Origin: Akkermansia muciniphila
GTDB lineage: Bacteria > Verrucomicrobiota > Verrucomicrobiia > Verrucomicrobiales > Akkermansiaceae
DNA length: 64,000 nucleotides
NCBI RefSeq assembly: GCF_900184965.1
Contig: NZ_FXYA01000173.1
Coordinates: 1 to 64,000 of the forward strand
Direction: 5' to 3'
Shown here: in pieces, positions 1 to 64,000 of the stretch
How the letters are laid out: every line of letters begins with the position of its first letter
How positions within the stretch are numbered: position 1 is the first letter of the stretch
Translations under genes and position numbers: made by a program
Notes under the pieces: generated by a model
What the model was told of the DNA's origin: nothing
The model's database searches: none
Seen by the model: only the letters and a program-made list of their open reading frames with translations

Positions 1-2979
1 GTTGTACTCCGCGCGCAGGCCGTGCCGTTCCAGGCTCACCGCCCTCCCCCTCCAGCTCATGTCGCTGTACGGGCTGTACACCGTTCCTTCCGGCACGTCC
101 TGCAGGACGTCTCCCACGTAGGACACGCGCAGGGCCTGTGCCCACGGCTTTCCCTTCCATTCGTCCGTCCTGCCTATTTCCAGCCCCACGGGAATGGACA
201 GGCGCTTCAGAGACGCCCCTCCGAAATCACGGCCGTACCCTCCCTGTTCCCGGAAGGCGTCCTGCGTGCCGTGCGTGAATTCCACCCTCAGGAAGGGCGT
301 CAGCCTCCACCCTCCGGCATAGTCCGCCGTCCGGGACACTTCCGCCTGCGCCAGCCACGTTTCGTTGTTCCATTTGGCCGCGGATGCCGGAGCTCCGCCC
401 AGGCGGCTGTTCATTTTGTTGTGCGTCTCCGCCCACGTGAGGCTTCCCTTGAAGGTCCAGCGGGCGCGCCTGCTTTCTTCCAGCAGACGGCCCCAGTACA
501 GGGAGCCCATCCGGGTGTCCTGCGTGTTCCGGCCCTGGAAGTCCCGGCTTTTGGCATGCCCGTAGAGCTGGCCGAAGGCGATCCCCCAGATGCCGTTGTC
601 ATGGCCGAACCCGCTGTCCGCCCCCACGGAGTAGCCGCCTCCGTTGTAGTCGTAGCCGTCCACGCCTCCCCGGCTGCGCTGCCGGGCGAAGTCTCCCAGG
701 CCCATGGCCCAGAGGTCGCGCGCATGCTTGTCGGCCAGGCGGAAGGCGTTCAGGCGGGAAAGGACATTGCCGCCCAGGGCCGCCGCGTTGGAGGCCGAGC
801 TCCAGAGGGAGTTGAAGGCCAGCTCACCGGCCAGTTCCGGGTCAATGCTGCTGATGGGGGTTCCGTCCGCCTTCCAGACCAGCTGGAGCTGTTCGGCATA
901 GCCGTCCCCGTCGGCGTCCGTCCACCGGTGGCTCCAGGTTCCCGTGTAGGAGTAGGGAGAGTCCACCCGGTCCGTTCCCGTGGCCTGGGAGACGACCCCG
1001 TCAAAGTTTCCCTGAAGGGTGTGTTCCGCGTCCGTCAGCACGAGGAAGACGCGGTCCTGTTTCCAGGAGCGGTCCGCGTAGAAGAAGGGGGCGTTGGAGC
1101 CCGTGTCCGCCACGCCGATAAGGCCTCCGGCCGTGAAGGATTGGGCTGCGGATAATGTCAGGCCCGGGCCGGAGTCCGGCCCGGCCTGGAGCTGGTGGCG
1201 CATGTCGAAGGTGAAGCCGCGGGAGAAGTCGGCGGTGTTGGCGTTGATGAAGGCGCTGTCTCCGGGGCGCAGCACGGCGTCCCTGCCGGAGAGGGAGAAG
1301 GCGGTGGCGTTGGCCGTGCTTCCTCCGGTGATTTCCAGCGTGCCCTGCCGTACCGTCAGGGAAGAAGAGTCATTGCCCAGATTCCGCATGTCTTCAAGCT
1401 TCCTGCCGAAGACGGCGTTGCCGCTCAGCAGGAGGGAGCCGCCATAGAGGGTGGTGTCGGCCACGAAGTTGTTGTAGCGGCTGGCAGCGAGGTGGGCTTC
1501 ATCCCCCTGGTAGAGTTCGCCGCTGAAGATGATGGTTCCGTCCGTGTCCTGGACATTCCCTTCCTCATCCGTGTAACGGTTGAGCGTGAGAGTAAGTGGA
1601 CGGTCGGAGTGTTCATTCCGGCTGGTAATCGGGTCGTTGAAGCGGATTTCACGCCCCTGCGCCGCGGCAAATGTCAGCGTAGGCACAGGAGCAACCTGTT
1701 CTGAAATAGTCAAGTAATCGGACATGGAAATAGCATTGGCAATGCCGTTTTTCACGGAGAAGCTGCCGTCGTCATGGCGGGTGAAAACACCCCCGGTCAT
1801 GTTGCCGCTGAAAAGCACGTCCTTCGTCAGGGCGAAAAGGTCGAGTTTCCCTCCTAATTCAATGGCTCCTCCTGAGGTCTTGGCATAGTTGTTGATGAAA
1901 GTTGCCCCGTCGCTGAAAGAGATATCCGCGTCAGAGTAAATGACACCCCCAAAAGCATTGCCGGAATCACTGAATGCATAATTATTGATGAATGTAGCAT
2001 TGGCTCCCATGGATATCGCCCCAGTATCTTTAACATTGTCGTACAATCCATACTTCCTGACCCACATCACACCACCGGTAGCACAGCCGGAGTTAGAAGA
2101 AACATAGTTGCCGATAAAAAGGGCATTCTCCCCTACAGTTATTGTACTTCCGCCTATGTCATCTAAAAATACTCCACCCCAGGAGTTTCGTGAATCCATG
2201 TCAACATAATTGCCGGAGAAGAGGGCGTTATCCCCTATGATGATACCTCCATTTCTGCACCAAATCGCACCTCCGCCATCTTTTTCAGTATCGTCCCTAT
2301 TACCGGAGAATATGGCGTTATCTCCTATTGCGATTCTTGTATCACAAATCTTTATAGCACGATCATTATTGGAGAAAACTGTGTTATCTTCCAATGTCAG
2401 GGAGATAGCTCTTCTGAGGCTGGCATTGACGTCGTAAACGACATTTTCGGCATAGATGGCGGCTCTCCCAGAAGAATTCTTAAATTGAATATCGCCTATT
2501 ATTTTTGTAGCAAGGGCGTACTCATCCATCTGTAGGCCACGACCATTACTCAGAATGATAGAATCCAGCATTAAAGTGCCAACTCCGTTCACGTCAAGAA
2601 CTCCTGACATATCGGGATCTCCAGAAGAGTCGGGCCTAAAGGGATTGAAGTTGAATCTATATAAACAGTCCCCTCCCCCCAATTTTGCCAAATCGATGGT
2701 GCGGAAAGTATCCGGATCATTGGACCGGAAATTAACGGCTACCGTCAGACCGCCAGTCAGCGAGAAATCGTCATTGTGCAGAATGACGGTATCCCCGGAA
2801 GACAGCGTTCCGGAAGCAGCCAGTTCCTGAAGCGTGTTATACACATGCTGCCCCGGGTTGGTTGCCTGGGCGGCGTCCACCACGAATTCCGCCCCGGAAG
2901 CGGCAGTCGCCAGCGTTACGGAAAACAGAAGACGACCCAGCAGGAAGCGGCGCAACGGCAATGGAAGAATAAGTCTCAT
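1..2979 (-). CDS. Autotransporter with Pmp-like repeats, 3' end outside window
   Basis: The minus-strand frame is open from the ATG at 2979 to the window edge (993 codons, no stop), so the C-terminus is missing. A signal peptide (basic start, then LLGRLLFSVTLATAASGA) is followed by a passenger of about 400 residues. The passenger alternates FxxN motifs (FSNN, FSGN, FIGN, FINN) with GG[AV][IFM] motifs (GGAIW, GGVFL, GGVMW, GGVIY, GGAIE), the pattern of chlamydial polymorphic membrane proteins and beta-helix adhesins. The distal part (from about residue 680: Trp/Gly/Tyr-rich alternating strands) reads like an autotransporter beta-barrel. The passenger half is clearly AT-richer than the barrel half. 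Likely role is a surface-exposed adhesin; substrate unknown. Confidence 0.85.
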   Translation of the reverse strand, partial: MRLILPLPLRRFLLGRLLFSVTLATAASGAEFVVDAAQATNPGQHVYNTLQELAASGTLSSGDTVILHNDDFSLTGGLTVAVNFRSNDPDTFRTIDLAKLGGGDCLYRFNFNPFRPDSSGDPDMSGVLDVNGVGTLMLDSIILSNGRGLQMDEYALATKIIGDIQFKNSSGRAAIYAENVVYDVNASLRRAISLTLEDNTVFSNNDRAIKICDTRIAIGDNAIFSGNRDDTEKDGGGAIWCRNGGIIIGDNALFSGNYVDMDSRNSWGGVFLDDIGGSTITVGENALFIGNYVSSNSGCATGGVMWVRKYGLYDNVKDTGAISMGANATFINNYAFSDSGNAFGGVIYSDADISFSDGATFINNYAKTSGGAIELGGKLDLFALTKDVLFSGNMTGGVFTRHDDGSFSVKNGIANAISMSDYLTISEQVAPVPTLTFAAAQGREIRFNDPITSRNEHSDRPLTLTLNRYTDEEGNVQDTDGTIIFSGELYQGDEAHLAASRYNNFVADTTLYGGSLLLSGNAVFGRKLEDMRNLGNDSSSLTVRQGTLEITGGSTANATAFSLSGRDAVLRPGDSAFINANTADFSRGFTFDMRHQLQAGPDSGPGLTLSAAQSFTAGGLIGVADTGSNAPFFYADRSWKQDRVFLVLTDAEHTLQGNFDGVVSQATGTDRVDSPYSYTGTWSHRWTDADGDGYAEQLQLVWKADGTPISSIDPELAGELAFNSLWSSASNAAALGGNVLSRLNAFRLADKHARDLWAMGLGDFARQRSRGGVDGYDYNGGGYSVGADSGFGHDNGIWGIAFGQLYGHAKSRDFQGRNTQDTRMGSLYWGRLLEESRRARWTFKGSLTWAETHNKMNSRLGGAPASAAKWNNETWLAQAEVSRTADYAGGWRLTPFLRVEFTHGTQDAFREQGGYGRDFGGASLKRLSIPVGLEIGRTDEWKGKPWAQALRVSYVGDVLQDVPEGTVYSPYSDMSWRGRAVSLERHGLRAEYN

Positions 2980-3026
2980 ATCTTTTAAAAAGAATCATTA
3001 ATATTGGAAGGCCCGCTAAATAGCGG

Positions 3027-3291
3027 ATTTCGAATCCGCTGTTCACGCTGCGGTTTGACAGGAAAAGTCTTAGAAAATATCCCGCTTATCCCAAAATATG
3101 TCCTCAGTGAAACGGCAGGCGCGCGTTACCCCCGGAGAACAGCGGCGGCCAGTATCCGAAGGATCATGAGAGACAAATACAATTTTTTTATTATCAATAC
3201 ATTTCTCATTCACACAGAACACGCGTTTTCCATGACGGCACAAAAAATGCATATCCTACTAAAATAATAGGATTGACAGCGGATTCGAAAT
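3027..3291. repeat. 16-bp perfect inverted repeat flanking 233 bp (candidate invertible segment)
   Basis: ATTTCGAATCCGCTGT at 3027-3042 is exactly reverse-complementary to 3276-3291, and the match stops at both ends of each copy. The left copy lies inside a larger imperfect palindrome (3022-3040, 7-bp arms AGCGGAT/ATCCGCT around TTCGA), as at site-specific recombinase crossover sites. The repeat starts 47 bp upstream of the autotransporter start codon. The enclosed DNA holds a TTGACA hexamer at 3055-3060 pointing away from that gene, with only a weak -10. Inversion is inferred; no recombinase gene is adjacent. Confidence 0.45.
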
Positions 3292-3539
3292 ACGCATCGT
3301 CAATGCCCCTCGTGCACGGCATGCGGGAACTCCTGCTGCAACAAGGCGGCAGGAGCCTTTCACGGCCCCTGCCATGGGGAAAATAAGCGTGCTCCGCCCC
3401 CCTGTTCCGGCGGCGTTCACGAAAAGTTTCCCGCGGCGGGAACAGAAGACGCAAAAGCGCTTCCGGCGGCCCGGGACCGCCCTGCGGCGCGGCCCCGCTC
3501 CCGCGGACATAAAGTCTCAGGCAGTTTCATGAAATGGCA

Positions 3540-3567
3540 TTGCATTTCCTTATGCAGCATATAGAAT
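3540..3567 (+). promoter_or_regulatory. Candidate sigma-70 promoter of the pdh operon
   Basis: TTGCAT (3540-3545), 16-bp spacer, TAGAAT (3562-3567). A start site about 7 nt after the -10 would fall on or next to the GTG codon at 3574, implying a leaderless or very short leader. Confidence 0.4.
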
Positions 3568-3573
3568 AATGGG

Positions 3574-4575
3574 GTGGCACATTGCGACACTACACAACCG
3601 GACTTAAAGGAAAATGCCGTCAGGGCTTTCAAGGCCATGTTGCTGGCGCGGGCCTTCGACACCAAAATTTCCAGCCTTTACAAAGCGGGCAAAATTACGG
3701 GGGGCGTTTATCTGGGCCGCGGGCATGAAGCGATTGCCGCGTGCGGAGGCGTCTTTCTGACTGCCGGCTACGATGTCATCGCCCCGTTCATCCGGGAACA
3801 GGCGGCACGCGTCGCCTGGGGGGAACCGATTATTGAAGCGGCGCGCGCCTACCTGGGTTCCGCCCTGGGATGCATGAAAGGGCGGGACGGCAATGTCCAC
3901 CGGGGCCTGCCCGCGGAAGGCTATATGGCTCCCATCAGCCATCTGGGCAGCACGGTGGCTTTCGTCATCGGCTGCCTTTTCGCCAAGCGCCTGGACGGCA
4001 AACTGCCCGGCCCCGTGGGAGTGGCCTTCTGCGGAGACGGCACCACGTCCACGGGAGCTTTCCATGAAGCCGCCAATATGGCGAAGGTGGAGCGGCTGCC
4101 GCTGGTGCTCGTGGTGACCAATAATCAATTTGCCTACTCTACTCCCAATATCAGGGAATTCGGAGAAGCCTCCCTGGCGGACAGGGGCCGCGGCTACGGA
4201 TTCACCGTGCATGAAACGGACGGCACGGACTTCATGGCCACGCTGGAAACCTTCCGGGCCGCCGTCAAGAACGCGAGGGAAGGCCGGGGGCCCCAGTGGG
4301 TGCTTGCCAAGACCCTCCGCATGTGCGGGCACGGGGAGCATGACGACGCCTCCTACATCCCCAGGGAGCTGAAAGAGGAATATGAAAAAAAAGACCCCGT
4401 GGCGGTCGCGGAACGGCAGCTGCTGGCAGCCGGCTGGCTCACGCCGGAAGAAACGGCGGCTCTGAAAAAACAGTATGCCGACGAAGTCCAGCTGGCCGTA
4501 GCCACCGCGCAGCGGGAACCGGAGCCGGACCCCTTCCGGGAAGACTGGAACGCCACGGTATGGAGACCTTATTAA
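3574..4575 (+). CDS. pdhA: Pyruvate/2-oxoacid dehydrogenase E1 component, alpha subunit
   Basis: Thiamine-diphosphate-dependent alpha subunit of the E1 decarboxylase, the entry step from pyruvate to acetyl-CoA. The 333-residue length fits the family. The ThDP motif GDGTTSTGAFHEAAN ending in the conserved VVTNN lies near residues 153-186; the YLGRGHEA and KGRDGNVH segments are also typical. The frame is closed upstream by TAG at 3562, so the only early start is GTG at 3574; the next in-frame ATG (3643) would remove part of the first helix. Followed 21 bp later by the beta subunit. The substrate could be another 2-oxoacid or acetoin, but the linked E2 makes a PDH complex the simplest reading. 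Confidence 0.88.
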   Translation: MAHCDTTQPDLKENAVRAFKAMLLARAFDTKISSLYKAGKITGGVYLGRGHEAIAACGGVFLTAGYDVIAPFIREQAARVAWGEPIIEAARAYLGSALGCMKGRDGNVHRGLPAEGYMAPISHLGSTVAFVIGCLFAKRLDGKLPGPVGVAFCGDGTTSTGAFHEAANMAKVERLPLVLVVTNNQFAYSTPNIREFGEASLADRGRGYGFTVHETDGTDFMATLETFRAAVKNAREGRGPQWVLAKTLRMCGHGEHDDASYIPRELKEEYEKKDPVAVAERQLLAAGWLTPEETAALKKQYADEVQLAVATAQREPEPDPFREDWNATVWRPY

Positions 4576-4596
4576 GCCAGCAAACGGAAGATTCCC

Positions 4597-5571
4597 ATGA
4601 GCGTAACATACATTGATGCCATCCACGACGCCCAGAAAGACCTGCTTACGGAAGACAGGGACGTCTTTCTGTACGGGCAGGACATAGGCGTTTTCGGCGG
4701 CGCTTTCAAAGCGACCAAGGGCCTCAAGGAGCTGTTCCCGGACCGGGTCATTGACTCCCCCATCAGTGAGGACGCCATGGCCGGCATGGTGACCGGGGCC
4801 GCCGTCATGGGCAAGAAGCCCATTATGGAAATACAGTTTGCCGACTTCAGCACGATCGCTTTCAACCAGATTGTCAACATGGCGGCCACCCATTACTACC
4901 GCACGGGCGTTCCCGCCAACATTACGGTGCGCCTGCCCTGCGGGGGAACCCCCGGCACCGGCCCTTTCCACAGCCAGAGCCTGGAGGCTTTGTTCGCCCA
5001 TTATCCGGGCCTGCACGTCATGACTCCGGCCACGGTAGCGGATGCCTACTGGATGCTGCGCCAGGCCGTGGAAATTCCGGACCCCGTCATTTTTCTGGAA
5101 CACAAATTCTTGTACCGCTGGCTGAAGGCGGAGGACAACTACCGGGAAGCCCCGGCCATCCCGTTCGGCATGGCCAGGATCGCCCGCACGGGGAAACACG
5201 CCACCGTGGTGGCGTACAGCGCCATGGTGCCGGAAGCCGTGCGCGCGGCAGACCTGCTTGAAAAGGAAAGCGGCTATGAAGTGGAGGTCGTGGATCTCCG
5301 GACGGTGCGCCCGCTGGACATGGATACCGTCATCGCCTCCGTAGCGCGCACCGGCCGCGTCCTGGTCGTCGGGGAAGACTTTCCGTGGGGCGGCGTCACG
5401 GCGGAGGTTGTTTCGCGCATTGTCGCGGAAGGCTTCCACCTGCTGGACGCTCCGCCCCAGAAGCTCAACGCGCGGGATACCCCCATCCCCCAGCACCCCA
5501 ACCTCTGGAAGGCGCACCGCCCCACGCTGGAATCCATCGCCGCCTCCATCCGCCATCTTTTATCCATTTGA
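4597..5571 (+). CDS. pdhB: Pyruvate/2-oxoacid dehydrogenase E1 component, beta subunit
   Basis: Beta subunit of the heterotetrameric E1 enzyme, completing the ThDP active site with the alpha subunit encoded just upstream. It has 324 residues, usual for the family. Typical segments are the GQDIGVFGGAF motif near residue 28, the D-SPISEDA block near 52, the LPCGGTPGTGPFHSQ loop near 110, and the C-terminal transketolase-like domain (VEVVDLRTVRPLD, then VLVVGED). It lies 21 bp after the alpha gene and 18 bp before E2, so the three are surely one operon. No E3 (dihydrolipoamide dehydrogenase) is encoded here; it must come from elsewhere. Confidence 0.9.
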   Translation: MSVTYIDAIHDAQKDLLTEDRDVFLYGQDIGVFGGAFKATKGLKELFPDRVIDSPISEDAMAGMVTGAAVMGKKPIMEIQFADFSTIAFNQIVNMAATHYYRTGVPANITVRLPCGGTPGTGPFHSQSLEALFAHYPGLHVMTPATVADAYWMLRQAVEIPDPVIFLEHKFLYRWLKAEDNYREAPAIPFGMARIARTGKHATVVAYSAMVPEAVRAADLLEKESGYEVEVVDLRTVRPLDMDTVIASVARTGRVLVVGEDFPWGGVTAEVVSRIVAEGFHLLDAPPQKLNARDTPIPQHPNLWKAHRPTLESIAASIRHLLSI

Positions 5572-5589
5572 TTCAACCCAGTTTCCATC

Positions 5590-6864
5590 ATGCCTAAAGT
5601 ACCCATTCTGATGCCCCAGCTCGGGGATTCCATTGCGGAAGCCACCGTGCTGCGCCTGCTGGCGGCCCAGGGCGATACCGTAGAAGCCGACCAGGAAATC
5701 TTTGAGGTAGAAACCAACAAGGCCACCATGGGGGTCACCACCATGTGCGGCGGCATCCTGAGCGATGTGTTCATCAAGGAAGGGGAATCCGTCGTGGTCG
5801 GCGCCTGCATGGCCATGATTGAGGCCACGGAAGAGGAAATTGAGCGTTCCGGAGCGACCCCGGCCGGAGACTCCACCCAGCCGTCCCTTCCAGCCAGTCC
5901 GGAATCCGTTCCCCAGGCCGCGCCCTCCGCCCCTCCCCGGGAGGAACAACCCGCGGGCGTCCATTTCGGAGTGACGGGGGAATCCTACCAGGAAAACGGA
6001 ACGGACCTGAAAGTCCAGCCCAGCGTGCGCGGCCTTCCCGTACCCGCCGGCATGAAGGGCGCGCATTACATGTCCCCCCGGATGAAGGCGCGCATGGATG
6101 AATTGGGCATGAGAGCCTCCGACATCGCTTTCATCTCCGGTTCCGGGGCGGGCGGGCGCGTCACCATTGACGACCTGGAAGAATTCCTGGAATATGTCAG
6201 CCAATGGCCGAACCGCAAGGCCTCCTCCATGCGGCTGGCCGTGGCGGACGCCATGCGCCGCAGCTGGACGCGCCCCCTGGCCTCCGCCGGGCGCCCCGTA
6301 TTCATGGATCCTCTCATCAAGCACAGGCAGAATTCCCCGCTGCGGCCCGGCATCACCCTGTACTTTGCCCGCGCCCTGGCCCTGGCCCTGGCGGAAAGCC
6401 CGGAATGCGCCGGCTACCTGGTGGGGGAAAACATTCTTTCTCCCAAAACGATTGACATCGGCATCGCCGCCCAGGTGGCGGACGGCGTCATGGTTCCCGT
6501 GCTGCGCCGCGTGAACGAACGGACGATGGAAGAACTGCTGGAAGACTATAACAGGCTGATTGCCCAGGCGCGCCGCCGCAGGCTGGCGCCGGAAGACAGC
6601 ACGGGGGGCATCGCCACGGTCACCAACTTCGGCGGCTTCGGCCTCACCTTTGCCGCGCCCATGCCCATGCCCAGCGAATCCATTATCCTGGGGGTGGGAG
6701 CCGTCACCAAAACCCCGGTCTGGAGTGACGAAGTGGAGGCGTTCATTCCCATTTCCAAGGCCAACATCGTGGCTACGGGAGACCACCGCGTGGTGGACGG
6801 AGCGGACATCGGACGCCTGCTCAAGCGCGTGGCGGAACTGCTCCAGCGCCCGGAATACCTGTAA
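5590..6864 (+). CDS. pdhC: Dihydrolipoamide acyltransferase (E2) of the PDH complex
   Basis: Core E2 enzyme that passes the acyl group from E1 to CoA. Domains in order: one lipoyl domain (residues 1-78, lipoylated Lys44 in ETNKATMG); a Pro/Ala linker; a peripheral-subunit-binding domain (about 157-197, starting MSPRMKARMDELG); and the catalytic acyltransferase domain (205-424) ending with the DHRVVDGA active-site motif. At 424 residues with a single lipoyl domain it is a compact E2. It lies 18 bp after pdhB; lpxI follows 29 bp later and may be co-transcribed although unrelated in function. Confidence 0.9.
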   Translation: MPKVPILMPQLGDSIAEATVLRLLAAQGDTVEADQEIFEVETNKATMGVTTMCGGILSDVFIKEGESVVVGACMAMIEATEEEIERSGATPAGDSTQPSLPASPESVPQAAPSAPPREEQPAGVHFGVTGESYQENGTDLKVQPSVRGLPVPAGMKGAHYMSPRMKARMDELGMRASDIAFISGSGAGGRVTIDDLEEFLEYVSQWPNRKASSMRLAVADAMRRSWTRPLASAGRPVFMDPLIKHRQNSPLRPGITLYFARALALALAESPECAGYLVGENILSPKTIDIGIAAQVADGVMVPVLRRVNERTMEELLEDYNRLIAQARRRRLAPEDSTGGIATVTNFGGFGLTFAAPMPMPSESIILGVGAVTKTPVWSDEVEAFIPISKANIVATGDHRVVDGADIGRLLKRVAELLQRPEYL

Positions 6865-6893
6865 CCAGCACCGTTCCCCCAGCTTCACGCCGC

Positions 6894-7757
6894 ATGACAA
6901 CAGACCCGCCCGTATTAGGCCTGGTAGCCGGAGACGGCGTTTATCCGGAATATATTGTCCGGGGCGCACGCCGCCGGACGCCGGAATTGCGTATCGTGGC
7001 CGTAGGGTTCAAGGGGGAAACCAACCCCGCCGTCATCCCCCTGTGCGACGCTTACCAGGAATTCAGCGTGGGCCAGATAAGCAAGCCGTTTTCCTTCCTG
7101 AAAAAGCACGGCGTCAGGAACGTCATCATGGCCGGCGGCATCAATCCGAAGAACATTCTCTCCCTACGCCCGGATCTCCGCGCCCTTTCCGTATTGATGC
7201 GCATGCCGGAAAAGAATGCGGACTCCCTGCTTGGGGCCGTCATCACGGAAGCGGAAAAGGAAGGGTTCACCATCCTCCCGGCCTCCACCTACATGGAGGA
7301 ACACATGCCGCAGCCGGGGCATATCGCCGGACCGCTTCCCACGCCTGAACAATGGGAGGATGCCCGCTTCGGCATGCAGGTGGCCAAGGAAATCAGCCGC
7401 CTCCACATCGGGCAGTCCGTTATCGTGCACGGCGGCACCGTCATCGCCGTGGAAGCGATTGAAGGCACCAACAACTGCATACGGCGCGGCGGGAAACTGG
7501 GCAACGGCAAACCGGCCACGCTGGCCAAAGTGGCCCGTCTGGGGCACGACATGCGTTTTGACATCCCCACCGTCGGCCCCGTCACCATTGAAACGTGCGC
7601 GGAATGCGGCGTCAGGCAGATCGCCCTGGAAGCGGGCAAGACTATTTTGCTGGAACGCGGCCGGGTGGCGGAATTATGCAAAAGGCATAAAATCAGCCTG
7701 CATGCCCTCCAAACCGTGGAACAGGACAGCCCTCCCCCGGAAGACCGGCCTGCATAA
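6894..7757 (+). CDS. lpxI: UDP-2,3-diacylglucosamine pyrophosphatase LpxI
   Basis: Hydrolyses UDP-2,3-diacylglucosamine to lipid X and UMP in lipid A synthesis at the inner face of the cytoplasmic membrane. The 287-residue protein has the LpxI (former DUF1009) plan: N-terminal LGLVAGDGVYP, a GVRNVIMAGGI block, EAIEGTN in the middle, and the C-terminal signature LGHDMRFDIPTVG with TIETCAECG. LpxI replaces LpxH in many bacteria. It shows the organism makes lipid A, so it is Gram-negative. The stop codon abuts a hairpin that ends the opposing gene. Confidence 0.9.
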   Translation: MTTDPPVLGLVAGDGVYPEYIVRGARRRTPELRIVAVGFKGETNPAVIPLCDAYQEFSVGQISKPFSFLKKHGVRNVIMAGGINPKNILSLRPDLRALSVLMRMPEKNADSLLGAVITEAEKEGFTILPASTYMEEHMPQPGHIAGPLPTPEQWEDARFGMQVAKEISRLHIGQSVIVHGGTVIAVEAIEGTNNCIRRGGKLGNGKPATLAKVARLGHDMRFDIPTVGPVTIETCAECGVRQIALEAGKTILLERGRVAELCKRHKISLHALQTVEQDSPPPEDRPA

Positions 7758-7792
7758 AAAATCCCCTCGCCCGGAAATCCGGACAAGGGGAG
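7757..7792 (-). terminator. Rho-independent terminator of the small gene at 7851
   Basis: Stem TCCCCT/AGGGGA with an inner CCGG/CCGG pairing (7763-7792). On the minus strand it is followed by a T run (A run at 7757-7762 on plus). It overlaps the end of lpxI. Confidence 0.6.
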
Positions 7793-7850
7793 ACCATTCC
7801 CGCATACGGGAGGAGGCATGGGAAACGGCTTGCCTCAACCGCCGCCGGGA

Positions 7851-8039
7851 CTAAGAATTCTTATCCTTGTCCATCATGGATTTGGCCTTGTCGCGCACGC
7901 TCTCAGCCATGTCCTTGACGGCTTCCTTGCCTTTTTCGCAGGCCTCCTTCATCTTGTGCTTGCCTTCCTCCATTTTTCCGGAAGCGGCATTGTTCGCACA
8001 TCCGCAGCCTTTATTCATATGATCTTTGGATTCGCACAT
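7851..8039 (-). CDS. Small Lys/Glu-rich helical protein
   Basis: Small protein of 62 residues, start chosen at the ATG at 8039 because the frame's earlier start is only TTG. A Cys-bearing N-terminus (GCGCANNA) is followed by an amphipathic, Lys/Glu/Met-rich helix with near-11-residue periodicity (KEACEKGKEAVKDMAESV). This resembles the LEA/YtxH-like helical region of the next gene upstream, 34 bp away, and the two are probably co-expressed. No signal peptide. Function unknown; LEA-like proteins are often tied to stress or desiccation protection, but that is not shown here. Confidence 0.6.
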   Translation of the reverse strand: MCESKDHMNKGCGCANNAASGKMEEGKHKMKEACEKGKEAVKDMAESVRDKAKSMMDKDKNS

Positions 8040-8073
8040 AATAAGCAAATATTTTTATTGTCGATCATTTGAA

Positions 8074-8403
8074 TTAACCGTTTTTCACGGCGTCACCTAC
8101 GGCCTCGGCCTTATCGGCAGCCCTGTCCGCCGCATGGTCAACGGCGTCCCGGGTGTCCTGATAAGCATCCCTGGCGGTTTCCTTGCCCTTTTCGTAAGCG
8201 TCCTTGGCAACCTGCCTGCCTTCCTTCATTTTTTCGGAGGCGGCGTCTTTGGCGGCCTTGGCGCCTTCTTTCATGTGCTCTTTGGCTTCAGCCATGTCCT
8301 TGTCTCCCTTGGAGCAGGAGCCGCTGCCGCAGGCTCCCTGGGCCAGGGCTACCACCGGAATCGCAACGGCCGCTGCCGCTATCATATAGATCAATTTTTT
8401 CAT
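8074..8403 (-). CDS. Exported LEA-like helical repeat protein
   Basis: 109 residues. A clear signal peptide (MKKLIYMIAAAAVAIPVVALA) with cleavage likely after ALA is followed by a short Cys-containing segment (GACGSGSCSKG). The rest is one long charged helix built of about 11-residue repeats (AKDAASEKMKEG, AKDAYEKGKET, ARDAYQDTRDA), as in LEA group 3 or apolipoprotein-like proteins. Predicted periplasmic or envelope associated. It is paired with a smaller cytoplasmic relative downstream. Function unknown. Confidence 0.7.
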   Translation of the reverse strand: MKKLIYMIAAAAVAIPVVALAQGACGSGSCSKGDKDMAEAKEHMKEGAKAAKDAASEKMKEGRQVAKDAYEKGKETARDAYQDTRDAVDHAADRAADKAEAVGDAVKNG

Positions 8404-8481
8404 GATGTTATTCTATTTGGTTTCATTCCAATAGACTCTTTTTTCATGAAAAACCATGAATCCGGCAGTGTCATTCTGCGT

Positions 8482-8808
8482 TCACTCCCTCAAGTTAAAA
8501 GCCAGAACCGCCGCAGCGGCAACGCAATCCCGGCATGGCACGGCCCCCTCTTTTTTCAATTCCCTGCAATAGGAATAACCCAGCTTTTCCACAAACCGCC
8601 GCCTCAGCTCCTCTCTGGATTCCACGGGCGTACAGAGCAGCGCCCCGTAAAGCGCGCCGCACAGGCCGTCCGGAGCCTTTCCGGTACCGCAAGCGGAGAC
8701 GGTTTCCAGCAAATCCTCCCTGCCCAGAGCCGCGCAGACAGCCTGGGCGCAGTTGTGGCGCCAGGGCGCCGTGCGGAAGGTGGACAGAGCTTTTTCCTCT
8801 ACGTTCAT
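8482..8808 (-). CDS. C_GCAxxG_C_C-type cysteine-rich protein
   Basis: A 108-residue cytoplasmic protein matching the small cysteine-rich family named for its spaced cysteines: HNCAQAVCAALG near residues 18-29, ACGTGKAPDGLCGALYGA near 39-56, then C...C..C near the end (YCRELK, PCRDCV). The family is widespread in anaerobes and suspected to be redox or metal active, but no biochemical role is established to my knowledge. In this copy the family GCA segment reads ACGTGKAP, a variant spacing. Monocistronic, between the LEA-like gene and the MmcQ-like gene. Confidence 0.7.
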   Translation of the reverse strand: MNVEEKALSTFRTAPWRHNCAQAVCAALGREDLLETVSACGTGKAPDGLCGALYGALLCTPVESREELRRRFVEKLGYSYCRELKKEGAVPCRDCVAAAAVLAFNLRE

Positions 8809-8845
8809 GCCCTTACTGTAGGCTCCTTCTCTTTTCGGGTCAAGA

Positions 8846-8876
8846 CCCCCTTCCCGGCCATCCGGCCGGAAGGGGG
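8846..8876 (-). terminator. GC-rich hairpin after the MmcQ/YjbR-like gene
   Basis: Nine-bp perfect stem CCCCCTTCC/GGAAGGGGG with a 13-nt GC-rich loop, 37 bp past the stop of the minus-strand gene at 8913. No T run follows, so this is only a candidate terminator. Confidence 0.3.
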
Positions 8877-8912
8877 AAAGCGGTTCCTCCCGGCATCCCG
8901 CCCCGGAGGAAC

Positions 8913-9617
8913 TTACTTTCCGGCAAGCCTCCGGCTGGTTTCCAGGCGCGCAGCCAGTTCCTCAAAGGGAACAGTTCCATCCAGGCAAAAGCTCACCCAG
9001 TTTTTCTTATTCATATGGTAGGCCGGAAAACGGCTGCGATGATCCACAAGCCCCCCGGATTCACCGGGACAAACCCGCAGGTTCAACACCTCAACCCGTT
9101 CCCGTGAACTTCCCCCCAGCTTCAACCGCGGCACAGCCAGAAAAGCGGCGTACCATTTTTCCGTATCCTTCCGCCGCACTACTGCGTTCCCCGGAAACTT
9201 CCTCCACAGGAATTCCAGTTCTTCCCCGTAAGCTTTCCGGATGTGCGCGATGAGACTCCGGGCAGGAGCCGCCTTGAAAAAATCAGGTTCAAAGCAGCAT
9301 TCCGCCACATGCCACAATTCTTCCTCATATTCCCTGCGGAGCGTTCTTGTCCGCAACCTGTCCTCCGTTGCCGGGGCGGCATGCCGGATATTTTTCCCGT
9401 CCTCCTGATGCACCGTTGCATGAACGGAACCGTCCGCGTGTATTTCCAATTCCATGCAAAGCTGCCCGTTCAGCAATGCCGCCCTGTGCAGAAAACCGTT
9501 TTCCACCCGAACGCAACCGAAGGAAAGCAGCTTTTCCATGCACGGCTTCCTGTCCCTGAAAACGCGTTCCACAGCTTTTTCATACCAGCTTTTCCGGGGA
9601 ATACGGCGAAAGAACAT
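8913..9617 (-). CDS. MmcQ/YjbR family protein
   Basis: A 234-residue protein. Its C-terminal half has the MmcQ/YjbR fold signature: EKWYAAF, RVEVLNLRV, DHRSRFPAYHMNKKNWVSFCLDG, then a helix EELAARLETSRRLA. The fold is related to a double wing and proteins of this family are often annotated as DNA-binding, but the function is undefined. The N-terminal half resembles the paired domain that often precedes MmcQ/YjbR in longer members. No signal peptide, no clear operon partner. Confidence 0.75.
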   Translation of the reverse strand: MFFRRIPRKSWYEKAVERVFRDRKPCMEKLLSFGCVRVENGFLHRAALLNGQLCMELEIHADGSVHATVHQEDGKNIRHAAPATEDRLRTRTLRREYEEELWHVAECCFEPDFFKAAPARSLIAHIRKAYGEELEFLWRKFPGNAVVRRKDTEKWYAAFLAVPRLKLGGSSRERVEVLNLRVCPGESGGLVDHRSRFPAYHMNKKNWVSFCLDGTVPFEELAARLETSRRLAGK

Positions 9618-9765
9618 AAGAAAAACAGGGTTAAAGACAAAAAAGGGAAAGCCCCCCTCCGTTGCCGTTCAGATTCAGACGGAATCATGATAAAACCGCA
9701 CGAAAACGGCACAAGGATAAAATACCCCGCGGCGCAACTCCGGGACGCGCGCCGGAAAAACGGCT

Positions 9766-10587
9766 TCATCTGCCCGTCAGCACATACCACACGAACAGGC
9801 TGTTGTGCTTCACGTACCGCCTGAGGAGCCTTCCCGGCTCCCGGTAAATGCGGTACAGCCATTCTAGGCCGTTCTTCTGCATCCACCGCGGGGCCCGTTT
9901 CACCGTACCGGCATGAAAAGCGAACGCCGCCCCTACGCCCACATAAACCGCGGGGGACAGCAACTCCCTCTGCTCCGCCATCCACCGTTCCTGTTTCGGG
10001 CAGCCCAGCCCCACCCATACCACATTGGCCCCGCTTGAAGCGACCGCCTTCCGCATGTGTTCCAGATCTTCTTCCGTCCAAGGCCGGAACGGAGGGGAAT
10101 ACGAGCCGGCCAGTTGAAAACCGGGGTATTTTTCCTTTAATGCCCCAGACAGGGCTTTCAGCAGCTTTTCATCCCCGCCCAGCAAAAAATGGCGCAAGCC
10201 CGGATACTGCACATTCAAACGCACCAGCGCTTCCATCAGATCCGGCCCGCTCACGCGGCGGGCTTCCCTTTCCCCGGGGGAAAGGCCCCTGTTCAGCTTC
10301 CACACCACCGGCATACCGTCCGGGCAAATCACATCCATCCGTTCCAGCATGTTCCCGTAGTCCCGGTCATGCACGCCGCGGGTCACTACATGGACGTCCG
10401 CCGCGGCCACCAGAAACGGAGCTTCCGCCTCCAGCGCGCGTTCCGCCAGCGCGGCGGACATCTCTTCCACGGAACTGACGGCTACGGAAAAGCCGAATAC
10501 GTTTCTGGTTTCGGACGGTATCCGCGCTCCGGGGCGGTCAGAATTGTCTGGAATAGTCATGGCCTGATGAACATGCAGCGTGAGCAT
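9766..10587 (-). CDS. WecG/TagA/CpsF family glycosyltransferase (GT26)
   Basis: Membrane-associated GT26 glycosyltransferase, a family that adds a second sugar such as ManNAcA or ManNAc to a lipid-linked first sugar during surface polymer synthesis. The 273-residue protein shows the family motifs: D-VHVV in the N-terminal half, DGMPVVW near 98, FLLGG near 143, the VWVGLGCPKQERW block near 200, and GVGAAFAFHAGTVKRAP near 223. A C-terminal basic amphipathic tail (RIYREPGRLLRRYVK) is typical for membrane attachment. Its ATG overlaps the stop of the upstream gene (TAATG), suggesting translational coupling. Acceptor and sugar unknown. Confidence 0.85.
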   Translation of the reverse strand: MLTLHVHQAMTIPDNSDRPGARIPSETRNVFGFSVAVSSVEEMSAALAERALEAEAPFLVAAADVHVVTRGVHDRDYGNMLERMDVICPDGMPVVWKLNRGLSPGEREARRVSGPDLMEALVRLNVQYPGLRHFLLGGDEKLLKALSGALKEKYPGFQLAGSYSPPFRPWTEEDLEHMRKAVASSGANVVWVGLGCPKQERWMAEQRELLSPAVYVGVGAAFAFHAGTVKRAPRWMQKNGLEWLYRIYREPGRLLRRYVKHNSLFVWYVLTGR

Positions 10588-11360
10588 TACGGCAGGGACA
10601 GCCTCAGCCCGTCGTACGCGGGCATGACGTTCTCCGGCAGCTTGCCGGAAAGAATCCCGTAATCCATATCATGGGACAGGTGGGTCAGCACGGCGCGGCG
10701 GGGCCGGACGGCGGCAATGGCGGCCAACGTTTCCTCCAGGCACATGTGCGTGGGATGCAGATGATAACGCAGCCCGTCAATAATCAGCAGATCCACTCCT
10801 TTCATCCTCTCCAGGGACGGTTCCGGGATGCTTTTCACATCCGGCATGTAAACCAGGCTCCGGCCTTCCGCCTCCAGGAGATAGGCATATGTCTCCACCC
10901 CGGCATGGAGCACCGGAAGGGGCGTCGCCAGCACGTTCCCCACACGGAACGGAGCCGTCACCTCATGAGGCTCCGGCCTGACGTAGCCGCTCCGCCCCGG
11001 TTTGGGAACGAACGCCCAGCCGTACATGGTCCGCAGAGCGTCCACCGTCATGGGGGAAGCATACATGGGCAGGCCGCCGGACCGGCGCCAGCAGAAGGCG
11101 CGCAAATCATCAAACCCTCCCACGTGATCCACATGGGCATGCGTATAAAGGACGGCGTCCACGTCCGTGATATGTTCCCGCAGGGCCTGCTGCCGCAAAT
11201 CCGGGGAGGAATCCAGCAGGAGGCGGGCGCCCGCGGCCTCCACATAAACAGAAGAACGCAACCGCCTGTTTCTGGGGTCCGGAGACGTGCAGACCGCGCA
11301 GGAGCAGCCTATCTGCGGCACTCCGGTGGACGTTCCTGTGCCCAAAAAGAGAATGTTCAT
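10587..11360 (-). CDS. PhnP-like metallo-beta-lactamase phosphodiesterase
   Basis: A 257-residue MBL-fold hydrolase. It starts MNILFLGTGTSTGVPQIGC with the C-x-C-x2-C cluster (Cys19, 21, 24) seen in PhnP-type enzymes, and has the metal motif HAHVDH at 74-79. Later ligands are in LPVLHAG and the C-terminal THLSHDMD. PhnP hydrolyses cyclic phosphoribosyl phosphate in phosphonate use; no phn genes are nearby, so the substrate here is open. The start was set at 11360 because the longer upstream frame has no domain and would run through the recN promoter and start. Coupled to the GT26 gene through TAATG. Confidence 0.8.
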   Translation of the reverse strand: MNILFLGTGTSTGVPQIGCSCAVCTSPDPRNRRLRSSVYVEAAGARLLLDSSPDLRQQALREHITDVDAVLYTHAHVDHVGGFDDLRAFCWRRSGGLPMYASPMTVDALRTMYGWAFVPKPGRSGYVRPEPHEVTAPFRVGNVLATPLPVLHAGVETYAYLLEAEGRSLVYMPDVKSIPEPSLERMKGVDLLIIDGLRYHLHPTHMCLEETLAAIAAVRPRRAVLTHLSHDMDYGILSGKLPENVMPAYDGLRLSLP

Positions 11361-11374
11361 CACAGAGGTCATGA

Positions 11375-11402
11375 TTGCGTTTAGAGCAAATGATGCCATA
11401 AT
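11375..11402 (+). promoter_or_regulatory. Candidate recN promoter
   Basis: TTGCGT (11375-11380), 16-bp spacer, CATAAT (11397-11402). The expected start near 11409 leaves a leader of about 16 nt before the ATG at 11425. No LexA-type box was recognised. Confidence 0.4.
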
Positions 11403-11424
11403 GCATTCAAAATCCAAAGCCCGA

Positions 11425-13083
11425 ATGCTTACATTGCTGAAAATTAAAAACCTGGCCCTCGTGGACCAGCTGCTCTGGGAACCCAGTTCCGGATTCATCT
11501 GCATCACGGGGGAAACGGGGGCGGGGAAATCCGTCATCATTGGAGCCATACGCCTGGCGCTGGGAGAGCGGGCGGACAAAACGCTTATCCGCTCCGGGGA
11601 ACAGCAATGCAGCGTGGAAGCTGTGTTCCATCTGCCGGAATCCTCCCCCGTGCACGCCATTCTGAACGAGCATGGCGTCCCGCCCTGCGAAGACGGCAAC
11701 CTGATCATCAAGCGCCTCATTTCCTCCACGGCCAACCGCCAGTTTCTGAACGACAGCCCGTGCACCCTGAACCTGCTGCGGGAAGCGGGGGCCTGCCTGG
11801 TGGACATGCATGGCCCCAGCGACCACCGCTCCCTGGTCTCCCAGGAAAGGCAGCTTTCCCTGCTGGACGCCTTTGGAGAGCACGCCCCCCTGATGCACGC
11901 CTATTCGGACGCCTGGAGGCAATGGCAGGATGCGCGCCGGGCCTACGATGACCTGGAACATGCGGAAGCGGCCACCGCGCGGGAAATAGAACTGCTGCGC
12001 CACCAGGTGGATGAAATAGATTCCGCCGCCTTCACTCCGGAGGAAATGCTCACGCTGGAAGAGCGCTGGCAGCGCGCCCGCAACGGCACCCGGCTCCGGG
12101 AACAGGTCTCCAAAATGCTTTCCATGCTGGAGGAAACGGATGTGCCCGGCCTGGGGACCCAATTAAGGGAACTGACACGGGCGGCCCATGAGCTGGAACG
12201 CATGGACGCTTCCACCGCCGCGTGGCTGGCCCCGCTGGCGGAAGTGAATTTGGAACTCAAGGAAATCGAGGGACGCCTGGCGGATTATTCCGCCGAACTG
12301 GACTGCGACCCCCGGGAGCTTTTCCAGCTGGAGGAACGCATCAACCTGCTGGAATCACTGAAAATGAAATACGGCCCCTCCTTTGAGGACGTCTGCTCCC
12401 GGAGGGAGGAGGCGGCCGGCCGCCTGGACCGCATGGAACACCGCACGGAACGCCTGGAAGAGCTGAGGGCCTCCATCGCCGTTTTGCGCAAGCAGATGGA
12501 CGCCGCCGGGCAGGCCCTGACCAAAGCGCGCCAGGACTCCGCTCCCAGGCTGGCGGCCTCCATCGTCAGGCACTCCCGGGAGCTGGGATTCCGCCAGGCC
12601 GTCTTTGAAGTGAGCCTCTCCCCCCTTCAGGAACCGGGCTCACAGGGAATGGAAACGGTGGAATTCCTGTTTGGCCCCAATCCCGGGGAACCTTCCAAGC
12701 CTCTCCGCCTGATTGCCTCCAGCGGGGAACTGGCGCGCATCATGCTGGCGATTAAAAGCGCCCTGGCCCACAAGGATTCCACCCCCCTGCTGGTGTTTGA
12801 CGAAATAGACGCCAACGTGGGCGGGGAAGTGGCGCGGGCCGTGGGATTCAAGATGCAGCAGCTTGGAAACAGGCACCAGGTGATTTCCATCACGCACTTT
12901 CCGCAGGTGGCGGCCCTGGCTTCCCATCATTACCTGGTTCAGAAAGCTTCCGCGGGCAACCGCACCATCTCCTGCCTGCGGGAGGTGAGCCATGAAGAGC
13001 GGGTGGATGAACTGGTCCGCATGCTGGGCGGCGGCGGAGACCACGCACGCACGCTGGCCCAGGCCCTGCTGCGGCCCTCATGA
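11425..13083 (+). CDS. recN: DNA repair protein RecN
   Basis: SMC-like ATPase of double-strand break repair. The 552-residue length fits the family. Walker A GETGAGKS lies near residues 28-35, followed by the GERADKTLIR segment. A long coiled-coil middle (about 150-350) is rich in Glu/Arg heptads. The C-terminal half holds the ASSGELARIMLAIK signature, Walker B LLVFDEIDANVGGE and the D-loop/His region ISITHFPQVAA. The start at 11425 (MLTLLKIKNLALVDQ) matches the usual RecN N-terminus; upstream in-frame codons would overlap the predicted promoter. Transcribed divergently from the PhnP-like gene, convergent with the copper ATPase. Confidence 0.93.
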   Translation: MLTLLKIKNLALVDQLLWEPSSGFICITGETGAGKSVIIGAIRLALGERADKTLIRSGEQQCSVEAVFHLPESSPVHAILNEHGVPPCEDGNLIIKRLISSTANRQFLNDSPCTLNLLREAGACLVDMHGPSDHRSLVSQERQLSLLDAFGEHAPLMHAYSDAWRQWQDARRAYDDLEHAEAATAREIELLRHQVDEIDSAAFTPEEMLTLEERWQRARNGTRLREQVSKMLSMLEETDVPGLGTQLRELTRAAHELERMDASTAAWLAPLAEVNLELKEIEGRLADYSAELDCDPRELFQLEERINLLESLKMKYGPSFEDVCSRREEAAGRLDRMEHRTERLEELRASIAVLRKQMDAAGQALTKARQDSAPRLAASIVRHSRELGFRQAVFEVSLSPLQEPGSQGMETVEFLFGPNPGEPSKPLRLIASSGELARIMLAIKSALAHKDSTPLLVFDEIDANVGGEVARAVGFKMQQLGNRHQVISITHFPQVAALASHHYLVQKASAGNRTISCLREVSHEERVDELVRMLGGGGDHARTLAQALLRPS

Positions 13084-13117
13084 ACGGGAAACCGCCGGAG
13101 GGGAGGGGAGAACTGCC

Positions 13118-15367
13118 CTATTTCCCCAGGCGCGGGTTGAATCTGCGCAGCCTCAGGGAGTTGAATACCACGCACAGGGAACTCAAACTCATCGCGCCGG
13201 CGGCAAGCATGGGATTCAGCGTAAGGCCGAAGGCGGGATATAAACACCCGGCGGCCAGCGGAATGCCGATGATGTTGTAAAAGAAAGCCCAGAAGAGGTT
13301 CTGCCTGATGATGAGCAGCGTGGCGCGGCCCAGCTGGAGAGCTTCCGCCACGCCAGCGGGGTTGCTTTTCATCAGCACGATGTCGGAAGATTCCATCGCC
13401 AGCTCCGTTCCGGACTTCATGGAAATGCCCACCCGGGCGCAGGCCAGCGCCGGGGCGTCGTTCACGCCGTCCCCCACCATCGCCACCCTGTCCCCGCGTT
13501 CCTCCATCTTCATCACATGGGAGGCTTTTTCATCCGGAAGCACGTCGGAAACCACCTCGTCAATGCGGAGTTCTCCGGCCATATGCCGCGCCGTGGCGGC
13601 GTTGTCCCCCGTCAGCATGACGACGCGCAGGTTCATCCGCTTCAGACTGTCCACCGCCGCGCGGCTGTCCGGTTTCAGGGAATCCGCCACCATGATGACG
13701 CCGGCGGGGCTTCCCCCCCGGCCCACATACAGCGGGGACGCGCCCTGCCGCATGAATTCCCGCAGGCGGCTTTCATCCTCCTTCCAGAAGATTCCCCTAT
13801 CCCGCATGAATCCGGAATTGCCCACCGCGTAAGGCGCCCCGTCCACCGTTCCGGCAATGCCGCGGCCAGGAACCACGGACAAATCCGCCACGGCGCGGAC
13901 GGGCAAATTCAGAAGCCTGGCGTGTTCATAAACAGCCTTTCCCACCGGATGTTCCGAACCCTGTTCCAAAGCCGCCGCCATTTCCACCAGCTCATCCGCA
14001 TCCATGCCTTCCTCCGGCAGCACGGCCACTACCCGCGGCTCCCCTTCCGTCAGGGTGCCCGTCTTGTCAAAAACGACGGTATCCACGCGGCTCAGGGCTT
14101 CCAGGGCTCCGGCGGACTTGCACAGAATGCCCAGCCGCGCGCCCCTGCCCGTCCCCACCATAATGGCAATAGGCGTGGCGAGCCCCAGGACGCAGGGGCA
14201 GGAAATCACCAGCACCGCAATGGCCCTGGCGAGGGCGAAGGAAAACCCCTCCCCGGCGGCCATCCACCCAACCAGCGATACCAGGGCAACGGCAATGACC
14301 GCAGGGACAAAGAAATAGCATACCCGGTCCGCCAGACGCGAAATGGGCGCCTTGGACTGGCCGGCCTGCTCCACCAGGCGGATCATGCGGGCCAGCGTGG
14401 AATCCCCGCCCACGCGTTCCGCGCGGATTTTGAGATACCCGGCCCGGTTGAACGTTCCGCTGATTACCCGGTCCCCCGCCGTCCTGTCCGCAGGCATGCT
14501 TTCCCCCGTCAGGTCCGATTCATCCAGAGCCGCCTGCCCCTCTTCAATCATGCCGTCCACCGGAATCCGCTGCCCGGTTTTCACCACCACCAGGTCCCCG
14601 GAACGAATTTCATCCAGCGGAACGGCGCGCTCCGCGCCGCCGTGCCATACCAGCGCCTCCTGGGGAACCAGCTTCACCAACCCTTTTACGGCGGCATTCG
14701 TTTTCCGGCAAGAGCGGCGTTCAAGGTATTTCCCCAGGGAAATCAGGGTGACGATCATGGCCGCAGATTCAAAATACAGCTCCATTCCATCCACACTGAA
14801 CCCCTGCCACATCCCCGCAACCAACAAATACAGCCCATACAGAAAAGCGGAGCCGGAACCGATGGCGATCAGGGAATCCATATTGGGAGACAGCGCAACA
14901 AGCTGCCACACGCCGTTTATCAAATAATGCCGGTTCAGCCACAGGACGGCGCCCGTCAAAATACACTGCGTCCACCAATTCATCCAGAGGCCCCAACTCC
15001 CTCCCGGAACGGGCCAGTTCCACATGGGGCCCATGGACAAATACATCAAAGGGACCAGCAGCAGAATGGACCAGACGAGGCGGGAGCCGCCCGTTTCCTC
15101 CTGTTCCTGCCTCTCCTCTTTCTGCGCTCCGGCAAGCGGCTGCTCCTTCCAATCCGCCACGCGGAAGCCGGCTTTCTCCACCACCGGAGCTATCCGCTCC
15201 ATGGCGGGGGAATCAGGCTTTTCAAACAAAACGGTCATCCGCCCCGTCAGCAAATTCAGCTCGACGCGCTCCACCCCCTCCAGTCCCTCCACGGCGCGTT
15301 CCACCTTGGCGGCACACCCGGCGCAATGCATGCCGGAAACAAGATAGTTCTTTTCTTCCATTGTCAT
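13118..15367 (-). CDS. copA: Copper-exporting P1B-type ATPase
   Basis: Pumps Cu(I) across the cytoplasmic membrane. The 749-residue protein has one N-terminal heavy-metal domain (MHCAGCAAKVE, CxxC), eight predicted membrane helices including the metal-site CPC (ISCPCVLGLATP), the actuator TGES loop, the phosphorylation motif DKTGTLTEG, the nucleotide-domain HP (SEHPVGKA), and the hinge MVGDGVNDAPAL. A conserved C-terminal MLAAGAMSLSSLCVVFNSLRL is typical of Cu+ pumps. Start chosen as ATG at 15367; ATG at 15361 is equally possible. The 173-bp upstream gap holds a GTTAG...CTAAC inverted repeat near 15414-15429, a possible operator. Confidence 0.92.
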   Translation of the reverse strand: MTMEEKNYLVSGMHCAGCAAKVERAVEGLEGVERVELNLLTGRMTVLFEKPDSPAMERIAPVVEKAGFRVADWKEQPLAGAQKEERQEQEETGGSRLVWSILLLVPLMYLSMGPMWNWPVPGGSWGLWMNWWTQCILTGAVLWLNRHYLINGVWQLVALSPNMDSLIAIGSGSAFLYGLYLLVAGMWQGFSVDGMELYFESAAMIVTLISLGKYLERRSCRKTNAAVKGLVKLVPQEALVWHGGAERAVPLDEIRSGDLVVVKTGQRIPVDGMIEEGQAALDESDLTGESMPADRTAGDRVISGTFNRAGYLKIRAERVGGDSTLARMIRLVEQAGQSKAPISRLADRVCYFFVPAVIAVALVSLVGWMAAGEGFSFALARAIAVLVISCPCVLGLATPIAIMVGTGRGARLGILCKSAGALEALSRVDTVVFDKTGTLTEGEPRVVAVLPEEGMDADELVEMAAALEQGSEHPVGKAVYEHARLLNLPVRAVADLSVVPGRGIAGTVDGAPYAVGNSGFMRDRGIFWKEDESRLREFMRQGASPLYVGRGGSPAGVIMVADSLKPDSRAAVDSLKRMNLRVVMLTGDNAATARHMAGELRIDEVVSDVLPDEKASHVMKMEERGDRVAMVGDGVNDAPALACARVGISMKSGTELAMESSDIVLMKSNPAGVAEALQLGRATLLIIRQNLFWAFFYNIIGIPLAAGCLYPAFGLTLNPMLAAGAMSLSSLCVVFNSLRLRRFNPRLGK

Positions 15368-15540
15368 TAAAACGGAGTGTCTGATGTTCCGGGTCCAGAT
15401 AAGGCCCCATACTGTTAGTTGGCTCTAACACATCTATTCCGTTTCTCAAGCCGCTTTCGCGGCTTCAGCCCTTTCTGATAAAAAATGACAAAAAAACGTC
15501 CGCAGCCCCGTACCAGTAACAAACACCTTTATTTTCCCCC

Positions 15541-16482
15541 ATGAACATGCCTCCTCTATTCAAAGTCCTGGCCAGCGCGGCCTTGTTGTCCACCCCCCTC
15601 CACGCCCAGCTTTACACCCTCCACGGAGACGGCGTCAAAAAAACGGAGAGAGTCGTGGAAAAAGCGGATTATTCCGACTACGAACTTGTCTGGCACGACG
15701 AATTCGACAAAGACGGCCGTCCGGACCCCGCCAAATGGAATTATGAACACGGTTTCGTCCGCAACAAGGAAGCGCAATGGTACCAGCCGGAAAACGCCTG
15801 TTGCAAAGACGGCATGCTGATTATTGAAGGCAGGAAGGAAAAACATGCCAATCCCCATTACGATCCGGCGGGGAAAAACTGGCAGACGACGCGGAAGGAG
15901 GCGGAATACACCTCTGCCTCCCTGACGACGCGCGGCAAATTTTCCTGGTTGTACGGGCGGTTTGAAATCCGGGCCAGATTCAGCCCGCGGGAAGGCATGT
16001 GGCCTGCTTTCTGGACCCTGGGCGTCAAGGAAAAGTGGCCCATGTGCGGGGAAATAGATATCATGGAGTATTACCAGTCCACCTATCTGGCCAATCTCTG
16101 CTGGGGTTCCCCCAAAAAACACGTGGGCAAATGGAGCACCACTTACACGCCGCTCAAATGGCTTCAGGAAAAACACGCGGACTGGGCGGACAGCTTCCAT
16201 GTCTTCCGTATGGACTGGGATGAACAGGAAGTGCGCCTGTATGCGGACGATATTCTGCTGAACCGGACTCCCCTGGATAATATCGTCAATGCTTCTTACA
16301 AGGAAATCGCCAACCCCTTCCGCCAGCCGCACTACATCATCCTGAACCTGGCCCTGGGCGCCACCGGCGGAGATCTGGGCAAACTGCCGCTTCCCCAGAA
16401 ATATGAAATAGACTACGTTCGCATTTACCAGAAAAAGGACTCCCCCCATAAGGGAACCATTCCATACCGGACGGAAAAGTAA
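15541..16482 (+). CDS. Secreted GH16 family glycosidase
   Basis: Exported endo-acting glycoside hydrolase of 313 residues. A signal peptide (about 1-22, LLSTPLHA) leads into a GH16 jelly roll. Family features visible: ELVWHDEFDKDGRPDPAKWNYE near residue 49, SWLYGRFEIRARF near 138, and the catalytic E-x-D-x-x-E motif EIDIME with Glu171 as nucleophile, Asp173 and Glu176 as acid/base. Akkermansia GH16 enzymes are known endo-beta-galactosidases acting on mucin O-glycans, so that activity is a reasonable inference; laminarinase or agarase specificity cannot be excluded by reading alone. Single gene, convergent with the SGNH hydrolase. Confidence 0.88.
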   Translation: MNMPPLFKVLASAALLSTPLHAQLYTLHGDGVKKTERVVEKADYSDYELVWHDEFDKDGRPDPAKWNYEHGFVRNKEAQWYQPENACCKDGMLIIEGRKEKHANPHYDPAGKNWQTTRKEAEYTSASLTTRGKFSWLYGRFEIRARFSPREGMWPAFWTLGVKEKWPMCGEIDIMEYYQSTYLANLCWGSPKKHVGKWSTTYTPLKWLQEKHADWADSFHVFRMDWDEQEVRLYADDILLNRTPLDNIVNASYKEIANPFRQPHYIILNLALGATGGDLGKLPLPQKYEIDYVRIYQKKDSPHKGTIPYRTEK

Positions 16483-16611
16483 CCGTCCTTTTCCGGAAAC
16501 GGGAACAAGAGCAGGAATTGCGGCGCATGGGATAGCCGGAGCAAAAATACTCCCACAGGCATGATGCCTCTATCCCTCGGTTTCCATCCTTCGGAAACGG
16601 GAGGCCAGCCG

Positions 16612-17265
16612 TTATTCTTTAGCTTTCCCCTTGAGAACCAGAAGAACATGTTCCGCCATAAGGGCGTGGCCCTCTGCGTTAGGATGCACGCCATCCGCCA
16701 GCAGGCTTTCACGGCCCTTCATCACCTTGTTGAAATCAATTACTTTGGATCCGGTGCTTTTCGCCGCCTGCCTGATAAGAGGAATAACCTCCTTTTCAAT
16801 GCATTCCCTGCTGATTCCCCCGGCCCTGGCTTCCTGTGACGGGACAGGAAGCAGGCAGTACACTTTCAGCCTGGGGTTCCGTTTCCGGAATTCTGCGATG
16901 ACTTCCTTATAATTGCTTACAAAATCTTCCTTGTGGCTCCAATTCACTTTTTTGCTGTCATTGGTGCCCAACCCCACCAATAAAATGTCAGGTTGGAACG
17001 CCAAAGCATCCCGATAAGCCTTTTCCCGCGTAATAGGGCGATCCCCCTTGAACAGCAGACAACGGGCCGATACGCCGAAGTTGCCCACCTCCGCCTTCTT
17101 GCCCAGAGCCTCCGCCGCACGGGACACCCAGCACTCTTCTTTCCTGACTCCCAGCCCGGCAGTAATGCTGTCTCCCAGACAGGCCAGCTTTACAGCGGAA
17201 AAGCCGTCCGCCGGCAGAAAAACGGCCAGCAGCCCCATCCACAACAAAACAATAAGATTTTTCAT
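16612..17265 (-). CDS. Exported SGNH/GDSL hydrolase
   Basis: A 217-residue esterase/lipase-fold protein with a signal peptide (MKNLIVLLWMGLLAVFLPADGFSA). Block I GDSITAGLG carries the Ser nucleophile near residue 34, block II NFGVSA the Gly, block III GLGTND the Asn, and block V DGVHPNAEGH the Asp/His dyad. Likely periplasmic, removing acyl or acetyl groups from glycans, consistent with its glycosidase neighbourhood. Lysophospholipase/thioesterase I (TesA-like) is an alternative. Convergent with the GH16 gene. Confidence 0.82.
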   Translation of the reverse strand: MKNLIVLLWMGLLAVFLPADGFSAVKLACLGDSITAGLGVRKEECWVSRAAEALGKKAEVGNFGVSARCLLFKGDRPITREKAYRDALAFQPDILLVGLGTNDSKKVNWSHKEDFVSNYKEVIAEFRKRNPRLKVYCLLPVPSQEARAGGISRECIEKEVIPLIRQAAKSTGSKVIDFNKVMKGRESLLADGVHPNAEGHALMAEHVLLVLKGKAKE

Positions 17266-17368
17266 GGCGAAAAATAATCTGATGGAAATGGCTTACTGGA
17301 AACGCCTCTGAAAGTAAAGCCTTCACTCCGGCCCGTCCGCTGGTCTTTTCCTGCGGAATTGCGGCATG

Positions 17369-17401
17369 AAAAAAGCCCCATCCGGACAAACCGGACGGGG
17401 C
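17369..17401 (-). terminator. Rho-independent terminator after efp
   Basis: Stem GCCCCATCCGG/CCGGACGGGGC (17375-17401, one mismatch) followed on the minus strand by six T (A run 17369-17374). Confidence 0.8.
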
Positions 17402-17428
17402 CCTTCAAATAACGGAAAGAGGGACGGA

Positions 17429-17995
17429 TCAGTTTACGCGGCCCAGATAGGAACCGTCTTCCGTCTTTACGGAAATCTTTTCACCGGGCTTGATGAACAG
17501 GGGCACCTGCACCACCAGTCCGGTGGTCATCGTGGCGGATTTGTAAACATTGTTCGCGCTGTCACCCTTGACGCCTTCAGGAGCTTCCGCCACTTCCATG
17601 GTGATGGCGGCGGGGAGTTCCACGGAAACGACCGTTTCATCCGTGAAAAGCAGGATGTAGATATTGCCTTCCATCAGATAATCCTTGACGGGTTCCACGA
17701 TTTCCGGAGACACGGTGATGTCTTCGTATGTATCCGGATTCATGAAGTGATAACCCATGCCGTCAATGTAGCTGAACTCATATTCCTCACGGGCGAGGTT
17801 GACGCCTTCCAGGGATTCATTGGAAGTCAGGCGAAGGTTATATACCTTTTTAGTGGAAATGCTGCGGATGCTCATTTGCACATAGGAAGCCATGCGGGGG
17901 GGGCACTTGTGCTCCATGCTGACTACAACGCAAACGTCATTGTTGTAATTGACCGCGTGTCCCTTGCGAAGATTGATTACGGGTACTTTTGCCAT
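17429..17995 (-). CDS. efp: Elongation factor P
   Basis: Rescues ribosomes stalled at polyproline stretches. The 188-residue protein has the three-domain EF-P layout: KOW-like N-domain (1-65), central OB domain (FSYIDGMGYHFM near 88) and C-terminal OB domain (EAPEGVKGDS, ATMTTGLVVQVPLFIKPGE). Ungapped alignment with E. coli EF-P places Arg34 (in CPPRMA) where E. coli has the modified Lys34, and Pro33 where it has Gly. The tip therefore is not the beta-lysylated type; it could be arginine-type (rhamnosylated) or unmodified as in YeiP/EfpL. No modification enzyme gene is seen in the window. Confidence 0.9.
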   Translation of the reverse strand: MAKVPVINLRKGHAVNYNNDVCVVVSMEHKCPPRMASYVQMSIRSISTKKVYNLRLTSNESLEGVNLAREEYEFSYIDGMGYHFMNPDTYEDITVSPEIVEPVKDYLMEGNIYILLFTDETVVSVELPAAITMEVAEAPEGVKGDSANNVYKSATMTTGLVVQVPLFIKPGEKISVKTEDGSYLGRVN

Positions 17996-18118
17996 GCGGC
18001 CCGTACCATACCATGTTTTCCCCTCCCGTCAAGGCGAAAAAAACGGGCAACCCCTTGAGGCGCTTGGGGAAAACGCTCCTGAACAGGGAAGCGGGGAAGA
18101 AAGGGAAAACGGCCATTC

Positions 18119-18577
18119 CTACCGGCTGAGGTCCTGCTGGAACAGGACTTTGATGCCGCTGGAATTCAGCACGGTGCGCCCGAAGTTGAGATCCTCCACG
18201 TGAAGAGCCACCAGCGACCCGCGCCTCACGCAAGGCAGCAGGGGATAGAGAAAGTTGACGTTCATTTCCGCGGCGTACAGCGCATCCAGGCATTTTTTGA
18301 GGTCTGCGGGGCCATGGCGGAGCACCGCCACCAGCACCCCGGATTCCGTATAGCAAATACCCTTCTCCAGAAAAATTTCAGACGTCCGTTCCGGATCGCT
18401 GACAATCAGACGCGCAATGGTCGCCTCATGGCAGTCCTGCATGCTGAATCCCAGGCAGAAAATGCCGTGCATGTCCAGCAGGCCGAGGAGGGCGGTCAGG
18501 GCCCCCACCCGGTTCTGGAGCATGATGGAATATTGCTTTATCGTGCTGCCGGGGGCTTTAATGGCTTCTTCCTTCAT
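18119..18577 (-). CDS. Tandem ACT-domain protein
   Basis: A 152-residue protein that reads as two ACT domains without a catalytic domain: residues about 14-75 (YSIMLQNRVGALTALLGLLDMHGI) and about 80-145 (VLVAVLRHGPADLKKCLDALYAAEMNVNFLYPL). ACT domains bind amino acids and regulate metabolism. It lies 27 bp downstream of argD on the same strand and is probably co-transcribed, so a link to amino-acid sensing is plausible but not shown. Confidence 0.75.
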   Translation of the reverse strand: MKEEAIKAPGSTIKQYSIMLQNRVGALTALLGLLDMHGIFCLGFSMQDCHEATIARLIVSDPERTSEIFLEKGICYTESGVLVAVLRHGPADLKKCLDALYAAEMNVNFLYPLLPCVRRGSLVALHVEDLNFGRTVLNSSGIKVLFQQDLSR

Positions 18578-18604
18578 AACAATAAAGCAAATAGGGGCGG
18601 CGTT

Positions 18605-19861
18605 CTATTTGGCGTACGTTTTAAGCACGCGCCTGATGATGGCCAGAGCCTGCTGGATTTCCTCTTCACTTACGTTCAGCGGCGGCAGCAGACGGACGGT
18701 TTCCGGCCCGGCGGGAACGGAAAGCAGCCCTTCCTGCCGCAGGGCCTCCACCACTACGGAGGCAATCGTCTTGCCCTCCGGCGCGGCCACCATTTCCGGG
18801 TTCAGGCCAATGCCCAGCAGCAGGCCCAGCCCACGCACGCCCTGGACAACAGGCAGGTTCCAGGATTCTATTTCCTTGCGAATTGCCGCGCCCAGGCGCC
18901 GCGCCCTCTCCGGGAGCCCCTGGGAAACAACTTCCCGCAGCACGGCCAGGCCTACCGCAGTGCCGAGCGGATTGCCTCCATACGTGGAGCCATGGGAACC
19001 GGGGTCCATGATGGAAGAAAGCTCCGTACCCTGGCCGTCAATGGCGCGGTCGGAAATCCAGAAGCCGCCGATGGGGAACCCGCCGCCGAGAGCCTTGGCC
19101 CAGGAAACGCCGTCCGGCTCCACGTCCGGAGCCACGGCGCGCCATCCCATGATGTCGCCGCAGCGGCCAAAGCCGCACTGCACTTCATCCATCAACAGCA
19201 GAAGATCGTGCTCCCTGCACAACTGCGCCAGTCCGCGCAGAAATTCCGGGGTCACGCAGTTGACCCCTCCTTCTCCCTGGACGGTCTCCAGCATGAAGGC
19301 CACCGTTTCCGGCCTGATGGCTTCGCGGACCGTTTCCAGATCGTTGAAAGGCAAATGGCGGAATCCCGGCAGCATGGGGTCAAAGCCGATTTTGATTTTA
19401 TCCTGCCCCGTGGCGGACATGCTGCCCAGCGTCCTCCCGTGGAAGGATTTGTTGAACGTGAGCACCTCATAACGGGGCTTGCCGTCCGGCTGGGGCTTGC
19501 GGTGCCCGTAACGGCGCGCTACTTTGATTAAACCGTCATTGGATTCCGCACCGCTGTTGGAGAAAAAGATTTTCCCCGGACGCTCCACGCATTTGGTCAC
19601 GATGAATTCCGCCAGATCCGCCTGCTGGGGGATCTGGTACAGGTTGGAGCAATGTACCAGGGTGGCGGCCTGCTTCTGCAGGGCCTGCGTCACCGCAGGG
19701 TGGCAGTGCCCGAGCACGCAGGTCGCAATGCCGGCACAGAAGTCCAGATAGCACTTCCCCGTGCTGTCCCACAGTCGGGAGCCTTCCCCGCGGACGGCAG
19801 CCATGGGATAACGGCCATAGGAATGGAGTACGTACTGGTTGAGCTTTTCTTCTGTGTTCAT
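18605..19861 (-). CDS. argD: Acetylornithine aminotransferase
   Basis: PLP-dependent class III aminotransferase converting N-acetylglutamate semialdehyde to N-acetylornithine in arginine synthesis. 418 residues. Typical parts: YLDFCAGIATCVLGHCHP near 38-55, SNSGAESNDGLIKVAR near 101-116, FHGRTLGSMSATG near 140, LLLMDEVQCGFGR with the PLP-ring Asp, and the SWAKALGGGFPIG segment with the Schiff-base Lys. Succinyldiaminopimelate or other omega-amino acids are possible substrates in this family. argH lies at 56636 in the same window; no other arg gene is visible. Confidence 0.87.
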   Translation of the reverse strand: MNTEEKLNQYVLHSYGRYPMAAVRGEGSRLWDSTGKCYLDFCAGIATCVLGHCHPAVTQALQKQAATLVHCSNLYQIPQQADLAEFIVTKCVERPGKIFFSNSGAESNDGLIKVARRYGHRKPQPDGKPRYEVLTFNKSFHGRTLGSMSATGQDKIKIGFDPMLPGFRHLPFNDLETVREAIRPETVAFMLETVQGEGGVNCVTPEFLRGLAQLCREHDLLLLMDEVQCGFGRCGDIMGWRAVAPDVEPDGVSWAKALGGGFPIGGFWISDRAIDGQGTELSSIMDPGSHGSTYGGNPLGTAVGLAVLREVVSQGLPERARRLGAAIRKEIESWNLPVVQGVRGLGLLLGIGLNPEMVAAPEGKTIASVVVEALRQEGLLSVPAGPETVRLLPPLNVSEEEIQQALAIIRRVLKTYAK

Positions 19862-20049
19862 AAGTTAAGGTAATATGGGCGTAGTTTGCGCTTCTGGCCC
19901 CGTCTGTAAATGATTTTTTTGGGAGCCACGTCATGATTCCCGCATTTTATCCCGGAAGACGGTCATATCTTTGTCCGGCGACCATTCATTTTTCTTTTCT
20001 TTTATCATTTTAAAGGCAGAATAATCACCGCAACCAGTAATAATTCACT

Positions 20050-20463
20050 ATGGCTCATTTTTTCAACCTCAAAGGCTTTCTGGAAGAATTCAAGGCATTC
20101 GCCCTTAAAGGGAACGTTATTGACCTGGCGGTGGCTGTCGTCATCGGCGGCGCATTCAATAAAATCGTCTCCGTCTTCGTCTCCAGCATTATCACCCCCA
20201 TCATCGGTTACCTTACTTCCGGGGTCAACCTGGCATACCTGGTGCTGAAACTGGGCGATGTGGAATTAAAATACGGTGAATTGCTCCAGGCGACCATTGA
20301 CTTCCTCATCATCGCCTTCTCCGTCTTTGTAGCCATCAAGCTGATCGGAGCCCTGAGGCGCAAGAGCGAAGAAGCTCCGGCCGCCCCTGCTCCCAAGCCG
20401 GATGACGTCGTCCTTCTGGAACAGATCCGGGACATCCTGCAAAAACAGGCGGACGACAAATAA
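20050..20463 (+). CDS. mscL: Large-conductance mechanosensitive channel MscL
   Basis: Pore-forming osmotic safety valve of the inner membrane, 137 residues. N-terminal amphipathic helix (FLEEFKAFALKGNVIDLAVAV), TM1 with the glycine-rich VVIGGAFNKIV, periplasmic loop with TSGVNLAYLVLKLG, TM2 (DFLIIAFSVFVAIKLIGAL) and a charged C-terminal helix after an Ala/Pro linker. All match the family. Single gene ended by a strong terminator. Confidence 0.95.
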   Translation: MAHFFNLKGFLEEFKAFALKGNVIDLAVAVVIGGAFNKIVSVFVSSIITPIIGYLTSGVNLAYLVLKLGDVELKYGELLQATIDFLIIAFSVFVAIKLIGALRRKSEEAPAAPAPKPDDVVLLEQIRDILQKQADDK

Positions 20464-20479
20464 GTTCTTTTGAACGGTT

Positions 20480-20513
20480 CATGCCGGTTCCATGCGGGAC
20501 CGGCATGTTTTTT
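20480..20513 (+). terminator. Rho-independent terminator of mscL
   Basis: Perfect 9-bp stem CATGCCGGT (20480-20488)/ACCGGCATG (20499-20507) followed by six T (20508-20513). Confidence 0.9.
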
Positions 20514-20552
20514 CCTCTTTACTTGTTCCGCCGCAGACGGGAAAGTGATTGC

Positions 20553-24676
<4,124 letters not shown>

Positions 24677-24766
24677 GCGCGGCGGACGGGCTCCTGCGGC
24701 GTCTCCTTCCGAAGGCCGCATTATGGGCTAGCCAACCTTCATGAAAACCATTACATTGACGGCATT

Positions 24767-25894
24767 ATGAATTTGGAACTGCTTCGTCAGGTTTGCGTGA
24801 CTCCGGGCGCTCCGGGGTTTGAAGACAAAATCCGCGATTTCATCATTCAGGAAGTGGCCCCGCTGGTGGACGCCGTGCGCGTGGACAACATGGGCAGCGT
24901 GATTGCCATCGTGGAAGGCAAGAACACGGAAAAGACCATGATGGCCGCCGCCCACATGGATGAAATCGGGTTCATGGTCCGCCACATTGACGACAAGGGG
25001 TTTATCAAATTCCTGCCTCTGGGCGGCTTTGACGCCAAGACGCTGACGGCCCAGCGCGTCATCGTCCACGGCAAAAAAGACCTCATCGGCGTCATGGGCG
25101 TGAAACCCATCCACGTCATGTCCCCGGCGGAACGCACCAAGCTGCCGGAAGTGACCGATTTCTTCATTGACCTGGGCATGAGCAAGGAGGAAGTGGAAAA
25201 ATACGTTTCCGTGGGCGACTCCGTTACCCGCGAACGGGATTTGGTGGAAATGGGGGATTGCGTGAACGTCAAATCCCTGGACAACCGCGCCGGGTGCTAC
25301 GTGCTGATTGAAGCCCTCCGCGCCATCAAAGCTTCCAAGAAAAAGCCTTCCTGCAAATTCGTGGCCGCCTTTACCGTTCAGGAAGAAGTGGGCCTGAGGG
25401 GCGCGCAGGCCGGCACGCTGGACATCCAACCGGATTTCTCCATTGCCCTGGACGTCACCATCGCCTGTGACATTCCCGGAACCCCGGCGCATGACCAGGT
25501 TTCCCACCTGGGCGCAGGCGCCGCCATCAAGCTGTATGACGGTTCCGTCATTGCAGACCGCCGCATGGTCAAGTTCATGAAGGCCATGGCAGACGCCCAC
25601 AAAATTAAATGGCAGACGGAAATGCTGCCGGCGGGAGGCACGGATGCCGGCGCCATGCAGAAATTCGTTCCGGGCGGCTCCATTGCTGGGGCTATTTCCG
25701 TACCCACCCGCAATGTGCACCAGGTTATTGAAATGGCTCACAAGGACGACCTGGACGCTTCCGTAGCGCTCCTGACTGCCTGTGCCATGAACGTGGACAA
25801 ATGGGACTGGTCCTGGAACTCCGTCAACGAATGCCCGGCGGAAAAACCTGCCAAAGCTACCAAAGCCGCCGCCAAGAAGAAAAAGGCCAAATAA
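24767..25894 (+). CDS. M42 family aminopeptidase
   Basis: Cytosolic dinuclear-metal aminopeptidase of the FrvX/tetrahedral-aminopeptidase group, 375 residues. Metal and catalytic residues visible: AAAHMDEIGFMV (His and Asp), SLDNRAGC (bridging Asp), VQEEVGLRG (catalytic Glu-Glu), ALDVTIACDIPG (Asp) and VPTRNVHQVIEMAH (last His). GGTDAGAM is also typical. Unusual is a C-terminal tail of about 20 residues rich in Ala/Lys (ending AAAKKKKAK) beyond the normal family end. A strong terminator follows. It may trim peptides from mucin or serve housekeeping turnover. Confidence 0.88.
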   Translation: MNLELLRQVCVTPGAPGFEDKIRDFIIQEVAPLVDAVRVDNMGSVIAIVEGKNTEKTMMAAAHMDEIGFMVRHIDDKGFIKFLPLGGFDAKTLTAQRVIVHGKKDLIGVMGVKPIHVMSPAERTKLPEVTDFFIDLGMSKEEVEKYVSVGDSVTRERDLVEMGDCVNVKSLDNRAGCYVLIEALRAIKASKKKPSCKFVAAFTVQEEVGLRGAQAGTLDIQPDFSIALDVTIACDIPGTPAHDQVSHLGAGAAIKLYDGSVIADRRMVKFMKAMADAHKIKWQTEMLPAGGTDAGAMQKFVPGGSIAGAISVPTRNVHQVIEMAHKDDLDASVALLTACAMNVDKWDWSWNSVNECPAEKPAKATKAAAKKKKAK

Positions 25895-25923
25895 CAAATC
25901 TGGCCATTAATCCATCATCTCCC

Positions 25924-25963
25924 GGCAGGCCGCCCCGGAAACGGAGGCGGCCTGCCTGTTTCC
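25924..25963 (+). terminator. Rho-independent terminator of the M42 peptidase gene
   Basis: Perfect 11-bp stem GGCAGGCCGCC (25924-25934)/GGCGGCCTGCC (25946-25956) followed by TGTTT. Confidence 0.8.
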
Positions 25964-26063
25964 AACTGCCTTCAGGTGTTCCGGGCACAATCCTCCACTC
26001 AGCCAATCATACCGCAGGCGCCTGAGTCATACCTCCGGCGGCCTTTTCAGCCGGCCCTGCCAT

Positions 26064-26097
26064 AAAAAAATCCTCCGGCATCTTGCAATGCCGGAGG
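26064..26097 (-). terminator. Rho-independent terminator of the Ala/Pro-rich protein gene
   Basis: Perfect stem CCTCCGGCAT/ATGCCGGAGG (26072-26097) followed on the minus strand by seven T (A run 26064-26070). Confidence 0.85.
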
Positions 26098-26120
26098 AGA
26101 AACAATCCCGAAAAAGAAAG

Positions 26121-26675
26121 TTACTTGGCCGCGGGGGCAGACGCTTCCTTCTGAGCGGGAGCGGGGGCCGGAACTGCTTCCACTTCCACCTCTTCCTCCA
26201 CTTCCACATCTTCTTCCGGACCGGCAGCGCCGGTCTGCTTCATGGCGTCTTTCAGAGCCTGGCTTCCGTAAAAATCGGCCTGCTGCAAACGCTGCATGTC
26301 GTTCATCATGCCCACGAAAATGGGCAGAAGCTCGGCCTGGCGCGCCTGCATGGCGGCATCCATTTCAGCCTGGACCTTCTGGGCGCTCTTGGAAAGGGCT
26401 TCTCCCTTTTCATTAATCTTCGCCATCTTTTCCGCAGCCGCGTCTGCAGTAGCCTTGTCCTTCACCGTGCTGAGCGTGGCGGATATTTCCTTCATCAACG
26501 CCAGCATCTGATCGGCGGCTTCCTTCGCTTCCTTGGAAACTTCAGCAGCCGGCGCAGCGGGCGCGGCAGGGGTTTCAGCGGCCGGCGCGGGCGCCGGAGC
26601 CGGGGCATCCTGGGCGGAAGCCATACCTGCAAATGCCAGGGCACATGCCGAACTAATTGTTACAATGCTCTTCAT
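26121..26675 (-). CDS. Exported Ala/Pro-rich coiled protein
   Basis: 184 residues with the start set at ATG 26675, which opens a clean signal peptide (MKSIVTISSACALAFAGMASA). Three parts follow: an Ala/Pro-rich linker (PAPAPAPAAETPAAP), a helical, probably coiled-coil middle rich in Ala/Lys/Glu/Met (about 45-135: EAADQMLALMKEIS, KVQAEMDAAMQARQ), and an acidic Val/Glu run (EEDVEVEEEVEVE) before a final Ala/Pro stretch. No family recognised. Ala/Pro tracts suggest a flexible envelope or cell-wall-spanning protein. Confidence 0.75.
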   Translation of the reverse strand: MKSIVTISSACALAFAGMASAQDAPAPAPAPAAETPAAPAAPAAEVSKEAKEAADQMLALMKEISATLSTVKDKATADAAAEKMAKINEKGEALSKSAQKVQAEMDAAMQARQAELLPIFVGMMNDMQRLQQADFYGSQALKDAMKQTGAAGPEEDVEVEEEVEVEAVPAPAPAQKEASAPAAK

Positions 26676-26825
26676 AACGTTTCTGTTGTACAGGCTCGCC
26701 ATGCATGCGTCAATGAATCATTGTGTAACGGCTTCCCGTGATGCCGCAGAAAGATTTGCATTTTTTCCTCCCGCGAAGGATTTTTTCAGTTGCATCTTTT
26801 TAGAATTATTATAAATTCACTTCCG

Positions 26826-27374
26826 ATGACTAAAACCATAGAAAACCTGAAAGCTGCCATTACGGGCGAAAGCACCGCCTCCGCCACTTACGCGGCCTAT
26901 GCCGCCAAAGCCGCCCAGGAAGGGCAGCCCCTTATTCAGAAATTGTTTGAAGCCGCCTCCAAGGCGGAATCCGTCCACGCCGCCAACCACCACAAGGTTC
27001 TGGAAAAGCTGGGGGCAACCATGGAACCCATCGATATCCAGATCCATGTAGGGACCACCGCGGAAAACCTGAAAGCCGCCATTGCCGGGGAAACCCATGA
27101 ATTCGAGAGCATGTATCCGGAATTCATCGCTGTGGCGGAAGAGGAAGGGCAGAAAGCCGCCGTCCGCTCCTTCACGTGGGCCACGGAAGCGGAAAAAGAA
27201 CATGCCGATTTTTATTCCGTCGCCCTGAAAGCCCTGGAAAGCGGAGACACCAGTTCCCTGCCCAGGCAATACTGGATATGCCTGGTTTGCGGAGATACCT
27301 TCAGATCTCTGGAAGGCGTGGACGCATGCCCCCTCTGCGGCGCCAAGACTGAAAAATTCCTTGTCATCGGATAA
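26826..27374 (+). CDS. Rubrerythrin
   Basis: Non-haem di-iron peroxidase that protects anaerobes from hydrogen peroxide; cytosolic, 182 residues. The ferritin-like domain shows two E-x-x-H half sites (ESVHAANHHKVL near 43 and AEKEHADFY near 128) plus internal glutamates (AAITGESTASATYAAYA, AIAGETHEFESMYPEF). The C-terminal rubredoxin-like domain has CLVCGDTF and CPLCGAK. Start chosen at 26826 (MTKTIENLKAA), the usual rubrerythrin N-terminus. Diverges from the Ala/Pro-rich gene. Points to a strict or aero-tolerant anaerobe. Confidence 0.93.
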   Translation: MTKTIENLKAAITGESTASATYAAYAAKAAQEGQPLIQKLFEAASKAESVHAANHHKVLEKLGATMEPIDIQIHVGTTAENLKAAIAGETHEFESMYPEFIAVAEEEGQKAAVRSFTWATEAEKEHADFYSVALKALESGDTSSLPRQYWICLVCGDTFRSLEGVDACPLCGAKTEKFLVIG

Positions 27375-27411
27375 ACTCCGTTTGAATGCCGGGGACCATC
27401 CACGGCACCTG

Positions 27412-27449
27412 AAAACCGCCCGGAATATCCCGGGCGGTTTTCTGTTTTT
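27412..27449 (+). terminator. Rho-independent terminator of rubrerythrin
   Basis: Perfect 12-bp stem AAAACCGCCCGG (27412-27423)/CCGGGCGGTTTT (27430-27441), followed by CTGTTTTT. Confidence 0.9.
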
Positions 27450-27527
27450 CCAGAGCAGTCCATGAAAGAAAACTTCTCTTTTCTACGGAGGCGGGGCACT
27501 CCGGGAAAAGCTTCTCCCATATTCTGC

Positions 27528-27555
27528 TTGCGATTCATTTTGAAACCCTTATAAT
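27528..27555 (+). promoter_or_regulatory. Strong sigma-70-type promoter
   Basis: TTGCGA (27528-27533), 16-bp spacer, perfect TATAAT (27550-27555). It serves the phosphoethanolamine-transferase-like gene at 27600. Confidence 0.6.
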
Positions 27556-27561
27556 ATTTCC

Positions 27562-27576
27562 CCTGCTTTAAGCAGG
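27562..27576. promoter_or_regulatory. Candidate operator palindrome at the transcription start
   Basis: CCTGCTTTAAGCAGG has 7-bp arms around one central base and begins about 7 bp after the -10, where a repressor would block initiation or early elongation. No cognate regulator is identified. Confidence 0.35.
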
Positions 27577-27599
27577 AAGAATTTTATCCCTTCTTTGCG

Positions 27600-29324
27600 A
27601 TGATCCCTCCCCATGCATCCGCCGGTTCCGCAGAACGGTATCCGTCCACATACGGCCTGTTGACCGTTATCTGCCAGGCTCTGCGCTCCGCGTTCATTCC
27701 CCGCCGCATGCGATGCCTTTGGACGGCCGGACTTGCGGGGGCTCTGGCGGCTAATCCCTATGTGCTCAACGACGGCCAAAGCCTGTTGATGAGCTGCCTG
27801 GGCATCGCCTGCTCCGCGTCCCTGCTCTGCGGCACCATTCTTTTCTGCCTGAAATACCGCTTCACCGCCTATGTCCTTCTTCCGGTCATTATCCTGTTTA
27901 ATGCGGGCCTGTACATGATGCAGATGCGGTACGGATTGACCCTGAACCTTTCCGTGCTTTCCAGCATGGCGGAGACCAATTTCCGGGAAGCCTGCGCTTT
28001 CTGTACCCCCGCATCCATTGCAGGAACACTGCTTCTGACCGGGTTTATCTACCTGGCCATCTACTGGAGCCGCCGTTCCCTGCGCCAAAAAGCCACATGG
28101 GGCGCACTGACATGCATTTGGAGCCTGTACGGGGCCCTTCTGCTGCTGAGCATTCCGGCAGCCTCCTACAGCTCGGAACCCCTTTATCTTTATTATACGT
28201 CCGACAAAGCAAAAGGCTGGCCTCTCGTGGATTTCACAATGACGTACAAACTGGCGGACGAATACGTCACCCAGGATGCGGGGCGTTTCAACACATTGCG
28301 GAATCTGCCGTCCTGCGCGGAGCCCCTTTCCCGCTGCGAAGCCCCGGATGACCTGGCCGTGGTTTTCCACATGGGGGAAAGCGTCCGGGCGGACCATCTT
28401 CCCCTGAACGGGTACCACCGGAATACGATGCCCCGGCTTTCCAGAGAGTCCAACGTCGTCTCCTTCCCCCACGCCACCTCCTTCGGCATTGTGACCAGAA
28501 TTTCAGCCATCGGCATGTTTACGGACGCGGAACTGCGCCGCCGCGCCCCCGGTCACTCATCCTTCATTGACCTGTTCAACAAACACGGGTTCCATACTGT
28601 CCGCATCATGGATTTGAGCGGAGATTCCATTCATGACTATTCCCTGGGCATCCTGACACGGAGCTGCCGCGAACGGGAACAGACGCCGCCCCAGCACCAG
28701 ACGCCCGGAATGATGCAGGAACGCACCTCCCTGGTCATGGAGAAATCCCTGAAACGCCACGGCCGCGACAGGCAGCTCTACATCATTTACAATAACGGAA
28801 GCCATATGGCGTTCAGCTACCCCGCACAGGCGGAACGTTTTACCCCGGCATCCTGCAATATGGACGACCCCAAGGCCCATCTGGAAGAAACCGTCAATGC
28901 TTATGATAATTCCATCGTGGACCTGGATGCCTCCATTCACCGCATGATTGCACTGTTGAAGAACAGGCCCGCCATTTATTTTTACTGTTCCGACCACGGC
29001 GTAGCGCTGGGCGAGGAAGGAAAAATGTTTCAGGGCCATATTCTGCCGCCCGTTTACCGGCCTGCCATGTTCATCTGGTATTCGGACGCTTTCGCCTCAC
29101 GCTATCCGGACATGGTGCGCGCCCTGAAAGCCAACCGGCTGAAAGCCGTCTCCCACGACCACATCTTCCATACCCTTCTTTCCCTGGCTTCCATCCGGTC
29201 GGAAATCGTCAGAAACGACCTGAACCTGACTTCTCCGGACGCGCGGGAAACTCCGGCCCCCCTCCAGCCGGAAACGCTGGCGGAATGGCTGCCCGTTCCC
29301 GCGCCGCCGCAACCGCATCCGTAA
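27600..29324 (+). CDS. Phosphoethanolamine transferase-like membrane sulfatase-fold enzyme
   Basis: Inner-membrane enzyme of the EptA/CptA/OpgE type, which moves phosphoethanolamine from phosphatidylethanolamine to lipid A, core sugars or other surface glycans. 574 residues: about five N-terminal hydrophobic helices (40-220), then a periplasmic alkaline-phosphatase-like domain. The nucleophile region reads HMGESVRADHLPLNGY, with Ser261 where many EptA proteins have Thr. Metal-ligand motifs include the central NNGSHMAF and YFYCSDHGVALGEEG near 460. A strong promoter and an operator-like palindrome precede it, suggesting regulated expression. Acceptor unknown; lipid A modification is the natural guess in a lipid-A-making host. 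Confidence 0.83.
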   Translation: MIPPHASAGSAERYPSTYGLLTVICQALRSAFIPRRMRCLWTAGLAGALAANPYVLNDGQSLLMSCLGIACSASLLCGTILFCLKYRFTAYVLLPVIILFNAGLYMMQMRYGLTLNLSVLSSMAETNFREACAFCTPASIAGTLLLTGFIYLAIYWSRRSLRQKATWGALTCIWSLYGALLLLSIPAASYSSEPLYLYYTSDKAKGWPLVDFTMTYKLADEYVTQDAGRFNTLRNLPSCAEPLSRCEAPDDLAVVFHMGESVRADHLPLNGYHRNTMPRLSRESNVVSFPHATSFGIVTRISAIGMFTDAELRRRAPGHSSFIDLFNKHGFHTVRIMDLSGDSIHDYSLGILTRSCREREQTPPQHQTPGMMQERTSLVMEKSLKRHGRDRQLYIIYNNGSHMAFSYPAQAERFTPASCNMDDPKAHLEETVNAYDNSIVDLDASIHRMIALLKNRPAIYFYCSDHGVALGEEGKMFQGHILPPVYRPAMFIWYSDAFASRYPDMVRALKANRLKAVSHDHIFHTLLSLASIRSEIVRNDLNLTSPDARETPAPLQPETLAEWLPVPAPPQPHP

Positions 29325-29594
29325 AAAAGGAGGCCGCCACGCGAGAAACAATAGGAGGCGTACCCGGACTTGCAATGAAGGGCCGAGGCACTCCCGCACA
29401 CGGCGCGCCTCCGCTTCCCAGCCGGCAGCGGACCGAATGGGAGAAGCCTCGTCCCAAACCGCCCCGCATACCACTCAAAAGATTCTCCGTTCACGGCTTT
29501 CCCGCTCTCCCCAGACCAGAAAAGGAACGCCGGGGCATCTATGGCGCCATGACGGAAAAGAAAGCTGTGTTATCAATCATTTTTCTGCCTTCAT
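29325..29594. other. GC-rich non-coding interval before the nrd regulatory region
   Basis: No supported gene or RNA is seen; open frames here are low complexity (Pro/Arg-rich). It separates the phosphoethanolamine-transferase-like gene from the NrdR-box region. A sharp switch to AT-rich sequence occurs near 29570. Confidence 0.5.
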
Positions 29595-29641
29595 GTGCTA
29601 TATATAGTATATAAATAATTATTTAACACATTATTTATACA
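29595..29641 (+). promoter_or_regulatory. Candidate tandem NrdR boxes upstream of nrdD
   Basis: The NrdR box consensus is ACACTATATATAGTGT (centre CwAtATaTwG). At 29595-29610 the window reads GTGCTATATATAGTAT, a perfect 10-bp palindromic core and 12/16 matches. Exactly 31 bp downstream (29626-29641) lies ACACATTATTTATACA, with a perfect left arm ACAC but a degenerate right half. A pair spaced about three helical turns is the usual NrdR arrangement. A TATAAA at 29610-29615 could be the -10, so bound NrdR would cover the promoter. The nrdR gene is in this window at 60651-61142. Confidence 0.6.
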
Positions 29642-29671
29642 TTTTTCTTGCGGGATGTCTCTTTCTGTGGT

Positions 29672-29830
29672 TCATTGCGTTCCAGCGCAGGTAACGGAAG
29701 ACGGTGAAAATCCGTCGCGGACGCGCCGCTGTAACCGGTAGACGATGGACCGGACACTGGCTGCCCAGGCAGCCGGGAAGTCCCCATCACATGTCGCACC
29801 GGAAGCCAGAAGACGACCTGATGCTGCCGT
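29672..29830 (+). ncRNA. Cobalamin riboswitch
   Basis: Conserved core elements in order: GGTAACGGAAGACGGTGAAAA with TCCGTCGCGGACGCGCCGCTG (29690-29731), the GTAAC that follows, GGACACTGGCTGCC, CCGGGAAGTCC, and the closing GGAAGCCAGAAGACGACCTG (29801-29820). The ends are approximate; AGCGCAGG (29684-29691) and CCTGATGCT (29817-29825) could form the closing stem. It sits in the leader of nrdD, about 160 nt before the ATG. Such riboswitches normally switch genes off when adenosylcobalamin is present; control would make the oxygen-sensitive class III reductase B12-repressed. The expression-platform hairpin was not identified with confidence. Confidence 0.9.
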
Positions 29831-29990
29831 ATCCCCATCCCGCGGACAGGATGAACATACGCACAGGTCTCCAGCATGCCCCCTTTCCGGGAATGCGCGC
29901 ATGCAGCCGGCCCCTGCCTATGGTTTTTCCAGGCTTTTGCCCAGGCTCGCGGATGAGCGGTCACCACCCTTTCCAAGCGAGACATCCACC

Positions 29991-32087
29991 ATGGCAACAA
30001 GCATCATCAAACGTTCCGGGAAAAAGGAACAATACCAGGGCTATAAGATTGAAGAGGCCATTAGAAAAGCCTTCCACAGCTCCGGGACCGCCTACAACCG
30101 TTCCATCTATGAAGAGGTGGAAGCCAAGCTGAGCCATCAGGACAGCGCGCATGTGGAAGAGATTCAGGACATGATTGAACGCGCCCTGTTCCGCTCCGGA
30201 TATTTTGACACGGCCAAGGCCTTCATCACCTACCGTTTCCTGCACAAGATGCAGCGCGAACAGCTTGGCGGCCTTTATTCCGGCAATACCTACGTGGACT
30301 GCAAGCAGACGGTAGAGGAATATATCGGCCAAAGCGACTGGCGCATTGCCGCCAACTCCAATACCACGTATTCCAATGCGGGGCTCATCAACAACACGGC
30401 GGGCAAAGTGATCGCCAACTATTGGCTGGACCAGGTTTACTCCGTACGGGAAGGAGCCGCGCACCGGGAAGGGGATTACCACATCCATGACCTGGATTGC
30501 CTGACCGGATACTGCGCCGGATGGAGCCTCCGCAACCTGCTCAATGAAGGATTCAACGGCGTGCGCAGCCGCGTGAACAGCAGGCCGCCCCGCCACTTCC
30601 GGGAAGCCCTGGGCCAGATGGCGAACTTTCTGGGCATTCTGCAAAGCGAATGGGCCGGCGCTCAGGCCTTCAGCTCCTTTGACACCTTCCTGGCGCCCTA
30701 CGTTTTCAAGGACCAGACAGACTTTCCCCGCATCAAGAAAGACATCCGCAGTTTCGTCTATAACCTGAACGTGCCCTCACGCTGGGGACAGTCTCCCTTT
30801 ACCAACGTCACGATTGACTGGACTGTGCCGCGCGACCTGCGGGACCAGGCCCCCTTCAGCGGAGGGGAACACCTCTTTGAAGGAATAGAAGACGCGAACC
30901 TGCTCGCCCTGGCGAGGGAACGCGGCGCCAACAAGCTGACGGAGCTGACCTACAAGCATTTCCAAAAGGAAATGAACCTGATCAACAAGGCCTTTTACGA
31001 AGTTCTCACGGAAGGGGACAGCACCGGACAGCCCTTTACCTTCCCCATCCCCACCGTCAACATCACGGAAGACTTTGACTGGGAAGGGGAAAATGTGCCT
31101 CTCCTGTTTGAAAACGCCGCCAAAATCGGTTCCTCCTACTTCCAGAACTTCATCGGCAGCCAGTACACCGTCAATGAACACGGGGAACGCGTGCCTGACG
31201 AACGGGCCTACAAGCCGGATGCCGTGCGTTCCATGTGCTGCCGCCTCCAGCTGGACCTGCGGGAACTGCTTAAACGCGGCGGCGGCCTTTTCGGCTCCGC
31301 GGAAATGACCGGCTCCATCGGCGTGGTGACCATCAACCTGGCCCGGCTGGGCTACCTGTTCAAACAAAACCGGGAGGCCCTGTTCGCCAGGCTGGGAGAA
31401 CTGCTGGACCTGGCCAAATCCTGCCTGGAAAAGAAAAGGGCCTTCGTTCAGGAAATGTATGACCGCGGCCTGTATCCCTACACCAAACGCTACCTGCCCA
31501 CCTTCCGCAATCACTTCTCCACCATTGGCGTCAACGGCATGAACGAGCTGCTGCGCAATTTCTCCAACGACACGATGGACATCACCTCTGAAGAAGGCAG
31601 GGCCTTTGCTGAAGAGATTCTGGAATTCATCCGCTTGCGCATGCAGGAATACCAGGAAGAAACCGGCAACCTGTACAACCTGGAAGCCACGCCCGCGGAA
31701 GGCACCACGCACCGCTTCGCCCGCGAAGACCAGAAACGCTATCCCGACATCATCCAGGCCGGCCCCGTGGGGCAGCGTTATTACACGAACAGTTCCCAGC
31801 TTCCCGTGGACCACACGAGCGACCTGTTCCGGGCGCTCCAGCTTCAGGATGAACTTCAATGCTGCTACACGGGAGGAACCGTCTTCCACATGTACATGAA
31901 CGAAGCCATCAGCTCCCCGGAAGCCTGCCGGGACATTGTCCGCAAAGTGCTGACCCGTTTCCGCATGCCGTACCTCACCGTCACCCCCCTCTTCTCCGTT
32001 TGCGAGAAGCACGGCTACCTGCGCGGGGAGCACGAATACTGCCCCTTCTGCGATGAGGAGCTGCTTCATATCCACAGACATGAATAA
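29991..32087 (+). CDS. nrdD: Anaerobic (class III) ribonucleoside-triphosphate reductase body, without glycyl-radical tail
   Basis: Reduces ribonucleotides to deoxyribonucleotides in anaerobic DNA synthesis. 698 residues. An N-terminal ATP-cone (about 1-95: SIIKRSGKKEQYQGYKIEEAIRKAF cut at the usual place) for allosteric control is followed by the NrdD barrel (YHIHDLDCLTGYCAGWSLRNLL near 160, SPFTNVTIDW near 265, MCCRLQLDLREL near 415, GGLFGSAEMTGSIGVVTINL near 430). The C-terminus has the zinc-type segment VCEKHGYLRGEHEYCPFC and then stops. The RVxGY glycyl-radical motif that normally follows is absent here and occurs in the next ORF. ATG at 29991 is the first start after the riboswitch that fits the ATP-cone. 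Confidence 0.92.
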   Translation: MATSIIKRSGKKEQYQGYKIEEAIRKAFHSSGTAYNRSIYEEVEAKLSHQDSAHVEEIQDMIERALFRSGYFDTAKAFITYRFLHKMQREQLGGLYSGNTYVDCKQTVEEYIGQSDWRIAANSNTTYSNAGLINNTAGKVIANYWLDQVYSVREGAAHREGDYHIHDLDCLTGYCAGWSLRNLLNEGFNGVRSRVNSRPPRHFREALGQMANFLGILQSEWAGAQAFSSFDTFLAPYVFKDQTDFPRIKKDIRSFVYNLNVPSRWGQSPFTNVTIDWTVPRDLRDQAPFSGGEHLFEGIEDANLLALARERGANKLTELTYKHFQKEMNLINKAFYEVLTEGDSTGQPFTFPIPTVNITEDFDWEGENVPLLFENAAKIGSSYFQNFIGSQYTVNEHGERVPDERAYKPDAVRSMCCRLQLDLRELLKRGGGLFGSAEMTGSIGVVTINLARLGYLFKQNREALFARLGELLDLAKSCLEKKRAFVQEMYDRGLYPYTKRYLPTFRNHFSTIGVNGMNELLRNFSNDTMDITSEEGRAFAEEILEFIRLRMQEYQEETGNLYNLEATPAEGTTHRFAREDQKRYPDIIQAGPVGQRYYTNSSQLPVDHTSDLFRALQLQDELQCCYTGGTVFHMYMNEAISSPEACRDIVRKVLTRFRMPYLTVTPLFSVCEKHGYLRGEHEYCPFCDEELLHIHRHE

Positions 32088-32142
32088 AAATCCTCTTCCC
32101 CAATAGACGCCCGACTTTCAAAACCCAACCATCAATACGACA

Positions 32143-32337
32143 ATGACCAAACAGGAAATATTAAGCAAGTACGCACAGGACCGGACCCGCTGCACCGTTT
32201 ACACGCGCGTCATGGGCTATCACCGCCCTGTGGAAACTTTCAATGCCGGCAAACAGGGCGAGTTCCATGACCGCGTCCACTTCGTGGAACCGGGCCGCCC
32301 CTGCTCCTGTTCCGCCCAAACGGAACAGCCGCGATAA
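32143..32337 (+). CDS. Stand-alone glycyl-radical C-terminal domain of class III ribonucleotide reductase
   Basis: A 64-residue protein whose core (CTVYTRVMGYHRPVETFNAG, then KQGEFHDR) is the NrdD glycyl-radical tail: Gly25 in RVMGY is the predicted radical site and FNAGKQ the trailing signature. It lies 55 bp after the nrdD stop, with stops in between, so it is a separate cistron rather than a simple frameshift. NrdG follows 26 bp later. The likely role is to dock into the NrdD body and supply the radical, comparable in idea to the stand-alone glycyl-radical spare part of pyruvate formate-lyase. Short NRDD-type ORFs may exist in other genomes; I cannot check how common this is. Confidence 0.8.
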   Translation: MTKQEILSKYAQDRTRCTVYTRVMGYHRPVETFNAGKQGEFHDRVHFVEPGRPCSCSAQTEQPR

Positions 32338-32363
32338 TTCTCCCAACAACATATGCGAAGTCG

Positions 32364-33098
32364 ATGGGAACGGGTCGGGGCATAGCAGACATCACGCCGC
32401 TCACCTTGCTGGATTTTCCAAATAAGGTGGCTTGCATCTTCTGGCTGAGAGGCTGTAATTTGTTTTGTCAGTACTGTTACAACGTCTCTCTGGTCAGGGG
32501 AACGGATTCTCCCGCCGGAGACCGGACGGACTACCTTGATTTTCTCAGAGATCGGGTGGGATTTCTGGACGGAGTAGTCCTGTCCGGCGGCGAGTGTACG
32601 CTGTGTCCCGACCTCATCCCTATCTGCCGCAATATACGGCAGCTTGGCTTCGCAGTCAAAATAGACACTAACGGCACCCGGCCCGGCGTGGTGAAAACGC
32701 TGGTGGAAGAAGGGCTTTGCGACTATATTGCACTGGATTACAAAGCGCCGGAAAAACTGTTCGGCTCCATTACCGGGCGTCCGGACTTATTTCCCTTCTT
32801 CACTCAAACGCTGGATTATCTGATCAACAGAAATTTCCCGTTTGAGGTGCGGACGACAATCCACTCCGGCCTTCTCGGGGAAAAGGAAATCAACCAGATC
32901 AGCGGGGATCTGACGTCGCGCGGCTATAAAGGAACCTACTACCTCCAGAACTTTTTTAATACAGAGGAAACGCTCGGCCAAATCGGCGCTCCTGAACGGA
33001 TGATTGACTTATCCCTGCTAAATACGCACATCCCCATAGGGTTGCGCAACTTCCCCATCACGGAGAAAACGCCCGGCTCCAACTCTGGAAAACAATAG
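32364..33098 (+). CDS. nrdG: Class III ribonucleotide reductase activating radical-SAM protein
   Basis: Uses a [4Fe-4S] cluster and S-adenosylmethionine to make the glycyl radical on its partner. The 244-residue protein has the radical-SAM cluster Cys31-x3-Cys35-x2-Cys38 (CNLFCQYC), the GGE motif VVLSGGECTL near 75, and FAVKIDTNGT near 101. It belongs to the longer NrdG-type activases similar to those of split or bacterial-type NrdD systems. Third gene of the nrdD operon, so it should be co-regulated by the riboswitch and NrdR boxes. Its partner for activation is presumably the 64-residue glycyl-radical protein. Confidence 0.88.
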   Translation: MGTGRGIADITPLTLLDFPNKVACIFWLRGCNLFCQYCYNVSLVRGTDSPAGDRTDYLDFLRDRVGFLDGVVLSGGECTLCPDLIPICRNIRQLGFAVKIDTNGTRPGVVKTLVEEGLCDYIALDYKAPEKLFGSITGRPDLFPFFTQTLDYLINRNFPFEVRTTIHSGLLGEKEINQISGDLTSRGYKGTYYLQNFFNTEETLGQIGAPERMIDLSLLNTHIPIGLRNFPITEKTPGSNSGKQ

Positions 33099-33193
33099 CC
33101 GTCCCCTCTGACATAATTTTTTCAAATAAAAGTTTCTATTTGTAAAATCGGGAGTACCCTTCCGCCCGCCAACCATATCACCAACTATTATTC

Positions 33194-34933
33194 ATGAGTG
33201 AAACCCAAAACAAGCTGCTCAAGGCAGCTATCAGCCTGGCCGCCGCAGGAGTCGTCTTCTTCCTGCCTTTCGCTTCATGGGGAATCCAATTAAGCCCTAT
33301 TGAAATCCGCGTTATCGCCATGTTCGTCATGGCGGCGCTTTTCTGGATTCTGGAACCCATCCCTATCTGGACCACCTCCGTGATGGTCATTACCCTGTCC
33401 CTGCTGTGCGTCTCCAACGGCTCTCTCTCATTCCTGATGCCGGAGCGTTATGACAAGGCGGCGGTATCCTCCATTCTGGATGACGCCATAGGCAAAGGGA
33501 TCAATCCGGAGATAGTCGGTAAACTGAAGGAAAATGTTGAAACCCGGCTAAATAAGAAAACCAAGCTGGACGCGGAAGAAGTGAGGATGACCCTGGGGTT
33601 CCAGCTCATGGACGCTTATGAAAAAATAGATCTGAACGCGCAGGAACTGTCCCGTGAAGGAAAAACGGAAGAAGCCGTCAGGCAGGAATCCATAGCCGCC
33701 CAGCTCAAGACCGCGGCCGGACGCCTGTACAGCAAGGAAATAACCTCGCGCATCCAGGGGCTGCAATTTGTCAACACCATGCAGCAAAAATCCACAATGG
33801 CCACCTTTGCGGATCCCATCATCATGCTTTTCCTGGGCGGCTTTTTCCTGGCTGCGGCCGCGACCAAATACAGGCTGGACATGAACCTGGCCAAAGTACT
33901 TTTGAAACCCTTCGGAACCAATCCCAAATTTGTGCTTCTGGGGCTGATGTCCGTAACGGCCCTTTTCTCCATGTTTATGAGCAACACGGCTACGGCCGCC
34001 ATGATGCTCGCCATCCTGACGCCGGTGCTGTCCCTGTTTACTCCGGAAGACAAAGGCCGCGCCGCCTTTGCCCTGGCCATCCCCATCGCCGCCAACCTCG
34101 GCGGCATCGGAACGCCTATCGGCACGCCCCCCAACGCAATCGCGCTGAAGGCGCTGCAGGGTATGGGGCTGGACGTTTCCTTCGGCAAATGGCTCATGTT
34201 CGGCATTCCTTTCGTCATCGTCATGATTCTGATTGCGTGGCTTCTCCTGCTGTGGCTGTTCCCCATCTCCCAAAAGAAACTGGAACTGCAGGTGGGTGGT
34301 AAATTCCTGAGAACCCCCAAGGCCATTATCGTTTACGTTACCTTTGCCGTTACCGTCCTGCTGTGGGTAACGGGCAAGGGAGTGCACGGGCTGGACTCCA
34401 ATACCATCGCCATGATTCCCATCGCCGTCTTTGCCATTACGGAAACCATCACCAGGGAAGACTTGAAGAAAATGGGCTGGGACGTGCTCTGGCTGGTAGC
34501 CGGCGGCTTTGCCCTGGGGCTGGCCCTGCAAGACACCGGACTGGCAAAAAATCTGATCGGCTCCATTCCCTTTGCCGAATGGTCCCCCTTCCCGCTCATG
34601 GTGGGCACGGGAATCATCTGCCTGTTCATGGCCACCTTCATGAGCCATACGGCTACGGCCTCCCTGCTCATTCCGATTATCGCGGTCGTCGGCGTCAACA
34701 TGGGCGACAATCTGGCCCCTATGGGCGGCGTTACCGCCCTGCTGGTATCCGTGGCGTTCGCCTCCTCCCTGGGCATGAGCCTTCCCATCAGCACTCCCCC
34801 CAACGCCCTGGCCTATGCCACCGGCCTGGTCAGTTCCAAGGGGATGGCCGTTTCCGGCGTCATTCTGGGCATCCTGGGCATGATTTTGACCTATGTCATG
34901 ATGATGATTCTTGCCCAATGCCATGCTTTTTAA
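33194..34933 (+). CDS. SLC13/DASS family sodium-dependent anion or dicarboxylate symporter
   Basis: A 579-residue inner-membrane carrier. The repeated DASS signatures are visible: SNTATAAMMLAIL with the first clamshell loop GGIGTPIGTPPNAIAL, and SHTATASLLIPII with SLPISTPPNALAYATG in the second repeat. These hold the carboxylate- and Na+-binding SNT/SHT motifs. An unusual hydrophilic, helical insertion of about 110 residues (about 85-200: KENVETRLNKKTKLDAEE, QELSREGKTEEAVRQ) separates the first helices from the core. Likely substrates are succinate, malate or fumarate; sulfate is possible. It lies 67 bp before a histidine kinase and may be co-expressed or sensed by it. Confidence 0.88.
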   Translation: MSETQNKLLKAAISLAAAGVVFFLPFASWGIQLSPIEIRVIAMFVMAALFWILEPIPIWTTSVMVITLSLLCVSNGSLSFLMPERYDKAAVSSILDDAIGKGINPEIVGKLKENVETRLNKKTKLDAEEVRMTLGFQLMDAYEKIDLNAQELSREGKTEEAVRQESIAAQLKTAAGRLYSKEITSRIQGLQFVNTMQQKSTMATFADPIIMLFLGGFFLAAAATKYRLDMNLAKVLLKPFGTNPKFVLLGLMSVTALFSMFMSNTATAAMMLAILTPVLSLFTPEDKGRAAFALAIPIAANLGGIGTPIGTPPNAIALKALQGMGLDVSFGKWLMFGIPFVIVMILIAWLLLLWLFPISQKKLELQVGGKFLRTPKAIIVYVTFAVTVLLWVTGKGVHGLDSNTIAMIPIAVFAITETITREDLKKMGWDVLWLVAGGFALGLALQDTGLAKNLIGSIPFAEWSPFPLMVGTGIICLFMATFMSHTATASLLIPIIAVVGVNMGDNLAPMGGVTALLVSVAFASSLGMSLPISTPPNALAYATGLVSSKGMAVSGVILGILGMILTYVMMMILAQCHAF

Positions 34934-35000
34934 ATAAGATAATGTTCCACGCCGGGGCCACATGCCCCGGCATGGTCAACATCAACGGGAAAAGCGCCAT

Positions 35001-36443
35001 ATGATCATTGAACAGGAGGAATTCCAGAAAAAATTAAAACGCATCAATCTGGCGTATTTTTCCGATCCGGACCGCATTATTGCCATCAGCAAGGGAAACA
35101 GCGTCGTCCGCCAGGGGGAACAGAACAAAAGGCTTTACCTGATTTTATCCGGCAGCGTGGTCTCCTACCGCCACGTCGTTAAAGAAGACCCGGAAACAGC
35201 TTCCACGTCCCATAAAATCTATAAGGCGTTCCGGGCAGGCCCCGGAGACTATTTGGGAGTGCAAAGTTTCTTCTCTGGATGGTTCCGCAGCTCCTCCGAT
35301 CTCATTGCGGAAACTGATTTGGAACTGGCCTATATCGACACCGCTACCCCCGCCGTGGACGAGGAACGCTACGGAACGCTTCTGGAACAGTTTGTTCCCG
35401 CCATTGTCCATGAACTGGCGGCGCGCAATACCCGTGTCTTTGACCGCACTGCGGAAAAGGAAGAAGCGCTGCGGATGCTCCACCGTTCTGAAATGGCCGC
35501 CACCCTGGGGCAGTTATCCGCCGGAATAGCCCATGAGCTCAACAATTCCCTGGGAGTTCTGTCCCGTAAAACGGACTTTGTTCTGGAATCTCTGGACAAC
35601 ATGTTCCGCCAGGAAAACGCCTTCCGGTACACCCTGTACAATAAAGGGTTGGAAGGGTCTTCCTCCGCGTCCACTTCCGAACAGCGCAGGCTGGCGCGCC
35701 AGTTTGAAAAAAATTACGGGCTTTCCCAGGACGTGGCCAAGGCCCTAGCCCTGATTCCGGACATACAGAATCAGCCGGAACTGCTGGACAAGCCATTCCT
35801 CAGCCAGCTGGAACAAAACCTCCCTTATTGGGAATTGGGACACGACTTGCATGACATGAAACTGGCTGTCCGGCACGCTACAGCCATTGTCCGCTCCGTT
35901 CGCCTGCTGGGGGGAGGCAACACCAGACGGGAAGAAGGGGTGAACGTGACGGATTCCCTTACGGAAGCTGTTGCGCTGGTCAAGTCCAGTCTGCGCGGCG
36001 TTGATTTTGAAATGGTCCTGCCTCCCAGGGACGCCGTGCCCGGCATTTTCGCGGATATGACGGAGCTCGTTCAAATTTGGATCAACCTGCTTCAGAACGC
36101 CTGCGACGCGCTGAAAATAGAAAATACCCCCAACCCTTCCATCCATGTAGAATGCCGGGTGGAAAAAATCAGCAGCAAGGACCAGACATCCCATACCACC
36201 CGCGAAATTCTGGTCTCCGTCACGGACAACGGCCCCGGCGTTCCAAAGGACTTGCATGAAAAAATTTTCCGTCCCAACTTCACTACCAAAAAGAAAGGGC
36301 TTTCCTTCGGCCTGGGGCTGGGGCTCACCATCGTCCGGCGCATTGTGGACAGCTACGGCGGCCGCATCCGCCTGGAGAGCGTTCCGGGCCATACCGTTTT
36401 TACGATAATCATACCAACCATCAACAATCATGGAAAAAATTAA
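35001..36443 (+). CDS. Histidine kinase with N-terminal cyclic-nucleotide-binding-like domain
   Basis: A 480-residue soluble sensor kinase. Residues about 15-140 form a CNB-like beta-roll (KGNSVVRQGEQNKRLYLILSGSV, FRAGPGDYLGVQSFF); the phosphate-binding cassette Glu-Ala-Leu is not seen, so the ligand may differ from cAMP. The HisKA helix carries the phosphoacceptor His178 in AGIAHELNNSLG. A long insert (about 205-300) precedes the ATPase domain with N-box LLQNACDAL, G1 DNGPGVP and G2 SFGLGLGLTIV. No membrane segment. Start 35001 is chosen because the upstream codons lack domain sense. Its last 14 bases overlap the receiver gene. Confidence 0.85.
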   Translation: MIIEQEEFQKKLKRINLAYFSDPDRIIAISKGNSVVRQGEQNKRLYLILSGSVVSYRHVVKEDPETASTSHKIYKAFRAGPGDYLGVQSFFSGWFRSSSDLIAETDLELAYIDTATPAVDEERYGTLLEQFVPAIVHELAARNTRVFDRTAEKEEALRMLHRSEMAATLGQLSAGIAHELNNSLGVLSRKTDFVLESLDNMFRQENAFRYTLYNKGLEGSSSASTSEQRRLARQFEKNYGLSQDVAKALALIPDIQNQPELLDKPFLSQLEQNLPYWELGHDLHDMKLAVRHATAIVRSVRLLGGGNTRREEGVNVTDSLTEAVALVKSSLRGVDFEMVLPPRDAVPGIFADMTELVQIWINLLQNACDALKIENTPNPSIHVECRVEKISSKDQTSHTTREILVSVTDNGPGVPKDLHEKIFRPNFTTKKKGLSFGLGLGLTIVRRIVDSYGGRIRLESVPGHTVFTIIIPTINNHGKN

Positions 36444-36909
36444 CATCATTTGCGTGGACGACCAGCCGGAAGTCCTGGACAGCGTTTTGCGCGACCTTCG
36501 TCCGCTGAATTCCTGCTTCCGCCTGGAAGGGGTGGAATCCGCATCCGAATGCCGCGAACTGTTGGAAGAATTCGACCAGGACGGAGAACTGACGGGACTG
36601 ATTATCTCCGACCACGTCATGCCGGGAGGTTCAGGAGTAGAATTGCTTGGAGGCATCGCCAAAGACGACCGTTTTGCCGGGACGCGCAAAATCCTGCTGA
36701 CCGGCCAGGCCACCCACGCGGACACCATCCAGGCCGTCAATGACGCGCACATTGACAACTATCTGGAAAAGCCCTGGGATCCCGCCGTTCTCCTTACGAC
36801 CGCCCGCAAACTGCTGACCAGGTTTATCATGGACAAGGGCATCGACCATACTCCCTATATGTCCTGCCTGGACCAGGCCACTCTGCTGGATTACCTGCGG
36901 AGAAATTGA
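36430..36909 (+). CDS. Stand-alone receiver-domain response regulator
   Basis: A 159-residue CheY-like protein. The acidic pair is in IICVDDQPEV, the phospho-Asp is Asp61 in IISDHVMPGGSG, the Thr is in ILLTGQATHA and the Lys in NYLEKPWDP. A C-terminal tail of about 35 residues (LLTRFIMDKGIDHTPYMSC and beyond) has no recognisable DNA-binding domain, so output must be through protein contact or phosphotransfer. The gene overlaps the kinase gene by 14 bp, marking them as a cognate pair. Confidence 0.87.
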   Translation: MEKINIICVDDQPEVLDSVLRDLRPLNSCFRLEGVESASECRELLEEFDQDGELTGLIISDHVMPGGSGVELLGGIAKDDRFAGTRKILLTGQATHADTIQAVNDAHIDNYLEKPWDPAVLLTTARKLLTRFIMDKGIDHTPYMSCLDQATLLDYLRRN

Positions 36910-37022
36910 AGGGCCGGAAGAAATACGCCGCCCCTCCGCTTTTTCAAAGCACGCATCCCCATCCGCGCAGGGCATTCCCCTGCCCTGCGCCAAGGAAGGG
37001 AACAAAACCGCTAACCGCCTTC

Positions 37023-38636
37023 ATGTTTGATATTCTGCTCCAACATAACACCCTGGTTCTCTTTGGAATCATCTTTTTTGGCATCGCTCTCGGCAGCATT
37101 AAAATATACGGACTGAACCTGGGTCTTTCCGGCGTTCTTTTCGTGGCGCTGGCCGCCGGCCACTACCGCCTGGCCATTCCCGACGGCGTAGGGCAGCTGG
37201 GCCTGGCTCTCTTTGTATACTGCGTGGGCCTCAGCGCGGGCAACCGCTTCTTCTCCGCCATTGCCAAGCAGGGCAGCAAGCTGGCCATCATGTCTGCGGT
37301 GATTGTGGGAGTGTCAGCTTTATTCACCTGCCTCTTCGGCATCTGGTTCAACATTCCCGCGGGAATATCTTCCGGCATCTTTGCCGGCGCATGCACCAGC
37401 ACCCCGGCGCTGGCGGCCGCCACGGAAAGCCTGCCGGGAGCCTCCGGCAGCGGCGTCAGCATCGGTTACGGCATCGCCTATCCGTTCGGAGTGGTGGGCG
37501 TGGTCCTTTTCGTCCAGCTTCTGCCGCGCCTGCTGCATTTTGACCTCAACAAGGAGGCCAAAGCCATGCATTCCAGACAGGAGGTCAGCATCATTTCCCG
37601 CCTTGTCCGCGTCACACAGCCCAACCTGATAGGCCAGAACATTGCGGACTGCAAGCTGCTGGACGGCCTGCACTGCATGGTCACCCGCGTGGTTCGCAAC
37701 GACAGGCTGATGCCCCTGACGCCGGAAGACACGTTCCGGGAAGGAACGGAAGTCCTCATTGTGGGCAACAGCGACACCATGCGCCACGACATCGCCTTCC
37801 TGGGGGAGGTATGCGACAATCCCTACCCCATGGACTCCCAGAAGGAGCGCCGCAAACTGATTCTGACAAACAAGAACTATGCCGGGCACAAGCTCCGCGA
37901 CCTGAAAACCCTGCGTACGGACGGCGTCATTATCTCCCGCATTTCCCGCCTGGGCTTCACCTTCGTCCCTACGGGGGAAACCACGCTGGAACGCAACGAC
38001 GTGCTGACTGTAGTCGGTTCCCCGGAAAACCTTACCAAATACGGGGACAAAATCGGCCACCGCAGCCAGGACATGAACCAGACGGACCTGCTCTCCCTGG
38101 GCTTCGGCCTCTCCCTGGGCATCATTCTGGGCCTGGTCAACTTCAGCTTCGGCAACGGCGCGGGCATTTCCCTGGGCATTGCGGGAGGCCCCCTCATCGT
38201 CGCTCTGCTGCTCGGCCACTTCGGACGTCTGGGCCCCATCGTCGGCTACATCCCACGCCCCACCCGCCTTCTTTTGCAGGATCTGGGGCTGGTTTTCTTC
38301 CTGGCTGACGCCGGCATCAAGGGCGGAGCGGACCTGGTGGATACGGTAGCCACCCACGGCGCCGCCGTCTTCATCATGGGCGTCATCGTCACCTGCTCCG
38401 GCATGTTCGCCGGCTACTTCGTGGGCATGAAAGTCTTCAAGATGAACATTCTGGAATGCCTGGGCGGCATCTGCGGCGGCATGACCTCCACCCCGGCCCT
38501 GGGAGCCATCGCCAGCAAGACGGACTCCCAGGCCCCCGTGGTCAGCTACGCCACCGCCTACCCCGTGGCCCTTATCCTGATGACTATCGTCGCCAAGGTC
38601 ATCATCCAGACCATCGGCGGCGTGGTGGGAATTTGA
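37023..38636 (+). CDS. AspT/YidE/YbjL-type transporter with TrkA-C domains
   Basis: A 537-residue inner-membrane carrier built as an inverted repeat. The duplicated half-signatures are GACTSTPALAAATE (near 120) and GGMTSTPALGAIASKT (near 490), with YGIAYPFGVVGVV and YATAYPVALILMT. Between the halves are two cytoplasmic TrkA-C (RCK_C) domains (about 195-350). AspT of this family exchanges aspartate for alanine; YidE/YbjL substrates are unknown. Start 37023 opens the first helix; upstream codons are Pro/Arg-rich and improbable. It lies 113 bp after the receiver gene. A strong terminator follows. Confidence 0.87.
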   Translation: MFDILLQHNTLVLFGIIFFGIALGSIKIYGLNLGLSGVLFVALAAGHYRLAIPDGVGQLGLALFVYCVGLSAGNRFFSAIAKQGSKLAIMSAVIVGVSALFTCLFGIWFNIPAGISSGIFAGACTSTPALAAATESLPGASGSGVSIGYGIAYPFGVVGVVLFVQLLPRLLHFDLNKEAKAMHSRQEVSIISRLVRVTQPNLIGQNIADCKLLDGLHCMVTRVVRNDRLMPLTPEDTFREGTEVLIVGNSDTMRHDIAFLGEVCDNPYPMDSQKERRKLILTNKNYAGHKLRDLKTLRTDGVIISRISRLGFTFVPTGETTLERNDVLTVVGSPENLTKYGDKIGHRSQDMNQTDLLSLGFGLSLGIILGLVNFSFGNGAGISLGIAGGPLIVALLLGHFGRLGPIVGYIPRPTRLLLQDLGLVFFLADAGIKGGADLVDTVATHGAAVFIMGVIVTCSGMFAGYFVGMKVFKMNILECLGGICGGMTSTPALGAIASKTDSQAPVVSYATAYPVALILMTIVAKVIIQTIGGVVGI

Positions 38637-38692
38637 CAATGGCAGAGATCATCTGACCTGAAAACTATTATCTCTGTTTTACCGCTTCAGCA

Positions 38693-38729
38693 CGGGGTTC
38701 CATTCTTTTTCCGAATGGAACCCCGTTTT
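38693..38729 (+). terminator. Rho-independent terminator of the AspT-like gene
   Basis: Perfect 13-bp stem CGGGGTTCCATTC (38693-38705)/GAATGGAACCCCG (38713-38725) followed by TTTT. Confidence 0.9.
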
Positions 38730-38868
38730 CATCATCTTGCGGGAGGGATAGACACAAAAATCATCCCGGATTCGGCTCCGAAAATCCAATGTCTCTCAGA
38801 GCCAATGACCCCAATTTTCCATTTGAAAAAATCCTTTTGCCGTCAATATCATTTTGATATAAAAGCGA

Positions 38869-38892
38869 AATATGAAATGTATTTTTCATATT
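38869..38892. promoter_or_regulatory. Operator-like inverted repeat in an AT-rich upstream region
   Basis: AATATGAAA (38869-38877) is perfectly repeated in inverse as TTTCATATT (38884-38892). A TTGACA hexamer follows at 38911-38916, but no good -10 at standard spacing. The 38740-38964 stretch is otherwise non-coding and AT-rich compared with its surroundings. Confidence 0.35.
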
Positions 38893-38964
38893 CAAAAAAA
38901 TCATATTTTATTGACATTTTTTCAATTTATGTTGCCATGCATTTAAGTCTGTCTTTCATACCTT

Positions 38965-40665
38965 ATGAAAAACATCCTCTGGCTTTTCCTTTTCAGCATG
39001 CTCATGTCTATAGAGAGTTTTGGCGCTCTGGCTTCATCTGAAGCAGACATACAAACACTGCTTTCTTCAGGGCGGTCCTCCTTCATTGCCGGTAAAATCC
39101 GGGAAGTCCTGCGCAGCCGGCTTGATTCCGGCCCGCTTACCTCCGACAAAATACGAAAACTGATTCAATCCCCTCAAGTGGCGGCATTGTGCTGCCTGCA
39201 CCAGTTTTTCAATACTGCCGAAGGAGGGAAACCTTTCACTCAGGAGGAACTCAAGGATCAGGTCTTCAGGAAATGGCTTTCCAGCCACCCGGAAGTATTC
39301 AACATGCTCGCCCAATCTGGTCCAGCCGGCAAAAGTACTCTTTCCGTTTTTTACCAAATCTGGAATACCAGCGATCAGAATTTCAATCCCGTTGAACTCA
39401 GCATGGCATTGGGAGCCGGCCTTGTCGCAGACATCTTTTCTCCTGAAGAATGCATCGCCAAATTTAACTTCTACCGGGATTCTCATCACCACGCCAAATG
39501 CTATCCACAGGCAGAAACCTTGCAACCCTGGGAATGGGCCATCGTATTCCGGGGAAAAGAAGGTCTTGAAGATCTGGCATGGGCACAGCAATTTATCGCA
39601 GGGAAAAAAATCAGGCCGGAGAAAGCCGGAAGCAGATTTCCCGGATTCATTCCCTACCGTAAAAAGAATGACAAAGGCGTCAGCGTCCATGCCGGAAGCG
39701 CTTTTTATGACCACAAACCCATCACGCTGAAACTTTACACGGAATACGGAGGAGTATGCGGCGCCGTCTCCAAAGGCGCAGCTGGATTCCTGCGTTCCAA
39801 AGGAGTTCCCGCTTACCCGATTGGACAGCCGGGACACTGCGCCTTCGTATGGAAACACCCCAATGGCCACTGGCAAATCGGCAACAATCTCGGCGGCTGG
39901 AATTGGGCCAGCGGCGGCGCTCAGATTCCCTGGAAAGGCCCTGTTCAACTGGTGACAGCTTACGATTCATTCATTCATCATCCTCATGCGGAAGAATCGG
40001 CTTTAACGTATTATCTGTCCTTCTGCACACAAAAACAGGAACATGTGGAGTTGCTCTTGCGGGAAGCGCGTCAATTCAATCCCTTCAATTATCCTGCGTG
40101 GCAGCGTTATCTGGATATCAAGGCCAAAAACGCCAGCGACCGGAGAAAACTCGCCTTGCTCAGGGAACTGGCTCAAGCGATGCCCAATGAGCACAATCTC
40201 ATTTGGCACGCGGCGAAAAGCGTGCTGAATATCCGGGAAAACAGGGTGAATCCCTATGAACTCTATGCCTGCGCGCTCGGCCCCGACTGCACGCCCCATG
40301 CGGAAGAACTTTTTACCCGCCTGGTCTGGAACAGATTAATGGGGGATTGTCCTGAAATCAAAGGCGTCGCCGAATACAAGCCGGGCTTTACCGGAAAACA
40401 TCTGTCCTTATGGACCCAAAAGGGAAAACACGCCGTATGGACACCTAAAATGAAAAAATATTCGGTCAAAGTGATGCAAAGAGTCATTGAAGCGCTGACG
40501 GAAAGGGATAAGACGCAAAAATACTATGTGGAAACCTATCAAACCCTGTTAAGCATCTGGGGGGATAGGAAGTTAAACAGAGAGGGAAAAGAGTTTATTG
40601 AAAAAATTTCCGCCTCAACGGAAAAGAACGCGGAAATGAAACCCGGCTCCACGAAAATAAATTGA
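38965..40665 (+). CDS. Exported transglutaminase-like cysteine protein
   Basis: A 566-residue protein with a signal peptide (LWLFLFSMLMSIESFGALA). The central region shows a papain/transglutaminase-like triad order: Cys265 in YGGVCGAVSKGAAGFLRSKG, His291 in GQPGHCAFVW and Asn307/Asn308 in IGNNLGGW. The rest is helical and of unknown family. Such folds act as peptidases, amidases or cross-linkers; which applies is unknown. Its GC is clearly below its neighbours and the upstream region is AT-rich. One base separates its stop from the next start, so the three exported proteins at 38965-41600 form one transcription unit. Confidence 0.75.
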   Translation: MKNILWLFLFSMLMSIESFGALASSEADIQTLLSSGRSSFIAGKIREVLRSRLDSGPLTSDKIRKLIQSPQVAALCCLHQFFNTAEGGKPFTQEELKDQVFRKWLSSHPEVFNMLAQSGPAGKSTLSVFYQIWNTSDQNFNPVELSMALGAGLVADIFSPEECIAKFNFYRDSHHHAKCYPQAETLQPWEWAIVFRGKEGLEDLAWAQQFIAGKKIRPEKAGSRFPGFIPYRKKNDKGVSVHAGSAFYDHKPITLKLYTEYGGVCGAVSKGAAGFLRSKGVPAYPIGQPGHCAFVWKHPNGHWQIGNNLGGWNWASGGAQIPWKGPVQLVTAYDSFIHHPHAEESALTYYLSFCTQKQEHVELLLREARQFNPFNYPAWQRYLDIKAKNASDRRKLALLRELAQAMPNEHNLIWHAAKSVLNIRENRVNPYELYACALGPDCTPHAEELFTRLVWNRLMGDCPEIKGVAEYKPGFTGKHLSLWTQKGKHAVWTPKMKKYSVKVMQRVIEALTERDKTQKYYVETYQTLLSIWGDRKLNREGKEFIEKISASTEKNAEMKPGSTKIN

Positions 40666-40666
40666 T

Positions 40667-41155
40667 ATGAAGAAGAAACCATCCATACGAATATGGCCAT
40701 ATATCGCGGCAATGCTCCTTTGCTCTTTCAGCTTCCTGCCCGTTTCGGCGGATTGCAAAGTTGAGGTAGACAAGTATATTCCCTATACTACCGCCAGCGG
40801 TTCCAAACCGGCTACGTTGAGCGCGGCAGAAAAAGGATTAGGCAAAATTTCCAAAAAAGTATTGAGCGAAATTGCCCTCCAGGCCATCAAAAAAGCGAGC
40901 GGCCTCCTTACCCTGGCTGAAAATCTGAAAACGGATAAAGCTTTCCGCCACGTGCATATCGTTTATATCTATCGGTTTGTCCATCACGGAAAGGTAGAAT
41001 CAGAATGGAAAATAGGCCACATGACCAATATATCCCGGTCCGGAGTGGACTACCATCCTCCAAAAGATGTTCCTTATGTAGTAAAGGAAGGAAAAATAAA
41101 AATTAAAAATCTCTTGGAAAAACAATTAAAAGAAGACTGCAAAAACCATCAATAA
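40667..41155 (+). CDS. Small exported protein of unknown function (cluster gene 2)
   Basis: 162 residues with a signal peptide (IWPYIAAMLLCSFSFLPVSA), then a basic, Lys-rich mature part. Visible features are a compact region FRHVHIVYIYRFVHHGK with alternating aromatic residues and a His pair, and IGHMTNISRSGVDYHPP. No family recognised. The start is 1 bp after the stop of the transglutaminase-like gene, so translation is probably coupled. Lower GC than the surrounding chromosome. It could be a partner, inhibitor or substrate of gene 1. Confidence 0.65.
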   Translation: MKKKPSIRIWPYIAAMLLCSFSFLPVSADCKVEVDKYIPYTTASGSKPATLSAAEKGLGKISKKVLSEIALQAIKKASGLLTLAENLKTDKAFRHVHIVYIYRFVHHGKVESEWKIGHMTNISRSGVDYHPPKDVPYVVKEGKIKIKNLLEKQLKEDCKNHQ

Positions 41156-41168
41156 CCTGAACAGAAAC

Positions 41169-41600
41169 ATGAAATCCATATCAAACATATTCGCCATATT
41201 CTTCTCCTGCATGTTGGGGCTCATCAGCCAGATTGAGGCACAGGAAGAACATCCCCGGCAGCCGGACGCACAGCAGCAGGAAGAAGAAAAAGATACCCCT
41301 GTCATCACCAACCCTGCTGTGTTTAATGAGAAGGATTTGGACAAGCTCCTGGAAAAACAGCGGGAATATATAAAAAAACATTATCCGGATTACAAAATCG
41401 TCATAGAGGGGCAAGAGCAGGATTATTTTGACAGCCGTCACTATTCGGAGTTTGATTTACAAAACGAAGATGAGGAATGGGTCCTGACCATCCGTTTCGA
41501 TATTGAGGAAGCGTACCAGGCCTACATGAAAAAACATCAAAAGGAAATAGAACGGGAAGCGGCCCGGCTCATCAGGGAGGGCCTCATCAAGATTGAATGA
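41169..41600 (+). CDS. Small exported acidic protein of unknown function (cluster gene 3)
   Basis: 143 residues. A signal peptide (IFAIFFSCMLGLISQIEA) is followed by a Gln/Glu-rich linker (EEHPRQPDAQQQEEEKD) and a charged domain with KQREYIKKHYPDYKIV, EWVLTIRFDIEEAYQAY and a terminal amphipathic helix. No family recognised. 13 bp after cluster gene 2. The linker suggests a surface or periplasmic protein. Function unknown. Confidence 0.62.
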   Translation: MKSISNIFAIFFSCMLGLISQIEAQEEHPRQPDAQQQEEEKDTPVITNPAVFNEKDLDKLLEKQREYIKKHYPDYKIVIEGQEQDYFDSRHYSEFDLQNEDEEWVLTIRFDIEEAYQAYMKKHQKEIEREAARLIREGLIKIE

Positions 41601-41756
41601 TCGGCCTTTTCCTGTAGAAAAAGAGAGAAATATCGGCAAACCGGCATTGGAATGCGCCTGTCTTCTGCCGCATTGGCTGTATACCCTCACCTCTAAGAGA
41701 ACTCCTAACTCATCACATCAGTAAGGCGGCTATGGCTCCCACGCCAAACGCCGATT

Positions 41757-43910
41757 TCATGATGAAGCCGGAGCATCAGGGTTTGTTTCCGCCACCTCCA
41801 GGCAGACGGACTGGAAGGCCTTTTTCCAGCGGATGCGGATGCCGGCGTCCATCAGGAAATCGCCGCCCAGCACCTGTTCGTGAACGTTCGTGAGAGAGCC
41901 GTCCTCATTCATGTTGATTTCCCGCACCAGATATCTGACGGCAGGATTCAGGCCTTTCAGGCGCAGGGGCGGAGGGGAATCCGCCAGCCATTTATCCATC
42001 AACCAGGCGAAAACAACCGCCCGTTTTCCGCATACATACATCAGGGAGGCCACCCGGCTTTCATACGGGGACGATAGGCGGTACAAATCCCCAAACTGGA
42101 CTACGGGACGGATGCGCTTGTATTCCGCCAGAGCACGTTTGGCAAAGGCTATGTCCTCCTCCGTCATGTCGCACGGCTGGAGTTCAAAGCCAAGCCGTCC
42201 GGACATGGCCACGTCAAACCGGAATTTGAGCGGCGTGGAGCGGCCCGTCTGGTGGTTGGGGGAGGCTGTCACATGGGCGGCCATGGAAAGAGCCGGGAAC
42301 AGGTGGCCTATGCCCCACTGCATGAACACGCGTTCATAAGCGTCCGTATTGTCGGATGTCCAGAATTCATGATGCCTCCGCATGGTTCCATAGTCGGCGC
42401 GGCCTCCGCCGGAAGAACAGGCCTGGAATGTCACATCCGGGAATTCCGCCGCCAGCGTATCAAGAACGTGTTCATAGCCCCGCACATAGTCAATGGGCAG
42501 ATTCCCCTGGCGGCAGGCGTCCAGCCAGAGGGAGCCGGGGTCGGAAATTTTGCGGTTGCAATCCCATTTGACGTAGGAAATGCCCGGATGTTCTCCAAGC
42601 AGCTTCCGCATGGCGTCAAGAATGTACCTGCATACATGAGGATTGCTCAGATCCAGCAAATACTGGCTGCGTTCCTGTCTGTTTTCCCGGTTTGGGAGAC
42701 CGATGACCCACTCCGGATGGTTCTGATAAAGCTCCGAATGAGGGTTCACCATTTCCGGCTCCACCCAGATGCCGAAGCGTATCCCCAGTTTTTCCGCATG
42801 GCGGATAAGGCCTTCCAGCCCATGGGGCAATTTAGCGCGGTTCACCTGCCAGTCCCCCAATCCCGCGCGGGCGTCATTGCGGGGGAACCGGTTGCCGAAC
42901 CAGCCGTCATCCAGCACAAAAAGCTCTATCCCCAAGTCCGCCGCACGTTTCATCATGCCGTGCAGCACTTTTTCCGTAAAGGTAAAATACACCCCCTCCC
43001 AGGAATTCAGCAAGGTTGGCCTCTCTGTTACTCCGCCGCGCAGGCCATAGCGGCGCGCCCAGCGGTGGATGCGCCGGGAGGCCTCTCCCTTGCCGTCTTT
43101 ACTGTGCGCCAGAATGAGGGGCGGCGTTTCAAACACGCCGCCGCCGTCCAGCAGATAGGACGCGGGAGCCGTATCCAGCCCCGCCCCGGCAAAAAGGTAA
43201 TGATACGGGCTGTGCCGGAACCATATCCGGTAATTGCCGGACCATGCCAGCGCCCCCAGAATCACTTCCCCGGAATCCTCCCGCGCCGGACCGTCCAGAG
43301 AGATGATGAATCCGGGGCTTCCCTCCTGGGCGGTGCGGGCGCCGGTTCCGGATACCAGGGCAAGTTCATGCCCCCGGGCCACTTCTTCCTCACTCATCAG
43401 GGACTCGCCGCCCCAGGTGCCGCGGAAGCTGGTGACGAAATACCGTTCTGCGCGCAAACCCAGTTGTGCGGACGCAGCGCGGTGCAGGCGGATGCCTTCT
43501 TTCCCTTCGTTCCGAACAACCGCCCACTGCAAAAAGGTGTCCGATTCCCTGTGAGAGCGCACGTGGATTTCCACCCGCACAGGGTAGGAAGGGTCCTTCC
43601 CATAGAAGACGGCTTCTTCCCGGTCGTCATCCAGTTCCAGCACTTCCCAACCCCGGCATTCCAGACTCAGGGAAAGGGCCCCGTCCGCCTGGGTCACGCA
43701 AATGCAGTACTCGCCGGACGCATTGGGAAGCCCTGTTACGGAATCCGCCAGGGAGGAATACAGGAGAGGAGCATCCGCGGCGTTTTCCAGGGCATCCTCC
43801 GGCTGATGCAGCCTCGGGCCGTAATAGGCGCGGCGCACACGGCCCTGTTCATCTTTGTACAGGGTCATCTGGGAGGAATGGGTCAGCAGATGAACGGAAT
43901 CCGGAATCAT
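41757..43910 (-). CDS. GH36 alpha-galactosidase
   Basis: Cytosolic alpha-galactosidase (no signal peptide), 717 residues in the Lactobacillus/Bacteroidetes-type GH36 layout: beta-sandwich N-terminus, catalytic barrel with LNSWEGVYFTFTEK, ELFVLDDGWFG, the nucleophile Asp450 in KWDCNR, acid/base Asp520 in WTSDNTDAYERV, and the HVTASPNHQTGR region, then a C-terminal sandwich. The start at 43910 (MIPDSVHLL) follows a non-conserved upstream extension. It cleaves alpha-1,6- or alpha-1,3-linked galactose, for instance from melibiose or raffinose or from blood-group-type glycans. Monocistronic, with HU gene 129 bp upstream. Confidence 0.9.
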   Translation of the reverse strand: MIPDSVHLLTHSSQMTLYKDEQGRVRRAYYGPRLHQPEDALENAADAPLLYSSLADSVTGLPNASGEYCICVTQADGALSLSLECRGWEVLELDDDREEAVFYGKDPSYPVRVEIHVRSHRESDTFLQWAVVRNEGKEGIRLHRAASAQLGLRAERYFVTSFRGTWGGESLMSEEEVARGHELALVSGTGARTAQEGSPGFIISLDGPAREDSGEVILGALAWSGNYRIWFRHSPYHYLFAGAGLDTAPASYLLDGGGVFETPPLILAHSKDGKGEASRRIHRWARRYGLRGGVTERPTLLNSWEGVYFTFTEKVLHGMMKRAADLGIELFVLDDGWFGNRFPRNDARAGLGDWQVNRAKLPHGLEGLIRHAEKLGIRFGIWVEPEMVNPHSELYQNHPEWVIGLPNRENRQERSQYLLDLSNPHVCRYILDAMRKLLGEHPGISYVKWDCNRKISDPGSLWLDACRQGNLPIDYVRGYEHVLDTLAAEFPDVTFQACSSGGGRADYGTMRRHHEFWTSDNTDAYERVFMQWGIGHLFPALSMAAHVTASPNHQTGRSTPLKFRFDVAMSGRLGFELQPCDMTEEDIAFAKRALAEYKRIRPVVQFGDLYRLSSPYESRVASLMYVCGKRAVVFAWLMDKWLADSPPPLRLKGLNPAVRYLVREINMNEDGSLTNVHEQVLGGDFLMDAGIRIRWKKAFQSVCLEVAETNPDAPASS

Positions 43911-44039
43911 GATCGGCAAACGTGGAAGGGGCCAGTTACTTATGCAGGCAGGCAAAAACGCTCCTGCCTTATCCACATTAAGGGCCTCCGCGGACGGGGA
44001 AGTCAATGGCAAAATGACAGGAGCTGCCGAACGGCTTCC

Positions 44040-44312
44040 CTACTCCTTCCACAGAAGGGAAGAGGGGCGGAATTTCATGGTTTTCGATTCATGCACCAGC
44101 AGCCTGCCGCCGTTTTCCGGATGGCGTACGATGCGGGCGCGGCGGCGCTTGACGCGGAAAGTGCCAAAGCCCCGGAATTTCACCAGAGACCGCCTCCGGA
44201 CCGACCGCGCAATCGTATCCAACACCGCGTTCAACGCGTGTTCCGCCTGCCGGGAAGTAACATCCTTCCCCAGCTCACGCTGGAGCTCCCTGATAAATTG
44301 TGTTTTATTCAT
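44040..44312 (-). CDS. HU/IHF family DNA-binding protein
   Basis: A 90-residue nucleoid protein with the HU fold. The helical dimerisation part (MNKTQFIRELQRELGKDVTSRQAEHALNAVLD is cut for length) is followed by the beta-arm motif LVKFRGFGTFRVKRRRARIVRHPENG, where GFGTF and the Arg-rich arm bind DNA. Start at ATG 44312. The arm has more Arg and fewer Lys than E. coli HU. Divergent from the membrane protein gene at 44467. Confidence 0.88.
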   Translation of the reverse strand: MNKTQFIRELQRELGKDVTSRQAEHALNAVLDTIARSVRRRSLVKFRGFGTFRVKRRRARIVRHPENGGRLLVHESKTMKFRPSSLLWKE

Positions 44313-44466
44313 AGGCCGCCCAGCATGACCTGCCCCGTTTCTCCGGTAAAGAGGCAACGGCGTGCGCTCATTCCTGCCACCATACCCGTACAAACGCCCC
44401 CTTCCATTCCGGTCTGCGAGTTTCCTCCTTGCCCCCGCGGACCGGCCCCATTAAGGTTCCGGGGAG

Positions 44467-45936
44467 ATGCCTCCCCCAGCCGCTGATGCCCCGTGCCCGG
44501 AACAAGCGTTCAACGCAACTGCGCTGAAATGGCACACCTGCGCCTGGCTTCTGCTGCCTGTCCTGGTGTTCCTGGCCGGGTGGATGCACTGGTACGCTGC
44601 CCTCCCTCTCACGCTCCTGACGGCGGCGGGGCTGGCGCCCCGAAAACGCAAGGAACCGCAGAAAAAGAATTCCCTTCCCGCCTTCCCCCTGTTCACCCGC
44701 TCTTCATTTCTCGCCTTGGCGGCGTTTGCCGCCCTGATGATATTTTCCGGCTGGGGGGAGTGGGTCAACCAGCACCCTGACCATATCGTCAGAAATGCCT
44801 GCCTTCGTGAATTGGTCGCCAGCCCGTGGCCCGTCATCTTTCCGGACGGGAACGTGCTTATTTACAACACGGGGTTCTGGCTGGTCCCAGCCCTGGCGGG
44901 AAAACTGGCGGGGCTGGACGCCGCGCGCGTGCTTGTCGTTCTGTGGGGAACCTGGGGCCTGTTCCTTTCCTGGCTGTGGCTCTGCGTTTTCTCCGGACGC
45001 CGCTCCCTGCTGCTCGCCCTGCTGATGGCGGCATTCGGCTCTCTGCTGAATTTCCAGTGCTGGCTGGGGCTGGATCTGTTTCGTCTGCATTACTTCGGCA
45101 CGGCGGAACAAATCATGTGCAGCGCAAACGCATCCATTCCTGTTCTGCTTTTTTTCATCTTCCTGGCTTCAGGACGCATGCCCCTGTACTGGATCCCTCT
45201 TCTGTTCGCAGCCACGGCCTTTTATTCCCCCCTCGCAGCCCTTGGAGGGCTGCCCCTGGCGGCCTGCCAGTGGCGCCGCCAATGGAAAGGCGTCCTCCCT
45301 CTCCGGGATGTCCTGCTCCATCCCTCCTTTTCAGCCGCCGTTCTGCTGGGAGCGTGTTTTCTTCTTTACTATGGGGCGGTAAATGCGCCATCCTCCCACA
45401 TGGGCATGCGGCCTTTTTATACGCGTCCGGGGGATTTCCTGCTTATGGCGACCTCATCCCTGCTGTACGCCCTGTTCTGCTGGCGGGATTTCCGCAAAAA
45501 TCCCCTCTTCATCTGTACGCTGGCAACCGGCCTGATTCTGCCTTTCTTTTACGTGAACGGAGACGTCAATGACCTGCTTTGCAAAGGAAGCGTTCCGGTC
45601 ATGGCCTGCCTGCTTGCCTTTCTGGCTTCCTCCTGGACGCGGCATCCCGGTCTCCGCGTCTGGATATGGCTTTTGCTGGCGTTCGGACTGGCGCCCCGGT
45701 TCAACATTCCCTATTATTGCTGTTCTTCCAGCGCCCTCCAGGCGGTTCTGGCGCCTCCGGCTTCGGAAACAGAATCTTCTTCCTTCGCCAGCCGGGAGTG
45801 GAAACAGCTTTTCTATGCGCCCCAGGCGCGCCGCCAGGATGAATGGGGCCGCACCATGCACCACCCCGGACACCGGTGGTATCCCTACTATTCCGGTACT
45901 CCCCAGCCGTGGCTGCGCTGCATTTACCGTTTTTAA
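44467..45936 (+). CDS. Polytopic membrane protein, paralogue A
   Basis: A 489-residue protein with about 10-12 hydrophobic helices, mostly Leu/Phe/Trp/Ala. It shares blocks with the protein at 54265: an N-terminal WVNQHPDHIVRNACLREL segment just after a membrane helix, a WP-DG-IY-G-WL-PALA block, SPLAALGGLPL, and a C-terminal NDLLCKGSVPVMACLLAFL. A long N-terminal charged insert (RKRKEPQKKN) lies between the first helices. The layout recalls GT-C-type glycosyltransferases or O-antigen-type polymerases, whose first loop carries acidic residues, but no known motif is complete. Function unknown. Confidence 0.65.
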   Translation: MPPPAADAPCPEQAFNATALKWHTCAWLLLPVLVFLAGWMHWYAALPLTLLTAAGLAPRKRKEPQKKNSLPAFPLFTRSSFLALAAFAALMIFSGWGEWVNQHPDHIVRNACLRELVASPWPVIFPDGNVLIYNTGFWLVPALAGKLAGLDAARVLVVLWGTWGLFLSWLWLCVFSGRRSLLLALLMAAFGSLLNFQCWLGLDLFRLHYFGTAEQIMCSANASIPVLLFFIFLASGRMPLYWIPLLFAATAFYSPLAALGGLPLAACQWRRQWKGVLPLRDVLLHPSFSAAVLLGACFLLYYGAVNAPSSHMGMRPFYTRPGDFLLMATSSLLYALFCWRDFRKNPLFICTLATGLILPFFYVNGDVNDLLCKGSVPVMACLLAFLASSWTRHPGLRVWIWLLLAFGLAPRFNIPYYCCSSSALQAVLAPPASETESSSFASREWKQLFYAPQARRQDEWGRTMHHPGHRWYPYYSGTPQPWLRCIYRF

Positions 45937-46105
45937 CGGAACCTGCCCCGGAAAAGGATTTCGTACAACACCTTCTGCCAAAAAAGCTGGAGAAAAGCCG
46001 GACGGATTTTTTCGCCTCCTATAAAACAAAAGAACTTTTAAAGCCGTTCTTCTTTATACCGGCTGGGTCATGGACAACCGGGAATCCCTCCATATATTCC
46101 GTTTC

Positions 46106-46678
46106 CTATTTGGCCTTGCGGGAAAACTCCTTCCAGGCTTCTTCAATAATTCCGGCAAGAGGTTTCCCATACTTGTCCACTTCACTTTTGGTAAACAGGC
46201 TCTTGATCAATTCTCCGGAAACAGGGTCAATGATAAACACGGCGGGAGGGCCAAGAACCACATACGGCGCACGGGGGGAATCCGCACATCCCACGATTTT
46301 TGCGGCTTCTTCCGGAACCATTTTGAAATTAAATGTCCCCGGGGAATTTCCCGGCACCTGTTTGGTGTCCACCAGCCAAAATATAAATTTCTTCCCGGCG
46401 GCATTTTTGAAATTCGCTGTTTTGATGTATTCCCGGGTAAAAATATTGCAATGAGAGCACCATGAAGAACCGGTCAGGTAAATCACCAGCGGCAACTTTT
46501 TCTTCATAGCTCCATTGCGGAGTTTATCAAAAATGGGGCTGCCCGATTTATTGACTTCAGGTATCCTGTTTTTATTGGCAAAACCGAAGATTGGAGGACG
46601 CTGTTGAGCTACGCCGGCCTGGGGGGCGAACAGTCCTAAAACCGCTGCGGAACAACATAAAAAAAGGAAAGACCTCAT
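46106..46678 (-). CDS. Exported thioredoxin-like protein
   Basis: A 190-residue protein with a signal peptide (SFLFLCCSAAVLGLFAPQAGVA). The thioredoxin fold is shown by LPLVIYLTGSSWCSHCNIF with the WCSHC active site near residue 77, then FIFWLVDTKQV, and GPPAVFIIDPVSGELI. Likely periplasmic disulfide or thiol-redox protein, similar to secreted thioredoxin-like proteins of unknown partner. The start at ATG 46678 is chosen because longer frames run antisense through the RNA methyltransferase. Divergent from the lipoprotein gene. Confidence 0.8.
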   Translation of the reverse strand: MRSFLFLCCSAAVLGLFAPQAGVAQQRPPIFGFANKNRIPEVNKSGSPIFDKLRNGAMKKKLPLVIYLTGSSWCSHCNIFTREYIKTANFKNAAGKKFIFWLVDTKQVPGNSPGTFNFKMVPEEAAKIVGCADSPRAPYVVLGPPAVFIIDPVSGELIKSLFTKSEVDKYGKPLAGIIEEAWKEFSRKAK

Positions 46679-46822
46679 ACGTGTTCCTACTATAAATACT
46701 ATCCGGGGATAGTCAAACAGCAAGCGTTCTCCGGGTTCCAGGAAAAAAGAAATGCCCCTTACATGAACCATAGCAGGGCTATTCACTTGCCAAGTCCGAA
46801 TGAAGCTGTAAGAATCCGCGCC

Positions 46823-47146
46823 ATGAGAAAGCTCCTGATCCGCTCCTGTCTGATTGCCGGGCTGGCCTGGACCTCTTCCTGCACCTCCAACAAGGAAACG
46901 GCGCCTCAGGACCCCGCCCCAGTTCCAGCCGTTCAGCCGGAACAAACCGCCCCGGCGGACCATCCCGCTCCCTGGGCGCCCGCTCCGGCGCAACAGGACA
47001 TTCTTCCAGAGGATGAGAATGAAGAGTCCGCTCCGGGGCCGGCTGTCTTGCCGGGCGATTTCCGTCCCGGACTGCGCACCCCTCGGCTGCCGGAAACCCT
47101 GTTGTATGATCTGGACGGCAAGCTGATTACCCCTTCCGCCCCATAA
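46823..47146 (+). CDS. Small Pro-rich lipoprotein
   Basis: 107 residues. The N-terminus has a basic start, a hydrophobic core and a likely lipobox before Cys19 (LAWTSSCTSN). The mature part is rich in Pro/Ala/Glu with no recognised domain and ends with LLYDLDGKLITPSAP. Start at ATG 46823. Only 15 bp separates it from the methyltransferase start, so it is probably the leading gene of that operon. Confidence 0.6.
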   Translation: MRKLLIRSCLIAGLAWTSSCTSNKETAPQDPAPVPAVQPEQTAPADHPAPWAPAPAQQDILPEDENEESAPGPAVLPGDFRPGLRTPRLPETLLYDLDGKLITPSAP

Positions 47147-47161
47147 TCTTTTCCCACCACC

Positions 47162-48385
47162 ATGACTGCGACCATTCCCAAAGGCTTCCACCCCGAACCT
47201 TTTTCCTACCACCAGGAGCTTGAACTGGATATTGACGCCCTTTCCAATGCGGGAGACGGTATCGGCCGCGTGGACGGATGGGTGGTTTTCGTCCCCTTCG
47301 CCCTGCCGGGAGACCGTGTCAAAGCCCGCGTCTGGCGTAATGATAAAAACTATTCCTCTGCCGATCTGGTGGAAATAATTAACCCCAGCCCGGACCGCGT
47401 AGAGCCGGGATGCCGCCTGTTCGGAACCTGCGGTGGATGCCAGTACCAGCATCTCTCCTATGACCGCCAGCTTCTCTGGAAAACCCGGCAGGTAGCGGAT
47501 CTGCTCCGCCTGCAGGCAGGGCTGGAACTGCCTGTCAATCCGGCCATAGCCTCTCCCCGCCAATACCATTACCGATCCAAGATTACGCCCCACTTTGACA
47601 AGCCGAAGGAAGGAGGCAAGCCGGCCATCGGTTTTCTGAAAGCAGGCTCCAGAAGGGACGTCGTGGACGTGCCGCAATGCCCGATTGCCATGGAGTGCAT
47701 TAATGAAGCCCTGCCCTTGGCACGCAAAAGCGTTTACCAGGCCGCGGCCCGGTTCAAGCGGGGAGCCACCATCCTGCTCCGGGCCTCGGAAGGAACCGTC
47801 ATCACCAATAACAACGCTGTGGCGTGCGAACGGGTGGGCAATTTGGAGTTTCATTTTCTGGCGGGAGACTTTTTTCAGAATAATCCTTTCATTCTTCCGC
47901 TTTTTACGGATTACGTGGCTCAACAGGCGAGTATGGACGGGGAGGAATTCCTGGTGGACGCTTACTGCGGTTCCGGCCTGTTCGCCCTGAGCCTGGCGAA
48001 GAAATTTAAAAAAGTGCTGGGCGTGGAAGTCAGTGAGACTTCTGCGGACTGGGCGCGCAGCAACGCGCGCAGCAACGGAATTGAACACGCGGAATTCCTG
48101 GCGGCGGACGCCGGGGCCATTTTTGCCCGGGTGGATTTCCCCGCGGAAAAAACCGCTGTGGTGATCGACCCGCCCCGGAAAGGGTGCAGCATGGAATTCC
48201 TGACCCAGTTGTTCGCCTTCGGCCCCGGAAAGGTCGTTTACGTTTCCTGCAACCCAGCCACCCAGATACGGGACCTGGCGGAATTCGACAAAGCCGGGTA
48301 CGCCGTCACCGCCGTCCAGCCCTTTGACCTGTTCCCCCAGACCAAGCATCTGGAATGCGTGGTCACCCTGAAAAAAAATACCTGA
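47162..48385 (+). CDS. 23S rRNA/tRNA uracil-5-methyltransferase family protein
   Basis: A 407-residue RlmD/TrmA-type enzyme that makes 5-methyluridine in RNA. N-terminal TRAM domain (IDALSNAGDGIGRVDGWVVFV); the iron-sulfur Cys cluster in GCRLFGTCGGCQYQH and later PQCPI; the SAM-binding LVDAYCGSGLFAL near 262; DPPRKGC near 335; and the catalytic Cys in VVYVSCNPATQ near 357 with the ECV... H near the C-terminus. The exact target position cannot be set by reading, so no gene symbol is given. The gene downstream, miaB, starts 8 bp after its stop. Confidence 0.9.
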   Translation: MTATIPKGFHPEPFSYHQELELDIDALSNAGDGIGRVDGWVVFVPFALPGDRVKARVWRNDKNYSSADLVEIINPSPDRVEPGCRLFGTCGGCQYQHLSYDRQLLWKTRQVADLLRLQAGLELPVNPAIASPRQYHYRSKITPHFDKPKEGGKPAIGFLKAGSRRDVVDVPQCPIAMECINEALPLARKSVYQAAARFKRGATILLRASEGTVITNNNAVACERVGNLEFHFLAGDFFQNNPFILPLFTDYVAQQASMDGEEFLVDAYCGSGLFALSLAKKFKKVLGVEVSETSADWARSNARSNGIEHAEFLAADAGAIFARVDFPAEKTAVVIDPPRKGCSMEFLTQLFAFGPGKVVYVSCNPATQIRDLAEFDKAGYAVTAVQPFDLFPQTKHLECVVTLKKNT

Positions 48386-48393
48386 TTTTTTCC

Positions 48394-49770
48394 ATGCCCA
48401 AGCTTTACATCAAAACTTACGGCTGCCAGATGAACGAACGGGACTCCGAGCAGGTGGCCCGCATGTTCGTGCAGAAGGGCTACACCATGACGGACCGCGA
48501 GGATGAGGCGGACGTCATCCTGTTCAATTCCTGTTCCATCCGGGAGCAGGCGGAACAAAAGGCACTTGGGAAAATGGGGCTTCTGGCCAAGCAGCAACGG
48601 CACCGTCCGCATGTAGTGTACGGCATGATGGGCTGCATGGCCCAAAGTAAAAAAGAGGAACTGTTCAAGGAACTGCCGCGGCTGGATCTCGTGGTCGGCA
48701 CCCAGAAATACCACCGCGTGTTTGAACATGTGGACGGCATTCTGCGCGCGCGCCAGGAACGCCGCATGGATGAGTTGCAAACCGCCTTTTCCGGCACGCA
48801 TGTGTGCGATGTGGCGGAAGAGGCGGACTCCCAGAACCGCATCCGGGACCACCTGAATCCCGGCGCGCGCTCCACGGCGTATGTCTCCATCATGCAGGGG
48901 TGCGAAATGAAGTGCGCCTACTGCATCGTCCCCTACACCCGCGGCGCAGAACGCAGCCGCCCCATCCGGGACGTGGTGGATGAAGTAAAGATGCTGGCGG
49001 ACGCCGGCGTGAAGGAAGTCACGCTGCTGGGCCAGATCGTCAACCGGTACGGCAGGCAGATGGAAACGGCAGACGGCAAGGGCGGCTTCGTCCAGCTGCT
49101 GGAAGCCGTGCATGAAGTGGAAGGCATCCGGCGCATCCGCTTCGTCTCCCCGCATCCCATCGGTTTCCGCCAGGATCTGGTGCAGGCGTTCACCTATCTT
49201 CCCAAGTTGTGCAGCCATATTCATTTCCCGATGCAGAGCGGCAGCGACCGCATTCTGAAAATGATGCGCAGGCCGTACAGGAATGAAACCTATCTGGACC
49301 TTTGCTCCCGGATGAAACAGGCACGCCCGGATTTGTCCATCACCACGGATATCATCGTGGGCTTCCCGGGAGAAACGGAGGAGGATTACCTGCTGACCAG
49401 GCAGGCCGTGGAACAGGTCCAGTTTGACAACGCGTTCATTTTCCGCTATTCCCCGCGCCGCGGCACGCCCGCCGCCGTTATGGAGAATCAGATTCCGGAG
49501 GAAGTGAAGGAAGCGCGCAACCAGGACCTTCTGGCCGTAGTCAATGAAATAGCCATCCGGAAAAACCGGGATCTGGTAGGCACCGTGCAGGAAGTTCTTC
49601 TGGAAGGGCCGTCCAAAACGAATGCGGCGCGCCTCTCCGGCCGGACCTCCCAGAACAAGCCCGTCATGGTGGATGCCGCCCCTGACCTGGCGGGAGAACT
49701 CCTTCCCATCCGCATTGAGGAAAGCACGGGATTCACCCTGTACGGCGTTCCATGCCCCTCCAGGGGATGA
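48394..49770 (+). CDS. miaB: tRNA-2-methylthio-N6-dimethylallyladenosine synthase MiaB
   Basis: Radical-SAM methylthiotransferase acting on A37 of tRNAs. 458 residues. N-terminal MTTase domain with Cys ligands (KTYGCQMNE, FNSCSIREQAE, GCMAQSKK), a radical-SAM domain with GCEMKCAYCIVPYTRG near 156, and a C-terminal TRAM domain (VLLEGPSKTNAARLSGRT). Start at ATG 48394, where KLYIKTYGCQMN fits the family N-terminus. Its 3' end overlaps the convergent comEC gene by 38 bp. The two 8-bp and 15-bp spacings make it part of an operon with the lipoprotein and the methyltransferase. Confidence 0.95.
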   Translation: MPKLYIKTYGCQMNERDSEQVARMFVQKGYTMTDREDEADVILFNSCSIREQAEQKALGKMGLLAKQQRHRPHVVYGMMGCMAQSKKEELFKELPRLDLVVGTQKYHRVFEHVDGILRARQERRMDELQTAFSGTHVCDVAEEADSQNRIRDHLNPGARSTAYVSIMQGCEMKCAYCIVPYTRGAERSRPIRDVVDEVKMLADAGVKEVTLLGQIVNRYGRQMETADGKGGFVQLLEAVHEVEGIRRIRFVSPHPIGFRQDLVQAFTYLPKLCSHIHFPMQSGSDRILKMMRRPYRNETYLDLCSRMKQARPDLSITTDIIVGFPGETEEDYLLTRQAVEQVQFDNAFIFRYSPRRGTPAAVMENQIPEEVKEARNQDLLAVVNEIAIRKNRDLVGTVQEVLLEGPSKTNAARLSGRTSQNKPVMVDAAPDLAGELLPIRIEESTGFTLYGVPCPSRG

Positions 49771-51847
49771 TTCGCACGTCCTTTTCCTCCATCCGCAGAT
49801 AGAGGGTTCCGGTTTCCCGGAGACGGTACACGGCTGTTCCCTCCGGAACGGGGCATTCATGCTCCGTCGCGAAAATGACCGCGCGGGCACCTGTGGCCCT
49901 GATCCACGCAGCGCTGTCCACCGGGTCGCGCGGATGATGCCCGATGAGCAATACATCCGCCCGCGGTGTTTCCTCCGCGCGCGCCAGGGAGGAAAACCCG
50001 GCATTCCCTATCATCAGGAACCGCCGCCCGCGGCATTCCCATGACAACACCCGGCTCCGGTCCTGACGGATTCCCGTACGCAGCGGTACAGGAAAATCTT
50101 CCAGCACAAGTTCATTGCCCGGCCGTAACCTCCATTGCTGGACGGGACATTCCCCGGACTCCGCGCCCCAGTGCCGGATTCCGGGATATTCCTTCTCCAG
50201 TTCCTTCTCCCCGGCCCGTTCCGCCTTGCCGTTTCCGCAGCACAGCATGCCGCAGGGCCGGATACTGCGCGCCTTCAGCACGGGAAGGAGGGTGTACCGC
50301 ACCGCATCTTCCGTCCCGCTTCCCACAACCAATGCGGGATTGGAAATGACTGCGGACCAAGCGTCCTTCTGCAAGGGAACGATCACAGCTTCATTTTCCC
50401 CGGAAGGCGGTGCGAAAGAAAGATAACTGTACGGCAGGGAAGCCACTTCCCCGGCTACGGCCAGCATGGCGGACGCCAACCAGGAAGCGGCCGTATTGCA
50501 AACATGCAGCATCCACGGGCACCACGCGAACATCAGCCCGGACAGGGAAACGCCCATCAGGGGAAAGACAAGCACGCTCAGGCACAAATTAGTCAAGGGA
50601 GCATACAGGTTCCAGGTTCCGAAGTGCCATGCCGTCAGGGGAATGGAGGCCAGCCACGCCCCCACGGAGACAATCAGCGCGCCGCGGCCTGCTTTTTCCA
50701 GCCGCACCAGGAATCTTTCCCGCGCATGGTAAATCCGGGGAGGAATGAACGGGTCCGGCGACCACAGGGGCTTTTCCCGGCTGAGCCATCCCGCCAGGCA
50801 GGCAATGACGGCAAAAACGCAGAAAGAAAGCTGGAACCCCGGCTGGAAAACCTGGAGCGGGTTCATCAAGCAGAGGAGGATGAAAGCGAGCGCCAGAATA
50901 TTAGCCGGATGCCCCTTTCTGCGCAGCACGAACGCCAGAAGCCAGACTGACGCCATGATGAACGCCCGCAGGGCGGAAGCGGACATCCCGGTCACGAACA
51001 CATACACCGCCAGCAACAGGATGCAGGCCAGCCGGGCCGCACGGGGACGCACATGCAGAAGCTTCAGCATACCCAGAACCAGCATGGCGGCTACGCCCAC
51101 ATGCATGCCGCTGACGGCGAATACATGCATGCAGCCGCTTTCCAGAAACTTCGCCATCGTTTCCGGCCTCGCGTCCGTCTTGTCCCCAAGCACGGCGGAA
51201 ACCATCACCTGCCGGGCCTCATCATCCGGAGGCGCGCCTTCCCTGAGCAGGGAGGCGGCCCTTTCCCGGAGCCGCAGGGAAAAAGCCCGGAAACGGCTGC
51301 GCCAGTCTCCGGGGCCGTCCCGGCAGTACTCATCCAGCCGGATTCCGGCGATGATGCCGTGCAGGTAACCCCACCGCTCCCGGTCAAAGATGCCGGGACC
51401 GCACGGCGCCTGAAGCGGATACGCCTCTCCTTTAATCCGGTAATGTTCCCCTGCCTCCAGAGGGCAGGCCCCGTCACGGGAGGAAACCGCGTACAGCCAC
51501 CGGGAACCATCCGGACGAAACAACACGGATTTTCCGGAAACAGCCTCAACGGAGCCTTCCATCACCATGGCTCTCCCCGCTTCCACGGGAACGCCTGCGT
51601 ATTCCCGTTCATACGCGAAAAGATAAATGGCGGCCCACATCGCCAGGGCAGCGGCAAGCAACCCCATGGAGGGCGCATGTAAAAAACACGGCAGCGCCGC
51701 CAGACAGAAACATGGAAGCCAGAACCAAAGGGAAACATCCATGGCCGCGCAAGCGCACAGCAGGGACAAAGCCGGAATCAGCAAGGGAGCAGATGCCGTC
51801 ATCCGTTCCGGCCACGGACGCAGCGTACGCCGAACCTCTTCTTCCAT
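49733..51847 (-). CDS. comEC: ComEC/Rec2-family competence protein with degenerate C-terminal domain
   Basis: Inner-membrane DNA-uptake channel protein, 704 residues. N-terminal helices and a DUF4131-like OB region (about 60-190) lead to the ComEC core: LESGCMHVFAVSGMHVGVAAML near 235, VTGMSASALRAFIMASVWLLAF near 280, PGFQLSFCVFAV near 333, and ASIPLTAWHFGTWNLYAPLTNL near 405. The C-terminal 200 residues are metallo-beta-lactamase-like in position, but HxHxDH is not seen. Start ATG at 51847. It is 12 bp after the YhaM-like gene. Whether natural competence works here is unknown. Confidence 0.85.
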   Translation of the reverse strand: MEEEVRRTLRPWPERMTASAPLLIPALSLLCACAAMDVSLWFWLPCFCLAALPCFLHAPSMGLLAAALAMWAAIYLFAYEREYAGVPVEAGRAMVMEGSVEAVSGKSVLFRPDGSRWLYAVSSRDGACPLEAGEHYRIKGEAYPLQAPCGPGIFDRERWGYLHGIIAGIRLDEYCRDGPGDWRSRFRAFSLRLRERAASLLREGAPPDDEARQVMVSAVLGDKTDARPETMAKFLESGCMHVFAVSGMHVGVAAMLVLGMLKLLHVRPRAARLACILLLAVYVFVTGMSASALRAFIMASVWLLAFVLRRKGHPANILALAFILLCLMNPLQVFQPGFQLSFCVFAVIACLAGWLSREKPLWSPDPFIPPRIYHARERFLVRLEKAGRGALIVSVGAWLASIPLTAWHFGTWNLYAPLTNLCLSVLVFPLMGVSLSGLMFAWCPWMLHVCNTAASWLASAMLAVAGEVASLPYSYLSFAPPSGENEAVIVPLQKDAWSAVISNPALVVGSGTEDAVRYTLLPVLKARSIRPCGMLCCGNGKAERAGEKELEKEYPGIRHWGAESGECPVQQWRLRPGNELVLEDFPVPLRTGIRQDRSRVLSWECRGRRFLMIGNAGFSSLARAEETPRADVLLIGHHPRDPVDSAAWIRATGARAVIFATEHECPVPEGTAVYRLRETGTLYLRMEEKDVRIIPWRGMERRTG

Positions 51848-51859
51848 GCAGGGAGCACC

Positions 51860-52924
51860 TTACGGCAGAGCGTCTTCGCCGTCCGGCTCCAGAGGGAGAA
51901 CGGAAGGCAGCGGAAGAACAACGTTGGCAGGCAGGGGGGCCTTGCGCTGGAGCACTCTGGGAGCCAGGGCCTCGCTCGTCTCATAAGCCCCGCGGAACAT
52001 TTCCAGCTTGGCGTCCAGATTGTCGATGTAATGCAGGGCCACCGCCTCCGGCGTTTTGGGGAACACGGGGGAGCCGAAGGCAAGTTCCCCGTGATGGGAA
52101 GCAATCAGGTGCAGCAGGTGCATGCGCACGTCCGGTGAAGGAGGGTCCAGCGTCTTCCAGGAATCCGCCTCCGGAAGGGACATGATGCGCTTCCACAAAT
52201 TGTTGACCAGTTCAATGCCCAGCGGAATATGGCCCAGCAGTTCCCCGGCCTCCGAGTAAGGCATCGTAAAATCCTCCTTCGGGTAGCAGTTTTCCCACAA
52301 CTTCCCGCAGTCGTGGAACAGGCACCCGGCCAGCAGAAGGTCACGGTTCAGCCCCGGATTCGCCTGACAGACGGCAGAAGCCGTGCGCATCATCCCCGCC
52401 ACATGCTCCACCAGCCCGCCGCGGCGGGCGTGATGGTAGGTGCGGGCGGCGGCGGCGCGCTGGAGGCGTTCCCCGAATTGCTCAATGAATTCAATGCACA
52501 GGGCGCGTATGCGCGGATCATTCATGCCCTTGATGAACATGCAGATTTCCTTCAGATCAGCCTCCTGTTTTTTCTTCAAGGTTCCGGAACCGGCCAGAAA
52601 GCTTTCCTTCTCCTGTTCGTCCAGCAACCGCACGTCCAGATCGGAAACCTCCATGCCGAACCCACCCTTGGCCCATTGGCCGCGCAGGCTCACGAAACTG
52701 CGGAGGGGCAGCGAAGCGAGCGTCCGGAACCAGGGTTTATCCTCCCACACCTTCAATCCCATGGTCCCTTCCGCATCGGCAAAAGACACATCCAGATACG
52801 GCTTGTTGCCCTTGGTCATCTTCTGCGCGCACTGGGCGATCTGGGCAAAAACTTCCGCTTCAACCTGGCCTTCCGCGGCCAGCTTGCCCAACTCCATGAG
52901 GCTGACTTGTTCCATGCGTGCCAT
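51860..52924 (-). CDS. YhaM-like OB/HD-domain 3'-5' exoribonuclease
   Basis: A 354-residue protein of the YhaM/CvfC family. N-terminal OB-fold (about 1-95: EAEVFAQIAQCAQKMTKGNKPYLDVSF) for nucleic-acid binding, then an HD phosphohydrolase domain with HHARRGGLVEHVAGM (near 158), the HD pair in LAGCLFHDCGKLWENCYP, and LIASHHGELAFGSPVFPKTPEA. YhaM proteins are Mn-dependent 3'-5' exonucleases. Start set at ATG 52924, which follows a purine-rich stretch; ATG 52951 is also possible. Likely an operon with comEC. Confidence 0.83.
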   Translation of the reverse strand: MARMEQVSLMELGKLAAEGQVEAEVFAQIAQCAQKMTKGNKPYLDVSFADAEGTMGLKVWEDKPWFRTLASLPLRSFVSLRGQWAKGGFGMEVSDLDVRLLDEQEKESFLAGSGTLKKKQEADLKEICMFIKGMNDPRIRALCIEFIEQFGERLQRAAAARTYHHARRGGLVEHVAGMMRTASAVCQANPGLNRDLLLAGCLFHDCGKLWENCYPKEDFTMPYSEAGELLGHIPLGIELVNNLWKRIMSLPEADSWKTLDPPSPDVRMHLLHLIASHHGELAFGSPVFPKTPEAVALHYIDNLDAKLEMFRGAYETSEALAPRVLQRKAPLPANVVLPLPSVLPLEPDGEDALP

Positions 52925-53198
52925 CTTGCCCCTCTTCCCTCCATCCGTCAAGAAAACGCGGGAGGACTACGATAATAAAAAAAGGAAACCGCTTATTTTC
53001 CCAATACGTCCAGCCCGGCAACGGCAACATGGCTGCCGTAGTCAACCGGGTTACATCCATGACCCATAATCACTATCGTTTTAACTCCCCGTACGTTCCT
53101 GTCGGTCTTATTCTTTCCCATCAAGTCATGCAGGCCTTTTAGTCTCTCTTCCTCTCCGCGGCATTGCTAAACTTCCTTCCCATTCCGAACCTACCGCC

Positions 53199-54032
53199 AT
53201 GCCATACATCGGATGCCACCTCTCCTCCGCAAAAGGTTATGAAGCCATGGGCCGAGTTGCCCTCTCCATCGGCGCCAATACTTTTCAGTTCTTCACCCGT
53301 AATCCGCGGGGGAGCAAAGCCAAAGCTATTGACGAACAAGATATTGCCTGTTTTCTGGAATTAGCGCGGAACAACGGATTCGGAACGCTGCTGGCACACG
53401 CCCCCTACACGCTGAACCCCTGTTCCGCAGACCCCGGCGTCGCCCGTTTTGCGGCCCAAGTGCTGAAAGAGGATCTGGAACTCATGGAACATCTGCCGGG
53501 AAATCTTTATAACTTCCATCCCGGCTGCCATGTAGGTCAGGGAGCGGAAAAAGGCATTGAACTGGTGGCGGACCAATTAAACGGCGTGCTTTCTCCGGAA
53601 CAAAAGACCATTGTTCTGCTGGAAACAATGTCCGGCAAGGGAAGCGAAGTCGGCCGGACCTTTGAAGAACTGGCCGCCATTATGGAGCGGGTGGACCTGA
53701 AGGACAAGCTGGGCGTATGCCTGGATACCTGCCATGTTTATTCCGCCGGATATGATATCGTCAACAGACTGGATTCCGTACTGGAACATTTCGACGCCGT
53801 TCTGGGCCTGGAACGCCTGCGCGCCATCCACCTGAACGACAGCATGACGCCCTTCTCCTCCTTCAAGGACCGCCATGAAACCATCGGCAAGGGTTCCCTG
53901 GGAGAACAGGCCTTCATCAACATCATCAACCATCCCGTTCTGCGGGAATTGCCCTTTTTCCTGGAAACGCCCAGGGACGATGCCGGGCACGGCGAAGAAA
54001 TAACGTGGCTGAAGGAACATTACCTCAACTGA
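53199..54032 (+). CDS. nfo: Endonuclease IV (apurinic/apyrimidinic)
   Basis: Zinc-dependent TIM-barrel AP endonuclease of base-excision repair, 277 residues as usual. Motifs: [11 protein letters not shown] near 4, QFFTRNPRG near 30, [10 protein letters not shown] near 65, [11 protein letters not shown] near 105, [14 protein letters not shown] near 142, [15 protein letters not shown] near 174, [22 protein letters not shown] near 213, and FFLETP near 254. These contain the metal-binding His, Asp and Glu residues. Alone on its strand; the gap upstream from 52925 (274 bp) shows no gene. Confidence 0.95.
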
Positions 54033-54264
54033 CCCTCCGCCAAGGTGTTCCCGTACTGATTGAACTCCATTCTGCGACAACGGATTCGGCCTGTTCCGGC
54101 CCTTTTGCCGGAACCGGTATCAAGCAACGTCACCCCCCCGGCCGCCGCGAGGGGCGCGGGGCTTTTTCATTCTCCGGAGGTAACTGCATCCTTTTCTTTG
54201 GAACAAAATATGCCATGCTGGCCTTTTGGATTCCTCCCTGCCGACCAGTTTCCCGTTCCGCGCC

Positions 54265-55764
54265 ATGTCTGCCCGCTTCTTCCTGCCCGCACGCCTTCCG
54301 CTATGCGCGGGACTGTTGTACCTGGCGCTGCCCCTACTCCTTTTTCTGCAGGGATGGGTATATCCGGTCTTTTCCGCGCCGCTTTGCGCCGCACTGGCAT
54401 ACGGGCTGTACGCCTGCGCCCGGCATCTTCCGGCGCAAAGGCTTTCGTTAAGCGGGCGCGGATTGGCCGTGCTGGGTCTCCTCTCCTTCTTCTGCCTGAT
54501 GCTGGTTCTGTTGTGCGGATTCACGGGCCACTGCCAGCAACACGCGGATTTTATCATCCGCAATGCCGTTTATGAACGCCTTGCAGCAAATTCCTGGCCT
54601 CTCGTCACGGAGGACGGACATCATTTCATCTACTACCTGGGCCATTGGCTGCCTCCGGCGCTGGCGGCCTCTTTCTGCCCGGCCTCATGGGCTCCCTGGC
54701 TGCTGGCCCTGTGGACCTTCCTTGGACTGGAACTGGCGCTGCTGGCGGCAGCCGTCCGCTGGGGAATACGGAAGACGGCCCGCTGGGCGCTGATCCTCCT
54801 CTGCCTCGGCTCTCCGGCAGCGGCGCCGGACTGCCTGGGAATTCCCCTCTCCTCCCTGTTTACGGAATACAATGCCCAGATGGTCCTGTTGATCGGCATG
54901 CCCGTCCAGCTCTTCAACACATTCAACCATGCTGTTCCGGCACTATTGTGTGCCGTATTCGTCCTGACGCGCTCCCTGTCTCCCTCCGGATACTATCTCG
55001 CAGGGGCGTTTCTGCTGCCGTCCTCCCCGCTGGGCGCTCTTCTGCTCCTTCCGTATATGGCGTATGAAACCCTGTTCCGCTGCCCGCCGGCACGGCAACC
55101 GCTTTCCCGTCTCCGTTCCCTTCTGAGCCAGCCGGTTTTCTGGCTCGCCGCCCTGTGCACGGCCGTCATGGCCGTTTTTTACTCCCATTTGGACGGGGGA
55201 GGACAGTTCTCCTGCCTGTTTGACGCAAACTATGCGGAAATTTACCACTACGGACAGCAACGGCTTCTGCTCCATCCCGGTTCCGTCAAATACGCCAGCT
55301 TCCTGCTGGCCCTGGCCCTGGGAATTCTGCTGCCGGGGGCGCTCCTCTACCCCAAATGCCGGAAAAACCCGTTGTACTACATCACGCTGGGCATGATGGC
55401 AGGCAGCCTCTTTTTCCGCACGGGCATCATGAACAACGAACTTCTCTTTAAAGCTCCGGCCGTCCTCTATCCCTTCCTTTCCCTGCTCTTTCTCCGGGCC
55501 CTCCGCCGGGGAAGCGTGAAATACCGGACCCTCCTGATTCTCTATCTGGGCTTTTCCGCCCTCCCGAACCTGCAATGCGCCATGGAAAAAGCGGGAACAT
55601 TCTCCACCCGGGCAGACCTCATGCAGAAACATTGGCAGACGTCCGACGGCATTCTTGGCAGCCCGGACACTCCCATCCACCGCCAGTTCATGAAAAAGGA
55701 CGGCCACCCCCTTCCCTCCTGGCTATTCAAAACCGGAATAACGCCGCAATCACGGCGGCAATAA
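54265..55764 (+). CDS. Polytopic membrane protein, paralogue B
   Basis: A 499-residue multi-helix membrane protein. It shares with the 44467 protein the early block QQHADFIIRNAVYERL, the WPLVTEDGHHFIYYLGHWLPPALAA region, SSPLGALLLLPY, and NELLFKAPAVLYPFLSLLFL. Start at ATG 54265; the earlier TTG at 54226 would add a stretch with no sense. The shared spacing and order show common ancestry. A GT-C-like glycosyltransferase or polymerase role is a guess from the layout. Its stop abuts the convergent SWIM gene (stop-to-stop with no gap). Confidence 0.65.
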   Translation: MSARFFLPARLPLCAGLLYLALPLLLFLQGWVYPVFSAPLCAALAYGLYACARHLPAQRLSLSGRGLAVLGLLSFFCLMLVLLCGFTGHCQQHADFIIRNAVYERLAANSWPLVTEDGHHFIYYLGHWLPPALAASFCPASWAPWLLALWTFLGLELALLAAAVRWGIRKTARWALILLCLGSPAAAPDCLGIPLSSLFTEYNAQMVLLIGMPVQLFNTFNHAVPALLCAVFVLTRSLSPSGYYLAGAFLLPSSPLGALLLLPYMAYETLFRCPPARQPLSRLRSLLSQPVFWLAALCTAVMAVFYSHLDGGGQFSCLFDANYAEIYHYGQQRLLLHPGSVKYASFLLALALGILLPGALLYPKCRKNPLYYITLGMMAGSLFFRTGIMNNELLFKAPAVLYPFLSLLFLRALRRGSVKYRTLLILYLGFSALPNLQCAMEKAGTFSTRADLMQKHWQTSDGILGSPDTPIHRQFMKKDGHPLPSWLFKTGITPQSRRQ

Positions 55765-56454
55765 TCAGTCCAGGCTGATGCCGAATATATCCGAAAGGGA
55801 ACCGGCATCCATATCCAGTGCGTCCTCTCCTCCGGGAACGAGTTCCGGAGCCTTCGGAATCAAAACGGAGGCGTCCATTCCGCGCAGGGTAAACAGCAAT
55901 TCCGGCTGCTTATCCAGCATCACGCCAAAAGCGTACAGGGCTGCGGCCGCATGCTTGCACAAATCCGCCCAATCCGGGCAGGAACAGGAAAAACGCCACT
56001 CTTCCGGCGCGGGGAACAGGCCGCCTTCCGGCGCACACAGGATTTCCAGCAGCTCGGAAGACAAATTCCCTTTCAACAGATCAATCCAGGAACCGATCTG
56101 TCCGGCGCACCGTGCGCGCAGCCGGGTAAGCGCCTCTTCATCCGGGGGGCAGGCCTGGATGCGAACCTCATACAAATGTTCACCCATCACCAGCGCGTCA
56201 ATGCGGCCGGGGAGCGTTTTAAGATCCAGAACACAGCCATAGCGCAGGTAGGTTCTGCCGGGGGCCAGCCGCATCCCGTACACCTCGCACGCGGACAGGC
56301 TCTTCATCCATTCTTTCCCCCAGAAACTTTTCGCCAGAGTGCGCCCGGAAGCCGTCACGGGATGCAATTCCACCCCTTTCGCGGCCAGCTCCGCGGCTTT
56401 TTTCTCTGCGCGTTTCCGCAAATCCGCCCGCTTCAGAGGCATTTCGTCATCCAT
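55765..56454 (-). CDS. SWIM zinc-finger protein
   Basis: A 229-residue cytosolic protein. Residues about 156-170 hold the SWIM motif CxCx(n)CxH as CSCPDWADLCKH, which binds zinc and mediates DNA or protein contacts. The N-terminal region has SFWGKEWMKSLSACEVYGMRLAPGRTYLR, as in SWIM proteins linked to SNF2 helicases, but no helicase gene is next to it. The C-terminus is acidic. Start at ATG 56454; an earlier GTG at 56460 is less likely. Confidence 0.8.
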   Translation of the reverse strand: MDDEMPLKRADLRKRAEKKAAELAAKGVELHPVTASGRTLAKSFWGKEWMKSLSACEVYGMRLAPGRTYLRYGCVLDLKTLPGRIDALVMGEHLYEVRIQACPPDEEALTRLRARCAGQIGSWIDLLKGNLSSELLEILCAPEGGLFPAPEEWRFSCSCPDWADLCKHAAAALYAFGVMLDKQPELLFTLRGMDASVLIPKAPELVPGGEDALDMDAGSLSDIFGISLD

Positions 56455-56635
56455 ACACACGGCACTATAATAACATATTCACTCCCGTCCACCACAGGGA
56501 AAAAACAGCCATGCGCCGTTTCTCTTTTCCCGGCTCCACTCCAGTTTTTCAGGCATGCGGATCTTTCCCAGCTCTACGGAATCTGCTTCTATTACCCATT
56601 TCAGGCTTTCAAAACGGAAGCTCCTGGGGCACAAC

Positions 56636-58012
56636 ATGGGGGTCATGTGGAAAGGCAGATTTTCTAAACCAACCGCTGATCTGGTTCAACGCTACGGCGA
56701 ATCCGTCTCCTACGACTGGAGACTGTTCCGCCAGGACATTGCCGGATCCATCGCCCATGCGCGGGCCCAGCTCAAGGCAGGCCTGCTTTCGCAGGAAGAA
56801 TTCAACGCCATTGAATCCGGCCTGAAAGACATCCTGAAAGACATTGAAGCAGGCAATTTCTCGTGGAGCCGGGAACTGGAGGACGTGCACATGAACATTG
56901 AAAGCGAACTCACCCGGCGCATCGGCGCTCCGGGCGCCAAGCTGCATACCGCACGCTCCCGCAATGACCAGGTGGCTACGGACACGCGGCTTTACTGCCG
57001 GGCGGAAATTGATGAAATCCTTGGAAAAGTGCGCCATCTGCAGCGGGCCCTGGTCATGAAGGCGAAGGAATACGCGGATGCCATGATGCCGGGCTATACT
57101 CACCTGCAACGCGCCCAGCCCGTCACCATGGGCCATCACCTGCTGGCTTACGTGGAAATGCTGGACCGGGATGCGGACCGCCTCAAGGACTGCCGCAGGC
57201 GCCTGAACATCTCCCCGCTCGGTTCCGGAGCCATCGCAGGCTCCACCATCTGCCTGGACCGCCACGGAATTGCCGTGGAACTGGGGTTCGACGCAGTTAC
57301 AGAAAATTCCATGGATGCGATTGCCGACCGGGATTACATCATGGAAATCCTTTTTGACCTGGCCGTGGTCGGAGCCCATCTCTCCCGCATGAGCGAGGAC
57401 GTCATCCTGTGGTGCACGGCGGAATTCGGCTTCGCATCCTTGTCCGACGCCCATACGACGGGTTCTTCCCTGATGCCCCAGAAGAAAAATCCGGACGTCG
57501 CGGAACTCACCCGCGGAAAGACGGGGCGGCTGTACGGCAACCTCACCGCCGTCATGGTGGCCGTCAAAGGGCTTCCCCTGACTTACAACCGCGACCTTCA
57601 GGAAGACAAGGAACCCCTGTTCGATTCCATTGACACGGTCAAGCTGGCCCTGGACGTCAATGCGGAAATGATAGCCGCCATGACGGTGAACACGGCCCGG
57701 GCCCGGGAAGCGGCGTCCGATCCCATGCTGCTGGCCACAGACCTGGCGGATTATCTGGTACGCCGCGGCGTCCCCTTCCGGAAGGCCCATGAGCTGGTCG
57801 GGAAGGCAGTCGCCATGAGCATCTCCACGGGCACGCCTCTCAACAAGCTGAGCGATGAACAGTTCGCTTCCATTTCAGATGCATACGGAACAGACGCGCG
57901 CGACGTATTTGAATTGACAAAAGCCTTCGCCCAGCGTACCAACCCGGGGGCTCCCAATTCCGACAACACCCGCCGCCGCATCGCCTACTGGGAAGGCATC
58001 CTTTCCAAGTAA
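56636..58012 (+). CDS. argH: Argininosuccinate lyase
   Basis: Cleaves argininosuccinate to arginine and fumarate, the last step of arginine synthesis. 458 residues of the fumarase/aspartase superfamily. Signatures: WKGRFSKPTADLVQRYGESV at the N-terminus, HTARSRNDQVATDTRL near 110, MPGYTHLQRAQPV near 152, and the catalytic-serine signature GSSLMPQKKNPD near 279. Start ATG 56636; ATG 56645 (three codons later) is equally plausible. The end of argininosuccinate production is here while argD is at 18605; other arg genes lie outside. Confidence 0.93.
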   Translation: MGVMWKGRFSKPTADLVQRYGESVSYDWRLFRQDIAGSIAHARAQLKAGLLSQEEFNAIESGLKDILKDIEAGNFSWSRELEDVHMNIESELTRRIGAPGAKLHTARSRNDQVATDTRLYCRAEIDEILGKVRHLQRALVMKAKEYADAMMPGYTHLQRAQPVTMGHHLLAYVEMLDRDADRLKDCRRRLNISPLGSGAIAGSTICLDRHGIAVELGFDAVTENSMDAIADRDYIMEILFDLAVVGAHLSRMSEDVILWCTAEFGFASLSDAHTTGSSLMPQKKNPDVAELTRGKTGRLYGNLTAVMVAVKGLPLTYNRDLQEDKEPLFDSIDTVKLALDVNAEMIAAMTVNTARAREAASDPMLLATDLADYLVRRGVPFRKAHELVGKAVAMSISTGTPLNKLSDEQFASISDAYGTDARDVFELTKAFAQRTNPGAPNSDNTRRRIAYWEGILSK

Positions 58013-58148
58013 CGCCGCCTGCGGAGGCGGACGGGAACAAAGAGAGCCTGCCGTCCGTCTCCGCGGCGCGCTTCCGGGTGCAGGAAGGGGACGCTTCAAC
58101 CCCGCTGGCGGCGGCATCCACCGCAGCCAGCCAACCATCCCGGCAGCC

Positions 58149-59828
58149 ATGTTCAAACCTGCTCTTCTTTCCTCTCTCAAAACTTATACCAAACAAACCT
58201 TTCTGGCGGACCTTTTTGCGGGGCTGACCGTCGGTGTAGTAGCCATCCCGCTGGCCATGGCCTTTGCCATCGCATGCGGGCTTTCCCCAACCCAGGGCCT
58301 CATCACCGCCATTGTAGCCGGGTTCCTCATTTCCCTGTTCAGCGGAAGCAAATATCAAATAGGCGGCCCCACCGGCGCCTTCGTGATCATCATCATGGGC
58401 GTCCTGGAGCAATACCACGCATCCGGCCTGCTGGTCTGCACATTGATGGCGGGCCTCTTCCTCATCATCTTTGGGTTCTGCCGCATGGGGGCACTCATCC
58501 GCTTTATTCCCTTCCCTGTCACCACAGGGTTCACCTCCGGCATCGCCGTGGTAATCTTTTCCACGCAAATTAAAGACATCTTCGGTCTCACCATCACGGA
58601 AAAAATTCCCGGAGAGTTCATTGAAAAATGGGCATGTTACTTCCATTATTTCCACACCATCAACTGGGCCGCGCTGGGGCTGGCCGCCGGCACCGTAATC
58701 ATTACCATGCTGAGCCGCCGTTTCTGGCCCAGAATACCGGCCATGCTGGTGGGCATGCTGGGCATGACGGCCGTTTCCGTGGCGTTTTCGTTGCCCGTGA
58801 CAACCATCGGGCAAGCCTTCGGCAGCCTCCCGAACACGCTTCCCCTGCCCTCCCTGCCCAGCATTGACTGGAGCACTCTGGGGGCGCTGACGGCTCCTGC
58901 TTTCACCATCGCGCTGCTGGCGGCCATCGAATCCCTGTTAAGCGCCTCCGTGGCGGACGGCATGACCGGAGGACGCCACAAGCCCAACATGGAGCTGATT
59001 GCACAAGGCATCGGCAATATCGGCTCCGCCCTGTTCGGCGGCATTCCGGCCACCGGAGCGATTGCCCGCACCGCCACCAACATCAAAGCCGGGGCTAAAA
59101 GCCCGGTTTCCGGCATGATTCACGCGCTGACCCTGCTGGCCATTCTGATGGCCTTCGCCCACTATGCCCAGCAGATTCCCCTGGCTGTCCTGGCGGGCAT
59201 CCTGACGGTAGTGTGCTACAACATGAGTGAAATACACACGTTCAGCCGTCTGCTGAAAGGGCCCAGGCAGGATGCGGCGGTGCTGGTGATCACCTTCCTG
59301 CTGACCGTCTTTGTGGACCTCGTCGTAGCCGTGGAAGTGGGCGTGGTGCTGGCCGCCCTACTCTTCATGGGCCGCATGGCCCAAATCAGCGATGTTTCCG
59401 CCATCAAAAACGAACTGCTGGAAAATGATGAGGAAGATGATGAAGGCCGTTCCGCTTCCAAGCTGGACATCCCGGAAGGCGTGGAAGTTTTCGACGTGAA
59501 AGGCCCCTTCTTCTTCGGCGCCGTGGAGCAATTCAAAGACCAGGTACTGGAAACGCTGGAGCACGATACCAAGGTGGTTATCCTGCGCATGCGCCTGGTT
59601 CCCGCGCTGGACGCCACCGGCCTGAACGTCCTTTCCGACTTTTGCCACCAGTGCCGGGAGCACGGCTCCACCCTGCTGGTCTGCGGCGTGCAGCCCCAGC
59701 CTCTGGACGTCATCCGCCACGCGCCCTTTTACCGGGAGCTGAAACGCTACAATATCTGCGAGAATATTGACGCCGCCCTGAACCGGGCCCGCAAAATCAT
59801 TGACGGCCCCGCGCCCAAACACCTGTAA
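58149..59828 (+). CDS. SulP family anion transporter with STAS domain
   Basis: Inner-membrane carrier of 559 residues of the SLC26/SulP family, moving sulfate, bicarbonate or C4-dicarboxylates. N-terminal domain signatures: LADLFAGLTVGVVAIPLAMAFAIACG near 18-43, SGSKYQIGGPTGAFVIII near 62-80, and ESLLSASVADGMTGGRHKPNMELIAQGIGN near 258-288. The C-terminal STAS domain is about 430-555 (DIPEGVEVFDVKGPFFFGAVEQF, VVILRMRLVPALDATGL). An acidic patch (ENDEEDDEGR) links the two. Substrate unclear. Divergent or separate from its neighbours. Confidence 0.9.
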   Translation: MFKPALLSSLKTYTKQTFLADLFAGLTVGVVAIPLAMAFAIACGLSPTQGLITAIVAGFLISLFSGSKYQIGGPTGAFVIIIMGVLEQYHASGLLVCTLMAGLFLIIFGFCRMGALIRFIPFPVTTGFTSGIAVVIFSTQIKDIFGLTITEKIPGEFIEKWACYFHYFHTINWAALGLAAGTVIITMLSRRFWPRIPAMLVGMLGMTAVSVAFSLPVTTIGQAFGSLPNTLPLPSLPSIDWSTLGALTAPAFTIALLAAIESLLSASVADGMTGGRHKPNMELIAQGIGNIGSALFGGIPATGAIARTATNIKAGAKSPVSGMIHALTLLAILMAFAHYAQQIPLAVLAGILTVVCYNMSEIHTFSRLLKGPRQDAAVLVITFLLTVFVDLVVAVEVGVVLAALLFMGRMAQISDVSAIKNELLENDEEDDEGRSASKLDIPEGVEVFDVKGPFFFGAVEQFKDQVLETLEHDTKVVILRMRLVPALDATGLNVLSDFCHQCREHGSTLLVCGVQPQPLDVIRHAPFYRELKRYNICENIDAALNRARKIIDGPAPKHL

Positions 59829-59964
59829 CGGGTGAGGTTGCCCCTGTTGCAAACCGCCAGAAATAACAATCTTGGGGAAAAATGGGGGAAAGCCTCCTGC
59901 ATTCCCTCATCCGGTTCATCTCCGGGATCAGGCGGCGGCACAATACGGCCTGTTAACTCTTATT

Positions 59965-59994
59965 GGGGCCATTCCAGAAAAGTGGAATGGCCCC
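59965..59994. terminator. Perfect 12-bp hairpin between sulP and the minus-strand nrdR-neighbour gene
   Basis: GGGGCCATTCCA (59965-59976)/TGGAATGGCCCC (59983-59994) with a six-base loop and no T run on either side. It could act as a bidirectional terminator for convergent genes. The rest of the 59829-60109 gap is without recognised features. Confidence 0.4.
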
Positions 59995-60109
59995 ACATGC
60001 TCATGAAAAGCGGAAACGCGCAGCACTCCGAACCGGCTCCATCAGCCGGGAAAGCGGAACCTGCTGAGCTGCGCGGCTGAATACTCCAATACGGCCCGGA
60101 TAAGTCCCG

Positions 60110-60637
60110 TTAACAATCTGCCGCCTGCTCCTCATAGCGGGAAAGAAGAAAGTCCAGGTCTTCCAGCAGAGACTGGCAGGAACGGTCCCAGCGCTTCCTG
60201 CCCCGGAGAGCCATCACGCATTCCTTCCTGCCTGTGAAGCAATACCTGGTAATGCCGTGCCCCCGCAATTCCTCCACCTGCTTTTTCAGCTCGCAGGCGA
60301 AAAACAGCCAGAACGGCACGCTGCGGGCAATCTCCGCGACGCAGACCGTCATGGGCGGCGTCTCCTCCCTAAGCTCCCTTGCAAGGTGCTCCAGGCCCAC
60401 TTCCGTGAGCATGCGGCGCAGGCGCGCATACAGCTCAGACACCTTCATGACGGACAAATCGCACTCATGCTCCAGATAATAACGCACGGAGGCCAGCAGA
60501 TCTTCCTTGAACGGCAGGGTTGTCCCGGCGCGCCGGGCGGCATGCTCCAGGGCATCCGCCAGCCATTGCTCCCCGTACTCGGTAATCAGGCAATCACCAA
60601 GCTTGAGCAGCGGTCTGTTGTTTCGGAAGCCAATCAT
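60110..60637 (-). CDS. Unknown protein linked to nrdR
   Basis: A 175-residue cytosolic protein, predicted mostly helical, 13 bp downstream of nrdR on the same strand, so almost surely in one operon. Features are an N-terminal LKLGDCLITEYGEQWLADALEHAARRAG, the helical stretch VMKVSELYARLRRMLTEVGLEHLARELRE is cut here for length, and a basic C-terminal part (GRKECVMALRGRKRWDRSC). No family recognised. The operon position suggests a role near ribonucleotide reductase control, but that is inference. Confidence 0.65.
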   Translation of the reverse strand: MIGFRNNRPLLKLGDCLITEYGEQWLADALEHAARRAGTTLPFKEDLLASVRYYLEHECDLSVMKVSELYARLRRMLTEVGLEHLARELREETPPMTVCVAEIARSVPFWLFFACELKKQVEELRGHGITRYCFTGRKECVMALRGRKRWDRSCQSLLEDLDFLLSRYEEQAADC

Positions 60638-60650
60638 GGAACAGGGAACT

Positions 60651-61142
60651 TCAAAGAATGGGAAGCTTGCGCTGCAGGGGATCTATGAGCGTCTGGTGGC
60701 GCATCTGCGTGATCTCCTGAATAAATTCCTCCACATTGGAAAACTGGCGGTACACGGACACATAGCGGATGTACGCCACGGGATCAATGGCGTACAATTT
60801 TTCAATCACCTTCTTGCCTATTTCGCTGGAAGGAACTTCGCGTAAATGGTCACGGTGCAATTCGGAAATGATCTCTTCCACGGCGCGGTCCAGGCGGTCC
60901 ATGCTGACGGGCCTTTTTTCACACGCTTTTACCAGGCCGCGTAAAATCTTTTCACGATTCAGGGCTTCTCTCAGATTATCCCTTTTGACTACGCGCAACT
61001 CCGTGCGTTCAATCTGCTCATAGGTCGTATAACGGTAATCGCACCTCAGGCAGACGCGGCGGCGGCGGATGGTCGTCCCGTCTTTAGACATACGGGAATC
61101 AATGACTTTATCTTCCAAATGACCGCACTGAACGCATCTCAT
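60651..61142 (-). CDS. nrdR: Transcriptional repressor NrdR
   Basis: Nucleotide-sensing repressor of ribonucleotide reductase genes, 163 residues. N-terminal zinc ribbon with CVQCGHLEDKVIDSR and CLRCDYRYTTYE (the four Cys), then an ATP-cone (about 50-140: VVKRDNLREALNREKILRGLVKACEKRPV cut for length) that binds ATP/dATP. Both parts match the family closely, including the RRRRVCLRC DNA-contact arginines. Candidate target sites lie upstream of nrdD at 29595-29641 in this window. Divergent from the esterase at 61397 only in the sense of a shared 254-bp gap; both are minus strand. Confidence 0.95.
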   Translation of the reverse strand: MRCVQCGHLEDKVIDSRMSKDGTTIRRRRVCLRCDYRYTTYEQIERTELRVVKRDNLREALNREKILRGLVKACEKRPVSMDRLDRAVEEIISELHRDHLREVPSSEIGKKVIEKLYAIDPVAYIRYVSVYRQFSNVEEFIQEITQMRHQTLIDPLQRKLPIL

Positions 61143-61396
61143 GGCGCGACCATACTACCACATAGCGCATCCATAAAGGAAAAAGTACGCCAAATATAGT
61201 ACAGTAGACTTAATGATCAATATTCCCCAACCAGAATTGCATGTGAATAAACCGGGGCAAAAATGCTGCCGTTTACGCCCCTGCTCGAATTCCCGGCCGA
61301 ACCTCCCCTGTGAATAAGAAAAAAGCCCACACAAACCCTCCGGAGAAAAAACGCATTTTTTACTCCGTCCTCCGCTGGAAAAAGTCCGGCACGCAA

Positions 61397-62953
61397 TTAC
61401 GGATTCACCGTGCCGCCCTGATTAACGACACTGCCCGCAACAGGTCTGGAGCCATTCAGATTCAGTACAGCGCTCTGCTTGACGAGGATTTTGCCCAAAT
61501 TCACGGCCTTCCCTTCCATACCCTTCAGAGTCATTTCCACCTTTCCGGACAATGTCCAGGAACATTTCAGGGCAGAGGGCAGCACCTGTTCCAATACGAC
61601 GCGGGCCGCTTCCGCCGTTTCTCCGCCACCTTCCGCGCGGGCCACATGCACCTCCGCCTGGCCGGACAAACGGACAGGCATGGTTTTTTCCTGAACCAGC
61701 GAGGGCTTAATCTCCACGGCAGAACCGCCCGGAATATTCCAGGACTGCCGGCCCGCCAGTTGTACATTTGCCCTCAACTGCAAATTTTTTCCTTCCGCCA
61801 GACGAATACCTCCCGGGCCGATTACCAAACGGTCTCCGGACCCTCCCTTGCTCCGGACAATAACGGTATTGACGGCCGGATCTTCCACACGAATTCCAAA
61901 CAATTTCACCACTCCCGACACCAGGCTGGGTTTTACGGAAGAAGCCACGTTCCACACGCACACGTTCTTCCCCGGCATTTTCCGGTTCATCCACGCGTCC
62001 GGAGAACTCAGAGGAAGATCATAACGGCCGCTGCGTACGGAGCCGGCATCCTTCCCGGCCAACCGGGCGGCTTCATAAGCAAAACGGGCTCCTATGCAAA
62101 TCTGGGACTGGCCGTTGTAATGCACTCCCATCTGATCCCCCGCGGTCAGCTTGGGAAGATCGCGGGTAGGAGCATAGCCCAGGGATGGGCGGGATTCTGC
62201 CAGATCCTTCATCACCTGCCGGGTTGTCTTTCCCTGAACTTCCGTGTCGCGCCCTTCCAGGCCTCCGGTAAGGTTGCCCGTTTCCGGATCAGACTCATTC
62301 TTTCCGGCCCAATTGGCATTTTCTCCAACAACGGCTTTCTGCGCGGCCAGCGCGGACGTATCCCCATACGGTTTCAGATCTGCCGCCAGATTGCCCAGAA
62401 GCTCCAGAAAACGGGAGGCGCTCTCCGGAACGGAAGCGCCGCCATTGCTTTCCCCCTGCAAATACAAAAGTCCGGCAAACTCCACTTTGGAATACTTGGA
62501 CCTGTCCACACCCGCACAGGCATTTTTGACGGCCTGCACCAGCGTTCTGTAAGCCTGGCCGTTTTTCCGCCAATGGGAATTGTCGCCGCCGTCCCGGGAA
62601 GCTTTTACGACCGCAACGTCCGCGTCCTTAAACCAACCATTCTTCTCCAGAGTAAAAGCAAACCCGTATTCCGGCCCCATGCATAAATTGCCGTTATAAC
62701 GCGGCATAGCAGGCCTTACCTGTTCCCAGGATGTGGAAGCGCCGGGAAACACGCCTTCCCTTTGCCCAAAATTTTCATGCCAGTACAGTGTTTCCTTCGG
62801 CTCATACTTTTTTAACAACTCCGGAGCGGCAGGACTGCCCTTCACCGCTCCCAGGGAATTGGATTGGCCCGTCAGCAAAAAAATCTTCAATTCTTTTGCA
62901 GAACATACAGAAGAAAAGCACAGAAGGAATAAAAAGGATAGAAAACGAATCAT
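61397..62953 (-). CDS. Exported SASA-type carbohydrate esterase
   Basis: A 518-residue secreted protein. Signal peptide (MIRFLSFLFLLCFSSVCSA) after the chosen ATG at 62953, then an SGNH-fold SASA (sialate O-acetylesterase-like, DUF303/CE6-related) domain: FLLTGQSNSLGA near 23, LYLQGESNGG near 148, and GVHYNGQSQ near 281 with the catalytic His. The C-terminal half (from about 340) is beta-rich, Gly/Val-rich and may be a carbohydrate-binding or spacer domain. It probably removes acetyl groups from sialic acid or other mucin sugars. The longer upstream frame adds 20 residues lacking sense. Confidence 0.85.
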   Translation of the reverse strand: MIRFLSFLFLLCFSSVCSAKELKIFLLTGQSNSLGAVKGSPAAPELLKKYEPKETLYWHENFGQREGVFPGASTSWEQVRPAMPRYNGNLCMGPEYGFAFTLEKNGWFKDADVAVVKASRDGGDNSHWRKNGQAYRTLVQAVKNACAGVDRSKYSKVEFAGLLYLQGESNGGASVPESASRFLELLGNLAADLKPYGDTSALAAQKAVVGENANWAGKNESDPETGNLTGGLEGRDTEVQGKTTRQVMKDLAESRPSLGYAPTRDLPKLTAGDQMGVHYNGQSQICIGARFAYEAARLAGKDAGSVRSGRYDLPLSSPDAWMNRKMPGKNVCVWNVASSVKPSLVSGVVKLFGIRVEDPAVNTVIVRSKGGSGDRLVIGPGGIRLAEGKNLQLRANVQLAGRQSWNIPGGSAVEIKPSLVQEKTMPVRLSGQAEVHVARAEGGGETAEAARVVLEQVLPSALKCSWTLSGKVEMTLKGMEGKAVNLGKILVKQSAVLNLNGSRPVAGSVVNQGGTVNP

Positions 62954-63102
62954 TTGAGTTACATTTGCCCAAGGGCGACTATAGCTGCGGGAATTTTCTT
63001 TTTCAACCGTCAACTATCACCCGTAGGAGAATGAATAAAGAGATGAGGGAAAAGACCAGTAACCTTAAAAGTCCCATTCAAGGTTTCCGAGGAATCATTA
63101 AG

Positions 63103-63142
63103 AAAAAGAACCCCCGGAAGAATCATTTTCTTCCAAGGGTTC
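63103..63142 (-). terminator. Rho-independent terminator of the PEP-CTERM gene
   Basis: Hairpin GAACCC...GGGTTC with an inner GGAAGAA/TTCTTCC pairing (63108-63142) followed on the minus strand by a T run (A run 63103-63107). Confidence 0.7.
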
Positions 63143-63220
63143 GTCAAATAATATTCTGAATGATCATGGTGCAGAGGCACATGGGTAGCATTCTCGCTCC
63201 CTTTTCCCGCCTCTATCGGA

Positions 63221-63976
63221 TCAGGCTTCCTGCCTTCTGCGCCTCCGCATGGCCAGTCCCGCCAAGCCCAGCAGGCTCAGGGAAGCCGTCGCCGGTTCCG
63301 GGACCAGATACGCAGACATGGAAAGATTGGAAATAGAAGGCACGGCAGAAGAGTTGGGACCGTCCAATTGGAGAAGCACTTTATCAATGGAGACGCTATC
63401 ACCCAACTCTATACTTCCCGTTCCACCATTTGCTGACAAATCCAGCACAAACTGGCCATCTTTCCAGGAGATGCCTCCGGAAATGGTAACGGTTTCATTA
63501 GAACCTATCGTGGTTAAAGAGCTCGAAGGTGATACAAAACTGCCGTTTGCATCCCATGCGCCTTGGAAAGAGTAAGCCCTGGCGGAAACATTGTCTGACG
63601 TGCCATAACCAATTGTTCCGTTATAGGCGCTCGTTCCCAGGCAGACAGCCGTTTCCGAACCTACAAACGACACCATGGCGGCAGCATTTGTAGTTCCATT
63701 AGTGGTAATATCAAAAGAAAATGTAAATGTATCCTGTTCATTTGCCAGCAGGATACCTTCACTCAGCGTGGTGACGGCAGCGGCCTGTCCCCAGTTAGAG
63801 GAAGGGCAGGAAGCTGTTCCATTAGCTATTTGAATCGTATTGCGGCCACTTCTCCCTACAGACAACTCCCATCCATCCGAAGATTGCAACAATGCATCAT
63901 AAGTAAGGGTAGTGTCGCCTAACGCAGCTCCGGCAGCAGCTATAGTTCCAAGAATAGAAAAAAACACTCTAGTCAT
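63221..63976 (-). CDS. PEP-CTERM sorting domain protein
   Basis: A 251-residue exported protein. Signal peptide (VFFSILGTIAAAGAALG) at the N-terminus; a Ser/Thr/Gly-rich beta-sandwich-like middle with FTFSFDITTNGTTNAAAMVSF and FVLDLSANGGTG; and a C-terminal PEP-CTERM signal: VPEPATASLSLLGLAGLAM followed by RRRRRQ. Proteins of this type are sorted by an exosortase and often attached to exopolysaccharide or the cell surface. Start ATG at 63976; only 24 bases remain upstream in the window. Ligand unknown. Confidence 0.82.
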   Translation of the reverse strand: MTRVFFSILGTIAAAGAALGDTTLTYDALLQSSDGWELSVGRSGRNTIQIANGTASCPSSNWGQAAAVTTLSEGILLANEQDTFTFSFDITTNGTTNAAAMVSFVGSETAVCLGTSAYNGTIGYGTSDNVSARAYSFQGAWDANGSFVSPSSSLTTIGSNETVTISGGISWKDGQFVLDLSANGGTGSIELGDSVSIDKVLLQLDGPNSSAVPSISNLSMSAYLVPEPATASLSLLGLAGLAMRRRRRQEA

Positions 63977-64000
63977 GACGCATGACGAATAGCGGTTTTT

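Follow-up and report, generated by a model that had tools for sequence, protein, structure and literature searches.

A class III ribonucleotide reductase of Akkermansia with its glycyl-radical motif on a separate 64-residue protein, and related stand-alone domains in other lineages and on viral contigs

The Akkermansia locus and its closest described relatives

In ordinary NrdD, as in T4, Thermotoga maritima and Prevotella copri, the glycyl-radical domain (GRD) forms the C-terminal end of the reductase chain itself. The Akkermansia enzyme is like these in body fold, motifs, ATP-cone, MCCR sequence, zinc segment, glycyl motif and NrdG partner, whereas its GRD is a separate protein of 64 residues. 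Small radical-glycine proteins that serve a larger enzyme are known from another enzyme family, namely the pyruvate formate-lyase cofactors GrcA (YfiD) and T4 Y06I. According to PMC12338860, in whose reference list the T4 protein is named, GrcA delivers its radical as a separate protein that takes hydrogen from the enzyme's catalytic cysteine. GrcA, however, rescues an enzyme with a GRD of its own, while the Akkermansia body has none; the Akkermansia tail shares with GrcA the state of a stand-alone small glycyl-radical protein, but its domain is not of the pyruvate formate-lyase kind, as only the Pfam family NRDD is matched.

A reductase encoded by two adjacent genes, both of them needed, is described for the class II NrdJa/NrdJb of Pseudomonas aeruginosa in PMC4520616; unlike the Akkermansia enzyme, NrdJa/NrdJb is B12-dependent, and its small part passes electrons rather than a radical. 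This 2015 paper presents split class II NrdJ as the only split ribonucleotide reductase outside viruses. Phage nrdD genes can likewise consist of more than one coding piece, with introns, inteins and homing endonucleases (PMC3653736), but these breaks fall inside the phage's own reductase, whereas the cut described here is made at the GRD border or within it, and the majority of the viral contigs examined are body-less. Our literature search, which lay mostly outside the subscription journals, returned neither a split class III enzyme in cells nor stand-alone NrdD radical domains in phages.

The window analysed here, the whole stretch of 64,000 nucleotides, contains in order a cobalamin riboswitch, an nrdD body, a small tail ORF and nrdG:

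29651..29835, + strand: aptamer of a cobalamin riboswitch, ahead of nrdD (Rfam RF00174, 75.2 bits; gathering score 31.5)
29991..32087, + strand: nrdD body, 698 residues, with ATP-cone, barrel and zinc segment and without a glycyl-radical motif (PF13597, PF03477, NF006126)
31233..31244, + strand: finger-loop motif MCCR, residues 415-418 of the body (from sequence position; motif as in PMC9669993, section 2.5)
32001..32051, + strand: zinc segment CEKHGY...CPFC, residues 671-687 of the body (motif; ligand role inferred)
32143..32337, + strand: stand-alone glycyl-radical subunit, 64 residues, with Gly25 at 32215-32217 (PF13597 positions 532-562, 2.4e-8; purifying selection)
32364..33098, + strand: nrdG, activase of the NrdG2 type, 244 residues (TIGR02495, 173.6 bits against a cut-off of 131.15)

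The coordinates, lengths, motif and 55-base gap given in the first-pass annotation are all correct on re-reading. The body was said there to stop after its zinc segment without a radical motif, and its match to NRDD (PF13597) indeed runs from position 2 to position 536 of 562 (1e-159, 533 bits, cut-off 26.2), with the ATP-cone (PF03477) at residues 4-86 and a score of 1063 bits for NF006126. The glycyl-radical motif is absent from this chain and is located on a separate ORF, which begins 55 bases after the body's TAA stop codon (32085-32087) and lies in a different frame. This ORF had been taken for the missing tail; the sole Pfam family that it matches is NRDD, at positions 532-562 only, and Gly25 stands within RVMGYHRP. 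A PDB sequence search with the tail returned no match. The ORF behind it, previously called NrdG, exceeds the NrdG2 cut-off.

By homology, the cysteines of MCCR, one of the two dominant class III finger-loop motifs (PMC9669993), would be the radical cysteines, and all four presumed zinc ligands, whose role is read from the motif, sit on the body. Models of class I and class II reductases reach only the N-terminal ATP-cone region of the body and stay far under their cut-offs; the body is thus no class II catalytic chain. The cobalamin riboswitch is probably a regulator of nrdD and stands outside the enzyme itself. Across the whole genome (2.86 Mb, 99.99% complete), the NRDD matches are the body, the tail and no third, so that a second full-length NrdD, which could have left this pair inactive, was not found.

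Within the genus, 74 of 76 genomes have an NRDD match, and the remaining two have none whatever. The junction is readable in 73 genomes and split in all 73, which answers the question raised earlier of whether the gap is conserved across Akkermansia. The offset from body to tail is spread over the three frames, with 22, 25 and 26 genomes in each, and body and tail share a frame in 22 of the 73. That the break is not a frameshift, as had been argued, is therefore very probable, and its presence in all 73 genomes rejects chance and sequencing error as its cause. A continuous ORF, indicated for some genomes by the open-frame column of the genome search, was likewise rejected: in every locus read, a stop codon separates body and tail.

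In the genus, purifying selection on both halves is strong. The median dN/dS is 0.11 for the tail core (2009 pairs, 268 saturated pairs dropped) and 0.07 for the body's last 150 codons (1922 pairs, 295 dropped). Where the sequence extends far enough, the tail is directly followed by an NrdG-like ORF in 61 of 70 loci of the genus and in 34 of 41 of the phylum. A Shine-Dalgarno motif was found at the tail start in none of the 76 genus loci; given that the motif precedes only 5 of 50 long ORFs of the window, its absence there says little. In other genera of the same family, the seven genomes listed with NrdD have an intact enzyme of a more distant type.

Split types and their distribution

The first-pass annotation made no estimate of how widespread the split is. 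The finding is real and broader than had been supposed: split NrdD also occurs in other Verrucomicrobiota, on proteobacterial plasmids and in more distant lineages, and seemingly has several origins. A survey of the phylum with NF006126 covered 387 genomes, of which 351 had some match and 130 a match above the cut-off. Among 90 Verrucomicrobiota loci, 43 are split, 45 intact and two unclassed, figures that give no frequency since the set joins the 30 best matches to 60 hand-picked loci (L187 and L188 duplicate L091 and L092).

Three of the split types were given labels. In type A, that of Akkermansia, CPxC is retained on the body. In type B, to which most of the split loci among the 90 belong, the body has CPxH and, further on, CP, while M[AS]KCG opens the tail. 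The presumed fourth zinc ligand would then lie on the small protein, making a zinc finger common to two chains. The type B tail begins at a conserved Met, and its start is preceded by a Shine-Dalgarno-like 4-mer in 39 of 40 loci (29% in shuffles) and by a longer match of this kind in 33 of 40 (6% in shuffles). Type C, from Elusimicrobia, has helices at both new ends.

Eight of 28 matching plasmid records were examined. Seven are split in the manner of type A (Sulfuricurvum, Aquabacterium, Azospira, Paracoccus, Cupriavidus necator pHG1, Cupriavidus metallidurans and Bradyrhizobium), and the NrdD of the Acidiphilium plasmid is intact. Where NCBI annotation is given for both plasmid halves, each is named a reductase; the annotation pipeline thus already recognises what the small ORF is homologous to. 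The C. metallidurans genes appear as Rmet_5137 and Rmet_5139 in PMC2864759, and the number skipped between them would be that of the tail gene. For the laboratory strain C. necator H16, PMC2864759 reports the reductase as indispensable for complete denitrification. A scan of GTDB contigs, among the best 80 of 480 relatives, added Lentisphaerae, Desulfuromonadales, Elusimicrobia, Margulisbacteria and the archaeal Diapherotrites; the tails of Desulfuromonadales are recognised only when GF is permitted in the glycyl motif. A micrarchaeal NrdD (L250) is intact, yet has extra residues at the split point.

In a quick maximum-likelihood tree of 111 bodies, built without the tails, unrooted and with some long branches, the state changes between split and intact at least eight times. 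We read these changes as six apparent splits (type A, Verrucomicrobiota type B, Desulfuromonadales, Diapherotrites, Margulisbacteria and Elusimicrobia) and two putative re-fusions (L194 and L132). The re-fusion in L132 is doubtful and may not work, since it has an internal stop. On this reading, the split seems to have arisen several times.

Glycyl-radical domains apart from a body

Three scans of IMG/VR gave 163 viral loci, some of them repeating one contig, which were compared with a body profile built from 45 NrdDs and the E. coli NrdD. A body is present in nine loci (five intact, four split); in 84 the flanks of the GRD are free of a body for at least 2.5 kb in both directions, and a further 70 have no body but lie close to a contig end. 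In addition, 50 whole viral contigs of 23-110 kb were searched; these were chosen for length, are uncultivated and may be fragments. The NRDD match is the GRD part only in 46 of them and includes a body in four, the same four that were scored as split. NrdG2 exceeds its cut-off on three of the 50 contigs, all among the four with a body, and weak matches under the cut-off occur on three others.

Viral GRDs are found in both split types. An alignment that includes two viral tails (A2) has 13 invariant columns, the radical motif among them. The viral median dN/dS is 0.35 (646 pairs), a value that is biased high by the omission of saturated pairs and carries none of our conclusions. On two contigs the neighbours of the GRD are phage head and tail genes, and in a set of nine contigs comparison with PHROGs identified genes for portal, terminase, head protease, integrase, virion, tail fibre or replication on eight and nothing on the ninth (L390). 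The Akkermansia tail (2.4e-9) and a phage tail (1.4e-6) both match PHROGs family 4132, which has no assigned function, and two phage tails also weakly match the NrdD family 487; small phage genes such as family 4132 thereby gain a suggested function. Among 50,697 named phage records, two tail queries matched three and two, respectively, and in the two examined, MT835493 and that of an Oceanotoga phage, NrdD is intact and there is no stand-alone copy. The stand-alone viral GRDs hence rest on uncultivated contigs, of which one was assigned a host, by binning.

One genome bin of Akkermansia itself has a third NRDD match, a GRD of 51 residues that is preceded by terminase and portal genes and whose N-terminus resembles the genus's own tails. 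Further GRDs came from 21 cellular genomes that were searched whole, mostly picked for a GRD without a nearby body. In a genome of Lentisphaeria (G783), an intact NrdD occurs together with a split body and tail, and other contigs hold four further GRDs, one of these with an internal stop; extra GRDs number three each in G786 and G787 and two in G798. G788 (Spirochaetota) and G789 each have a single GRD, on a different contig from the body, among chromosomal genes that include those for UbiA with a radical SAM protein and for release factor RF-1. The whole-genome search of G781 (Thermoguttaceae) yielded GRDs and a fragment, and no body. A phage terminase gene lies near the extra GRD of a Lentisphaerae locus (L227).

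A proposed two-subunit enzyme and its alternatives

We consider it highly probable that these genes encode a working two-subunit class III reductase with an obligatory radical subunit of 64 residues, one that is probably exchangeable and of which phages may supply their own copy. Judged from sequence, body and tail very likely form a working enzyme, and class III reductases probably have a two-subunit form whose radical subunit can be exchanged. The interpretation in the first-pass annotation is thus borne out in part: the radical glycine is assigned to a small protein of its own that is conserved in the genus, and no intact NrdD is present in the genome. The suggestion that the tail is possibly exchangeable draws support from the body-less viral GRDs, from the genomes with several GRDs and from the extra phage-linked GRD in one bin of the genus, all of which point to a radical subunit that phages may supply and that may be exchanged. 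Oxygen damage, also proposed there as the motive for the split, is suggested by analogy.

We infer that NrdG activates the tail, that the tail docks on the body to give an active enzyme and that it can be exchanged between proteins, as follows. The body, with its ATP-cone, barrel and MCCR finger loop, would hold the active site and no radical. NrdG would abstract hydrogen from Gly25 of the tail, by homology to NrdD, leaving a glycyl radical, and the loop of the tail would dock in the barrel beside the finger-loop cysteines. The radical would then cycle between glycine and cysteine, the tail starting each reduction cycle like the C-terminal GRD of ordinary NrdD. As a separate chain, the GRD could be synthesised, suffer damage and be renewed independently of the body, and phages could bring their own copy to drive the host body.

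The Elusimicrobium pair, folded in prediction as one chain with residues given to the stop codons, has a mean pLDDT of 84.4; its tail, residues 731-798, has a pLDDT of 83-94 except at its end. In a structure comparison, model residues 96-789 align best with ATP-bound P. copri NrdD, at Z 35.4 and with an rmsd of 2.7 over 561 residues. This pair is of another split type than that of Akkermansia, and intact homologues are in its alignment, so the fold is no independent proof of docking. In P. copri NrdD, the GRD is mobile and invisible under dATP inhibition, according to PMC11226230, which makes a detachable version plausible.

Two alternatives deny that the halves work as separate subunits. The locus might be decaying, with a dead or dying nrdD in a cell that uses other reductases. 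At another site, the same genome encodes a B12-dependent NrdJ, and the two genus genomes without any NRDD match would agree with such a loss; against it, both halves are under strong purifying selection with their catalytic motifs kept, both persist in every readable genus genome, and distantly related lineages have retained the same split. We regard decay as very improbable. That the two ORFs yield one protein by programmed frameshifting, stop read-through or RNA splicing is hardly credible: body and tail happen to be co-framed in some genus genomes, but the mixture of offsets among the 73 is a strong argument against frameshift or read-through, the type B tail has its conserved Met and own ribosome-binding site in 39 of 40 loci, and the Elusimicrobium pair has five in-frame stop codons between its parts.

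A third alternative accepts a functional split enzyme, but with a tail that is fixed, tightly bound and never exchanged, the body-less phage copies doing other jobs such as blocking the host enzyme. The helices at both new ends in Elusimicrobia could lock the parts together in this way. We nevertheless think a fixed tail unlikely, since the two viral tails of alignment A2 retain its invariant columns and the radical motif, viral copies exist in both split types, and several cellular genomes carry extra GRDs on contigs other than the body's.

If the radical subunit is indeed exchanged, a further possibility can be put forward tentatively: class III reductase may be modular, its radical subunit mobile and interchangeable between cells and phages, so that a phage lacking a reductase might take over the host's anaerobic supply of DNA precursors with a subunit of only 40-70 residues. 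Such a subunit could possibly escape dATP feedback, because dATP inhibition in P. copri accompanies disorder of the GRD (PMC11226230). A two-subunit enzyme would be a further form of class III, one of the three routes to DNA precursors, and with it oxygen repair, the exchange of subunits and the feedback control of a glycyl-radical enzyme could be tested simply by mixing small proteins.

It should also be noted that the split bears on an enzyme already in the literature. A 1999 paper on the Cupriavidus necator reductase reportedly assigned G650 as the radical glycine. The C. necator record places residue 650 in the zinc segment, as the glycine of CPTHGY, and RVMGY on a separate ORF of 66 residues; the assignment of the radical site in this enzyme may need correction.

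Cobalamin and a probable choice of reductase in Akkermansia

The following regulatory element was found ahead of the split nrdD in the window.

29651-29835, + strand: cobalamin riboswitch, upstream of nrdD

Such a riboswitch is present at 6 of the 15 Akkermansia loci tested. Given its position ahead of nrdD, and given that the genome carrying the window also encodes the B12-dependent reductase NrdJ, the B12-free enzyme, NrdD, is probably shut off when B12 is present. Finally, the profile search of the Akkermansia genomes returned no NRDD match in G061 and G071, the latter of which also had no NrdJ match.

The probable radical site in Cupriavidus necator

A split nrdD is carried by the pHG1 replicon of C. 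necator H16.

L197:762-3135: split nrdD locus of C. necator H16 pHG1

Here, the body is 676 residues long and its residue 650 is the glycine of a CPTHGY motif, while the glycine of RVMGY sits on a separate 66-residue ORF.

Additional domains and interruptions in other NrdDs

At loci L101-L130 and L200, intact NrdDs of the Verrucomicrobiota and one phage NrdD (MT835493) often extend beyond the glycyl-radical domain (GRD); judged by eye from the sequence, the added domain is glutaredoxin-like and carries a TCPNC motif. An intact micrarchaeal NrdD (L250) contains additional residues between its third and fourth zinc ligands, at the exact position of the type B split, the one that cuts inside the zinc segment.

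Several viral loci were also noted. One stand-alone GRD gene (L284:972-2287), from a viral contig of 313 kb, appears to be broken at its glycine motif by an insertion that resembles an intron and contains a homing-endonuclease-like ORF. At L289 (G732), a 1273-residue open frame contains a viral NrdD body in several pieces, an arrangement like that produced by an intein. At L384:1833-2915, on a viral contig with an integrase, there is a reverse transcriptase (phrog_1423) at a distance of a few kb from a stand-alone GRD.
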